Shown here: positions 1 through 64,000 of the stretch, piece by piece
Numbering within the stretch: position 1 is the stretch's first letter
Layout: each line of letters opens with the position of its first letter
DNA from: Lepraria neglecta
Lineage: Eukaryota > Ascomycota > Lecanoromycetes > Lecanorales > Stereocaulaceae
DNA length: 64,000 nucleotides
Direction of reading: 5' to 3'
Assembly: GCA_033220425.1 (NCBI GenBank)
Contig: CM065651.1
Location: 124,001-188,000, forward strand
Notes under the pieces: generated by a model
The model's input: the letters and a program-made list of their open reading frames with translations, nothing else
Database searches by the model: none
What the model was told of the DNA's origin: nothing
Made by a program: the position numbers and the translations under genes

Positions 1-289
1 GCTAAGTACTTATTAATAATATTATACGAGTATACTTAGATCGAATAGCGATAGCGTACCTTAATAATATACTAATTTATTCTAAGAATAAGAAAGAATA
101 TATCAAGTATATATAGGATATCCTTAGATACCTATCATAAGCGAAACTTCTTCTTAAACTAGAAAAGTGCGAATTTTATCGATAGTCGGTAGAATTTCTA
201 GGATTTATAGTCAGTATAGAAGGTATTAGTATAAGCCTAGAGAAGATCAAAGCTATAGTAGAATAGCCTATACTATAGGACGTCAAAAT
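1..289 (+). mobile_element. Ty3/gypsy reverse transcriptase fragment, RIP-decayed
   Basis: The plus-strand translation, interrupted by TAG/TAA, reads like the part of a Ty3/gypsy RT that follows the catalytic motif: an ILIYSKN-like block, then LKLEKCEF, then VEFLGFIVS. The order and spacing are those of chromovirus pol. The piece is cut at the window edge and stops abruptly near 289, where composition changes to GC-rich. No LTR belonging to it is visible. Confidence 0.6.
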
Positions 290-966
290 CGATTCCGTTG
301 GGCCCCAAATTTGGAGGCTACTCGCGTAAAGGTTATGCGATAAATCAGTCTGAATTAGGGCCCCATAGGTGCCATATTGCGCGAGTTATTCGACTGCGCA
401 GCGTTGAAATGTTGAAGTTTTGGGGCTACGGGCGCTAGGAACGCGCCCAGCAACGCGCCTAGCAACGCGCCCAGCAACGCCCCAAATAACGCGCCCAGAA
501 GCAGCGCGTCCAGCGCCTAGATATCAACAAAGCTAAGGCCTTAGCAGCCCTCTAACGAGCGCCATAAACGTTAGCGCAATCAGCGCAATCAGCGCAAATG
601 CGCAAGTCTACCGAATACGCATAGATTTACGCCGATGATATATGCTGTAGAACCTACACAGGCGCGCGTACCCCCCCGCGAGAACTTTGGCTGAATCGCC
701 CGAATCTAAGTAGATATTGGGGCTGCGACATGGCGCTGCTGGGGGGTGAGGCTCCCGAGCGCTGCCGTCGATCATGGAACATCACAGCTTTCGGGGTTAA
801 GCTTCTAGGCGCTTGGCGTCGAAGCTTGGCTACTCGGGCTACCTTAGAGCTGCCTCTGCTGCCTCGGAGTATTACGCGTTAGGCTGAGGCAGCGGGGGCA
901 CCCCTAGAAGCTCCGGGCGCTATCCGCGGAAGCTAATATTTGCCGAGGCAGAAATAATTTGCAGAT
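290..966. other. GC-rich segment without a gene, with short tandem repeats
   Basis: This stretch is clearly more GC-rich than the RIP-mutated sequence on both sides and carries few TATA-type runs. At about 435-500 a 12-base unit close to AACGCGCCCAGC repeats four to five times with small changes. Around 845-905 there are partly palindromic GC-rich blocks. No coding frame was recognised. It may be the unmutated end of another repeat or a recently arrived sequence. Confidence 0.4.
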
Positions 967-1821
967 GTACTTAGGAGGATTATACCTCTATTCCTAGCGA
1001 TAGTAAACTTATTAGCTAGTTAGATAGTAGATCTTAGTATAAAACGAGTTAAGGCGAAGATAGTTAAGGCCTATTTAATAGGCGTTAGATTAGCGTATAT
1101 AGATATAGGCTATAGGGGCCTCGTAGTATTTTATAACCCGTAATTAGAATATATAATAGCGGGTATATAACGTCTATAGAGCGAGGCTAGGATAAAAGAA
1201 AGATATCCTATTACTAAAGATCTACTTCTATAAATCCTCTCGTATTTTAACTAGTATAATAAGACTAGTTTAATATTATATACGGCCTTTTACCTTATAT
1301 TCGCCGTATTCCTCTATATAGGGGAGTTTGTCTATACTATAAGTAATTATAATAATTACGTATTTAGCTAATAGTTTCTAGCTCGTTATATAGTAAGGCT
1401 ATATAAAAACTATCTAGAGCTTACCTTCCTAGTATTAATAGCGGACCCTTTTAGATAGAGTATTACTATTACTATTATAGCTTCCGATAATAGAGTATAT
1501 AGACTTAAGATATTACGCTATTTATTTAAATAGAAGACTATACTAAATATTCTCCTCTTCTAGCTAGAAGGCTCTATATTTATAAAGGAGATTACTACGA
1601 GTTACCTTTATTAAGTATTTATATTACTTAGGGTAGAAGGTTATTATTTAGAATACTCCTTCTATAGAGGGGCCGCTATCTCTATATAAGAGATAGGCCT
1701 TAGTAATAAAGATATCTAGCTATTAGAGCGATAGAAGTTAGACTCCTATTATCTATATATAGTTACTTATCCTAAACGAATACTTATAGTATTATATCGA
1801 TACTAGTAGCGCTAGTACTAG

Positions 1822-1952
1822 TATAAAGGTTATGCTCCGGGCTAGAGCTACCTCTAAGCCACGGGGTTCAAAAGTCAAGATTGCTTGGCGCGATTCCCGT
1901 ACGGCCCTTATTAGAGCCCTTCTACGGTACGTCCCGGGTGGATCTTATTATA
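1822..1952. repeat. TRIM terminal direct repeat, left copy
   Basis: This is a 131-bp copy, diverged from the right repeat mostly by transitions. Its ends are TATAAAGG and TTATTATA. Confidence 0.6.
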
Positions 1953-2218
1953 ATTACCTCCCTCTCTAGAGGACTCGTCCTCGAGGCTCGGGTAGTATAT
2001 AAAAGTTGAACTTCCCTCATAATAGCGTCGCTATAGCGCCCGCTATCGGGTTGCAAGGCCCCCGTAGAGCGCCCGCGTGCTGGCCAATCAGCGCGATTTA
2101 GGGCTTGGTTAAAGCGTCCTCTAACCGGCGAAAATCCCTCAGAATTTGCCCAGTCCAAGGCTCGAACCCCCGACCTTTGTCGGTGTTCTCGGGTCGGAGT
2201 TAGCGGGTCAAGCATAAT

Positions 2219-2348
2219 TGTAAAGGTTATGCTCCGGGCTAGAGCTACCCCTAAGCCACGGGGGCCAAAAGTCAAGAATACTTGGCCCGCTCCCGTACGG
2301 CCTTTATTAGAGCCTTTATAGGGTACGTCTCGGGTGGATCTTATTACA
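2219..2348. repeat. TRIM terminal direct repeat, right copy
   Basis: This is a 130-bp copy with TG...CA ends, TGTAA and TTACA forming a 5-bp inverted terminus. It is followed directly by the target duplication ACTAG. Confidence 0.6.
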
Positions 2349-2942
2349 ACTAGCGATACTTACTAGGAGCTACCCTACCAGGCCTTCCTCTGAAACCCTC
2401 TGCGAGGGTATTATTTGGGTGTTATTTAGGAGTTTTCTAGCGCTAGAGTATCTATTATAGCCTTTCTAGGCTTGCTAGCCCTAGCGTTGAATCGCTTAAT
2501 TATCTATTTATATATCTATTTATATCGATATATATAGCTTTAGAAGTGAGAATACTAATCGCTATAGTAGGACTATAGATTAGTATATCTTATAATTAGA
2601 TACGGTTTTAGCTATATACTATAACTATAGGCTGTAGCGAGAGATCTGTGCCTCCTAAGAGTACTATTTATATAAATATCCTACTAGTAGTTAGCTCTTT
2701 AGTCGAGTTTATCTCTTTTAGAGCTATAGTAGTTCTTTCCCGCCTACCCACACCTTATATATAGCCTATATATAGCCTATCTATACTCCAGATCTATACC
2801 GCCTAGGCATAGGAGTTTTCTAGCGCTGGGGCACCTGTTGTAGCCTTTCTAGGCCTGCTAGCCCTGGCGTTAGACCGCCCAAGCATCTATTTACATATCC
2901 ACTTGTGCCGGTGTGTATAGCTTCAGGAGTGAGAACACTAAT

Positions 2943-3046
2943 AGATATCTCTATCTATTTACTAGTAAAATCTACCTATAGATAACGAGGATAGACAAGG
3001 GAATCGCATAAAGAGTAATTAGGTAACTAGATTGCAAGAACTCCTA
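2943..3046 (+). repeat. Copia LTR remnant (3' about 104 bp)
   Basis: The sequence matches the last two thirds of the 163-bp Copia LTR seen at 47046-47208 and 63194-63356, including the block ending in AGATTGCAA. Its 5' part is replaced by the end of the Ngaro copy. The junction shares ACTAA with both sequences. Confidence 0.6.
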
Positions 3047-3773
3047 CTCGCGCGAATAACACTACTATACTACTCTCTAGAGGCACGTCTTACTAGGCCT
3101 CCTAGAAGACCTGTAATGGTCTCTTCCTACTCTTCCTTCTATTATCAAGACGCTATATAGAATGCCGAACTTGGTTCTCCTATATAGGAACGCAGTAGTA
3201 TTCCCTCTAAGTACTTAAATACCATTCAAAGAAACCTCAATAACAGCCTAACACTTGAAAACTTCAAAACTTACGGAAAAAGAGAAAATGGAAAAGAAGC
3301 TAACGATTTCAGGGGAGCTTTTGCGCCACAACGTTTCTATATAACACTGTACCCTCGTCGCCTCCTTGTCTTCACAGATAGATTTCTATAACTCAACGAT
3401 AATACAACAAGCCAGCTTTCATCACTTGCCCTTATGGCTTTCTACTACTTAATGACCGTGGCTGACTCACGAGCTTGCTCAAGAAGCAGACTTCCTAAAA
3501 AGTGCTAGGGCTGTCACTATTGCCAATGCTGCAACTGAAAATGACAATTTGAAGTGGAGTTGAAGATCAGTACTTCATCTTGCTTCCCGTCGCCTTTAAA
3601 ACTTGTCCTTTTTAGTGGTTATGGGGCAGGTCGTTCACTCTACTTGTACCTCTAAGTGCTACAGCTATCACCACCCTAGCACGGGGAAGAAGCTCAAAAT
3701 GATTTATGAACGTCAAGTGCTTGTACTCAAGAAGTTTTATCTAGTTGACATGGCTCCTGCTACAGCCCATACT
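3047..3773. other. Intergenic transition from repeats to gene island
   Basis: Composition changes here from TA-rich repeat to ordinary sequence. I see no credible gene. It is the 3' flank of the minus-strand nitronate monooxygenase gene. Confidence 0.5.
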
Positions 3774-4980
3774 CTAGTTCTTCAGAAGATAGCTATTTCC
3801 CTGCTGCAACCATGCGACGGCATCATTGACCATCTCATCAACGATATCCTTGGCGGGCTTCCGCTCATTTATCGCACCACATGCCTTACCCATCAATAGA
3901 GGTGTGGCGTGTTTTTTCACGTCTTCAGGGACCTTGTCGCCTAGATTCTCGAGCTCATAATCGACAGGAATCTTGCCGCTGTCACAGAGCTGCTTGATCT
4001 CGGCTTGTCGGTTCTCTTCCCAATCCTGGATGTATGAATTGTTACGGACGCGGAGAGGACGGCCCTGCCACAGAGTCAGTGTACTGTCTAGCAAGTTGTA
4101 ACCTCTCTTCCCGGACTTTCTTACTGTGAAGATGATTGTTCGGACATTGTCATCGAAGCCTGCAGTTCGGATTGCTTCTTGATGCTCCTTAGAAGCACAC
4201 GACTCATCCGAGAGGACAAATCTAGTACCAATCCACACAGCATTTGCACCGAGCATAAGCGCGCTGGCTACGCCTTGACCATTGAACAAACCACCTGCAG
4301 CGATAACTTGAACGTCTTGTCCACTGGGCGACTTCTTACCTCTGCACATAGCAGCTATAGTTGGGATAAGGACACCAGTAGGGATGTCACCGGTGTGACC
4401 ACCGCCTTCACTACCTTGGGCGCAGAGCATATCAACGCCCAGGTCTATACATTTCTGGACGTGCTTAGGATGGCCAATCATATTCATATAGAGAAGCCCG
4501 TGTTTATGGAGCTTGTCGACAATCGCTTTAGGCGGAACACCGACGGCGGAGACGAAAAGCTTAGCGCCAGATTCAATGATGATATCGGTAAGCTCGTCGA
4601 GCCTGCCTTTGGTATAGTCGTGGCTAATGAGAATGAGCTGATCCATTCAGTAAGAGGTCCATAAAAAGATGCACCCACTTGGTCTTCCTCGCATTCCCGC
4701 CAATCTGCGGCAACAGTAAGTCGACACCGAAAGGTGTGTCCTTGTCGTTGAGGTAGCCTTTGAGCTCCTTGATCTGCTGGCGCAGATCGTCAGGCGTGTA
4801 TCCAAGACCGCCAATGACGCCGAAGCCGCCTGCGTTGGCTACGGCTGCTGCAAGTCTTGGCCCTGCCGCGATGTGCATACCAGCCAGCATAATAGGGTGC
4901 TTGATCCCAAGGAGATCCGTGGTAGGGGTCCTGATCTGCTCTAAGAGTGCTAGATTAGTATATGCATGACCTTCGGGCAC
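3774..4980 (-). CDS. Nitronate monooxygenase (2-nitropropane dioxygenase family)
   Basis: This is an FMN-dependent TIM-barrel enzyme that oxidises alkyl nitronates such as propionate-3-nitronate. Two exons are proposed: 4679-4980 and 3774-4623, with an intron at 4624-4678 (GTGGGT...TTAG). The splice restores the family stretch RKTNHDYTKG and gives 383 aa, a usual length. Visible motifs are LLGIKHPIMLAGM near residue 25, GGLGYTP near 57, the CAQGSEGGGHTGD loop with the probable catalytic His177, and AAGGLFNGQG plus GANAVWIGTRF for phosphate/FMN binding. The gene is divergent from the glutathionyl-hydroquinone reductase across a 976-bp promoter region. Family assignment is firm. The substrate is not known; detoxifying or processing a nitro compound of the neighbouring pathway is an inference. 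Confidence 0.9.
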
Positions 4981-5956
4981 TGGAGCGGCACACGTGGGGA
5001 TGCCATATCCTGCCTATGTCTGAGGATTGAGATCCGTTTGCTACTTAGTCAGTGTGTGAAAGATCTAAGGCCTATGTGTAGAGAGTTTGGGGAGAACAAG
5101 CGAGATCCGATCAATGACAAGATTTGTGTGCAAGAGTTTTCGTGTAGAGAGGATTTGGGGATAAGAAAACAGAGGGCCAAGTCATTCAATATATATTAGA
5201 TGAGTGCGGGAGTTTTCATGCTTGAATTATGTTACGGACCCACGGGATAAAGCAGAGAACCTGTGCTTGAAGCGGGCAGGACCTGCTTCGGTCAGAGCAC
5301 TAGGCTGTCAGCATTTAGTCATTTTGACACGTGGACACATTGTAGTGAATTTCAAATGATCGATATAGTCCTCCCGCGTTCCTCGTTGGTCAAGGATGCC
5401 TCCCCATGCAGTGCTGTCGCTAGGTGATCCACTGAGGCATCGGTATGACGATCCCGAAGCCCTGCGGAGAAGTTTAGCAATCACTTCTACTTCGTAATAC
5501 TTCCAGCGGGCTGAAGGGAAGGTTGTATCGGGATTATGACTGGGTAGTATATTTTTAGATCTATTGCGTTCACTCATAATCACATGACGAAGGACCTCAA
5601 CGTCGAGCGCCACCTCCTGATCGGAGAAACAAATTTCCGGATATTACTACAACGTCATATGAATCATCAAATGGGTGAGGAAGGAAGGGGAGGCGACAAC
5701 AGCGCCTGTACACACCTCTCCTTCACCATCCCATACGCATAAGATCCATTCCCCGCATACACTTATTGCGCTGGCCATTCATTTATACACATCCATCTTC
5801 CCAGGTCTGCGCCTGGCCTCACTCCATCACTCCGAAGTGCTCCGAGAAAGCGCTTTATAAATGCTTCACGATGACGGTAGGTTGAGGTGGAATGATATAA
5901 GCCAGGACCCTGGCTGACACTACACGCCTCAGACTCATGGAAAATCGTCAACTAAT
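4981..5956. promoter_or_regulatory. Shared divergent promoter region
   Basis: This 976-bp region separates the start codons of the nitronate monooxygenase (-) and the glutathionyl-hydroquinone reductase (+), so it must hold both promoters. I recognise no specific factor site with confidence, and no additional gene. Confidence 0.5.
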
Positions 5957-7115
5957 GTGAGCGACTGGATCTCGGAGAAGGGTAACTTTGAACGTCCGCC
6001 CTCTGCATTCCGGAACTGGATCTCAGCATCAGAGAACTCAGAGTTTCCGCCTAAAAGAGGAAGATATCATCTCTATGTCGCATATTCGTGCCCTTGGGGT
6101 ACGAATTTCAATTTTGCTATTGTATCGTTCGCTAATCATGCTCCCCAGCACATCGAACCCTGATCTTGAGACACTTCAAGGGCCTTGAGGGCATCATCTC
6201 CATCACGGCCATGCACTGGCATCAAGATGAAAAAGGTCCCAAACCCCAGTCCCATATGGCTTCGACCTTATTAAGCGGTGTTAGGCTGGCGTTTCGCAAC
6301 CCGTTCAGAGCAGGAGCTTTCCATTCATATGACCCCAGACCCTCATCATCCCGAATTCACGCACCTGCAGGACTTGTTCTATCAAATGGATCCAAGTTAT
6401 AAGGGCAGATTCACCACACCCACTTTGTATGACACCGAGTCAGGCAAGATTGTCAACAATGAAAGTGCGGACATCGTTAGAATCATGAATAGCGCCTTCG
6501 ACGGTCTGCTGCAGGGCAAGGAAACGTGCAACGACCTCTATCCGACCAGCCTTCGATCAGAGATTGACTCAGCCAATGAATGGATTTACAATGGCATAAA
6601 TGATGGTGTCTACAGAGCAGGATTTTCTCAGTAAGCCCGCATTTCGAAAGATTGTCGACTCTGGTCCTCCTTTACTGACCCTTTCGACGGATAGAACACA
6701 AGAATCCTATGACAGTGCTGCACCCTATGTCTTCTCCTCTCTTACAAGGGCAGAATCCCACTTGCGAAAAATGTCTTGTGCAGGACCTTACTTTTTTGGT
6801 GCTTCCATTACCGAAACTGACGTCCGCCTGTTCACGACTCTCATTCGCTTCGATCCTGTCTACGCTCAGCATTTCAAGGTCAATTTGAAAGACATACGCA
6901 CTGGATTTCCGGCTTTGCATCGATGGATGCGATGGCTGTACTGGACAAAGCCGGCGTTTAAAGATACGACACGCTTCGACCACATCAAATGGAATTACAC
7001 TAAAAGTCACACGCATATTAACCCGACGGGAATTACGCCGCTGGGTCCCATTCCACACATATTACCGCTAGATGAAGAAGACAGCAGCAAGCCAAATCAT
7101 AGGGAAATGCTCTAA
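5957..7115 (+). CDS. Glutathionyl-hydroquinone reductase (Xi-class GST, ECM4/YqjG type)
   Basis: Members reduce glutathionyl-hydroquinones to hydroquinone, forming GSSG, through a Cys-Pro-Trp active site. Exons proposed are 5957-6098, 6149-6235, 6285-6630 and 6695-7115 (introns of 50, 49 and 64 nt), giving 331 aa, the normal length. Splicing restores YSCPWAHRTL, with catalytic Cys45, then DEKGWRFATR and the VNNESADIVRIMNS block of the thioredoxin-like domain. The C-terminal helical domain holds NEWIYNGINDGVY and TETDVRLFTTLIRFDPVY, diagnostic of this class. The second intron has a weak donor (GTCCCA), but the frame and the family sequence support it. It is convergent with the Fe/2OG oxygenase. 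A role in recycling quinone adducts in the cluster is inferred. Confidence 0.9.
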
Positions 7116-7414
7116 GTAGGTTAAGGATCCAGTTCATAGGTTGTGTAATCAACTTCAATAAGTTTGAAGCTGAAACAACGAGCTTTTGCAGTAGTCGTTG
7201 GAGAATGAGCCTCAATTTCACGACTTCCTCGTTCAAAGTAATTTACGAGTCGAATGATAATTGAGATATATGATTTGTCTGGGTTATTGCTATTGAACCC
7301 CAAAGGTTTCCTCCACATCATCATGAATAGGTACATCCATTTTCCCTAAAATTGAACCAACGAGCGTTGTAATTGCGAGAATTCTCTAAAGAAGAAACTA
7401 AAGTCGTTTTTCAA

Positions 7415-8406
7415 CTAGGCCTGACTCCACGCTTCCTTCGTCGCATGCTCTGGTCTCAAGAAATAAGACAGGTAATAACGCTTCTCCGCGCCTTCAACAG
7501 GCTGCGAGACTCTGTGTTTCGGAGAGAGCAACTTATTCTCCGAAAGACGCTGCAAAGAGTCCCCGATATTGATGAGCGCGCAGCCGTCCTCCAGTGGCGC
7601 AGGGAAAGCGAAACCCTGAGACGGCGCATACGCAGACAGACCCCACTTGTCGTAGAATAGGAGGGTCAGGGTGCCGCTGTCCGTGTGCAGGTTATCGCCC
7701 ACGTCGGATAGCTTGGCCAGTGAGGGCTCGTAGATCAGCTTGAGGCCTGAGTCGCTGGGCTGACTATCGCGGTGGTGCTGCTCGAATCGCTGCTTCTGTT
7801 CGAGCTGAAGCGCATCCGAGAGCCGGGCAATGATGGTTTGGCAGGCTTCGTGACATCCGCCGCTGAATCGCTTCAATATGTCGCCAAGGTTTTGCATGGC
7901 GCCGGGCCACTTGATGGTTCCTGAGACCATTTCATCCCTTGCCATCTAAGTGGGAGTGTCAGTATCAGGTGTCGTGCCAGGGTGGGCAGCGTGAAACAAG
8001 GAGTGTTACCTCAAATGTCTCGTCACAGGCGCTCGTCTTGTAGCTAAAAAGGAGTATTAGCGATACACTCAGCTTAGACTCCCAGTTGATTGATTGTTGC
8101 TTACCCGCGGTCTTGCGATGGCTGCTGATCTTTTCTCACATCTCTCTCCTTAGATTCTTTGGGTTGCATAAAATATTCGTCGGAAATTTGATAAATACGA
8201 GGTAGATTTGGGAGCACTGTTTTGCCGGCTGAGCTGTTGCGCAGATCAAGGTAGAACCATCCGGGGGAAACAGCAGCGGCCAGGAGTCTTTTTACTGCTG
8301 AGGGCTCTCCACTTTCAAGTTGTGCGAGGCTGATGGTGTCGAATGTGGAGACTGGGATGGTCTTCCCTTTGATGGTTGTAGTGGCGGTCTCAGTCATGCT
8401 GGACAT
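7415..8406 (-). CDS. Fe(II)/2-oxoglutarate-dependent oxygenase (isopenicillin N synthase-like)
   Basis: Three exons are proposed: 8105-8406, 8010-8043 (34 nt) and 7415-7945, giving 288 aa. The short middle exon restores RGYKTSACDETFEMARDEM. The N-terminal part (VSPGWFYLDLRN, residues about 48-59) is the DIOX_N region. The iron ligands are His199 and Asp201 in HTDSG and His256 in KHRV. The 2OG-binding element is usually RxS, but here it reads Arg268-Tyr-Tyr, so the Ser is replaced. At 288 aa the protein is shorter than the 320-350 aa usual in this family, mainly in the first half. The gene is divergent from the Baeyer-Villiger monooxygenase. The substrate is unknown; hydroxylation, desaturation or ring formation are all possible in this family. 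Confidence 0.85.
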
Positions 8407-9132
8407 TTTGTCTTGGTTGATAAAATGAAATTTGCTTTTCTTTATGGTTCGAAACGGATTATCTTATTGAAGTAGAAGTGGTCCGTACAGGAAAAAGTCG
8501 TTGAGGGATATTCGGGGAAAGCAAGCTAGTTATATATTCAAAGGCTCTAGCTCCGTCGAACCCAAACGTCAGGCCCAGACGCCACACGTATTGTTAAGAG
8601 TGGAGAAGCTTACTTCATATTCCCCGTGCCTTGTCACTAGTGCTGATCCGGCATTGCAACGCATCGGGGAGGAATCCGAACTACGGCGTTAAAGTTAGGC
8701 TAGGTACATTCTAACCACACTTGGTGATATCATATTGCATTTTTCCTAGTGCACATCTGACATGGGCGTAGATCCTCAGGACACTGTCTCCTAGAGGCTC
8801 ATATTACGCATTCCAATACGCCATAACTTCTCGCTAGGTTCCTTCTTCGTCATGCGGCTATTAAAACTTTTGGTCCTTTCATAGCTCGCTGGACCCCACT
8901 TCCACGTCACTCCACTAGCTTATCTATTAGCACACCATCATGGTAAGGATTCTCAAGCATGATGTTACCACATCACCTGGTCAACTTCCTCCCCGCACTA
9001 TTGCTCAAAGGATATGATGTAAGGTCGCCGTCCCCTCCCTGGTGAAAGGGTATATAACACAGCTTTCTCACTTACCTGCGTTGATTGAGGGAAATAGCTC
9101 CAGACCAGTCACAGCGTACCACACGTACAATC
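8407..9132. promoter_or_regulatory. Divergent promoter region, oxygenase / BVMO
   Basis: This 726-bp region lies between two start codons. A TATATAA box at 9051-9057 lies about 75 bp upstream of the BVMO ATG at 9133. No comparable box is obvious for the minus-strand oxygenase. Confidence 0.5.
9051..9057 (+). promoter_or_regulatory. TATA box of the BVMO gene
   Basis: TATATAA preceded by a G-rich run, about 75 bp before the first ATG of the reading frame. The distance is normal for a fungal core promoter. Confidence 0.5.
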
Positions 9133-10992
9133 ATGAATAGCGCTTATCAGGATACAAAATACGATGAGAGGGGGCAAACGGAGCGTCCGCAGCCTATCTT
9201 TAAGAGAGATCTTGCCGATTACTCCCGCCGGAGAGGCACTACCGGACCATATGCTGACAACCTGGACATCGATGTTCTGATAGTTGGAGCTGGGTTTGGC
9301 GGAGTTTACCTGCTCCATGAGATGCGCAAATCAGGCTACAAAACTGTCATCTACGAAGCAGGTACAAGCCTTGGTGGTGTTTGGCGTTTCAATACCTATC
9401 CGGGAGCCCGCACAGACTCTGAGGTGCCAGGTTGGTCATACAGACTTCCAAGCCACTCTGGAACCTATTAACTTCTGGTCATCTTAGTCTATGAATTGTC
9501 TATTCCTGAACTTTGGAAGGACTGGACCTGGAGCACAAACTATCCTAATTATCAGGAGCTCCAACAATATTTCGACTATGTGGATAAGAAACTAGATCTG
9601 AGTAAAAATTGCGCCTACGAGACTGTAGTGGATGGTGCCCAATTCGACGAGGATGAGGGAAAATGGACCGTGACCACGGTCGATGGACGCAAGGCCAAGT
9701 GCAGATTCCTTATCATTGCAACCGGCTTCGCATCAAAGCGGTATATTCCTGACTACAAAGGCATCGAGAACTTCAAAGGAACTGTCCAACACGTCGCTTT
9801 CTGGCCGCCCGGTGGCTCCGATGTTCGAGGCAAACGATGCGCTGTGATTGGAACAGGCGCATCAGGCGTGCAAGTCATTCAAGAATGGGGCCCACTCGCC
9901 AGTGAAGTCAAGGTCTTCCAGCGAAGCCCTAACATGGCTATCCCTATGGGCAAAAGGGACCTTACTGCTGAAGAACAAAACCAGCTGAAACCTCTCTATC
10001 CGCAGCTTTTTGCTTTGCGTGAGAGAAACTTCGGAGGATATCACTTCGACTTTGCGGAGCAGAACGTGTTCGATGTGCCCACAGAGGAGAGGGAGGCTTT
10101 CTATGAAAAACTTTGGCGTCGCGGTGGTTTCTCATTCTGGCTTGGAAATTATAAAAATTATCTTTACGACATGAAGGCAAACAGAGACGTCTACAACTTC
10201 TGGGTCAAGAAGATACGCGCAAGGGTGCACGATCCACGCAAACGTGAGCTTCTCTGCCCACTCGAACCTCCTTTCCCGTTCGGAGTCAAGCGCCCATGTC
10301 TCGAGCAGAACTACTTCGAACAATTCAACAGGGATTCCGTTGACGTGGTGGACATTTCCAATAAGTCCGGCAACGGTATCCAAGAGTTCACTGAGACTGG
10401 TATCAAGACGACTGATGGAAGCCATTATGAGTTCGACTTCATTGCCATTGCAACAGGTTTCGATATCTCCACTGGCGGCATGACGAGCATGGGCCTCAAG
10501 AGCGTCGATGGCTTGAACCTTCAGGACGAGTGGAAATCTGCTGCTGTAAGTCACATCTATCCGCACGAATAGTCCAGAAATCTCTTCGTTGACATATGTG
10601 ACCTTTAGCTCACTTATCTTGGCACAACCGTTCCGCGATACCCTAACATGTTTTATTTGTATGGTCCTCATGGCCCGACTCTCCTCTGCAATGGTCCTAC
10701 AAGTGTCGAAGTTCAGGGTCGTTGGATCCGGGATGCAATCAATGCGATCAACAGGCAGGGATTGAAGTTCGTCGACCCAACTCCTGAGGCGAGCCAGGAG
10801 TGGAAGCAGAAGATCAACGACATCAGCAACACCACCCTTTTCCCGACTTGCAAGACTACCCATATGGGAGGCGATATACCTGGCAAGGCCTTCGAGCAGG
10901 TTAGTTATCCAGGAGGACTGGTTAGGTATCACCAAGAGCTTCGCGCTGCATTGCCCGATTGGAAAGGGTTCAGGACGGTGCAAGTGACTTAG
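9133..10992 (+). CDS. Type I Baeyer-Villiger monooxygenase (FAD/NADPH)
   Basis: This flavoenzyme inserts oxygen next to a ketone, giving an ester or lactone. Exons proposed are 9133-9430, 9488-10545 and 10609-10992 (introns of 57 and 63 nt), giving 579 aa. The first splice restores SEVPVYELSIPELWKDW and the second joins KSAALTYLGTTVP. The FAD site is GAGFGG (52-57). The BVMO fingerprint FxGxxxHxxxWP is present as FKGTVQHVAFWP (195-206). The NADPH site is GTGASG (221-226), and an ATGF hinge precedes the fingerprint. An upstream in-frame extension lacks an ATG, so 9133 is chosen. All key motifs are intact, and the gene looks functional. It is likely to act on a carbonyl intermediate of the surrounding pathway. 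Confidence 0.93.
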
Positions 10993-11674
10993 CTAGCTCG
11001 ACCTCAATTTGCATGAGACGCAAGTTGCACGAGACGCAAATTGCACACGTACCTGCTATCAATTCAAAGACACGGTCACATAACCTGAAATTCCTTCTTT
11101 CGAACTATCTCAAAGTAAGCTGCAACGTGAAGGGTATAAAATGGAAAAATGTACCTCGAAGGTAGTGCTTGGAGACTGTGATGCCTTAGCTACTCTCTTT
11201 AAGTTGGAGATGAGTTTCGAGCGAGTCAGTGCATAGCTAAACCTCCTTTTACCTGAAAAATCATAACAGTAACAGACATGGAGCAGTGGATAAACATACA
11301 AAGCTAAAAGATGATTATCTCGCAAAGAGGACCAGCAATGCGCATAATAGACCGCCTTGACACATCCTCCTTGCTTGTAACATATTTGAATGAGCGCTGG
11401 ATACTATATCGCGAGCTCCCATAATGCGTCCCGCGGAGCTCGTTTACGACAGAAGGTAAGCATGGCCTGCAACCAATAGCGCACGTAAGCAAGCCACGGC
11501 CTAACCCACCACGTTGTATCAGAGTCGCCCCTGCCTTCCCGCGAAGGTCTCTACCAGTACGAATTAGCCAACTCTCCTTATATTCCCAAGAAATAGTTCC
11601 TCTCCCCATTGCCGCCATAGAGGCGCTTCAGTCATCGGCTATGTACTCGACTCGAAGGCGCTATATTAAACAAG
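10993..11674. other. Intergenic, no gene seen
   Basis: This is the 3' flank of the BVMO gene. I looked for the missing N-terminal half of the cupin that begins at 11675 and did not find it in any frame. Confidence 0.4.
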
Positions 11675-11887
11675 ATGAACGATGAGCCGGTAAAGGTGAT
11701 AGTTGTCGGCGAGAATTGGTATGAAGCGCCGGGGTGCCATTATAGGGTTTTCGATAATATTCTTCAGACGGAGCCGACTACAGTGGTGGCGACTTATATT
11801 GTTGATACGGATGTAGTGAGAAGAGGAGGGTTTGCTGCGCTTACAATTTTCGATGAGGAATTTTGGAACGTAGTTGCGCAGGCGTAA
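11675..11887 (+). pseudogene. Cupin-domain protein fragment (C-terminal half)
   Basis: The frame encodes 70 aa. ENWYEAPGCHYRV followed by TTVVATYIVDTDVVRRGG and AALTIFDEEFW matches the second half of small fungal cupins of the type GESWYEAPGCHHRV...VATFVVDTEVV. It keeps one metal-binding His (in GCHYRV), but the first cupin motif (HxH and Glu) should lie before it and is absent. The ATG at 11675 therefore opens a truncated protein. The most likely reading is a decayed cluster gene. A short expressed protein cannot be excluded. Confidence 0.55.
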
Positions 11888-13085
11888 GAACGTGTGATGG
11901 TCGTGAGACGTCGATAGGAGAATGCGCGACTGCCACTTTTGACACTGCGAACAAGACTGTCCTTTATTTCTGATTCACCATCAGCGATCGGTGTTTTACT
12001 GCCCTGCATTGTTTGACAAAGAATCTCTCGAAGTCCAGATCTAGACTGGACGCATCAACTGTGTAGAGTAAGAGAGCGTTGGTCAATCAGCAAATGGATT
12101 CTTGGACCGGGCTTATCTCGCAGCACTTCACTTACCTTAGTATACCAATGTGACCTTTGAGATGTATCCGTGATACAACAAGCACCAGATCATGGACCGC
12201 CCCTTGAAACATCCCTGTTCTTGAGAATGACGAGGTCACAACTGCGTTCAGCGAACCGTATAGGGAAAGCGCGAACGGCTACGTCGCCGCTAGGCTTGGA
12301 GTATCATTGAACACCATGGGTTAGTATTATCTAAAGATATTCCATTTTCTTCGGCCTGGGTCTCTCCGTTATCAATTTCTGAATTCGGGTGTCGTGAAAT
12401 GTCAAAGGTCGGCCAGAGCTGCTTCAAAAGAGCTCGATCCAAACCAGCTGATGCAGGGGCTCAAATGGTAGTTCAATCCTTGGTGTGGACAAGTGAATAT
12501 ACCTTGCTGAATATACCTTACTTGATAAGACTGACCTTCGCAGGAATGAGACAAAGTAGGGAGCTGGGTAATGGTGACTAGGCTATGGTCAAGAGGAAAG
12601 TTTTGCATCTTCACTCGTATTTTTTGGCAATGTGAGGCAGCAAGCTGTCAGCGTTACAGGGTTATAGTCAAGCACAGTCTACAAGAGACATTGCAAGTTG
12701 AAATTTAGTACTTATGGCTCATAGTATGATCGGGCATGTCTCATAGTAGTGCCCAGTTCTACCTTTCTCCTCCTCTTGCCGGTGGAATGAACGTTCAACC
12801 ATTCATGGGTCTTTTGTCCTGGCACGGTAAATGGAAAACGTATAAGCCAAGTCACCAAGGAACATCTCATCGTCCGCTCTGGTTACTCAAAGCTATCATA
12901 ACAATATCGAGTAAAGGGACAGACTCATTGAGAGCTCAAACATCCAATGGATGTGCAACGGCGCCAGTCCGTTGGAGTCGCCAAAGACCGCGTATCTATC
13001 GAGGAAGCTGAGCGTTAATTCGGTAATCTGCAACAGTTAGTTTAGTCTGGGTTTCGAGTCGCACCAAAAGCATAGTAGGCTCAAC
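11888..13085. other. Intergenic, no gene seen
   Basis: This is 1.2 kb between the cupin fragment and the 3' end of the haem-oxygenase-like gene. Open frames here are short and resemble no known family. Confidence 0.4.
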
Positions 13086-15323
13086 TTACCGCTTAAACTC
13101 CCCGAAACAACTCTTCAGCTGAGTGGCTGCGAACCAATATCCTCTACTGCAGTGCCTCCGCTTGGACTCGTCAAGCTCTTTCAGACATTCCTCTAGATTT
13201 TCCGTCTCCCTCCGCGTGATATTGCTTAGAGCATCTTTACTGCCTTGACACAGCAAGTTGGAAGAAGCTAGCTCACCATGCAAGCTTGTGAAGGCCATAG
13301 CCATGCCGATCAGCAAGCCTTTGTTCGTCAAGGGTCGCATGGCAAGCTGAGCCATCGTAGCCGCAGACTGGGAACCCCATTTCTCCAGCACTTCGTTTAG
13401 CGACCCCACCTCCGGGAATCCCCACTTGCGTAACAGTTCTTGTCCAATCTCAACGAGTCCCAGGTTGTCGGTCTTGTTTGCCTCATCCATCCCAGCGACC
13501 ACCCCGAACTCATTGTCAAACCCCGCCTGCGCTCGCAGGATCCTGACAATTGAGCAGGCAAACGGGCTTGTAGTCTTCCAGGGGATTGAGATGAATGTCT
13601 CTAGAAGACAAGGATGGGTAAACCACAATGGAAGGAATTTGGCAGGATCTGGCATTTCATTCACCCCGAACTTCAGTCCAAAAGGCGCGGCAGGTAGTTC
13701 CAATCTCGATGAGACAGCTGCGCTCGAAAGATTCTCGAGGGCCTTGAGAGACTGGCTGTTGGGGTAGTTGAGACTAAGATCTATCCTGGAGTCTGTCGGC
13801 GAGGTGAGATCGTCTTCTCGACCTGTAAAGTCCCAGTAGTGCTGAGGGCGCGAGCTTGGCATCATGTCAATCCATTTCTTCACAGCATCAGTTTCAGTTT
13901 TCGTGAAGGCTCCAAACATTCTTCCCTCCCATGACAGCTCTTTTACAAATCGACTTTTGCTGCTGTCACCTCTGTACACCCAGGACTTCGAACGGCTGAA
14001 GTTATGCAGGAAGTCCATCTGCCATTGTTTGGAATCCAAGTATGCAGGGTCCAGCCAGTCAAGCAGCTTCTTACCACCAATCTTGATGTCACTATGACTA
14101 TGTATCTTGTGACCGACGAGTGCTTTGGCTTTGAAGATCTTGATCACTTCCGCCTCCAACTCATTTCGAGGGAAGCTGTCCACAGCTGGTTTTCTCATAG
14201 ACGGGCATATCGCTTTGCCTGAAAGGCCATCCGAAAGGGTGTAGCCCACCTGGACTCTCCTCCATGCCTGCTGTGCGGCGGTAGCACCCTCGGCTCGGTG
14301 AATATGTTCGATGTACATGCACACAGCCTGCTGGGCTATCGCGGTGTGACCTGAGTCGGCGTTGTCGATCGAAACATGCAACATGAAGTAGTACGGGTCT
14401 AGATCGACCTCCTTTAGCTCTCTGGATGCCTTGAGGGTCTCCAATGTCAGAGCTTCAAAGTGCATGTTGAAACCAAGGATTTCTGGGAAGAACTCATGAG
14501 GGATCAGTGAAATGAGCAATTGTGCCAAAGCTGCTTTCCACACAGCTGGTTCATTCATTCCATATCGGGGGTGGATGAAGTCGGCTGTATCACCAGCTGG
14601 TAAGTCGAGCGTGACGCTTTTCATGAGTTCTCTGTAGACGTGGGCATGGTTCTTGTCGAGGTCTCCATCGCCCAGCTCCTCTGATAGTACTTGCCAAGAG
14701 TTCTTTATGACAGGGCGAAGTGCAAAGGGCAATGTGATCTTATTGACATAACCCAACCATGCCCCATCGACGTACTTCACTGGAGCAATCTGCTTCAGCC
14801 ACCACCGGGCCTCATCTTTATCTTTGAACAACTCCATATGTCCTCCTTTCTTCCTCCTCGCAACGTAGTCTTCCCATTGCTGATTGACCTTCTCATCTTG
14901 GTCTCGCATGAAACTCGTAAGTTCTTCCCGCGAGTAGGCATTTAGCCTTAGGATGCTGTCATCTGGCCGCTCTTTAGACGCCGTGTCAAGTGTCTCGGCG
15001 AAGAAAGCAATCAGCTGATTCCTTGCGCGAGGTAAAAGGTCCGGGAATTCCTCGAGGTTGTGTAACTTGTAGTACATATCTTTGTGGGCTGACATTTCTG
15101 GCGATGCGTCTTCATGGTCGAGTCGTACTGGGGGTTTGCTGTCGATAATTCTACTGTCTGTGGAGACTATTTTCGAGGGCTGTTTGGGCGCGGTATATCT
15201 CTCTCCAGCGGCAATGAACTTGGCTAACAAAGGTTGCTTGCCGTTGGGCTTGCGGAGTGACAATAACGCAGTCGCATAGCATACGAGAAAAGCAATCAAC
15301 AATGCAACGAAGATCGATAGCAT
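13086..15323 (-). CDS. Membrane-anchored haem-oxygenase-like iron redox enzyme (PF14518 type)
   Basis: This is a single uninterrupted frame of 745 aa. Residues 2-23 form a hydrophobic helix, probably an N-terminal membrane anchor. The core (about 200-340) has features of iron-containing redox enzymes with a haem-oxygenase-like fold: EELGDG followed by HAHVYREL (215-232), HEFFPEILGFNMHFE (276-290), and LHVSIDNADSGH (315-326) with Asp320 and His326. These His, Glu and Asp residues are placed as in di-iron oxidases (HDOs), which carry out N-oxygenation, C-C cleavage or desaturation. A C-terminal part of about 400 aa has FVKELSWEGRMFGAFT, which recurs in long members of the family. Nothing indicates decay. 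The family call is from motif recall; the reaction is unknown. Confidence 0.65.
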   Translation of the reverse strand: MLSIFVALLIAFLVCYATALLSLRKPNGKQPLLAKFIAAGERYTAPKQPSKIVSTDSRIIDSKPPVRLDHEDASPEMSAHKDMYYKLHNLEEFPDLLPRARNQLIAFFAETLDTASKERPDDSILRLNAYSREELTSFMRDQDEKVNQQWEDYVARRKKGGHMELFKDKDEARWWLKQIAPVKYVDGAWLGYVNKITLPFALRPVIKNSWQVLSEELGDGDLDKNHAHVYRELMKSVTLDLPAGDTADFIHPRYGMNEPAVWKAALAQLLISLIPHEFFPEILGFNMHFEALTLETLKASRELKEVDLDPYYFMLHVSIDNADSGHTAIAQQAVCMYIEHIHRAEGATAAQQAWRRVQVGYTLSDGLSGKAICPSMRKPAVDSFPRNELEAEVIKIFKAKALVGHKIHSHSDIKIGGKKLLDWLDPAYLDSKQWQMDFLHNFSRSKSWVYRGDSSKSRFVKELSWEGRMFGAFTKTETDAVKKWIDMMPSSRPQHYWDFTGREDDLTSPTDSRIDLSLNYPNSQSLKALENLSSAAVSSRLELPAAPFGLKFGVNEMPDPAKFLPLWFTHPCLLETFISIPWKTTSPFACSIVRILRAQAGFDNEFGVVAGMDEANKTDNLGLVEIGQELLRKWGFPEVGSLNEVLEKWGSQSAATMAQLAMRPLTNKGLLIGMAMAFTSLHGELASSNLLCQGSKDALSNITRRETENLEECLKELDESKRRHCSRGYWFAATQLKSCFGEFKR

Positions 15324-16302
15324 ATTGAGCCAGATATGAGGAATAAATTCGATCTGATATGATGACCAATGGCGATCGAGAAGGATGTAGAGAAATAGCT
15401 ATGTTACCTTCTTTTATTATTATATGTTTCTTTAATGAACGGATCTGCTCATATCGCTACGTCAAGTTGCTCCACTCGTCAATCATTGATGAATCATCTA
15501 GCTAAAATATAAGCCTGCCAGTCTATGGATTACTCTGCCAATCGGGTTTGAGCCTCGCCATTTTACTACTGCATGGATCCTCGCTGCCAAGATATTACTG
15601 AGTTGACATACTAACCAAGCTGACGTACGGAGAGGAGCAAGATCTGCGAATATATGACGTCGTATAAAGGCGTGGCATATCCATTCACTGTATTTGCGGG
15701 ACGGCTTAGGTAGCACTAGATAGCGAAAACCCTGGGAAACGATTTCCGGATCCGGGTACTTCTAAGCAGTCGCACATCCAGGCTATGCAGGAAAGCTCCT
15801 ATAAAGGATTAATATACATGTGCAGGAATGGGTATTCCTACTAACTTATGACCTAGATAGATGGTACAACCGATGACATATTACTGCTATGCCAGTATCT
15901 AACGATACCAGAACCAGTTTATCGTAACAATATTGACAGCCACAGCTACATAATTGAGTTACAACTCACCGAAAACTCATGGATTCTCAATTGACTCTTC
16001 CGCGCCCCTGTAGCTCCAGACGGCAATATGGGTGGCCGAGGCTAGCTATACAGTAGACTGATGATATGTACGTGGCACGTAATAGTGAGAGTAGATCCAA
16101 GGCCTACAGCATATCCCCGGTATGTTATGCCGATCGGTGTGGCAGACGAGTCAGCTTGTCCCAGGTCATACTGACAATCTGCAACATGTTTTCCGTTACC
16201 CGAGGGCGAAAAGTCATGGAGAAACTGCGACACTGCCAGTGATTGGCTACTTTTCTGTGTTCATGTACCCATGGTTTAAAGCTACCTTAGTGTACTAGCG
16301 TT
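15324..16302. other. Intergenic, promoter of the 745-aa gene
   Basis: This is 979 bp between the start of the haem-oxygenase-like gene and the 3' end of the TyrRS gene, both on the minus strand. No coding frame was recognised. Confidence 0.4.
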
Positions 16303-17682
16303 CTATGCCGTCTCAGGATAAGCCAATTTGTCAACGGCCTGCCATTCGGGATGATTTTTGTACATCTTGCGGACATGGTCGAGCAGATCATCGATTCCTT
16401 TAGCGACGGCAGCCTTGATTGCATCAGGTTGGATGCTGCCGTCAGCCAGGCTCTGCTCGACGTCGCTATAGGATGAGAAATTGCGGCACTTGCCATCTAC
16501 TTCCACCGTGAAGACCGCACCTTTGGCAGCAGAAGTCCCCATGGGTGTCTCACCATTAGTGTATCCAGCTCCATTAATCTCAGTCGTACCTAGCGCGTCC
16601 TGCTGTTCCAGCTGAAGCTGCGCGATGGGAATCAGGACGTTCTTGAGTAAAGAGAGGACGCCATTCTTGACCGTGTCAAGACCGTGCCATGGCGCTTCAA
16701 TAACCTTGCTTTTGACGGCTTCAACGTCGTCTAGAAACATGATCTTGGTTTTAGGAGGGTGCGACGATGACATCTTCGACCCGTGAAGATTGGGAATCAT
16801 AGGGTTCATCAAGTGCCCGCGCTCTCGATACCCCAACTGGGGAAGGAAGCGCTCAGCAAACGCAAAGATTCCTCGCTGTTTGTTACTGCGTTAGACCTTG
16901 GAAATACAAAGTCAAGCTTGTGAGGATGGCAATAGCCTTACCTGATCTGCGCCTCCAAACTGGAAGTCCACGTCCAAGTGTTCTTCGGCCAAGGTCTGAA
17001 TGACAGGGCAGAACATGGGGCTGAGCATGTCAGGATTGTAACTTCGATCCCATGCATCCTTGACCGCTTGCTGGGGTACCAAGGTACAGATCCTCCATTG
17101 GTCCATAATCCACTCCCTCGAGAATTGGTAAGACGACTCCTCCACAAAGGTCACTTTTGCCGCGGGAACTCCAATGGACTCGAGGGCGGCAATGACGATA
17201 AACTTGTAGTAGTACATGCGCTGCCTTACTTGTGACATGGGATACTTGACATTGTCGAGATAAGAGTACACGTCCAGAAGAACGACAACAATCTATTGGT
17301 TTGCGAGGTCAGCATGATGCGGCCAAAAGCAGAAGTAGACCGTTCGTTACCTCGACGCCTGCTTTTAAGAAGTCCGCAAATTTTAACAGCGGGACATAAT
17401 ACCCGACATGTGCTAGGGTAGCATCAGCAAATGAAGGAGACCTAAATTTCTGGCAGCACAGCCTGACTTACGTTTGCCTGTAGGTGATGTGACTGTGATG
17501 CAAGCATGTGAGCTTCTACTGCCATTGAGCCGGTGTGGAAGTTACTCGCCCCATAGACATTTCGGCGTTTTGTTGGGGTCTTCCAGCGCAGACCGAATTG
17601 CGCCAATGCCATGGACATCTTCTGGGGGAATTCCCCGGGTGATGAGGTCAAGCCTCTGATCCACTGACAGTGTGCTAGACAT
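16303..17682 (-). CDS. Tyrosyl-tRNA synthetase paralogue with altered amino-acid pocket
   Basis: Five exons are proposed: 17550-17682, 17472-17492 (21 nt), 17351-17412, 16942-17292 and 16303-16875, giving 379 aa, close to cytosolic TyrRS without C-terminal extension. Class I signatures are present: SPTGKPHVGYYVP (HIGH-type, 47-59), SYLDNVKYP, FQFGGADQ (182-189) and GSKMSSS (KMSKS-type, 221-227). Set against human TyrRS without gaps, Tyr39 is Leu43, Gly41 is Val45, Tyr166 is Cys167 and Asp173 is Ala174, while Gln170 is kept (Gln171). Tyr39 and Asp173 bind the substrate hydroxyl in the family. The first intron needs a GC donor (GCGAGT...ACAG, 57 nt); the other introns are GT-AG. It may be a self-resistance copy or an enzyme for another amino acid. 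The exon chain is intact otherwise. Confidence 0.85.
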
Positions 17683-18576
17683 GAGGAAACAATATGCAGG
17701 TGTATCGCGAAATCACAATAGCGTGAGTATTGATGGCTGGTGAAGTTGATTTTACGCTGAGGACTGAAAAGGGAGTAAAGAGGACCAGCCGAACAAGCAA
17801 AGGGAGAGAATATAAAGGAAAGTGCTGCTCCACTTGGAGCGGGAAGAAGCGAGACTGGGAAGGGTATGCCATAATAGTTCTACCCTCTGTAGCACAGTCA
17901 CGTCATGTCGTGTCATGCCTGTTATCTTTATACGGCCAAACACGGTAGGTGGGATGGAACAGGGTTGGCGCCCTTCCACTGCAATTAGCTTCAAGACTTA
18001 GACACTACGGAGAGCCCTCACCCTTTACGCATCTAGCCTCTGGAAAGCAGTCAATGGGTAGTGGTCTTTGCTTAGATAACAAAGAGATGTCTAGTCCTTC
18101 TAGCCTGCTAGCTATTCTGTCCAGGAAGAAAGAAAATCAGGTAAGTTCAACTTCAACCTGTAGCTCGTGTAGTCTCGGAACGGAGCGGAAAAACCTTAAA
18201 GCCGAATGACTATCTCCATCTGACAACGCGGAAGTGTTTCCGCTCCATTTGTCAACCTTTTGCCTCCCACCCTCCCTAGCCACACACATCTGCAATTATT
18301 TACATTTTCTACCCCGTACAATATCCTGACAACCTCGCCCACTCTACCTAAGACTTTAGTATTTAATTAGACCTCAATTATTGGGCTTGTATGTAGCAGG
18401 GTGGACTTTCGTACTTCAGCACCGCTGGAACCTAAGAAAACCCGCTGTACTAAAACCAAATTCCGTCTGCGGAACGACAGTCACGACGACAGTCACAGTC
18501 CCTTCTTCCTCGCTTCTTCTTTGTGGTGTTGAGGATCGGCCTCACCGCTTCCTGAGTTAGAAACAGTCCCTTCATC
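17683..18576. promoter_or_regulatory. Divergent promoter region, TyrRS / MFS exporter
   Basis: This 894-bp region lies between the start codons of the TyrRS paralogue (-) and the MFS transporter (+). The head-to-head arrangement suggests joint control of a possible resistance gene and an exporter. I recognise no specific factor site. Confidence 0.5.
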
Positions 18577-20124
18577 ATGGAGGCGTCCATTGAAAGCAGC
18601 AACAACTTAGAGCTCAACAAGTACGATGTCGAGAAGGACGATGAGAGGACGACGGGTTCTGCAACGAAGAAGGAAGAAGGCGGTAGCGTCACTGGCATGT
18701 CTCTCACGCGGGAAATAGTTCTCGTTGCCGTCGTCTCCATGGCACAATTTTCGACCCAGGTGGGTGTTGGCGGGACTCTTGCCATCTTGCACATTATTGG
18801 GGATGATCTGAGTATTACCAAAAACGGAGAACTCAGCTGGCTCATGGCTGCCTACAGTCTCACGGTCGGGTCTTTCATTCTCCCAGCTGGACGACTTGGT
18901 GATGTCTTCGGCTACAAGAAAATGTTGCTCTTCGGTTTTTCTTGGTTCACACTCTGGACTCTGGTCGCCGGCTTATCTGTATACTCGAACCACGTTCTTT
19001 TCAATTTTGCTCGAACCCTGCAAGGTATTGGGCCTGCTATCTGCCTACCAAACGGTCTGGCTGTGCTAGGCAGCACTTATCCACCAGGACAGCGAAAGAA
19101 TATCGTCTTTTCCATCTTTGGTGCCACTGCGCCCTTAGGTTCTGTCTTAGGCGCTACCTTTGCGAGCTTGTTCGCGCTAGCTTGGTGGCCATGGGCATTC
19201 TTTTCTTTCGCAATAGTGCTTGCAGCAACAGCCATTGCTGGTGAATTGATCATACCTGCTCCAACTCGCAGAACGGATCCTAATCAGAGCGCCTGGCACA
19301 AGTTTTGCCAACTGGACCCTCTTGGGAGCACTACCGGTGTGACTTCTTTAGTCCTCATTGATTTTGCGTGGAACCAGGGTGCTGTAGTTGGTTGGCAGGA
19401 GCCTTATGTTATCGTCGCGCTCATTCTAGGAATCCTCCTGATACCAGTCTTCCTTTATGTCGAGGCCTACGTTGTTTCAGCGCCGCTGTTGCCGGCTGAG
19501 TGCATGAATAGCGACATTGGTACGATTCTGGCCTGTGTCGCTTGTGGATGGAGCTGCTTTGGCATCTTTCTGTTCTATATCTGGCAGTTCTTCGAGCTTC
19601 TCCGACATGCATCACCTCTAATGGCCTCCGCATGGTATTCCACAAATGCCGTCTCTGGCGCTGGGGCTGCGATTCTGACAGGTCTATTTCTCGACCGTGT
19701 CGGTCCCCCATTAGCAATGGTATTAGCCTTGCTCGCGTATGTTGTTGGTACCATCCTGCTGGCAACAGCTCCAGTGGACCAGATCTATTGGGCACAGTCT
19801 TTTCTCTGCCTTTTAATCATCCCTTTCGGCATGGACATCAGCTTTCCTGCTGCGACTGTCATATTGTCAAACGCAGTCCCAAAGGAACATCAAGGAATTG
19901 GGGCAAGCCTCGTCAACACCGTAGTCAACTTCAGCATCTCTCTAGGTCTTGGCTTTGCGGGAGTCGTCGAAGTGCACGTCAACAATGGAGGGAACTCACC
20001 AGAGGAGATGCTGCGAGGGTACAGAGGAGCTTGGTACATGGGCATAGGTCTTTCAGGGCTCGGTCTCACGATAAGTGTGCTGTACTGGATGAAGGTGCTT
20101 TTCAAACAAGGAAAGAAACAGTAG
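18577..20124 (+). CDS. MFS drug:H+ antiporter (DHA2-like exporter)
   Basis: This is a single exon of 515 aa. A charged cytoplasmic N-terminus of about 40 residues is followed by a long series of hydrophobic helices, about 14 by eye, as in DHA2-type exporters. Motif A of the superfamily appears as AGRLGDVFGYKK in the loop after the second helix. The FARTLQGIGPAICLPNG stretch (motif B region) and GATAPLGSVLGATFASL (motif C region) follow. Proteins of this type in fungi pump out toxic metabolites at the plasma membrane. It is divergent from TyrRS and convergent with the decarboxylase. The frame is complete. Its substrate is probably the cluster product, by position only. Confidence 0.9.
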   Translation: MEASIESSNNLELNKYDVEKDDERTTGSATKKEEGGSVTGMSLTREIVLVAVVSMAQFSTQVGVGGTLAILHIIGDDLSITKNGELSWLMAAYSLTVGSFILPAGRLGDVFGYKKMLLFGFSWFTLWTLVAGLSVYSNHVLFNFARTLQGIGPAICLPNGLAVLGSTYPPGQRKNIVFSIFGATAPLGSVLGATFASLFALAWWPWAFFSFAIVLAATAIAGELIIPAPTRRTDPNQSAWHKFCQLDPLGSTTGVTSLVLIDFAWNQGAVVGWQEPYVIVALILGILLIPVFLYVEAYVVSAPLLPAECMNSDIGTILACVACGWSCFGIFLFYIWQFFELLRHASPLMASAWYSTNAVSGAGAAILTGLFLDRVGPPLAMVLALLAYVVGTILLATAPVDQIYWAQSFLCLLIIPFGMDISFPAATVILSNAVPKEHQGIGASLVNTVVNFSISLGLGFAGVVEVHVNNGGNSPEEMLRGYRGAWYMGIGLSGLGLTISVLYWMKVLFKQGKKQ

Positions 20125-20484
20125 AGACTGTATCTTAGTACTCTTCAAGTGGCAATCTGCAAGCTCCTACATTATAATGATGGCTTGGAAGATGTGAACT
20201 AGAGGTTCTCACAACGCGCTTGTCATTAAATAATCACGACTGAGGCACAACGTGGGCTTCTTTCAGCACTACATCACGGTACCAAACCACCGGATCGAAT
20301 ACATCTCGGCTTAGGCGTGCGCATTGGGCGGGTTTTTTTTCCAGAGCCTCCTACGTGACAGTCGAATCGCCAGGCGCCGGCAGTGAGAGAGCGATCACGC
20401 TGCTCTTCCTGAGATTGGGGCTACTTGGTTCGAATTCTTCTCTGCAAAAAATGATGCTTTTGTGGTGGCAGCAAGAGTCTATTA
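20125..20484. other. Convergent intergenic spacer
   Basis: This is 360 bp between the stop codons of the MFS gene and the decarboxylase gene. A T8 run at about 20333-20340 is the only notable feature; no gene is seen. Confidence 0.4.
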
Positions 20485-22413
20485 TCAATGTGAGGAATCG
20501 AGCGTAACCACCTCATGTACGATACGCTGTAACGTCGCTTTTGTAGTACAACCATTAACCACCACCCTGATGAAGCTACCGTGCGGCCCCGGCGCAAAGT
20601 CAATCATAAGACCTCGCGAACCCAGGCGATCACATATCGATCTAGTGTGCCGAGTCACTTCATCAACCGGCACCATGCTAATATCACCGCTTCCATCCGG
20701 CTGATGATAGAAGCACACCTGCAGGCACGGCGGCGGGAATGTCGAGACGAGGATCAAATCTGGGTGCTCGTGCACAAGTGAAGCTAGATATTGAGCGTTG
20801 TCGAATCCCGTCTCGACATAGCGACCCAATCCCTCGTAGCCTTGGTAGATCCAGCTCAGAGCCAGTTTTAGACTGTCTCCTTTCCGACCACACTGGAGCG
20901 TCGCATCCGCCAGATCCCAGCTGACCTCGTCGTCCTCGTCTGACTTCTGGTGGAAGAGATACCCGGCCTCGGATCTGTTGGCGCGCCAAAAGACCCGCAT
21001 GTCGCTGGCCAGCAGGAAAGAACAAGTGACCGGGACACCGAGCATCTTGTGTGGGTTCGTGGTGATACTGCGAGCTCTTTCAATACCCCGTAGCTTGTGC
21101 CTGTGTTTGTCGGAAAAGATAGCAGCACCCCCCCATGAGCCATCGACGTGCATCCACAAACCCTCTTTATCACAGAGGTCCGCAATTTCGTGCAACGGGT
21201 CACACGCGCCTAGGACCGTGGTTCCGGCGGTGGCGTTAACGAAGAAAGGTTCGTATCCTTGGAGTCGAGCTTCCTTCAAGAGGGACGTCAGCCGATCGAC
21301 TCGCATTTGTCCTTGCGCGTCCACCGGCACCAGCCACACGTTCCTCGCTCCGATGCCACAGGTTTGCGCTGCCTTCGTGATACTGTAGTGGCTATCTTGG
21401 CTTGTGAACACGACCAGGTTTCGGCCATTGTTGCCCTTGTGTCGTATCGCTGGGAACGCAGTGTTGCGTGCTATCACCAGTGCAGCAAGGTTAGATGCTG
21501 ATCCGCCTGGATGCGTGCCACCCCCGGCATGGGGACCTGTTAGGCCGAAGGAATTGGCGAGCTTTTGGCTTGTGAGTCTTTCGATGACGGAGAGTGCTGG
21601 GGAGACTTTGTAGACGTGGAGCTGTTTTTCACGAAGACACAAGTTAGCATGGGCCATCTCTGAATACACTAACAACCCTCATGACCAGACGCATTTTGGT
21701 CTGAGCTTATACGTACGTTGGTATTCAAGACTGCCAAGATCAACTCGCTGACGACTCCGATGGGATTTGTGGTTGCGTAAAGCTTGTGCAAAAAACCCTG
21801 ATGCCAGGTATTCACGGAGTATTGCAGAATTTTCTCCAATATGTCTGTCAAACCGTCCTTACCGAGGCCTTGCTCGGGGAGCACGAATCCGAGACACTTA
21901 ATGAGCTCTTTTGGCTCCAAAGGGATGATGGCAGAGACCTGATCGACCGGGTCTGGCATTGCGTTGGGGATCCCCTTGGGTGCATCTTGAGCCTGTTTCT
22001 TTTCGACAGAGATGTCGTGTAAGTCTGACGTTCCATTATTGATCCTTTCAGGTATATTTCCGTTGAACCCAATGGGTGGACCTTGAGCCTGTTTTTTATC
22101 GGCGTCGGCAATGAAAGGTATCAGAAGATCCTGGGTTGCCTTGAGGAGCTGGATGGAAGAGTCGAATTAGCAGCGTTTCCTTGGTATTGGTTCATGAAGT
22201 TCAGCTTTGTATCTTGAGATTTTGTCTTGCATCTCTCCCTTCTACTCCCTGAAAAATTGTTGTTGAAGCTTTCCATAGTGAAGGTGGACAGAGCAAGCTT
22301 ACATCTGCGGTCTCATGGGCGCGGTCAATATAATCGCCACCAGCATCGTTATGGCGAGTGCCATTAATATTAATGTGGCCATTTGTGAAGCTATGATCGA
22401 TTGAAGGTGCCAT
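20485..22413 (-). CDS. PLP-dependent group II amino-acid decarboxylase
   Basis: Three exons are proposed: 22303-22413, 21717-22148 and 20485-21621 (introns of 154 and 95 nt), giving 559 aa. It resembles glutamate/cysteine-sulfinate/aspartate decarboxylases: SVNTWHQGFLHKLYA, GVVSELILAVLNTNLHVY across the second splice, THPGGSASNLAALVIARN, HVDGSWGG (Asp341, PLP ring nitrogen) and TTNPHKMLGVP with the Schiff-base Lys373. His259 in SQDSHYS is the ring-stacking residue. Near residues 55-95 the motif KKQAQ recurs at about 38-codon spacing, a small internal duplication in an otherwise variable N-terminal region. The substrate is not determined; aspartate to beta-alanine, or a modified acidic or aromatic amino acid, are all possible. 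Confidence 0.9.
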
Positions 22414-22630
22414 TATAATATTGAAGACATACGAAACGAGTAACGTCTGTGACTGAGAGCGGTAACAAATGATGTCTGAGAGGAGGCTGTGTTTCCAGCA
22501 GGACCATAGCCACGCTTATATTAAGACTGTTTGCTGAGCTGATTTAATCAAGAGGACGATGCCCGATAGCTTGTGATATGACGAATCTGGCCCGTTAGCC
22601 CACAATACCAAAAATGGGAAGGTGTCTGCG

Positions 22631-22760
22631 CCAGTAGTATCCATCTGCGGCAACACGACTGCGGCATGCAAGCACTGCGACGAGGTCAAGAGGAGATGCA
22701 GGGTGCTTCACTTTGCCCTCCAAGCCACGGGGAGAGGAAGGGTCGGCGATCACTGAATAA
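22631..22760 (+). pseudogene. Zn2Cys6 transcription-factor fragment, degenerate
   Basis: One frame reads AACKHCDEVKRRCRV, the CxxC-x6-C first half of a fungal binuclear zinc cluster (Cys codons at 22667, 22676 and 22697). In the next frame over, the sequence continues GASLCPPS, which would supply the fourth Cys at the right distance, with Ser where the fifth Cys belongs. This suggests a one-base shift and a lost Cys in a dead regulator. It is short, so coincidence is possible. Confidence 0.35.
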
Positions 22761-23114
22761 GGTAGCTGGTTTAGATATACTAAATTATTTCAAGATTCAA
22801 TACGATATCATCATCAATCGGGAACTATATAGATGCTCCGAGTATGGAAACCCTTACCAAGACGAGCGGGCACCCTAAGCCTAACTTCAGCCCCTTAAAG
22901 ACCTATGTCTTTCAGCGAAGACCAGATGCGGTCTATATACTAGACATTCTAGAGGCAAGGATTACTCGTCCGGTCAGCATGCTATTCTTTTTGGCACGCT
23001 AAGTTATACCTGCTATTGTAGCCGGATTATATGTTGGCGGTCTTGGCGTTTGTGGCTGATCTGAAATTGGACCTCAACTGCGCATAAATTGGCTAATTCC
23101 CAGCTTTTCTGGTA

Positions 23115-23242
23115 CACAAGTTGGCAATATCATAACTCTATTGACAGATAAAGTGACAGGTTCTAAGCTCTTCTGACCCACAAGTTAGCAATATCTCAAC
23201 TCTATTGACAGACAAAATGAAAGGTTCTCAGCTCTTCCAACA
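23115..23242. repeat. 64-bp tandem repeat, two copies
   Basis: Two adjacent units begin CACAAGTTGGCAAT and CACAAGTTAGCAAT, exactly 64 bp apart, and share TCTATTGACAGA and CTCTTC blocks. A few bases of a third copy follow. Confidence 0.6.
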
Positions 23243-23553
23243 CATATATTGGTGCACTTTCAGCGCTTATTGTGCTGAAAACAATGCTTTGCAACTCTTG
23301 CAAGAATGCCAAGACCGTCAATATTTAATCCACAATAACACGCCTAGGGCTAGCGTGCCAAGAAGAATAGCTTTCGGATCGCACGAGTATCATCCGAGGA
23401 CGTTACGCTGAACAAACTATGTAATCATATTCGGGAAAGGCCGAATTAATATCCTTGGTCCAACCTTGAAGCGTATTCACTGCCATAGCTCGTGGTTAGA
23501 CAATTGTTATTAGAATATTTCGCATATTCGAACGCTCCATGTGCACCGGACGT

Positions 23554-24279
23554 CTAGGTACCCAAACTAACAAAAGCAGAGAGAGCGAATGCAGCTACTG
23601 CAATTGCAAATGCGTACGGCAAAAAGACGGTAAGGAATAAGCGAAATTGAGCCGAAATTTGAGAGATTCTGCAGCTTTCGCGATGGTAGAAATATTCGGA
23701 TGAGACCTCAGCCATGATTAGTGTACTTAGAGAGTATGTCGACAGCGACAACAGATGGAGTGCTGCGAAGCGGGCGAGGTGTTCAACGAAACAATGCATG
23801 AAGACCATTGTCTCCTGGAATAAAGCTTTTCCAAGAGCTGCATTATCAGCCATGTCCGGGTTCTTCAATATCAGTATTATTGTTGTCTGATGGCAATTGT
23901 GCGCAGGAGACGCCTCGGAGATGCTGGAACTTGGCTGACTATAAATTGATAAAGATGTGACAGTAAAAAAATGTCAAAACGCAGAAAGGAAATAAGCAGA
24001 AAGGAGAAAGTCAGATGCAGGTAGCACCGGTGGGCCGTGCATAGAGCGCTGACGTCTTGGCTGTCCCACACGTCATCTCTTACCTTTACTCCCCATGTCT
24101 TTGCCTTGTATGGCTAAATGCATAGTGTGATTCGCCACTAGAGTTAGATAGGCAGCTGTTTCCGCAGGATCCGAGCTGTGTTTCTGACAAAGGAATTTGC
24201 AGACGTAAGATGCAAGGCAGACGGTACAGGGGATATTAATATATCGAGGATGTAGATCCAGATCCAAATCCTGACTCAA
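23554..24279 (-). CDS. Possible small membrane-protein gene of unknown function
   Basis: Two frames look coding. The upstream one (24084-24279) begins with ATG and includes AAYLTLVANHTMHLAIQGKD. The downstream one (23554 to about 23868) has NPDMADNAALGKALFQET, then SEYFYHRESCRISQISAQF, and ends in a hydrophobic helix of about 20 residues. A GTAAGA donor closes the first frame, but it ends in phase 1 and no acceptor joins it in frame to the second. A small extra exon may be missing, or the gene may carry a frameshift. I do not recognise the family. Confidence 0.3.
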
Positions 24280-24603
24280 GATTCAAGATTAGACAGGCCA
24301 GAATGTGGCAATTTGACATCATTATTATACTATTCTGTGGACGAGGGACCGTACGGAGGAGCTACTGTAAGCACAGTGGCCCTACAGGGCTGAGGTTAGC
24401 ACTAGCGCTTAGAAAGACTCGCACTCCCTAGGCACGAAATCCGATTCGCTCTGATTGTCTCTCTACTGCTCGTGCTCATCTTTACAACAAGCAGGGTATA
24501 CTGCATAGTTTATGGATTAATGGTGGTTTAATTGATTGATTAGCTATCTAGTAGGATGTTGGTGGTGCTTGTTGTATTTACAAAGCTTCAGCCCTATGCC
24601 TTA

Positions 24604-24716
24604 GAAGGGTTCACCCCCAAGTGTGCAAACCCCCCAAGTGCGCAACCCTATAGGGCTGACTGGGTTGCGCAACTTGGGGGTTGCGCACTTGGGGGCACTT
24701 GGGGGGTGAACCCTTC
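24604..24716. mobile_element. Palindromic MITE with TA target duplication (113 bp)
   Basis: This is an almost perfect inverted repeat. The left arm starts GAAGGGTTCACCCCC and carries CCAAGTG and TGCGCAACCC blocks; the right arm is their reverse complement, ending GGGGGTGAACCCTTC. The loop of about 15 bases is near 24649-24663. TA lies on both sides (24602-24603 and 24717-24718), as expected for Tc1/mariner-mobilised elements. It shows no RIP-type decay. Confidence 0.7.
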
Positions 24717-24862
24717 TAGTGGCTTGGCGCGCGGATAGTTGCCTCTATGCTCCAACACTCATTTCACATACTACAGATACTACAGTACCTTAAAGAGTAA
24801 GGTTTAGCGATTCGGAAAGCCACGAAGTAGGAAGTATGGCAGCGGGATAGCGGGAGATCATT

Positions 24863-25063
24863 CCAAGCCGGACAATTTAAAGCCAGTTAGCGTTAAGGAA
24901 GGGAGGGTGTGGGGAGTAGGACGTAGGTCAAGCTAATCCGGAGAATTTAAAGACCAATTAGCATCAAGAAGATATACTACTGTAGGTATGGAGCATGGGA
25001 GCCGGACGCAGATCGCACACCATCCCTAAGCCGGAGAATTTAAAGGCCAATTAGGGTCAAGGT
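24863..25063 (+). repeat. Three dispersed copies of a 37-bp motif
   Basis: Copies at about 24863-24899, 24930-24968 and 25026-25063 share AAGCC/TCCGGA, GAATTTAAAG and CCAATTAG blocks with a few changes. The spacers between them differ. They lie upstream of the gene at 25832. Function is unknown. Confidence 0.5.
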
Positions 25064-25831
25064 AAGCACACCCTGGTTCACTAAACGAAACCTCCAAGCC
25101 ACTAGTACTGAGCCGACATCACTGGCACTATTAGCCGCACCTACAGCGGACCTTCGACCTAGGGTGGGGAATTCCGCGGGGTAAAATGCTCGACTTCAGA
25201 GGCGGGCATCCATTGTTTATCACACGTGTTGGTAATTTACTGGCTGATTATACAAAAAGATGATTGAACTCTCCACCGCTTAATCTTCATCCTTAACCCT
25301 TCACTGACAGAATCAAGCCTAGTTAAAAAATATATATTGTTTCACCTGATCACTAAGCCCGATTGGGATTGTTTGAGGCGAGGCTGCTCTTCAGGCCACC
25401 TGTCAGCCCTTACCTCTTTCTCATCTTACGACGGGATAGCCGCGATTTCACCATCCATCCCCGTGCTCAGGTTCTTCATCCTTCACCCTTGGCATGGCAC
25501 AGGCCCAGTCAGCAATGATGCCATCTCCCGACCCACTCGCGTCGCGTCAGCCACGGGCTTTGGGCGCCGGCGCTAGCTGACAGTACGGAATGGAGTTGCT
25601 TCCTCTGGCCTTCTATCGGCGGCAAGGTTGTTGAGGCGTCATGGTGAGGCCAGAACCGGTGGCAATTACGTAGACCCCCTGCAAGCAGCTTTTCATTTCC
25701 AAGCTCTTCCCATTTTCTAAAACTCCATCATCACCAGGCAAGATAAGATCCAATGCGTCACTGCGGCAGAAGGTAGGTTTGATCTTTTGACCGGTTTCAC
25801 ATCAAATAGATTTGACAATCGGATTGACAGT
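25064..25831. other. Upstream region of the coiled-coil gene
   Basis: No gene was recognised. The open frames here have no ATG-started similarity to known families. The region probably holds the promoter and leader of the gene at 25832. Confidence 0.4.
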
Positions 25832-28800
25832 ATGGCTCGGACCGCAGCTACTGACAGAGCTTGGGCGAGAGAGGAACTGGACAAAAAAAGTGCTCACATT
25901 CGGAGGCTTGAAGCAGAGAACGAGCAACTGCGGAGAGCGAACAGAATTATAGAAACAGAAAGGGATGAAACGATCAGAGTTTGTAGGGACCTTATAAAGC
26001 AAAACGGGCACTGCTGGCGCTGTCTGGAACGCCTCAACGCTAATAACAGGTACTTGCCGGTCGCGCCTACCGAGACTGAGATAAGTCAAAATCAGAATAC
26101 GGAATCTCCATTGGCGAAGAATCCTCGAGATCGTTATCGAGATAACATCCTACCTCGCGATGATCAGTGTGATTTATCTTCCGCCAGGAGCGCTACAACT
26201 CATCCTACATCAATTAACCTAACGGAGCCGTCAGCATCCATATTTGGCGAGGGTTTTAATGTCCTTACGGCTTCATTGACCACTGACTCAGTCCCGTCAG
26301 ATAGCAATGGCTCATCTTTGTTCACGGATGTGCCACCTAACCTGGATACTCAGCTTTCGCCTGCTTCCAGTTTTGAGGATCTCTCGCATGTACGCACGTC
26401 CAGGCATGCCTCATCTATTCCTAGTGGCCTACCCGAGGACGGCAGACGCGACAGGAGAGCAGGCTCGCTGGCACTCAGACACGGGCAACCGGCTTCTCCA
26501 GAACAAAATCCCTGTGATGAGGGCCAATTGGCCCAGTCGCGTCTTGCTCAAAGGAAGGATGAAGAGGGTTTAGGCGAAGGAAGCCTGCAGGCGAAGACGC
26601 CATTCCAGCACGGCAGGGTCGGTCATGGAAGGCGGTTCTCATCGGGAGCATCTTCTGACGTTTCGATGCAGTCTGTGTCGGAGCTGAGAGAAGAGAAGGA
26701 GGTCGCGGCAGAAGTAGGTTCTGAGGAGCTAAGCTCGGCCGACTCTTCGGACTCATCTTCAGCTGAGACAGATGAGGACTCTGACGAGGAGTCCGACGTA
26801 GACCCCGCTACTTCCGTAGATGCCAGTGAGGAGGCTAGAAAGGATACAGATTCCGATCATGCGAGCAGAGAAGGCTCCAAGGGGCTGCCTGGGGATCTCC
26901 GGCATTCTTCTGTTAGCCGCAACACCTTTGAACAGAATCCGCCAACTTTGCAACACCGTAATGGGCCGGCTAGACGAGGTTCAAATAGCCCCCAACTCTC
27001 AACTGAGGCTCATCCGGCGACAAGCGATTCGGGTTCACACAAAACTCGTTCAACTAGTGCTAGGGAGGTATCTTCGGCGTCCATAAGTCTGAAACCGAGC
27101 GCACCCCACATTCCAACAACCTTGGGGAGTCGAAGCTCGGCAACACTCGGTTCCAGTATACAGTCTCGGCCAACTCGAGCGACTCCGGCAGTATCTGCAC
27201 CGGCCACGGCTAGGCAAAGGTGTGACCGGCCTGCACATCATGGTGAGGAAGAAACTGATTCAGACCTGAAGACTGCGATTTGCGAAAGCTACGCGAAATT
27301 CGGGCTCAGCGGGCAGCGGCTGAGATTCTGCTATGAGCCTCAGACGCTAGATCCTACTACGATTAATCTAAATACCAATTGGAAACGGCGGTCCAAGCTG
27401 AATGAGTCAGTTGTTGAGAAGCTGCTACAGATGGGATCCGAGATTTCGGCCTTCCTTCCTCAATCGGACACTGGAAAGGCGATCAAAAAGGAAACAGACT
27501 TGATACGACGCCTGAGTAACTGCAATCGCACTCAAATGGCTTGCGGCAGCCTCAGGGAGGTTGTGGGAGCCCTTCGCCGAGAACGAGACGTGACAAAAGA
27601 TGAACTAAACCTCATCGAGTTTGAGATTTATTCCACGTTGATTGTTTTGAAATGTCAAAGCGAGGGCGAGGCTAGTCACTTGTCCCCAAATTTAATGACG
27701 TTCAATAAGCTGAGTTGAAGCAGTTCGAGGAAACGATCACAACATTTAGCGATTACCAATGCAACCTTCTCGGACTGTACAATAGTCTCCATATGTTTCT
27801 TGCACATCTCAACCAAGCCTGGCATGGCCTTCACCTCTTGGTGCTCATCTACCTGCGTTAGTAACTAACAACCACAACATACCTACCTATATTTACTGAC
27901 TGTTCGTGTCAAAAGTGCGGGTCGGTACTGGCAGACTCGTAAAGTATTTGGTTCCCACTACCCGACCCGCGGCAATTGAACTATTGCTCCAAAAATTTGA
28001 AAAGCCTGAACTTATGGCGAAGTACCGCAAGAGGCTCCATCACCTTGTTTCGCTGTCCGGGCCGGCTTGCACGACTCATATTCAACAAGTGACCCCACTC
28101 AGAAGGCTTCAAGATCGGATGGCTGGGGTAGTAGAGTGAGTATGAAGCAATATGGTTCCAGTATATCGCTAACACAACAAGGCCTTCCATTGTCCGATCG
28201 GCTCTAGGATATAGCCATCGATATCAGAGCGATACTGAATTGGACTCACCGCGGCCACTTCTTTCGACACCCAAGGCAATTCCCAACTACCCGCGCACGC
28301 TCACTACTCCAAGCGAACGTCATGATGCCTACAATACCTTGCACGGTGGGGGCACTGTCCGTTCCACATTACAGAGCGGCTCGCAAAACATGGACACGCC
28401 TCGTCTGACGGCAATGGCCGAGCGGACAGGACTCAGAAAGAGCGTTTATGTCGATCCCAACGAGGAAGATGGAGAAGATAACAATAGGCCTGCTAGTAAA
28501 CGGCGATGCGGCGTAGATCGTGTGAATGACTATGACACTGGCTGTGCGATTGACGATGCTGCGACGCCGATTTCAGAAGGTACGCCTTTACACAGATGGT
28601 TTGCTTGGGAGCAATGACCCGTGGCTAACCATTCATGCACTTGGTAGGTTTCCAAGAGGCGACCGGAGTCCAATCGTCGGCGGAGTTTATGGAACAGACG
28701 GGAGAGGAGTCTGGAGCAGAGACTCAGGGCGACTCTGGATATGGCGGTAAGTGCTGGAACCCTTTCTGATAGGCTCGGGCTGATCATATAGCATCAACTG

Positions 28801-29150
28801 ATGATGCAACAGAAGCCATAGATGATCTGTGCACAAATCTACATATAGCCACCGACTCAGGATCTCCGTGGTTGCAAATGCCACCGGTTCCGATCGACGG
28901 ATACATGCAAATGCAGGCAGAATCGCAGGCACCCATTGAAGGAGATTATTCGACAGAGGCCACTAGACACAGTCCCAACTACAATCTATACGACCCACGG
29001 CTTCCGAATGTTCCTCAACAAGGTCCGTCCGCTGGTCGTGTAGAGCCGGTGAATCATTGGAATTCCTCGGCAGCACGTCTTCCACAGGAGGTGATAGACT
29101 CTGTGGAAGACGGTACGGTGGATCCTAAGGCCCTAGAGTTACGGTCTTGA
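25832..29150 (+). CDS. Large multi-exon coiled-coil/Ser-rich protein, unknown function
   Basis: The first exon runs from the ATG at 25832 to about 27715. It encodes a coiled coil (RRLEAENEQLRRANRII, residues about 26-60), a CWRC pair, a long disordered Ser/Asp/Glu-rich part and a second helical part. Further exons fit at about 27715-27856, 27916-28135, 28182-28579, 28648-28746 and 28792-29150. Their introns are 59, 46, 68 and 45 nt, all GT-AG, and they join in phase. PASKRRCGVDR looks like a nuclear localisation signal. The junction near 27640-27715 is unresolved: the first frame ends in TGA at 27716 while the next frame is shifted, so either an intron with a weak donor or a frameshift lies there. 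I do not recognise the family. It may not belong to the metabolic cluster. Confidence 0.5.
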
Positions 29151-31715
29151 GATTGGATGTGGTGACCGATTCTCTCCTCAAAAGTTTGAGAATTCTGCCA
29201 TCAGCTAGACACGGTCCTAGGCAACGTGTTTTGAATCCAGTGCCGTAACTGCTCGATGACTCTCCATAGGTTATTATGTCTCGAGCCGCTACACCTCCAT
29301 CCCAGCCATAAGTTTTTGGCGCTGCCGATCGGAGCTTCTTCATTGGGAGGTTCAATGTTGTCTGCCTCATCATGTCTTATTGTGTGGCGAGAAATATACC
29401 CCCGGCCTGGAAGCAAATCTTACCCTTCATAGCGGCACTGCTCGGTGGCTCGATGGCGTTTTGTTCTGCGTGCAGAGAGCTGACTCGGAGTCCACCCTGC
29501 CACATCGGCGGAGCATAGGAACCGTAGGGGGGGACGATGATTAGTAATCGGAGGCTTGGCTGCTTCGATGTAGCATCTGAGCGAGCATGCTTGGATTAGC
29601 TTTAGGTAAAAGAAAATATTCTGTCGGGGGCTGCGAAAAAGAAGCCTTTGTATCTGGCGACAAGTACTCACGTACCAGCTCTACGATGTCACAAGATCAG
29701 CTACATACCCTGTCGTCCATGGAATACCTCCGTCTTGAAAAGGTTGGGCACCGCTGCATGCAGATTCTCGACTGAGCATATACCACTCAGCAAGCCTGCG
29801 GCAAATTTGGAAGCGGGGCTCCTCGGACACGTTCTCTGAGTATAGGTGGACTCGGCAGCGACGGTCCTGAACTCTATGCACGGAGCTCCATGATTCCAAC
29901 ATCCTCGTGGTCTAGCGACTACCGACATTGAAGAAGCTAATGCAGAGTATCAAGTTCTATTCACGACTGGAGATCTCGTGCCATTCCCCATGTCACAAGT
30001 CCACGGCGTCATGATTTGTCCCATCTCCAAGAACTAATACCCTTACGCAGATCGACATGCTAGCAATACTTCAGGTATTCCCCTCAATCATTTCAGTATC
30101 AGTTGATAGGAACTTACTGATATCTCTTATTCATCAAAACTATTGACACACTCTCAAGTATGCGCAAATTTTACCAACTGGGTGGTTGTTTCAACAACTC
30201 ATTCGTCTACGCAAAATCTCCACATTTCTGCTCAAGAACTCCAACCCTTAGAATCTTTTTCTTTAATTACTGCTCCAAGGGGCAACTTACACTTCAAGGA
30301 CTCCAATAATCTGGGAGACCGCTGACGTACAAGGAGAGAGAAGTCGTCAGAGCAAGCAGGTACGTATTGCGGTACAAAGAACGCACAGACTATTATACTT
30401 TTCCTCATGCAATCAACGCGGCTACTGCACCTTGTTAAGTTACGTCTCAACCATGTACTTCAAAATTGGGACTAACCACCTGGGGAGGTAACAGCCAAAG
30501 ACGCCGGCAACGCGGAAAGCGTACTATTTGAGAGACTATTCTTGAAATAAAGGTAACAGACGTGGCGGTTTGTAGCGCGGCGATATCAAACATCTTCCGG
30601 GACTCGTCATAGACTCTGTCAGTATTGTGAGTTGCCACCTAATGATGTGATGGATTTTCACTTTTCTGACCCACTCGGTCCTCTTCCGAAGAGAGTTCCT
30701 TGTCATGAATGCCAGAAAGCAGAGCAAACAGCGGCAAACGGAGAGATCCAACAAATATCCCCCCAACCTTAGACAGACGCCCCATCACACCTCTGCCCTC
30801 GACCTGAAGCCTTCTAGCAGCTTTCGTCCAGTACTGCTTCTCCTAAGGTGGATCAACAAGGATACGGATTGAGACCGCTTTTGCGTAGCAATTTCACTAG
30901 CAATGAAGTATGCCACAGATCCGATTACCCGTCTATTTAAGGGATGTTCTTTAGCATATTGAGGACGACTTGATTGATTCTCTATGGGAGATGCGTGCTA
31001 TTTATGCGCACCAGGTAGTAGGGCTGAGTAGGGCTGAGAGGTGATTTATGCTAACGATGTTCGTGATAAGTACTGAGTCGGAGAGAGTGAGAAAGGGAAG
31101 GAATACTAGAGCGTGTTCGTCTTTAGTTTATTGTATTAGTGTTTGGGATAGTGGTTGCCGTTGGAGATTGGTACCCTACTGATGAAGCATCTAAGCGGAC
31201 TCTCTCGTATACCTCTGTCGCCCTCCACCCCCTCCGCTGGACCGAACGCTTATAGACACTGTTTTGTAGAATCTGAATGTCCCGATGAGCGAGCTTTAAG
31301 GTGAAGAATTTAATAATTCCTGCTTTATCCAGTGAATTTACTGGCTCCATTGTTCGGTGGCCCTGCTGTCTTGTTGTTCCATGAATAGTGTCAAATCTTC
31401 TCGCGAGCAGCATCGGCGTGATGAATACTAGGTTTAGCTATTAAATACGCGCTTTAAGACGAGTCTCGTTGAACGGGTTTCGTCTGAAACTAACTGTGTG
31501 GGCTAAGACAACCGTCAGGAGCTTCTAAGATGGTTACCCGAATAGTTCATCCGAATATATAAGGACACTCCTTTAGAGTTTTGTGCGGATTGCAATATCG
31601 CGGATCACAAAGTCATTTATATGCAGCCATACTCAAGCGTGCTAGGTTTGGTTTTCGTATAAATTTAGGTCATAATGATTGTATTGTCTCTTCATACTGA
31701 ATGACCAGTAGGAGT
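29151..31715. other. Long intergenic stretch without a recognised gene
   Basis: This is 2.6 kb of ordinary composition. Only short frames of no recognisable family are present on either strand, and no RNA gene or repeat unit was seen. It separates the coiled-coil gene from the CoA-ligase gene and may mark an edge of the cluster. Confidence 0.4.
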
Positions 31716-33533
31716 TTAGCGGCTTTTTGCTGTCTTCTCTCTGTCTCTCAAAACCTTCCTCAGAATCTTTCCACTTGCACTCTTCGGAATCTCAGGAACG
31801 GACTCAAATTCCGTCACCCATTTATACTTTGTCTTCCGCTCCTGCACATATCTTTTTAGTTCGTGCCAGACGTTCTCTTCCCCATTGACTGCCTGTTTCA
31901 GCACCACAAATGCCTTCGGCAATTCTCCGCTGTACTCATCCGGAACGCCGATGACACCGACGTCTTGAACCTTGTCGTGACCCAGCAGGAGGTTTTCTAG
32001 CTCTGCAGGTGCGACAGCAATACCTTTGACCTTGATCATCTCCTTGATGCGGTCATGAATGGTAACGATGCCATTGCAATCGATCGATCCAAGATCGCCC
32101 GTACGCAGCCACCCGCCATCGACATTGAACGTCTCACGCGTCGCCGTCTCGTTATCCAAATACCCCATGACGACCTGTGGACCCTTTGCGAGGATCTCTC
32201 CAGGCTCATCGACATCCGCTTCTGAGCCATCGTCCTTTTTGATCCTGAATACAGTGTTCGCCAAGATTTGGCCGACGCTGTAGGCGTACTTGAGATCGTA
32301 AAGCTCCGGCGGGAACCCGGTAATGCAACTCGTGGTTTCCGTCATCCCATACCCGTTTTTGAATCCCGCGCTGGGAAACTTCTTGGCTAGCAGCTGCATG
32401 ACTTTATCACTCACTGGTGCTGCGCCGGAGCTGAAGCGTTTCACGCAACGCAAATCGTAATCGTTGACGATAGGATCGTGTAATAGACGGATGAGAAGGG
32501 GCGGCACCACGAGGAGCTCTTCAATCTGGTAGGCGCTGATGGTTTTGAGCATAGGCGCCATGGAGAATTTGGGCAGCATGATGACTTCGGCGTTGAGAAG
32601 AATGGGCAGGTGTAGGGTGTGTACCAGGCCACTGATGTGATAGAAAGGCAACACCGCGAGAGTCTTCTTTTGGGAGGCGGGCGTTATTTGACGAGCTTGG
32701 GACACCTGGGCGATGATATTGTGGTGGCCAATCATGACCTATGGTACGAGTAAGCCTTCAGGAACCAACAAGAAGAGTCCTTGTGAACGTACGGCTTTTG
32801 GCAGTCCAGTTGTCCCAGAGCTTCAGTTCTCGTCAGCAAATATCTGCCATTTCTAGCTGTTCCCATGACTAACCTAAGGCATAGGAGGCCACAGACTTCT
32901 TTGTTAGTTTTACCCGACGGGATTTTGAATGACTGGACTTGTCCGCCACTGCCAAAGCTCCTGCCAATTTCCACCAACTCCTTGATGGACGCATGTCCCT
33001 CTGCCTTCCCTTCCAGGAGGAGGACATGCTCTTTGGGAATTCCAGCTTGGTGAGCTGCCTCCAATGCAACCTCAATCGATGCCGGATTTGTAGCAATGAA
33101 TTTTGCCTTTGCTGTTTTCAACGCGTATGTCATCTCCTCTACATTGTACGCGGGCGAGGCGCCGCTGACAACACCGCCGAGGCGGACAACACTGAACATC
33201 GCTACAGGGTACCATATTGTGTTCCCGCTGAAGAGCGTGATCGTGTCAGTAGTTCGAAAATTGTATCTCTTGACAAGAGCTGTGGAGACATATGTAGTCG
33301 CCTCTTTTACTTGGGCCCAGTTCAGGCGCTCTTTGGTTTCAGCGTCAACATAGCCAGCGAGTTCATGATCTGGGTAGCATCTAAGCGGCGACGACGAGGA
33401 TTCGAAGAGCCAGTCCCACACAGCGATATCTGTCGGCACTAGGATACGTGTCAGTGTGCTGGCTTAATTGGGAGGAAATATAGACGCAGGTCATACAATC
33501 AATGTCGGGCAGCCTGGATTTGAAGAGGACCAT
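31716..33533 (-). CDS. 4-Coumarate-CoA-ligase-like acyl-CoA synthetase (AMP-binding)
   Basis: This ANL-family enzyme activates a carboxylic acid as acyl-AMP and then acyl-CoA. Exons proposed are 33497-33533 (37 nt), 32874-33438, 32793-32820 (28 nt) and 31716-32738, with introns of 58, 53 and 54 nt, giving 550 aa. The tiny first exon supplies MVLFKSRLPDID, joining to LPTDIAVWDWLFE as in 4CL-like proteins. The 28-nt exon encodes most of the P-loop SSGTTGLPKA (201-210). Other core motifs are GYGMTET (339-345), GGWLRTGDLG, the IHDRIKEMIKVKG hinge and the catalytic Lys in SASGKILRK. No peroxisomal SKL-type tail is present (ends AKSR). All motifs are intact. The acid it activates is unknown. Confidence 0.92.
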
Positions 33534-35012
33534 TTTAGAGGACACAACAAGCAGTCAGAGCGACTTGGAGGGTTGTTCTACTTTCCGCGGTTTGCAAGAG
33601 TTTGCAAAGTAGAATGCCTCGACCTGTGTGAAAAGATCTCCAGCAAAGCTTTAAAGGAAGGTCATAAATGAAAAACTACCAAGCTCGGCTGAGAGAAGAT
33701 AAGGGCTGTATGATGACAGCGTATACTCCGAACAGGTTAGGGGACTGATCTCAGATCGGATTCATTTTCCGCATGCTTCCCTTGAGCAGAAGCTCGTTAT
33801 GGAAACTGGATCGGTAGATGCAGGCTCTCGGCACTCCGCTCAGAACCCGTGCAGATGGAGCAGAGTATGTCTGGTCTTTGGCCCAGGGAGTGGAGCTACT
33901 GCTGACAGCTGTTAAGTGTAATCTTCTAGAATCGCATGCAAATCGTAGATGTCTTCATTTTTGGCCTGTTCTCGGCACCAGAGCCCGTAGGCCTGTAGCA
34001 GCATCATTTACATCATCAGGCAGCTTTCCTGCATCGCTCCAGTGCTAAGAGCTACTCTGCCTCAGCGAATGCAACCTCGGTTAGCTAGCTAAGGCCCGAA
34101 AAACGTGTGCGTTCACGAGTAAATGGGAAATTTATGTACGCTTAAAATGAAGTAGATGACCAACTAAACACGAATGAAGAGAATTTTCGCGGAAACCCTG
34201 TACAAAAGGTACCTAGTATAGGGTTTCAACTGCACGCTAGCCCTTAGCTGCATTGGTGAGAGCTGAGTTCCTCCAAGAGGGTCCACAAACTCCGGGTAGG
34301 CATGATGATGTATGCATAAGGTCACAGGTCACACATCGGGCGTCAATCAGCGTGATGCAGCTCAGCTTCGAAGCCGTGCGTAAGACTACCGCATGATGCA
34401 ACTGATACACATTTGCGATTCCCAGTCTCAAACCCTATGCCCTTTAAAGCTTCAGCATTTGGGGTGGCGGGCCAGTCTCCATGTTTTTGGAGAAATGATG
34501 TCCCGTTAACTTTGCCTCGGAATTTTCATGATGCTAGGTTACCAATGACACATAGTTTGACAAGACAAGGTCTGGACATGCAAAGACTTGCTAGCATGAG
34601 ACTCAAGCATTGGACACAAAGTACACCAGCCAAAGTATACAGCACCCCACCCGCAGTTTACATTCTATTTGCCTGTCTGTGGTCAGATATCTAGCGTCTC
34701 GATGTGGTTGAAACATCCAAGAAGGCGTGTACGTCTCAGTCGAACAACCAAAAAATACAGAATCGACAAGTAAACCTTGAAGCCACATCTTTGCTTTACA
34801 ATGCAAACGAATTCACCGTAAAGACTACTCCATAGGGGTTCAAAGATTAGAAGAGACACTTGGCTTCACAGTATGGATATTGCAAATGTGAAGTCCCTGT
34901 CATGGATTTACATTCATGCTCTATCCAGATGTGCCTCTTTGCCCACGCTCTGTCGCTCGAGGGTTTCTGCATGCTCTTTGGAGAGGTTGGAAACACACTC
35001 TCTCAAGGAGGC
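33534..35012. other. Intergenic, no gene seen
   Basis: This 1.5-kb region contains the promoter of the CoA-ligase gene at its left end. No supported coding frame, RNA gene or repeat was recognised. Confidence 0.4.
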
Positions 35013-35807
35013 TTACTTTTCCAAGTTAACGGCAGCATTAGCATACTGCTCCCGACCGTGATTCGTGCTCTTTCGCCAGTCTCCCAGATAGGTTGGTAAA
35101 TCTATGACCTTATTTTCTGAACTTGCCTGAGGAGCTCCAAGAGTTTCCCACGCAGGCACCACACCGGTCCATATGGAGCCAGCCACTTCAGGGTCCTTGA
35201 GATCTTTCTTGTCATCGCTCGGCCCACCGACTCTGGTCTTAGCACTGGCTGTCTCCACAGTGACTTTCAGGATTCCCGTCGAGCGATCTTCTCCTTTAGT
35301 GGGAGGGTTTCGAGAGTTATCCCAACGACCTGGAACAAGACTATCCGTGATACGTGTCATAGCAAAGAGGCGCTCTTTTTCGTCGGTCACTGGCACTGCA
35401 TAGCCGTGCGCAACAGCAGATCTGTAGTTGCAGCTGTTATGGAACGGAGCAAGTGCAAGAACTATTCCATCCAAAATTGCAGCTGAAACGCATATCGGCA
35501 AGCCATCTGGATGGTCCTTCGGCAACTTCATCAGACGTGACGCTGCATGGCCATGTAGATAAATGTCAAGAGGTGTATTTGCAAGATCGCCTGTAGGGTT
35601 GGAGAAAGAGCACATGGTGCCTAGCATAGGTAGAATCGTAGGGAAAGGGTCATCCTGCGGATCTGCAGGAAGAAACGCGACGTGATATATCGATGCGGCG
35701 TTGAACACACTATGCACAGTCTTGTAATCATAAGCGGCGCGCTGGCGAGCTCGGCGAACAGAATTTCGCATGACAGCATTGTAAGCGTTTTTCGTCGACA
35801 TTGCCAT
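35013..35807 (-). CDS. PNPOx-like FMN-binding split-barrel protein
   Basis: This is a single exon of 264 aa. The beginning, with RARQRAAYDYKTVHSVFN, then YHVAFLPADPQDDPFPTILP and PLDIYLHGHAASRL, matches fungal flavin-nucleotide-binding proteins of the pyridoxamine 5'-phosphate oxidase-like group. HNSCNYRSAVAHGYA and ERLFAMTRITDSLVPGRW follow in the expected order. Members bind FMN, and in most the reaction is unknown. The frame is complete and starts at an ATG with a second ATG two codons later. It is the last normal-composition gene before the transposon block. Confidence 0.8.
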   Translation of the reverse strand: MAMSTKNAYNAVMRNSVRRARQRAAYDYKTVHSVFNAASIYHVAFLPADPQDDPFPTILPMLGTMCSFSNPTGDLANTPLDIYLHGHAASRLMKLPKDHPDGLPICVSAAILDGIVLALAPFHNSCNYRSAVAHGYAVPVTDEKERLFAMTRITDSLVPGRWDNSRNPPTKGEDRSTGILKVTVETASAKTRVGGPSDDKKDLKDPEVAGSIWTGVVPAWETLGAPQASSENKVIDLPTYLGDWRKSTNHGREQYANAAVNLEK

Positions 35808-36419
35808 TGCTTGAGCATCAACAATGAAGGTTGTTGCTGCTGATGAATATTCTTTGCAGCCTTCCCATTTATCGTTTTAGCATGGACAGTGGTTTATATA
35901 CAGCTTCGATGAATGTGCACACCTGATTGTACCCTGCTCTCTACTTATTACCAAGTGCCGAGTTGTTTGAGGTTCGACACGTATACCTCAACATCTTTAA
36001 TACGCTGGGGAGCCAGCTTTTTATGGGCGGCAGCTAAGAAATTACTGTCATGACATAAATGTGGAGATGGGCGAGATCCAAATTAGCCGTATATTCACCT
36101 TACCGATGTTGGAAAATTTGGCGACGGACGTGATTAACTCACTAAGGTACGCAACTCCATGCCTCCTGCTATTTCAGCCACGCTTGACTTCTACAAGGCG
36201 TTTCCGCGAAGACATCACACGTATCTCCTCGATGTGTGGTGGTGGCGCAGCAGCTGATGGGGTTGCACCTGTCGCACCAATTTAGTTGGTGGTTAGTGCT
36301 CATTGGCGCGGTTGCCGGTGCCATCGCCGGCGTAGCCGAGCAGATCCATTACGGAGGATGACACCAAAAGTCTTGAATCAGTGGCATACTAGTTAAGTCG
36401 TTTCTGTCCACTCCGCACT
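35808..36419. other. Intergenic, edge of the gene island
   Basis: This region includes the promoter of the PNPOx-like gene. At 36258-36360 a frame encodes a Gly/Ala-rich hydrophobic helix (WWLVLIGAVAGAIAGVAEQ), but no upstream frame joins it cleanly. It could be the last exon of a lost gene; evidence is too weak to call. Confidence 0.35.
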
Positions 36420-37790
36420 CAGTGCCCTTAGTTTATTATATTACGAATACAATATATAATATATTTTTTACAAGCTTTATAGTAACTCTAACAACTCCAA
36501 CTTCTTTAACTAATAGCAACTATCTATTTAGATACTAATACTAGTATTCAGGCTCCTATTATAACTGCTATCAGGACTATAGCCTTGCTTCCGACCCTTA
36601 TATCGCTACTAATACTCTATAGAGATATATAGACGTATATTAGACTATTCGCCTTCCTTCCTCCCTTCTCTTTACTCGTTCCCACCGCGTAATTCTATAA
36701 ATTTAGCAATATAACGTAGGAGGCGTTCAATCCACGATTAGATACGCTTCTAGCTAAGTTCTTTTTCCTAATAGCGCGTCTAGGCCTTAGTAAGAATCGC
36801 CCTGGTCCGCGAACAGCCTTTGCGAGTTATACGCCTCTTTATCTACTACTAATACGGTTCTATAGCATTTAGATCTAGAGAATTACCGTACTATATAAGG
36901 CGGAGGACGTTAGTATCTAGGAATATCTAATCTTAGTATTTAGACGTATACGAAGGAGCCTTATCCTCTTAGATAAGAGCTTTAGAGCTATATATATATA
37001 TATATTTTATATATAAATAGGATAAGTAGTTTTAGCAGAATAACTATTTAATAGTAGTACTAATCGATACCTCTTTTCTTTACATTTCGGACGATTTTAC
37101 TATACTTTTAGTCCTATTTCCAAGTAGGCTTAGTACTATCTATATTCTTTAGTCCTATTCTTTTTATTACTATCTTAAGTTTCTATTTAGCTTTAAGCTT
37201 TAGCTCTAAAATCTTATTTATAGTATCTATATACGCCTTAGATTCTTTCTTTTCTACTATAGTCTCGTCCTTCTAGATATAGAATAGCTCTTTTCTATTA
37301 TATATAAAATAGCCCTAAAATATAAACTCTATAAAGCCTTCCTATCGCCGCCGCGTATATATTATATTATATTTTTCCTGCGAAGTTCTCTATATTCTAA
37401 CTTTACTATAGTATTATCCCAAATAAACAGATATTTTATTAGTCTAGATCACTTTTTTCTAATCTTCTATTATCTAGTACTAGGAGTGTAAAGTAAATTA
37501 ATAGCGAGCTTCTATTATAGTAGGCGTAAGGCCCGATTTCTTTATAGTTTTAATATTATTAAAGCTATATCTATATAGAGTTCGAAGTACTAAAGAAGAA
37601 GAGACTCTATTTTTAAATTCTAGTAATATAGATAGCTTCTCTCTACTATTATAGTCTTTCTTTACTAAATTTATTAGTAAAGATACCTCTAGACAAGGAA
37701 AAGTATATACTAGCTACTAGCCTCTTTTATAGGCGTTAAAATATATAGTCTACTAGAATATCCTATATCCGCTATATATCTGTTACGAAT
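36420..37790 (-). mobile_element. Tc1/mariner-type DNA transposon relic, RIP-decayed
   Basis: Minus-strand translation with frequent TAG stops shows an ordered set of DDE transposase blocks. A helix-turn-helix-like part near 37.5-37.7 kb comes first, followed by KKESKAYIDTINKILELKLK. The catalytic EDKAPSYTSKY block is next, then NSLDLNAIEPY and RRITRKGCSRTRAILTKA, ending in LRGGNEYR-like sequence near 36.65 kb. These match fungal mariner-like transposases. Terminal inverted repeats were not identified. The 5' end is replaced at 37791 by an LTR sequence. Confidence 0.65.
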
Positions 37791-37985
37791 CGTGCGTATC
37801 GATAGCGTATTATAGATTGATTCTTAATAGAGATAGAGATATAACTATACAAGAGTATAAAGTAGGCTTCAAGTAATACTAAGCGGGTCTAGTATATAAT
37901 CAAGTGATATATATTTAGTGCCTAGCCTAAGAGATCTATCGTATATAGTAAGATACTAAAGGTAAGATAAGTTAAGCACGATACA
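37791..37985 (+). repeat. LTR remnant starting TGTTACGAA
   Basis: This is about 195 bp matching the first part of the LTR at 43876, with blocks such as GTAGGCTTCAAGT, TACTAAGCGGGTCT and AGAGATCTATCGTATATAGTA. It breaks off where the Helitron begins, so the Helitron probably inserted into this LTR. Confidence 0.6.
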
Positions 37986-40900
37986 TCGCGATTTCCCAAA
38001 AGTTGCTAGGAAATCCCGAGTTACCGAGCGCGCCGATAGGGCTGATAGTTACGTTTAGCAGAATTAGTAACTTAATATCTTTCTTCTAATAATAGATTAT
38101 GAGGAAATTCGGAGCAATTCCGCACTTGTAGCCAATTAGATTGGCTCTATATTCTATATCCCCTTTCTCGGCTAGCGCCTTCAACTACTAAAAGTTGAAT
38201 CCGCTACGTACTTCTTCATAGTAATACCTCGCGCTATATATATTATATGATATTAAGATGATTTTATAAGTTTTAGAGTTAATTATTAGCTTACTTACGT
38301 ATCATTTTTAGAATCGGCCTATTTATATAATAGTTATAAGTAAAAGAAGCATTTTCGCTATATTTTACGGATAGCGCGAGCTCGGTAGCAAATGCTAAGT
38401 ATTAAGCTTAGTATTTGCCTTCTCCTCCAAACAAACCAGGTAATTTATATATATTTAGCGCTGTTACCTCTTATTCCTATTCAATGGCCCTAGGGACGTA
38501 AGATATCTTTAGTCTTCGTAATAGTATTTATAACTAGCGTACTATTACGCGTTAGCGGCGCTAGACGTCTACTTTTACGATATATATTAATAATAGCGCT
38601 CCTACCCCTATCTCGCGTCTAAACTATCGAAAGCGTTAGAATTTATCTACCGCTCTTATAGATATTATAGAGAATATAGTTAACCGTAGAATAACTAGTC
38701 GAGAAAGGAAGAAACGCGCCAGGACTGCTTAGAGCGCTAGGAACCTCGATGTTACTACTATAGGTTAGTAGACAGAAATACAAAATACGTAGAGAAGGTA
38801 GATTATTTGACTATAGTAGTAGAACGCCTATCTACGGCCTCGCCCTGCCTAATCAGGTATCTAATAAATTATCCAAGTAATTATACCGCCCCATAATCTA
38901 GAGGATTCAAGCCTATCTAAGTACCGATATTCTTTTTCTAAAGAGGAAGTACTACTACTAGAACCGCGATATTACCTGTATACGCGCCGACTATATATCT
39001 AGTAGACACGAGAGAATGGCGAAGAACGTGCCCTACGTTAGCGGCGTCGTCGTCGACCGTATTAGTATCGTAATACTATAGATAAGAGTAGCAGAACTTT
39101 ACCCAGTATATATCTAAATGCTCGGCTATCGCAAGTATATATCGATCTTCTAGAATATATTATAATACTATAGTTCTTTGATCTAACTAATGAATATCCT
39201 TATTACTATATCTTCTCTTTCGAGGGTAAGAATCTTTCTACTAAATAGTAGTAGTACTATTAGAACGGTATGATTAATATCTAGGTATCTAACTTATCTA
39301 ACTTCGAATTCCTTAAACTACTACCTAGAGGTAATCCTAAATATTAAGTTCTCGCGCTAAACAAGCTGTTTTATAAGGTAGAATATATATTAGATAGTTA
39401 GGACCGTATCCGGGACCCTTATTAGCTAGGGTAGTATAAGATAAAACGAACTATCTATAGTACTACGTTTGTTAAGAGAGCCTTAAACTATAATAATCTA
39501 GTTTCTTTTACTAGTAAAGGTATAGATAAGATAGATTACCGGGTTAGATAGACTATATATAAGATCTAAAGGGGGATATATTATACTATTAGTCTACTTT
39601 TGCCTAAGGAAGGCGTTACTAAGAGATACGTCTAGTACTACTTTATTAATACCAGCTAGGATTAAATAGATATCTATATAATATATACTAGGCAGATCGA
39701 AAGATCTATTAATATAGATATAGTACTTCTTCTTTAGCGACTTCTTCGAGATATTAATCTCTATATATAGAGCTTTAAGACTTATTAGGAATACTTGTTA
39801 GATAATAAGGTAAGATACTCTCTATAGACTATAAACGTCCGTATTATATAATACGACCCTAGATATACTAATCGCGGTATATATAACCGCCCTATATCTA
39901 GTAAAGTAGTCTATATTATAATTACTCCTCCTAACGGCGCGAAGGGATATATTATATAAGATATTTATATTAAAGTTAAGGGTAGAGGCCTTATAAAGAT
40001 ACCTGAATAGTATTTATCCTATATAGCTCTACGATATATCCTACCATTCCTTTATAGAGAATAGAGCTAGTATAATAGTCTACCGCTACAGAGATATAAT
40101 AGACTCCTAGAAGGATATCTCTTCGCTACTCGTAGGTTAAATATAAGGCAGGGAACTACTTAGCACTATAGTATATATTAGGACCCTGACTAGCATAAGT
40201 ATAGTAATAACGAGGAAGAGCCGGAAAGAGATAGAGCTACTCCGAGAGGTTATAGAGGGTCTATACGGGTCACGAGGAGTTAGATCTATCGCTATTAGCT
40301 ATAGGTAAGCCTATTCTATAGCTTTTAAACGTCTACTCTTATATTAGTAAAATTATATTTTCTAGTACTTTATATCTTTATATAGGATATTATAATCTTC
40401 TATTATTTTTCTTCCAAGAAGCGCCGCCCCCCTTCTATACTATATTAGTAATACCTTTATAAGCGCTAGAAATATAGCGCTTAATAGTAGTAGCTATAGA
40501 TATCGCTGTCGATAGTTATAGAAGATATATATTAGCCGATATAAGTAAGCTAGATATAGAGAAGAATTTCGTTCTAAATGTAATTTATATAGAACTATTA
40601 ATATATTACTTAAAATAGTACTAAAATGATCGACGACTAGCAAATTTATATTATATTTTTAAGTTTTCAAAACAAAATTTCTCTATAGGGCAGATCTTAT
40701 AAAATTTAGTATTTTAAAGAATTCTTCTACTAATACTATAATAGTACCGCAAGGGTAGATTCTCTCGATTACTCTATTCCGGGCGTCTCCTTAGTTATTT
40801 TATTACTAACGTTTATACTACTATTAAATAGAATAACCTGAATTAGTATATTAAGTATTAGTATAAAATTCGGGTACTTAGCTATAAAGGCTTAATCGAT

Positions 40901-41898
40901 CGACTATATAAGGATCTAGATCTAGGGCTTAGCGATCTCGACAGTAAGGTTACTATTCTACTATCTAGTATAGCCGATAGCTCTAGAGCTATAAAGGCAG
41001 ATATAGAGGACGCTTTAATAGTAGTATAGTATCAAGGTAATTCTATCTTCTTTATAACTTTTATATATAATCTAAGCTAGGCTAATATCTACTACTTAAT
41101 TTAATCTAGTTTATCGACGACGGAGGTTTATAATATATAGATACGGGTTTTTAATATAAAGCTTAGGGAGCTTCTTAAGGATCTTTTCGAGAGATATATC
41201 TTAGACGTCTATATTAGTTATTACTATATAGTTGAATTTTAAAAGCGAGGTCTACTATATACCTATATCTTTCTTATTATTCGTAAGGAGGATAAAATTA
41301 GATATACTTCCTAGATCGATAATACTATATAGATCGTTATTCCTAATAAGACAAAGGATCTAGTACTCTATAAGTTAGTAACTATTTATATAATCTATCG
41401 CTATTATTTAGCCTCTAATATCTACTAGAATAAAGAGAAGAACTAGTACTCTAAGTTCTTCCCTAAGGATATTTATAATAAATTATTATTCGATCCTAAA
41501 GGAATATACCTATATTATTAACGCTCGTATATAGAGCCTACTCCGGAGGGCTATACTAACTAATAGATTATTCTCTATAATCTTTAGCTTCTAAAGAAAT
41601 ACTATACTTATCTAAATATTAAGATCTATATCTCTATTAAGATCTATATTTTACTTATTCAAGTACGTCTATAAGAGTCTAGACTAGATAAATATTTCAG
41701 TTACTCGATTAACAACGATATCTTAGAGGAACCCTATACTACCGGGGTAGTAACGGCTAGAGCCTCTATTAGTTAATAAGGTTACCGAATTCTATAAAAG
41801 TCGCTAGATAGGAAGCTCCGAGGCTTGCTAGAAGATCTTTAGATTTAGTATAGAGGAGATTAAGCTCTATAGTAAATAGCTATAGATTTATTTACCTA

Positions 41899-43519
41899 TG
41901 GCCCGGAAAGATATAGGATATCCTATAGAATATCCCAAGGGTTGGGTATGGGATTCCGGTATAGGATGGGATTAGAAGATCCTAAATCCCATATCTTTTA
42001 GGAGATATAGGATGGGATCTTAATAGGATATCCTACGGTATGGGATATTAGTGGGATTATCTAATAGTACGGGATATTTTCGGGATATCCTAGTGGCGGA
42101 TAAAATAAGATCTATATAAAGTATACTTAGAATTTCTAGTCATCGTTCTAGTTATCAAAACTTCAAATGTTTTTTTAAATATTCTATAATTCTATATTTT
42201 CTACTAGAATATTATATATTATAGAATACAAGTGCCCGTAATCTTCACAGAAGATTACCGTAAAAACGGGTATATCTCGCTTATTTTATACTCGATTTAG
42301 AAAATTGAAGCGGAATTAAAAAGCACTATATTTATAGTATATTTTATATATATAAAGTTAAGCCCTAACCCTAATATATTAAAAGTTATTAAGGGTTGAA
42401 TATTTGAGTGCTCCAGAGGCACTTCGGGGGTGACTGCGGGGGCAGCTTCAGGGAACTCTGCAGGTAAAAACATGTTTTTTAAGCTTTCTATAGCCAAATC
42501 TTAGCTAAATTTCAAAATTCGAACGGTGTTGGAAAGGGCATACTTGGTTCCAAAACTTATAAAATTATGACGATATTATATAACGAATATAGCACGGGGT
42601 ACTACTGCGAAGAAGTTGCGATGCGTACTTAACTTTTGATGTTCCAGGGTCCGGGGGACGCCAAGCTCAATGCTTGGCATTTGCTATAAGCTTGCGCTGC
42701 TCGCAAAACATGGCGAAAACGCTTCTTTTAGTTATAACTTTTGCGTAAATAGACCGATTTTGAAAATTTTGATGGTAATAGAAAGCGTATACTTGGTTCT
42801 AAAACTTATAAAACTATGACGATATTATATAACGTATATAGCGCGGGGAAGAAGTATGCAGTATGTTCAACTTTTAATATTCCAGGGTCCGGGGGCGCCA
42901 AGCTCAATACTTAGCATTTGCTACTAAGCTCGTACTACTAGTAAAATATAGCGAAAACGCTTCTTTTACTTATAACTATTGCGTAAATAGACCGATTCTA
43001 AAAATTCTTGATATACAAGCAAGCTAATAATTGACTCCAAAACTTATGAAATTATCTCGATATTATATAACGTATATAGCGCGGGGAAGTACTGCGAAGA
43101 AGTTACGATACGAATTCAAGTTTTGGTAGTTAAAGGCGCTAGGCCGAAAAGTATACTATTAGGGGGGAAGTATAGAGCCATTCTAATTAGCTATAAGTAC
43201 GGAATTGCTCCGAATATCGCGATAATCTATTATTAGAAGAAAGATTTAAAAAAATATTTAAAGTTTTGATAACTAGAACGATAACTAGAAATTCTAAATA
43301 TACTTTATATAGGTCTTATCTTATCCGCTACTAGGATATCCCGAAAATATCCCGTACTATTAGATAATCCTACTAATATCCCATATTGTAGGATATCCCA
43401 TTGAGATCCCATACCTCCTACTAATAGTATAGGATTTTAGACCTTGATACTATACTATATCCCGAGATGGGTAAGAGAGCCAATATCCCATACCATCCCA
43501 TATCTTTCCGGGCTATATA
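41899..43519. mobile_element. hAT-like non-autonomous element with long inverted ends
   Basis: The ends are inverted copies over roughly 260-290 bp. Both carry GCCCGGAAAGATAT next to the terminus and several GGGATATCC-type sub-repeats. An 8-bp duplication, TTTACCTA, lies at 41891-41898 and 43520-43527, the size made by hAT transposases. The host frame (Helitron) resumes after it. The two outermost bases do not mirror each other perfectly, so the exact ends are uncertain. The interior has no transposase but holds a tandem repeat of about 240 bp. Confidence 0.5.
42526..43160 (+). repeat. Tandem repeat, period about 240-249 bp, about 2.6 copies
   Basis: The block ACTTGGTTCCAAAACTTATA recurs at 42542 and 42791, and in diverged form near 43030. 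Each is followed by ACGATATTATATAACG and AGCGCGGGG. TCCAGGGTCCGGGGG occurs in the first two copies. The array lies inside the hAT-like element and has no coding frame. Confidence 0.6.
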
Positions 43520-45301
43520 TTTACCTAAGGAGTAGTAGGTTAGTATCGATCTAGATAGAGAGACTATCGAGACTATTCTTAATAAAGACTTATTATATAA
43601 GATATAGTTAATAGAGTTCTTTAAGATAAATCGTTTTACTAAGGAAGCTTTAGAGAATAATTAGCCTCTACTATTTAGAAGAAAAAACGGGTAACTATAC
43701 CTTCTAGATATAAACCCTCTTAACTATCTATATAACGAATTTCCTATATATTTTATATAGGATAAGAGGAAACGGAGATAGTTTATTCGCGAGAAGGGGG
43801 AGGTAATTAGATATATATATATAATTAGTTCTAAATAGGGTAATTTATACTATTACCGACTCCTTCTTATCTACTATTGTTACGAACTACGTTGCGTGCG
43901 GTAGTCGTAGTATAGATTGATTCTCACTAGGATGGGAGTATAATAGAGTAAGAGTATAAAGTAGGCTTCAAGTGATACTAAGCGGGTCTGGTATATGATC
44001 AGATGATATATATTCAGTGCCTAGCCTAAGAGATCTATCGTATATAGTAGATACTAGATAAAAACAGAAGTAAGTTAAGTACGATGCTCCAAGTGGTGAG
44101 TAGTACTCCGCATATATAGATATACGAAAGTTCGCCAAGCCCTCCTTGAGCGTACTAATCGCACGGCGCTTATTGCGCTTATAATCCTTGAGCGTATTAA
44201 GCGCACTACGCTTATAATACTTATCGCTTAGTATACCAAGCCTCAGGGTCTTGTCCAAGTCGTATACTGATTCGTCCGACTCGGTGCCAAGCCCGTTCGA
44301 CAACGTTCGGTAACTATGCGTTCAAGACAGCACGGTTGTGGCTTATAATATTAGCTCCCTCTCCTAGATTTCTCGTCCCGAGAAACTATCCATCCTTTAT
44401 ATTACCCTACCGTGCCAAATATTCAAAGAAGTAAGCCGTCCGCCGAAAGGAGCTGGCCAGTAAATTATCCGAGTTTGTAATACGGCTATATTCTCGATGC
44501 GTTGCCGGTGGCAAGTAGTATCTAGTAGGTACTGAATCCGATCGATACTCTAACTGCGTAGACGGTAGTAGGAAATACGACCTTATAGTATTAGTCCTTG
44601 AGATACGTCGTATTAAAAAGCGGCGAAATGAAATACTATAGGAGCTATCCGATTCTATAGTAAAGCTCGGTTATCTCTAAAAATAGCTCGAGGCGGTAGA
44701 AGGTAAAAAGAAGCTAATAGTCGAACGTGAGCTACAGAACATTAGGGAACTAGAGGAGGACTAGTATATCGCTTCTACGTCTTCTAATAACCTAATATTC
44801 AACGCCTCGTCCGAACGGTTCGATCTCCCCGGCGGGCTAGAAGCCCCCGAGAGCTTCGACTAGTCGATAGAGTAGAAGAGACGCTACTACTAACTACCCT
44901 TACTATATCTAAAGTTAAGGCTTTAGTTAAGGAAAATCTCTAATATAAAGAACTAACCTATAGTTTTAATTACCGTAGCGGTATTAATCCTCTCTTCGGT
45001 ATATTTAAGTATAGCTATATTATATTAGTAGGCTATATAGCGTCTTACGCGTATAATATTTACTTACTTTAGTATCGAGTCTACGGCCCTCGTATATTAC
45101 TAATATTTAGGTACTTCGGTAAGCTAGGAAGTAGAGAGGTTATTAAGCTCGCGGTATTATATATAAAGTCTATCAGGGAAGATAGGGAGTAAATTCGTCG
45201 GATATTAAGTATATATAGTAATACTTTACTAAATAATAGCGACGAGACTATAAACTATAAGAAGAAATATTAAGAAACGTCTAGCTAAATATTTATCCGA
45301 C

Positions 45302-45422
45302 TTAGATAGGGTAAAACTAAATTAGATACTACTCGAATAGTATAAAACCTAAGTTAGATACTACTTAGATAGGGTAAAACTAAATTAGATACTACTCGGA
45401 TAGTATAAAACCTAAATCGGAT
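45302..45422 (+). repeat. 63-bp direct repeat, two copies
   Basis: TTAGATAGGGTAAAACTAAA begins both units and AGTATAAAACCTAA follows in each. The units are adjacent and nearly identical. Confidence 0.55.
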
Positions 45423-46019
45423 ACTAATTAAACAAGAGTAAAAAAGGGCGAAATATATACGCCGCTGATCTACTAGAGTTTTACTAGGTACTACTAATAG
45501 TTTAGTAACTAGGTATCGTAACTCTCTATCTTAGTTATTTACTCGAATTATAAGAAGTAGAATATATACTTAGATTAGTAGATAATAGATTATTATAGAA
45601 TTAAGGAAAGCGTATTTAAATAATCTATAAAGAAGTTAAAAAAGGATTAGTATAAGCGCTAGTTAAACTTATATTAATATTACTAATAATATACTTTTAT
45701 ATACTAAAGGAGCTATTAGTAGTAGCTATATTTTAAACGGATTATATATATAGAAGACTTTATTTAGATTCGACTATCTATTTACATCTTGTATAGAAGA
45801 TATATAGCTACTAATTAGTAGAAATATATAGACTATATAAGAATTAATCAATTATAGTAAAAGAAAACTGGTAGCTATATATTAGTAGTATTATATTATT
45901 AATTGAGCTAATAGCTAGCTAAATATATAATAGATATACTAATTAGTTAGTATTATATTAATAGTAATATCTAATTACTAATTGGCTATATATTATACTA
46001 ATAGTAATATCTAATTACT

Positions 46020-46187
46020 AACTGGCCTAATATCGTTAAATTAGTAGTATTGAGTTGCAGATCGAGCTGATTTGATACTATTAGTAATATTGAGTTGCTG
46101 ATTCCGCTGAACGTAACTATTAGCCCTACCGGCGCGCTCGGTAACTCGGGATTTCCCAGCAACTTTTGGGGAAGCGCGATGAAGTCT
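46020..46187 (-). repeat. Inverted copy of the Helitron 5' terminal sequence
   Basis: Read on the minus strand from 46187, TCGCGCTTCCCCAAAAGTT, then GGGAAATCCCGAGTTACCGA and GCGCGCCGGTAGGGCT, match 37987-38080 in the same order. This fits the 5' end of a second, short Helitron-derived copy in opposite orientation, inserted in the gag region. Confidence 0.5.
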
Positions 46188-46874
46188 AAAATCCTAAGTA
46201 CCGGCAGTATCCTAATAACGCGTAATAGTCTCTTAGTACTTATATTTATATAGGAAAAGAACCTTAAGCGTTATCTATTAACGCTTAGATCTAGTAGTAA
46301 GGGTAGGTCTTTAGAAGAACGAGTATCTAGTACTCTAACTAAGTCCGCTAGTAGAGAGCTAGTAGGATATTAGTAAGGTAGTAAGAAGAGACGAAATTCT
46401 AAGTCTTATCTAGTATCTAAGGCTAACCCTGACTACTATAATAATAGCTATTATTATTACGGTAAGACGGGGTATTAGAAACCAGAATATCCCTATAGGG
46501 ATAATCTAAGCTTTATCTCTATTAATACGGTATAGTTAAAAAAAGATAGTACCCTACTACTACTAAGTAAATAGAGGAAGATAGATAAATAGAAGCCTTA
46601 GAACCTCTTTACTTTATAGGATAAGTAATCCTCCTAGGTAGTTAATAGCCCGTTAAGGGGCTAATTAACCCTAGGGTAATAATTAGCTTGGTCTCTCAGC
46701 GGTTTATAGTATATACGTCGCCGAAAGCGCCGCCAAACAATAGAGGAGCTTAAACCGGCTCTTAGGAAAGAATAGAGGGCTATTACAATATATAAGATAC
46801 GCCGGAGGATAGCTGAGATGTCTACTAGGTGCCGCGAGTTCGCTATAAATAGGAGTAGAGCCGTTAGAAGCACC

Positions 46875-47045
46875 CTATGGTAGTGAAATAAGACGTTCTA
46901 GACTAGTTTCGAATATATATATACTCGCTCGGCTAAACCTCCTCCTATTGCTAGGACTGACCAGCTTTGATTTCCTAACAACGGATGTTCGAAGACTCTA
47001 TATATTCTTCTCCGCGAGAATACTAGGGTTGATTAGCTTTGATTT
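46875..47045 (-). pseudogene. Distal C-terminal end of a polyketide synthase, cut off by Copia
   Basis: When the Copia unit and one copy of its 5-bp target duplication are discounted, the minus-strand frame of the ACP at 63362 continues here without a shift into KLINPSILAEKN. The first stop (TAG, 46998-47000) is where a highly reducing PKS would normally end, shortly after the carrier domain. Downstream, a second RKSKLVSPS-like copy suggests an imperfect tandem duplication of about 75 bp that predates the insertion. This piece alone codes for nothing. Confidence 0.6.
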
Positions 47046-47208
47046 TGTTGCAATGGCAGAAAATACTCAATTAACTGACTAGCTAATAGATAGGAATCTA
47101 TAGAGTACTAATAGACATCTCTGTCTATTTGCTAATACTTCTGCCTATAACTAGCGGAGAAGGACAATAGAATCGCATAAAGAGCAATCAGGTAACTAGA
47201 TTGCAATA
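47046..47208 (-). repeat. Copia 3' LTR (163 bp)
   Basis: This LTR is the same length as the one at 63194. It differs mainly by C-to-T and G-to-A changes, for example ending CAATA where the other ends CAACA. The target duplication GATTT directly precedes it on the plus strand. Confidence 0.85.
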
Positions 47209-49256
47209 CTCCCCTCGAGTCTATTTATAACGTAGCCTTGGTATTTCTATATACCTATATTCGCAACGAACTTCTGAAAGCTCGCCGCCGGTAGAGGCTT
47301 AGTAAGACCGTCCGCAAGTATATCCTTAGTACTAATATATTTAATCCTAATCTTCCCATCCACCGTAACCTCTCTGATATAATACTACGCTATATCTATA
47401 TGCTTTATTCGGCGGTAAAACTCAGGGTTCGTAGAGAGAGTAATAGCGCCTTAGTTATCTATATAGAGAAGAACGGGATCCTTCTCCTTCCTTAGTCCAA
47501 GCTCGCTAAGTAAATAGTAGATCTAGATAGCCTCCTTTGCAGCCTCTGTTATTACTATATATTTAGACTTAGTAGAAGATATAGTAACTATAGTCTAGCG
47601 CTTAGAAGACCATAAGATAGGACCCCCATTCAGTATGTAGATATAGCCTCCGGTAGATTTTCTTCCGTCGATAACCCCTATATAGTCCACATCAGAATAT
47701 CTAACCAAGCCCTTATTCCTAGCTCTTAAGTATATAATACCTCGTCTAAGTATACCTTTAATATACCGAAAAATACGGTCTAGGGCTTATATTTATAGAG
47801 GACCTGGATTAGAATAGTAACGACTAAGGATAGAGACGGTATAGGTAAGATTAGGTCTTATTTCTACTATAGCGTATATAAGGCATCCAATAGCCGATTG
47901 GTAGCGCTTGATAGTAGCTTTAGATACTTGTATAAGAGGAGGAATTATAAATCCTAGGACTCCGGTATCCATGGGAGTAGCGGTAGGGTAATAATTATCT
48001 ATCTCAAAACGCTATAATACCGTTATTAAATACGAACGCTAATATAGTATAATTCTAGTAGGATGACGTTCGATCTTAATACCCAAATAGCGAGTAGTAG
48101 GATCTATATCAGTCATTCTGAATTTGGTACTGAGTTATTATTTAAGCTCGTTGACTTTTATAATCTCTATACCGACTATAAGTAGATTATCGATATAAAG
48201 GGCGATATAGATAGTCTTATCTATAGATATAAATACGTAGTAGTCCGCAGTTATTCTTATAAAACCTAGTTAGGAGAGGAAGCTCTAAATAGTTACGTAC
48301 TAGATACGAGGAGATTACTTCAGCCTATATAGAGCTTTTTGTAGCTTGTAGACCTTATTCGTCCCGTCTTCGAACTCCGTAGACTAAACGATATAGATAA
48401 GCTTATCGAGAAGACCGTAGAGGAAGGTAGTAACTATATCTATTTACTCTATATAAAGGTCTCCTTTAGCGGCAGTTAAGATTATTAATCTATAAGAGAC
48501 TACCTTAATAATAGAGGCAAAAGTCTCCTTATAGTTAATGCCCTATTCTTATTAATAGCTATAGACTACCTACCGAGCCTTCCGCTTAATAGAGCTATCT
48601 TCCTTCTTCTTAATACGGAAGACCTATTTCCTAGTAAGAGGCTTATAGGATAGGTTACCTATAGGAGGATCGACGAGGTCCTATATAGAGTTCTCTATTA
48701 GGGAATTATATTCTAACTATATAGCTTCTTTCTAAAGAGACTAATTAGCTATCTTTATAGCCTACCGAAGAGTCTATAGTTCTTAAGGCTAAAGGTTAAG
48801 AGTCTCCCCTTTAGATAAGGCGCTAAGAACTTTTACTATATAGATATAAAACTTTAGCGTTAGTCCTTCCAAAATATCGTCATCGCTAAATAGACGAACG
48901 ACCATATCTAAGAAATTAGTATAGTACTCCCTGAATTTTATGCCTTTAGATCTCGTAGTATCTCTAGGCTAGAAGCTATCAGGGATCCGGTTCTTTAGAT
49001 TACAAGGTTTCTTTTTAGGTAGATTATTATCTTCCTCGCTAGCTTTATTAGAAGAAGGCTCCCCTAAAGGTAGTAGAGAAAGGTTACTTGAATCTATAGA
49101 AGAAAGGTCTATAGTAGGGACTATAAGTAATAGTGAATTATTGCGTTCTAAACCTGCAAGGAGTAAATCATCTTGCTTAGTCTATAGTAATAGCGTTATT
49201 TCAGACTCCCCTAGTTAGTAGATAGTATCCTTATTAACTTTGATATCTTGATAGGC

Positions 49257-49374
49257 TACTACGGCATACGCCAAGCATTTTCGCTTAGCAAGTAATATCT
49301 AGCTTAGCAAGCTTAGCTTAGAACATATCAATCTTTCAACCACTCATTCATATATAAGCTCCTTTGCCCTAGCA
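49257..49374 (+). repeat. Gypsy 5' LTR (118 bp)
   Basis: Starts TACTACGGCATACG and ends CCCTAGCA, followed by AA and TGGTAGTAATAGG, a plausible primer-binding site. It is nearly identical to the 3' LTR. Confidence 0.8.
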
Positions 49375-52300
49375 AATGGTAGTAATAGGCTCAACTATCT
49401 TGTTCAAGCACCATTTCATCGGCTTGACAAGCACCAGATCCGTTCGCTCGTCCAGACCGAGTCTCGACAAGCACCAGCTTCACCAAAGCACCAGCTGCCC
49501 AGCAGCCACCAGTCCTCCCTGTCCTCCCTGTCTTCCGCTACGCCAGTAGCTGCCCTAAAATAGTTATAAGCCCTAACTATCTCAGTACTACTTCCGCCTA
49601 TACTAGCACCTCAAGCTCGTCAAGTATTATAGGCACTTACCAGGAAAAGAATCTATACTACGCGTTCCCCCTTAAAAGGTCTTCTATATCCTTAATACCC
49701 GCTATTATAAGAAGTCTTTACTGTGGCTTCCTCGAGCTATAACCCGGTCAGCCGTAATACTATCGTTATCGCTTTCCAGCTTAATAAATTCATTAAGTTA
49801 GAATACTTCTACGCCGAGGCTATTAGTAATCTTACTCGCTATATTATTTCTTATCTTATTAAGAATAATTTTAGACCTGCCCAGTAAGGCCGTATTCTAG
49901 GTGCCTGAGACTACCGAACGAGATCACGGTCTATTAAAGCACTATCCTGGCTATCCGACTGGGCTCTAGATTATTCTATTTTTAGAGCCTCTCTAACTAA
50001 ATTCGAGAAAGATACCGAGCGTTCTAGATAACTTCTTCAGGAACTACCTTCTACAGGAAGTACTCCTCCTGGAACGCCGCCTTCTTCGACAGCCTTAAAT
50101 CCTTCCGGTAGTAGTACTACTACTATAAGAGCAACCTCTGCTGACGAAGCTATCTATAGTCAGCCTATCGGACCTCGCAATATAGATAACTAATAACGTA
50201 ACCAAAATTAACCCTAGCAACCTCAGCCTCTCAACGATAATTAATAATACCTAGGTAACCAAGGCGGTCCTAACAAAAACCAGTAGCCTTTTATAAGAGC
50301 CTAAATAGATATCCTCGCCGAGATACTCGATAGTACGCTTAAGAGACGCTTTAACCGTTATTAATAATAACCTAGTAATCCAGGTAACCCGGGCAATCCT
50401 GGGAATCCTAACGATAATCCTGGTGGCAATAGAGAAAATCCTAGTGGTTATCCTAGTAGTTATCCTGGCGGTCCTCCAGGAGGAAATGCCCCCTATATTA
50501 ATCCTTAGGCCGCTATACTTCTAAAGCCGCTGAAGGAATCTGATATTGGCTACTTTAATCTAGATTTCTCCGACGATAACTATAACCCGGTAGCCCCTAT
50601 TATCAGTACCAAATACGGCGTCTACTACCGGGATATCTATATTTTCTATACTAGACTCGAGGATATTACAAGCCAGAGAGGCGAGGCTGCTGTTTTAGCA
50701 GTTCTTTCCAGATGCCTAAAAGGCAGCGCTGTCATCTAGTAATTAGCTGAGCTCGGCAGTACCGAACTCGAGATTCTTCGGGCAGTAAATCTTCAGTAGT
50801 AGATCTAGATTCTTACTAAGCAATTTAAGGAACGAATATCGGAAGCACTAAAGAATCTGCAGAATAAATAGTATACCTTCGCGGACGCTCGTAATAGACG
50901 CTCTCTACGTGCCTATATTTACTATATTATCAGCTATACCAGAGCGGCTAAAATGGAATCTACCTTCCAGCAAATTACGCACGCTTAGAACCACCTATCC
51001 TCCGAGTTTAGATATAATATCCCTAAGCCTTCGCTAATAACGACCTTAAGTACTTTTCTTAACCAGCTCGCTTCTAAGGCCAGTATCTGGGAAGAGATAG
51101 CCCGATGATCTTATAATTCGTCGAAGGCTACTAATTAATATAGTAAGGACTTTCGACGTTTAGATTATAATAATAGACAGAATTTCTAGCCGTCAACTTC
51201 TCGTCAACCTTATCAGTCTCTATATTAGAATAATACTTATAATTCTTAGCAACAGCAGTCTTACCAGCAGGGTAATCGTACCTTACTAAGTATACGTTAG
51301 CCTCTCTAAATTACTGGATCCGCCGGAAACACGTCCGCTAGCAGGAATTAGTCGTCGAATTAAAAGTAAGTCGCTGACCGAAACACCGGAAGAAATAACT
51401 AGCGGAACTAGAAACCTAGGCCACGTTTTAGCGGCAAGATATACGCTGCTAATAAAAGCGAAGACCAGGCCTAGGCCCAGGCTACTAAGGATACTCAAGA
51501 CCTACTAGAAGATTACGATAGTAACGAAGCTAAGGAATAAGGAAATTACTATACCGACGAAGACTTAGACTACTATAAACTGCAAGATAACGACCCTAAT
51601 AGCTACTTCGGAGCTACTGCCGTAAGTAACGGTAACGCTATTAATAGTAGCGAATCTACTACTATAGTAGAATATCGACGCTGCCTACAGGTTTTCAAGT
51701 CTAAGAATCAACTCTATTAGCATCTTAGCAATTCCGGTAAGGGAAGACGAGCTTGTGATTCCGCATGCCCAGGCTACCCAGCGGAATCCAACGCCTTCCC
51801 CGTTTCTGAAGCTACTCGAAGTAAGACTTTAGCCCCTCCGAAGAAAGCTGAAGGTAAGACTTCTATACCGCCGAATAAAGCGAGGGTTATTAAGTCGATA
51901 TCCAGCTCCGCTAAAGAAGTCGGGACTAGATACGCTTTCCGCCAGTACTATTATACTATAGTCCAAATTCTTCTATTCCCTAAGCAGCCCCCCGAGAAAG
52001 GTTATACTAATACTGGCTACTTAGTAATACTTACGGATCGTACCTTTATTAAGAAGCTTCTTCCTACCTCTAAAATCTGCTAAATAGTCAGCCTAATTAT
52101 AGTGCGTAGTCTTAGTTCTAATCGCTATAAGATATCTAAGTATATTATTATTCCCTTATACTTCCCGGGCAAGTACTAAGATAGTATAGATACTCTTGCT
52201 ATAACTTCGCTAAGGGAGATTTATATTATCGACGAGCTTAAAGCGAATATCCTGATTAGTATAGACATTATAGTACCGGAAGGCATCGATATTATTACCT

Positions 52301-55300
52301 CTAAGGCTATTATATTAATTAGGAGCTATAAGGTCGAAGTCCTAGTTAAGGTTAAGGGTATAGGCAAGACTATATACTACCCTGTTTATACAAAGAATAC
52401 AATTATTATCCTACTTTATTCAGAAACCTAGATTCTAGCATATTATACTGCCTTACTAGACTGTAATTTCCTTTTCGAACCTGCCGAAACTCCCCTCTTA
52501 CTCTATACTCATCTTATTAATACTTCTATAACAGCCGTCCTCGCTAAGAATAACTCTAATATACCTGTCAAGATTCCTAGAAATCTGAAGTTGGGTACTA
52601 TCTGTAACACCGACTTTGATAACTGTTTTCAGGTTACCCCCGAAGATACTATTAAGCTTGCTACTTAGTGTCCTGCCGCCGAATATAAGGCAAGCTAGAT
52701 TAAATATATCTATAACAAGGTTATCAAGCCTACTACAATAGTATTTCTCGCCGCTATAGCAACAGTTTCCTCGGTACCGAACTCAGGGTTAGCGAATTTC
52801 CGGAGCCCGGATATAGTAGTGAACACAACGCTAGCTGACGTCGTTATACTAATTGGAGTTATAGTATTCGGTGCTTCTAAGCCTATCTAGGCTGTTATCG
52901 ATAGATTTCCTACACTATAGGAGGAACAGGGCTTTACCAAGGTCCCCGAGCAAGACTAGATATGAATTCCCCTTAGATCGGACTGGCAAGAGAAGATTCT
53001 AAAGACGCCTAGAGTATATCCGCTTAGTAACGACGCTAAGGCGGTTATCGATAAAACTTTTGATAAGCTATATAGCTAGGGCCGTATATAGTAGACGAAG
53101 GAATCGACGCTATTTAGCTTCCCGGTTTTTATTATATAGAAGATATTACCTGATAGTACCCGAAAGGGCAGAGCCGTAGTGGATATACGAGGCTTGAATG
53201 CGGTAACTCAGCTAGACGTCTACCTACTACCTTTATAGTCGGATCTTATTAGCGCCGTCTAGGGTTATAGCTTTATAAGTATTATCGACTGCGCGAGTTT
53301 CTTCTACTAGTAGCGTATATATCCAGATGATCAGTATAAACTTACTGTTATAAGCCACCGAGGATAGGAAACTTTTAACGTTGCAGTAATAGGCTATAAG
53401 AATTCCCCTTTATATATATAAAGGCAGATTAATCAAGTTCTTTAGCCTTATCGAAATTTTGTAAAAGTATACGTTAATAACGTAGTTATTTTCTCTAAGA
53501 CTTTGCGGGAGTATATATAGTACTTATCTATAATCTTCGCCTTATTCGCTACTAATAGTATCTTAATTAACCTAGCGAAGGCCTTTCTAGGTTATCCCTC
53601 AGTGTAGCTACTCGGCTAGAAAGTTAATAGTTTAGGTCTTTCGACGTTAGACGACAAGTTATAAGCAATATTATAGCTTACTTTCCCTAGAACATTATTA
53701 TAGCTAGAAACGTACCTTGGTATAACAGGTTAGCTGCGGAATTATATACCTCACTACGCTACAATTACTAGACCTTTACAGGACCGTAAGAAAGCGCTCT
53801 TGTCGAGCGCGCCCAGGGCCGGTTCCGAGAGGAAGAATTTTACTATACGAGCAGGCGTTGACGATCCGACACTATCCGAAGAGGCAGCTTTCAGAATACT
53901 TTAGTATACGCTTTCGAAGCCGTTATTTCTAGCTTATTTCGATAATAAACGTCCCCTTTATATTGACCTCGACGTAAGTAAAGTCTTCGGCTTCAGGGCT
54001 ATGATTTATTATATTGACGGCAAGCTTAATAAGGAGTACCTAAAGCGTTCCCAGGTCCGCCCGGTCCTATTCCTTAGCTATCTTCTTAAGGAGGCTAAGA
54101 CTCGCTACTAGCCTACGGAATTAGAACTTGCTGGTATTGTTTGGGTACTTGGCAAAGTCCGCTATATAATTAAGTCGGTACCGGAAACGATTATCTATAC
54201 CGACTATAGCGCCGCTCTAGGTATTACGAAGTAGACTTTACTAATAACTACGTCTATAGCGAAGCTGAATCTACGCCTTGTCAGAGCTTCCGAATATATC
54301 TAACGCTTTCGAGATCTATATTTCCGGTATAAGCCTAGGAAGCAGCACATCGTCCCGGACGCTTTATTACGCCTTTATTCAACTACGACAGCACCTTTCG
54401 ACGGTACCGAAGGAGAACTTAATATACTCTACAGCTACGCTTACACTACTTCAGCTCTTGTCGAGCTAAGTTAAGACTTACAGTAGCAACTCCTCGAAGG
54501 CTATACTAGAGATTCTTCTTAGCAGAAGATTACCAAGGTTCTTAGTGATAACGAGTATGAAAATACTACTAAACTTCCGTTCCTTCTCGACGATAAAGGA
54601 CTTATCTAGTATATCGATAATACTACCGGCAACTATACTTATAACGCTAGGCGCTTATATATCCCTAACTCCTATATTAAAACTTTCTTCGACGTCGCCT
54701 ACTTAGACTCTTATATTAGTTTCGCTAAATACTATAAAGTACTTTCCTAGTAATAGTACATTCGAGGACTTACTCAGCAGCTACGGGAGTACCTATATTA
54801 TTATTCCAAGTACTAGCTCTACTAGACTCGCCGCTATCTTCCGAATAGCTTACTATAACTAATCTTATCGCCTCTAACACCTTTCTATACGCTGATAATT
54901 AACTTTATCCTTATATTACCAGTTTCCTTGAAAGGGTACAACATTATTATATTAGTTACGGATAAGTTCTCTCGGCGGATAAGCCTTATTCCTAGGAAGA
55001 AGACTTTCACTACTACTAACTAGGCAAGCCGCTTACTCCGCCGACTACAGAAAGTCGACTAGGGCCTGCCTAAAGTTATTATTTCGGATTGAGACAGGAA
55101 GTTCCTAAGCGATCTATAGTCCGTACTATTCCATAAACTCGGGGTTAAGCTCTTATATTCAACAGCGTATTACCTATAGATAGACGGGTCTAGCGAGCGT
55201 ACTAACCAGACCGTTAAAATCGCGATTCGTTTCTGGATATTAACGCTGGAAGATCTTACCGAATGGCCTCTAACGATTCCGGCGATTTAGTCCGCCTATA

Positions 55301-56120
55301 ATAACAGTGTCTCAGCTCCCCTTACGTACTCCCCGAACTAGGTTATCTACGGCTTTATACTTAACCAGGTACTAGACCTTAGTAGTTATAAGAAAGAGGC
55401 GTTGCCGAAAGAAATTACTTATTTAGAAGCTTCGGACGCTATTACCTTCGCCTAGATAACGTCGAAATTTCATTATGATAGACATTACTAACCGTAGTAC
55501 TTCCGTAAGGGAGACTTTATATTACTACGGCTTTATAAGGGTTATAATATCCCTGCCAACAAGCTCACCGGAAGAAAATATAGTTAGTAATTTATAGGAC
55601 TATTCAGAGTCCTCGAAAGGATTAGTAAGCTCGCGTACCGCCTAGCAATTCCCGATTATTAGAAACTATATCTAGTCTTTACTATCACCCAATTAGAGCC
55701 TTGTCTAGACCCCAAGACTAATCTATTCAAGCGCCCTCGACCTGATTATCTACCAGCTATTAGCGTTAACCGCGGAGGCGAGGAATAGGAGATCGAGCGT
55801 CTACTAAATAAGCGTATTATTAAGAAGGGACGTAGTAAAGCTACCGAGTACCTTATTCGCTGGAAAGGATAGGGCCCGGAGTAGGATACCTAGACGAATA
55901 TTAAGTATATGTCAGTAAAAGACCTCGTCAACGACTATAAACGGAACGCTTGATACTATTATTATAACGAAGGATTTCGATTCCTAAGAATAGGCGTTAT
56001 CGGAATTCGGTTGTCAGTTACTAGGAATGTTTCGTTTTACATATATCCTTGCTAAGTATATCCTTCTATACATCCATTGTCAACAAGGACGCCGACGTCT
56101 TTCTTTCTATCCGTGGCATT

Positions 56121-56238
56121 TACTACGGCATACGCCAAGCATTTTCGCTTAGCAAGTAATATCTAGCTTAGCAAGCTTAGCTTAGAACATATCAATCTTT
56201 CAACCACTTATTCATACATAAGCTCCTTTGCCCTAGTA
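56121..56238 (+). repeat. Gypsy 3' LTR (118 bp)
   Basis: Starts TACTACGGCATACG and ends CCCTAGTA, then TAGGC. It differs from the 5' LTR at only a few positions, all transitions. Confidence 0.8.
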
Positions 56239-57799
56239 TAGGCGGTAACCTTCCTAGTCTTAGGGTTGTAGATACGATAATTTGTTCCCTCGTATCTAAC
56301 AAAGATGCCTTGCCAGGAGCGCTTATTAAGTTTACCTCTTAATATAGTCTTAGGAACAAGTACCCAAGCCCTACTCCTAAGGACCTTGAAATAGGAGATA
56401 TTAGGTATTTCGCTATTAAGAGTAAAGTAGGGAATAGCGTTATTATTAAGGACTCTCGTAGGATATCTATTCTATATATAGCAGATAGTAGAGACGATAT
56501 CGTGCTATAGGTGTTTTCCTAGGTGCTTCTTAGCTATAATCGACTGAGTAGGTCCTATAAGAGTATAGTTCTTCCTCTTAGCCTTGCTATTCTAGGCGTA
56601 TATATAAGCGGCGGAGTATTCCTATTAGATACCTTTCTTAGTAAAGTAGGCCGAGAAATGGTAATTATAGAATTCAGTCCCAAGGTCAGTTCTCTATACC
56701 TTGACCTTCTGTCCTAACTAGGTCTCTATTCTTATAACCCAGTCTACCGTCTTCTCGAAAGTCTTATCCTTAGAGACTAATAGCTTAGTCTATATAGCCT
56801 CTATAGAGTTATCGGTAACGGTCTATATATACTTTTCTCTATAAATTCCTAGTAGAAAAGGTCCTTTAAAGTCGGAGTATAGCTTATCTAGGAAATCGAT
56901 AGTACGTCTTATTAGCTTACGGGAAACTTGTTTCTATTACCTCCCCTTTATATAATTACTATATATTTCTATTAGGGGATATCTATAAAGATATAGTCCC
57001 TAGACGAGATATTGGACCTTCTAAAGACTACTATATACGAGGTAAGCAAATCGCCGGTGCTAAAGTACGTATTCCTTATTACTTATAGAAGTAGCTTGCG
57101 TATAGGTCTAAGGAGGCGTAGTAGCGATATTAAGGCTCTTAGTACCGTAGACGTTATTATTAATAGAGTTTTTATAAACGGTAGAGTCAGAAGTTATAGT
57201 TAAGTAAGCTTCAGCCCTATAGGGCGGAGTAATATAGAGTTAATAAAGATCTTCTCTTATATCTATATATCTAATAACTTCTCTATTAAAAATAATATGG
57301 GAGGCCTCGTTAACGCCGTTCAGGTATATCTTTATATACTTTGTTACTAGATAAGTAGTACTAATAAGATTAGAGCAGACAGGACTATAGAGTATATTAG
57401 ATAGGAGTATTTACCTTACTTTACTAGATAGCTATAGAAGGGATAAAGTAACGTCGCTATAACCGAACGCCTAGGCAACCTTATTTATAGTAGTAACTAT
57501 CTTCTCCTTAACCGTTCGATAGCTAATAAACTAACTCCTATTACTATAGATATAGTCGGTCGATCTAGAGTTAATTATCTAGATATTCGGAGTATTTATA
57601 ATTTAGCCTAAGAGTACTAGATTTATACGAAGATAGTAGGATATAACCGGCTTTTTCGGAGAAGAAGATTTACTAGTAGTAGAAGAATCCTCTAAGGATT
57701 TAGGCTTATTCGGATAAATATAGTCTATATAGCCTTTCTAATAGTAGATATAATAGTCCTTATTACGGTAATAGCAAGAAGGCTTCTAGTAACGCTTAG

Positions 57800-57930
57800 T
57801 TAGTGTTCTCACTCCTAGAGCTATATATACCGGCACAAGTGGATATGTAAATAGATGCTTGGGCGGTCTAACGCCAGGGCTAGCAGGCCTAGAAAGGCTA
57901 TAATAGGTGCCCCAGCGCTAGAAAACTCCC
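57800..57930 (-). repeat. Ngaro repeat B, outer (3') copy (131 bp)
   Basis: Shares GGCACAAGTGGATAT, AGATGCTTGGGCGGTCTAAC and GCTAGAAAACTCCC with the inner copy. Confidence 0.7.
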
Positions 57931-58002
57931 ATGCCTAGGCGGTATAGACCTGGAGTGTAGATAGGCTATATATAGACTATATATAAGGTGCGGGTAGGCG
58001 GG

Positions 58003-58181
58003 AAAGAACTACTATAGCTCTAAAAGAGATAAACTCGACTGAAGAGCTAACTGCTGGTAGGATACTTATATAAATAGTGCTCTCAGGAAGCACGGATCTC
58101 TCGCTATAGCCCATGGTCATGGCGTATAGCTGAAACCGCATCTGATCATAAGATATACTAACCTACAGTCCTACTGTAGCG
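58003..58181 (-). repeat. Ngaro repeat A, internal copy (179 bp)
   Basis: Same length as the outer A copy at 62191-62369. Both run from AAAGAACTACTATAGCTC to CCTACTRTAGCG on the plus strand. Confidence 0.7.
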
Positions 58182-58182
58182 A

Positions 58183-58313
58183 TTAGTATTCTCACTCCTG
58201 AAGCTATATATACCGGCACAAGTGGATATATAAATAGATGCTTGGGCGGTCTAACACCAGGGCTAGCAGGCCTAGAAAGGCTATAACAGGTGCCCCAGCG
58301 CTAGAAAACTCCC
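58183..58313 (-). repeat. Ngaro repeat B, inner copy (131 bp)
   Basis: Adjoins repeat A and the end of the recombinase region. The same pair occurs inverted at 2428-2942. Confidence 0.7.
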
Positions 58314-61300
58314 AAACAACACCCAAATAACGCCCCCGTAGAGGGTTTCCGAGGAAGGCCTCGCAGGGTAGCTCCTAGCGAGTATCGCTAGTACTAGCGC
58401 TGCTAGTGCCGACGTAATACTATAAGTATTCGCTCGGGATAAGTAACTATATATAGACGATAGGAGTTCGACTTCTATCGCCCTAGTAGCTAGATTTCTT
58501 TATTACTAAGGCCTACCTCTTATATAGAGGTGGCGGCCCCCCTGCGGAAGGAGTATCCTGAATAATAACCTTCTACCCCGAGTAATATAAGTGCTTGACG
58601 AAGGTAACTCGTAGCGATCTCCCTTATAAATACGGAGCCTCCTAGCTAGAAGAGAGGACTATTTAGTATAGTCTTCTACTTGAATAAATAGTATAACGCC
58701 TTAACTGCGTATACTCTATCGCCGGAAGCTGCGATAGTAAGGGTAATACCCCGCCTGAAAGGGTCCGTTTTTAATACTAGGAGGGTAAGCTCTAGATAGT
58801 TCTTATATAGCCTTACTGAGCGACGAGTCAGGAACCACTAGCTGAATTTATGATTATTACGATCTTTTGCGGTATAGGTAAACTCCCCTATATAGAGGAA
58901 TACGGCGAATATAAGGTAAAAGGCCGTATATAATATTGAACTAGTCTCGTTATACTGGTTAAAATAAGAGAGGATCTATAGCAGTAGATCCTTAGTAATA
59001 GGACGTCTTTCTTTTGTCCCGGCCTCGCCCTATAGGCGTCGTATACCCGCTATTATACGTTCTAATTATAGGTTATAAAATACTACGAGGCCTCTATAGC
59101 CTATATCTATATACGTTGATCTAACGCCTGTTAAGTAGGCCTTAACTATCTTTGCCTTGACCCGTTTCGTGCTAAGATCTACTATCTAGCTGGCTAATAA
59201 GTTTACTATCGCTGGGAAGGGAGGTATACTCCCCCTAAGTATATAATAGGTGATATATAACTGCGTTAGTGTAGTATACGTTTTTCGGGTTTTTATTACT
59301 AACCTCTACTATAGGAGTCGAGTGGCTTCTCGTAGCAGTGCGGTCTAACTATACTACGATTATAGTAGGTCCCGCCCTAACTTGGCGGGGATATAGCTAG
59401 GTGATCTAGCTGAGGGTATCTGTCAGCGATTTTTCGATATCGGAATCGCGAGAGGTTATTAGCTAGTTAGTTGGCTCCTGTTGGGATCCATTCCGGAACC
59501 AAATAGATGTTATATCTAGCCGTGAGTATAGCTATATCCCTTAGTAGGGCTATGGCTAGTCCACGGATCGAGGATTTATATAGCCTATAGATACAGGCAT
59601 TATTGTCGCAATAAAGGGTTAATTTTGATCCCCGGAGTTATTCTAACTATAGCTATATCGCGTGAAGAATAGCCTTTATTTCTTTAAATTATATATCTTT
59701 ATAATAATAGCGTGTAGCGACCGGTATACTAAAGACGTCCTAGACCGAGTATAAATGGGCTGGGTGATTAAGAATGTAGCCCCCTATACCAAGCCTCCTA
59801 GAGGCGTTAGTCTATATATACCACGATGGTCGACTAACGATGTAATATAGTAGTTTAAGGCCATTCTAGTCCTTCAGGAAGGTATACTACTATAGTAGAT
59901 TAGCCTTTATGGCTGCGGTGATATATAGGATAGCTATTAGCCTCCGAATTACGTCAAAAAGTCGCCTTAAGAAGGCCCTTCCTAGAACTATAATTTTGGT
60001 AGTAAATAATAGAAAACCGACTACTAACTCAAGTTCCGAATATAGGATTATAGGCCTTTTAAGGAGGCCTTGTACTATATTTCTTACCCTATCTAGCTTG
60101 TCCGGAGGGAGTCGTACCTATATAAGGATACTATCGAATTCAATTCCTATAAAGTCGGCTTTTATACCTCTCGTATCCTTCGAATAGTTAACTGACAGGC
60201 CTAATTCGTTATATACTTGATCGAATTGATAGCTATATACGATAGCGTCAGCTTATAGTACCAGAATGGCGAAGAAATCGTCCAAGTAGTATAATACTAT
60301 AGCCTATAGCAATACTACAGTTATAATCTAGTTAACAGCCTTTATAAACAGGTTAAAGAGGAATAGTACTATATATAAACTAAAGGGTAGATAGCGTTCT
60401 TTCTAGTAGAAACTATTATAGTAGAAACCTAGTAGCTACTAGTCTAAAGTAGCTACTAGAATATGACGAAAGGTGTCTTTCAGGTCTCGCTTAACGAATT
60501 AAGCCCCTAGACCTTGTTATAGCAGCGTATCCACGGTATTATCATATATTATATACTCTAAGGTACCCTAATCGTAAGGTATACTATTATTAACTAAGCT
60601 GCCGTATAGAAACGAGAGGTTATAAATACGTCTCCAGCCCCTATTATACTTCGGGACCAAGCCTAGCGGCGAACAGACATACCGGGGCTCCGTCTGATAG
60701 TCTACTAGAGTTAACCAGTTATACTGAAGCTGTTTTTGAAGGTCCGCAGTTAATATATCTAGTGCTATACGTACTGATTGGTGGTTTTAACTGAGGTATT
60801 AGATATCTATACCTCTATACCCGATTTTTGCCCCCTTCCGAAGAATAGCCGCTAGGGTCTTGGCGAAGGTTTGATCGGGGTGATTCTTTAACTATTTACA
60901 CTAACTATCAACGCGTAACGGGCCCTGATAGGGTAGATCTGGATCGGATAGATCGATAAGTAAGTATAGAAAACCTTCTGCTACGTATAGTAGCGATATA
61001 GGTACCTGCGGGTACTCTAGGAGTTATTCCGACTTAGAAATTCGATTTGCTAGTAGTATTAAGTTAGCGTTATTCGAGGCCGAGTTAGCCCTTAAGCACG
61101 TATTCGCTAGGTAATTCTACTAATATATAGAATAGATATAAAGATACCTACAGCGGTCGCGTAGATAGTAGCCGCTATTGAACGATCTATACGTAAATAG
61201 GCCTGAAGAGGAGGATTTTAAGGCACTACCACCTACGTATAACCTAGTATCGCCCTATACGGATATCCTTCGGACTAAGAGGTCTGAGTAGCGTCTATCA

Positions 61301-62190
61301 TCGATCGACTAGGCTACTAGATCATCCTGGCCACTCAGGATATGTATAGTAACGAACGCGTGATGGTATACGCGGATAGAGTCAAATTTATAGTATATAT
61401 ATAGCTCCGCAAGGCGAAGGCGGTAGTCCGAAAGGGCTATCTATAACTATATACTTACTATAGGGTGCGTATAGTGATAAACGGCCTGGCTATATACCTC
61501 GAAACACTGCAGGAGGTATACTAACCTATTAGTCTCCTAGATAGTATCGCTATCTATACGATTAGTATAGTTATAGGCTAGCTTTGTAAGGTATTCCGTT
61601 TTAAACGTTCCAAAGAAGATTTACTTAAAATACTTAATATTAATAGTATAATAGCGCTTATAAAGACTAAGAAAGGGTTTCTTACCTTCGGTATACCTAA
61701 AAGAGACTATTAGGCTATCCCCCTCCTCCGAGTCTATACTAGAAATAGATAAGTGGCGATAACGATAACGGCAACGGCGACTATATAACTTGTAGACTCG
61801 ATAGCGATCCTGGTGATCGCGCTGGTCCTTTAGCGCCGCTAGGCGGTATTCTAACTCACGAATTTGATTACGGTAACTAGGAGGAGGTATTTCGTCGATG
61901 AGGCTTAGGCTGATAGTTCCCGAAGAGGTAGCAGATACCTATAATTCGGGGGGGTATAGTATCCCTCCGAGTAGCTATTTTAGCTTATTTGCGGTTCTTA
62001 GAGGAGGTCTTGGGGGCCGTCTTGGAGGCTTTCTTGGAGGCTTTCTTAGAGGTAGCTGATTTACGTATAGCGACGGCTATAACTAGATAATACTAAGGTG
62101 TTTATACTTAGAAAGAGGGGGGAAGAATATAAGTATAGATGGGATAAAAGGATAGATAGACTAATATATATATAGGCTTAATTACTGTGA

Positions 62191-62369
62191 AAAGAACTAC
62201 TATAGCTCTAAAAGAGATGAACTCGACTGAAGAGCTAACTACTGGTGGGATACTTATATAAATAGTGCTCTCAGGAAGCACGGATCTCTCGCTATGGCCC
62301 ATAGTCATGGCGTATGGCTGAAACCGCATCTAATCATGAGACACACTAACCTATAGTCCTACTATAGCG
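62191..62369 (-). repeat. Ngaro repeat A, outer (5') copy (179 bp)
   Basis: Marks the 5' end of the minus-strand element. Copia gag sequence resumes at 62370. Confidence 0.7.
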
Positions 62370-63193
62370 AATCTATAATAGGAGTAAGAGTTATTGGAAT
62401 TAGACTCAAGTATAGTCCTTATCTAGTAAGTAGAAACCTTATTCTTTATTCCCTGCTTATAATTAATTAGGCACTTAATAGTATTATCGAAAGTAATAGA
62501 ATTATCCTTCCGGGCCTTCTCGTTTAGGATAGTATAGTACTAATTCTACTTAGGACCTAGACTATTAAGAAGTATTAGAAGGATAATATCCTTAACCTTA
62601 ATATTGAGGTTAGTTATTTCTATCTAGACTGTCTTAAACTCAGCTAATATATTAGTAATAGAGCCTTTATAAGAGATAGACGATAATTTAGATAATACGG
62701 CCTATTTAGCGGCCAGTCCTGAGGGGGTAAATTTCTCCTTTAGAAAATCTAAGGTCTAAGTAGATATCCGAGATAATAACGTCTTAATATCTAAGAACTG
62801 CTGGATATCCTAAGAGTATATATATCCTATTCGGGCAGAGGCCCAGCCATCCTAAGTATCCCAAGAGTTCTAATCTCTTAGACTCTCAGCTTTTATAGCC
62901 TTAGTAGACCTATTAGGAGCGGGGCTAGGGCGAGGATAAGTACCGTCGATATATTTAATAAGGAGGGCGCCAGTAAGAGTAAATTATATATTACGCCACC
63001 AGGTCTTAAAGTTATCAGGGCCTTTAAGCTTGGTAAAGGCGAATAAACTACGTCCTTCCTCTATAATAAGAAGGTAGGTAGGGTAGAGCGCAGTAGTAGA
63101 AGGGAGGAGGAGTTAATCTTAAATAATAGTATTTTTGAAAAAAGTGCAGCGGAAGCAGTAAGTGGATTATTTCAAACCCCTGGGCTTATAACC

Positions 63194-63356
63194 TGTTGCA
63201 ATGGCAGAAAATACTTAATTAACTAACTAGCTAATGGATAGGAATCTATAGAGTACTAATAGACATCTCTGTCTGTTTGCTAACACTTCTGCCTGTGACT
63301 AGCGGAGAAGGACAATGGAATCGCATAAAGAGTAATTAGGCAACCAGATTGCAACA
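63194..63356 (-). repeat. Copia 5' LTR (163 bp) and primer site
   Basis: Followed by target duplication GATTT at 63357-63361. Just inside it on the minus strand, GGTTATAAGCCCAG could pair with the anticodon arm of initiator tRNA-Met if one base is a RIP change; this is the half-tRNA priming known for Copia. Confidence 0.75.
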
Positions 63357-63361
63357 GATTT

Positions 63362-64000
63362 CCTGATAACCTCTATCGAGAGTTGCTGCAATGAAGTGTT
63401 CGCTATCAGCTCTAAGATCGCTAACGCAGCCTCAAACTCTCGTAGAAGCCAATTACGCATCTTAACCGCTACGAGGGAGTCTATACCGTACTCTGATATG
63501 GATCTTGACGGGTTGACGTCTTCCACCGGAATTATTAAGAGGCTTAACGTCTTAGAAGTAAGTTCCTTACAAGCTTTATAGGCTGCTTCCTCCAGCGATA
63601 TCGCTTGCTTAAGAGTCTTATGTATACGAGGAGCTATATTTCCCTCTTGATCAGTCTTTCGCGAGCTCCCTATCGCTGCGCGACGAAAATGCGAGAACAA
63701 AGGAGCCTGGAAGACCGGGTCGGCAGTTTGCGACTATGCTTTGAGACCGATGATGGTAGAGCCTGGTCCATGCGTTCTTAATGGTGTGAGTATTGCCGAC
63801 TTGATCATGGCTATCACCTCGTTCTCACGGAGGTTACGGCTCCATAGTCCTCTTATACCTCTCCGCGCAGAAAATCTCTCAGCGACAATTCCAATGTCGA
63901 CGACTTTCCCTAGGTCAAGGGTGACTGCGGGCAGTCCCTGGCGATTACGGAAATCAGTAAAGGCATCTTGGAAGACGGAGGCGGAAACATATGCAGCCTG
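63362..64000 (-). pseudogene. Highly reducing polyketide synthase, KR-ACP end, disrupted
   Basis: The minus-strand frame enters from beyond the window with the end of a ketoreductase domain (SYVSASVFQDAFTDF, then GLPAVTLDLGKVVDIG, the fungal HR-PKS pattern). A linker with FQAPLFSHFRRAAIG follows, then a complete acyl-carrier domain with the phosphopantetheine site in YGIDSLVAVKMRNWL. Two lesions are visible. An in-frame TAG lies in the KR-ACP linker (about 63737-63739), and a Copia insertion after the ACP removes the last residues. Composition is normal, so RIP has not spread far into it. The rest of the gene lies to the right. Confidence 0.8.

Follow-up and report, generated by a model that had tools for sequence, protein, structure and literature searches.

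A stretch of 64,000 nucleotides of the Lepraria neglecta genome, referred to here as the window, contains a gene for a tyrosyl-tRNA synthetase (TyrRS)-like protein with replacements in its tyrosine-binding site, and it raises the question of what such an enzyme activates and what use a fungus makes of it. Alignment with human TyrRS places Leu43 of this protein at Tyr39, Val45 at Gly41, Cys167 at Tyr166, and Ala174 at Asp173, whereas Gln171, at human Gln170, is kept, as are the HIGH- and KMSKS-type ATP motifs. A first-pass annotation had paired the same residues and noted the same retained signatures, and the alignment confirms it on these points.

A TyrRS paralogue beside a canonical gene

The gene lies at positions 16303 to 17682 on the minus strand, just where it had first been placed, and codes for 379 aa in five exons (17682-17550, 17492-17472, 17412-17351, 17292-16942, and 16875-16303), with a match to Pfam PF00579 and to homologues. 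The contig is 4759350 bases long, in a genome of 42 Mb that also encodes a canonical cytosolic TyrRS (L001); the presence of this second enzyme supports the status of the window gene as a paralogue, and we reject the idea that the latter is the sole TyrRS of the genome. Intron 1 of the paralogue (17493 to 17549, minus strand) is of the GC-AG type and shares its codon and phase with an intron of the canonical gene, located after TGG G; an alternative GT donor four bases on, at 17545, used with the unchanged acceptor, breaks the frame. A full-length relative from another source (P0001) is 83% identical to the Lepraria paralogue and has the identical joined sequence CLWVTSPTGKPHVGYYVP across exons, and the joined sequence LWVTSPTGKPHVGY is present in both P0001 and a Lasallia homologue (P0003). 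The public model from L. neglecta (P0002, OEA41_008592; 325 aa) is identical to part of the paralogue and lacks the HIGH exons, a truncation probably due to the GC-AG intron. That the public model differs and that intron 1 requires a GC donor could suggest an artefact in which different exons would bring back the canonical Tyr and Asp, but this is scarcely credible and is rejected, as Cys167 and Ala174 sit within exon 4 (residues 73-189) and are both present in P0002, Leu43 and Val45 are also found in P0001 and P0003, and the intron sits where it does in the canonical gene.

Rebuilding of the amino acid pocket

In Methanocaldococcus jannaschii TyrRS, the phenol hydroxyl is bound by Tyr32 and Asp158, and the substrate backbone by Tyr151, Gln155, and Gln173 (excerpt of PMC11723616). 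The hydroxyl-binding role previously assigned to Tyr39 and Asp173 agrees with this, but Tyr166 (Tyr151 in M. jannaschii), which had been grouped with them, holds the alpha-amino group and not the hydroxyl (same excerpt). Within the backbone-binding set of Tyr166, Gln170, and Gln188, the Lepraria paralogue has Cys at the first position and keeps both glutamines. Fourteen M. jannaschii residues lie within 5 Å of the substrate (PMC11723616, in the excerpt available), and 13 of these shell positions are comparable, using residue numbers that we mapped ourselves. Eight of the 13 are changed in the Lepraria enzyme (positions 39, 41, 43, 72, 74, 77, 166, and 173 in human numbering), and five are kept (positions 40, 42, 170, 188, and 191).

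The hydroxyl-binding end of this pocket is now apolar, and bulk is added elsewhere by Gly41Val, Ala74Leu, and His77Tyr. A crude sum of residue volumes over the 13 shell positions gives 1891 Å3 for the Lepraria enzyme versus a mean of 1852 Å3 for canonical sequences (1816-1854 Å3; n = 97), which does not support a simply enlarged pocket. The idea of a site merely widened for a larger aromatic amino acid is thus unsupported, with the hydroxyl end lost and larger residues at the Gly41, Ala74, and His77 positions; judging by these crude volumes, a hydrophobic substrate of about the size of tyrosine or smaller would fit better than a larger modified tyrosine. Across the 19 paralogues with every one of the 13 positions represented, the same crude sum ranges from 1789 to 1894 Å3, and some of these relatives may have a roomier pocket than the Lepraria enzyme.

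A conserved subfamily in several classes of Pezizomycotina

Family counts are taken from the best 120 of 945 matches in a protein search with the paralogue, with P0002 left out of all counts as a truncated model of the query itself. Among these best 120 of 945 matches, the paralogue group has at least 25 sequences including the query, from Lepraria, Lasallia, Sclerotinia, Stromatinia, Mollisia, Cladophialophora, and Fonsecaea, from Glutinoglossum, Rhypophila, Daldinia, Hypoxylon, Aspergillus, Paecilomyces, and Macrophomina, and from four metagenome or archive entries. We take the named hosts to represent six classes of Pezizomycotina, and with a subfamily that occurs in several classes the paralogue is not the speciality of this island that it had seemed to be. 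Several public entries label members as tyrosine-tRNA ligase, so the subfamily may have been overlooked.

The replacements are strongly conserved among the matches listed. Position 173 is Ala in 25/25 paralogues versus Asp in 97/97 canonical sequences, and position 166 is Cys in all 24 paralogues covering it versus Tyr in 97/97; at position 77, where canonical sequences have His (97/97), 22 of 23 paralogues have Tyr and one has Phe; at position 129 (canonical Tyr, 96/97), 23 of 25 have Phe and two have Trp; and at position 41 (canonical Gly, 97/97), all 21 have Val or Ala. Position 39 is more variable among the listed matches (Leu in 15, Phe in 4, Ala in 1, and Tyr in 1 [P0019] of 21 paralogues), and Ala74 is also replaced in the group. 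Replacements that recur in this way in a group of 25 sequences are more than chance, and the conserved rebuilding of the tyrosine pocket makes a preference for tyrosine unlikely; the first-pass claim that the enzyme no longer prefers tyrosine stands in this softened form, on the basis of sequence. Four members of an Aspergillus/Paecilomyces/Hypoxylon branch (P0018, P0019, P0021, and P0108) have Pro in place of Gln170, and the subfamily may therefore include more than one specificity.

A second conserved difference is in the CP1 motif, KKAGAEVVKQV, which among the matches listed is exact in 79 of 97 canonical sequences and nearly matched in the other 18, and is found in none of the 25 paralogues. 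The CP1 motif of TyrRS contacts the tRNA acceptor stem. Relative to canonical enzymes, the block at 140 to 160 is three residues shorter in 23 of the 25 paralogues and six shorter in two fragments. In a screen of representatives sharing less than 90% identity (21 paralogues and 64 canonical sequences), of the 120 canonical positions that are strongly conserved, 24 survive in a fifth of the paralogues or fewer, and 50 are retained in at least 90%, including the ATP motifs and Gln182, Asp187, and Gln188. The NCBIfam equivalog models for TyrRS, NF006330 (cut-off, 220 bits) and TIGR00234 (cut-off, 113.8 bits), score the Lepraria paralogue at 129.5 and 76.7 bits, respectively, and all six paralogues tested fall below both cut-offs, whereas 5/5 canonical controls pass. 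Loss of the anticodon-loop motif FCEEGN was dropped as evidence, as the canonical Lepraria TyrRS also lacks it.

The structure of P0001, modeled using an alignment (A1) of 21 paralogues and 19 canonical rows, has a pLDDT of 90.4 and is predicted to adopt a TyrRS fold comprising both a catalytic and a C-terminal domain, and engineered M. jannaschii TyrRS variants are among its fold matches. The model retains the anticodon-binding C-terminal domain of TyrRS, so the protein may still bind tRNA. Only Trp/Tyr-class profile models match the paralogue; a MetRS-type adenylation domain is not matched.

In a tree of 19 of the 25 paralogues and 35 of the 97 canonical rows, the paralogues form one clade (100/100) with a long stem, beside Agaricomycetes TyrRS. 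Its grouping with four rows from the basidiomycete side, of which three are named Agaricomycetes, has 99/95 support, with weaker support at the nearer forks. Forcing the paralogues to group with P0109 and the canonical TyrRS of Lepraria is rejected (p-AU, 0.01) in this tree, in which canonical Pezizomycotina are hardly sampled and some branches are long, and either a duplication or a transfer from Basidiomycota may underlie the clade.

Genes flanking the paralogue

Adjoining the paralogue downstream, on the same strand, is a single-exon gene (13086 to 15323, minus strand; 745 aa) for a haem-oxygenase-like dimetal oxidase (HDO), identified by PF14518 (E value, 2e-33) and by homologues, and it is the sole match in a search of the host genome. 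Residues E215, E216, H226, E281, E290, H316, D320, and H326, candidate metal ligands, are invariant in 111/111 aligned sequences of the 120 listed relatives, and their order resembles the SznF set E215/H225/E281/H311/D315/H318, except that the last His lies six, not three, residues past the Asp (excerpt of PMC11705231). No solved structure resembles the HDO by sequence at E values up to 1. Two HDO relatives from Orbilia oligospora (P0210 and P0213) are listed as carrying an extra class I/II aminotransferase domain (PF00155), which is N-terminal in P0210; this arrangement could be a genuine fusion or the product of joined gene models.

Upstream of the paralogue and divergent from it is an MFS transporter gene (18577 to 20124, plus strand; PF07690) with an ATG at 18577, whose adjacency suggests a common pathway with the paralogue. 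Beyond it is a gene for a PLP-dependent decarboxylase of the glutamate/aspartate/DABA-decarboxylase-like type (20485 to 22166, minus strand, with provisional splicing and start; PF00282 and homologues). On the other side of the HDO gene, a Baeyer-Villiger/FMO-like flavin monooxygenase (9085 to 10572, plus strand, with approximate ends; PF00743/PF07992/PF13450) is a possible island member, and the Pfam scan places on this side, as putative further members, a 2OG oxygenase, a GST, and a nitronate monooxygenase. The last of these (PF03060; 3774 to 5013, minus strand, in two frames), near the island, would suit nitro or N-oxide chemistry. Comparison of the sequences upstream of the HDO, TyrRS/MFS, and decarboxylase genes finds no common 8- to 10-mer, and no acceptor enzyme (cupin, GNAT, or VlmA-like transferase) is found among the 30 Pfam-scanned open frames of the window, in which introns split genes.

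Linkage elsewhere is suggested by Lasallia pustulata, where the contigs of the paralogue (P0003) and of an HDO (P0185) have an equal size of 112195 bases; among the matches listed, this is the only such HDO-paralogue pair outside the window. HDO and decarboxylase relatives are on equal-sized contigs in six other records among the matches listed (35614, 100577, 21884, 33253, 14135, and 349361 bases), and beyond the window no listed decarboxylase is on a contig equal in size to that of a paralogue. The paralogue search could not show split exons shorter than 208 aa, so absence of the paralogue from these six records is uninformative. The HDO family, with 862 matches, is far commoner than the paralogue, with at least 25 among the best 120 of 945, so the HDO mostly occurs without it and the adjacency may be incidental. 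Neither the HDO nor P0003 has viral-contig relatives with DNA context.

Candidate functions

The reading that we favor, at somewhat better than an even chance, is that this TyrRS-derived enzyme adenylates an acid other than tyrosine and feeds a small-molecule pathway, acting as the ligase within a small cluster of metabolic genes. A TyrRS would have been duplicated or acquired long ago and then repurposed, keeping its fold and ATP-adenylation motifs while losing the CP1 motif, the acceptors of the tyrosine hydroxyl, and the Tyr contact to the alpha-amino group. We infer adenylation of another, probably hydrophobic, (amino) acid from the retention of the ATP motifs and Gln188 in combination with a rebuilt side-chain pocket, and the HDO and decarboxylase neighbors point to small-molecule biosynthesis in which an amine would be formed and oxidized. 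The activated acyl group would pass to a small-molecule nucleophile (an amine, hydroxylamine, or alcohol) made with the neighboring HDO and PLP decarboxylase. The tRNA may be dispensable, and a tRNA-independent ligase is ranked first because the CP1 motif is gone. Counting against this ligase reading are the Tyr39 retained in P0019, the C-terminal domain kept in the model, the lack of an acceptor enzyme among the 30 scanned frames, the lack of common words upstream of the genes, the many HDO relatives without a paralogue, and the single HDO-paralogue pair, with no decarboxylase-paralogue pair, on equal-sized contigs among the matches listed outside the window.

A tentative and rather unlikely alternative is that the enzyme still charges tRNA, loading a non-tyrosine amino acid whose aminoacyl-tRNA is used by a pathway enzyme, in the manner of seryl-tRNA and VlmA. 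The complete predicted TyrRS fold, including the C-terminal domain, is consistent with this, as are natural-product pathways with aminoacyl-tRNA donors (PMC6331615 and PMC11705231, in excerpt), but the CP1 motif is missing in 25/25 paralogues, the 140-160 block is shortened, and the 30 Pfam-scanned frames of the window include no transferase. We consider it improbable that the protein is noncatalytic, with a regulatory, RNA-binding, or ligand-sensing role on an old fold. The rebuilt pocket and CP1 region would suit such a role, and aaRS paralogues lacking aminoacylation are known, but a dead enzyme need not keep the HIGH and KMSKS residues, Gln182, Asp187, and Gln188 in at least 90% of 21 representatives. 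It is very unlikely that the paralogue is a self-resistance copy, active while an island product poisons TyrRS, as the first-pass annotation had also suggested for a tyrosine mimic. The paralogue is indeed a second copy beside the canonical one in the host genome, and extra aaRS copies in clusters can confer resistance, the SB-203208 cluster having been found in this way (excerpt of PMC6331615). However, a housekeeping TyrRS that confers resistance still has to bind tyrosine, and here the Asp173 and Tyr166 contacts are lost in every member covering those sites and 6/6 tested members fail both equivalog cut-offs.

Relation to known systems

The proposed TyrRS-derived ligase differs from the cytosolic TyrRSs human YARS1 and yeast Tys1 in the replacement of Tyr39, Gly41, Ala74, His77, Tyr129, Tyr166, Asp173, and CP1. 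It is similar to engineered M. jannaschii TyrRSs in that both hydroxyl-binding positions (Tyr32 and Asp158) are replaced (PMC11723616, from the part available), but the paralogue is natural, its changes are clade-wide and extend to the Tyr151, Ala67, and His70 sites, and it has no known orthogonal tRNA role. It thus represents an old, natural aaRS pocket rewritten at positions that protein engineers alter, recurring in several ascomycete classes, and the group could provide naturally evolved TyrRS pockets for genetic-code work.

The valanimycin locus has a decarboxylase, a dedicated SerRS, and a transporter, in addition to a flavin N-hydroxylase, the seryl-tRNA-using VlmA, and the HDO VlmB. 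The last three are described in PMC11705231 (excerpt), and the Lepraria island resembles that locus in bringing together a flavin monooxygenase, an HDO, an aaRS-type protein, a decarboxylase, and a transporter (partly from the same excerpt), although no VlmA- or VlmO-like gene is among the scanned frames and N-N chemistry is putative here. Bacterial MetRS-like/cupin hydrazine synthetases also have aaRS-derived adenylation in a biosynthetic locus with N-oxidizing neighbors (same excerpt); the paralogue differs in its aaRS ancestor and fungal host, and there is no cupin in the 30 scanned frames. SbzA, an IleRS-like aminoacyl transferase for SB-203208, is likewise an aaRS paralogue acting on a small-molecule acceptor beside a canonical copy, but it belongs to the IleRS family, keeps its own amino acid, and uses aminoacyl-tRNA (excerpt of PMC6331615). 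Bacterial precedents are thus both tRNA independent (MetRS-like/cupin) and tRNA dependent (VlmA and SbzA), as far as these excerpts go (PMC11705231 and PMC6331615).

An elaborate version of the proposal, which we consider speculative and improbable, is a first fungal aaRS-derived N-N (hydrazine or azoxy) pathway, in which a decarboxylase-derived amine would be converted to a hydroxylamine by the HDO or flavoenzyme, esterified via TyrRS-derived adenylation of a hydrophobic acid, and rearranged to form the N-N bond. If true, this would be a eukaryotic, independently evolved, and TyrRS-built counterpart of the valanimycin and MetRS-like/cupin logic. In this version the invariant Cys in the amino acid site might even serve as a thioester acyl carrier. 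An aaRS-derived enzyme in a metabolic locus is a known type, and the TyrRS ancestry and the fungal kingdom would appear to be new; the matches listed in the open-licence PMC literature describe neither this subfamily nor a fungal biosynthetic enzyme derived from TyrRS. The paralogue could offer a new class of fungal amide or ester (or N-N) ligase, and its substrate, once found, would reveal how an essential and highly specific enzyme is freed for new chemistry.

Other features of the window

No tRNA genes were found in the 64-kb window. A 665-aa open frame (25721 to 27715) has no Pfam match and is charged and Ser-rich by eye. About 10 kb from the island is an AMP-binding ligase (31716 to 33463, minus strand), with PF00501/PF13193 in the frame at 31716 to 32738 and a frame at 32732 to 33463 that resembles the start of such a ligase. 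The region from 36000 to 62000 has few long frames and is AT-rich (31 to 43% GC versus 44 to 53% between 2 and 36 kb), and is perhaps a decayed repeat region. A phosphopantetheine/ACP domain at 63302 to 63733 resembles those of highly reducing polyketide synthases, and such a synthase may start beyond the window end.
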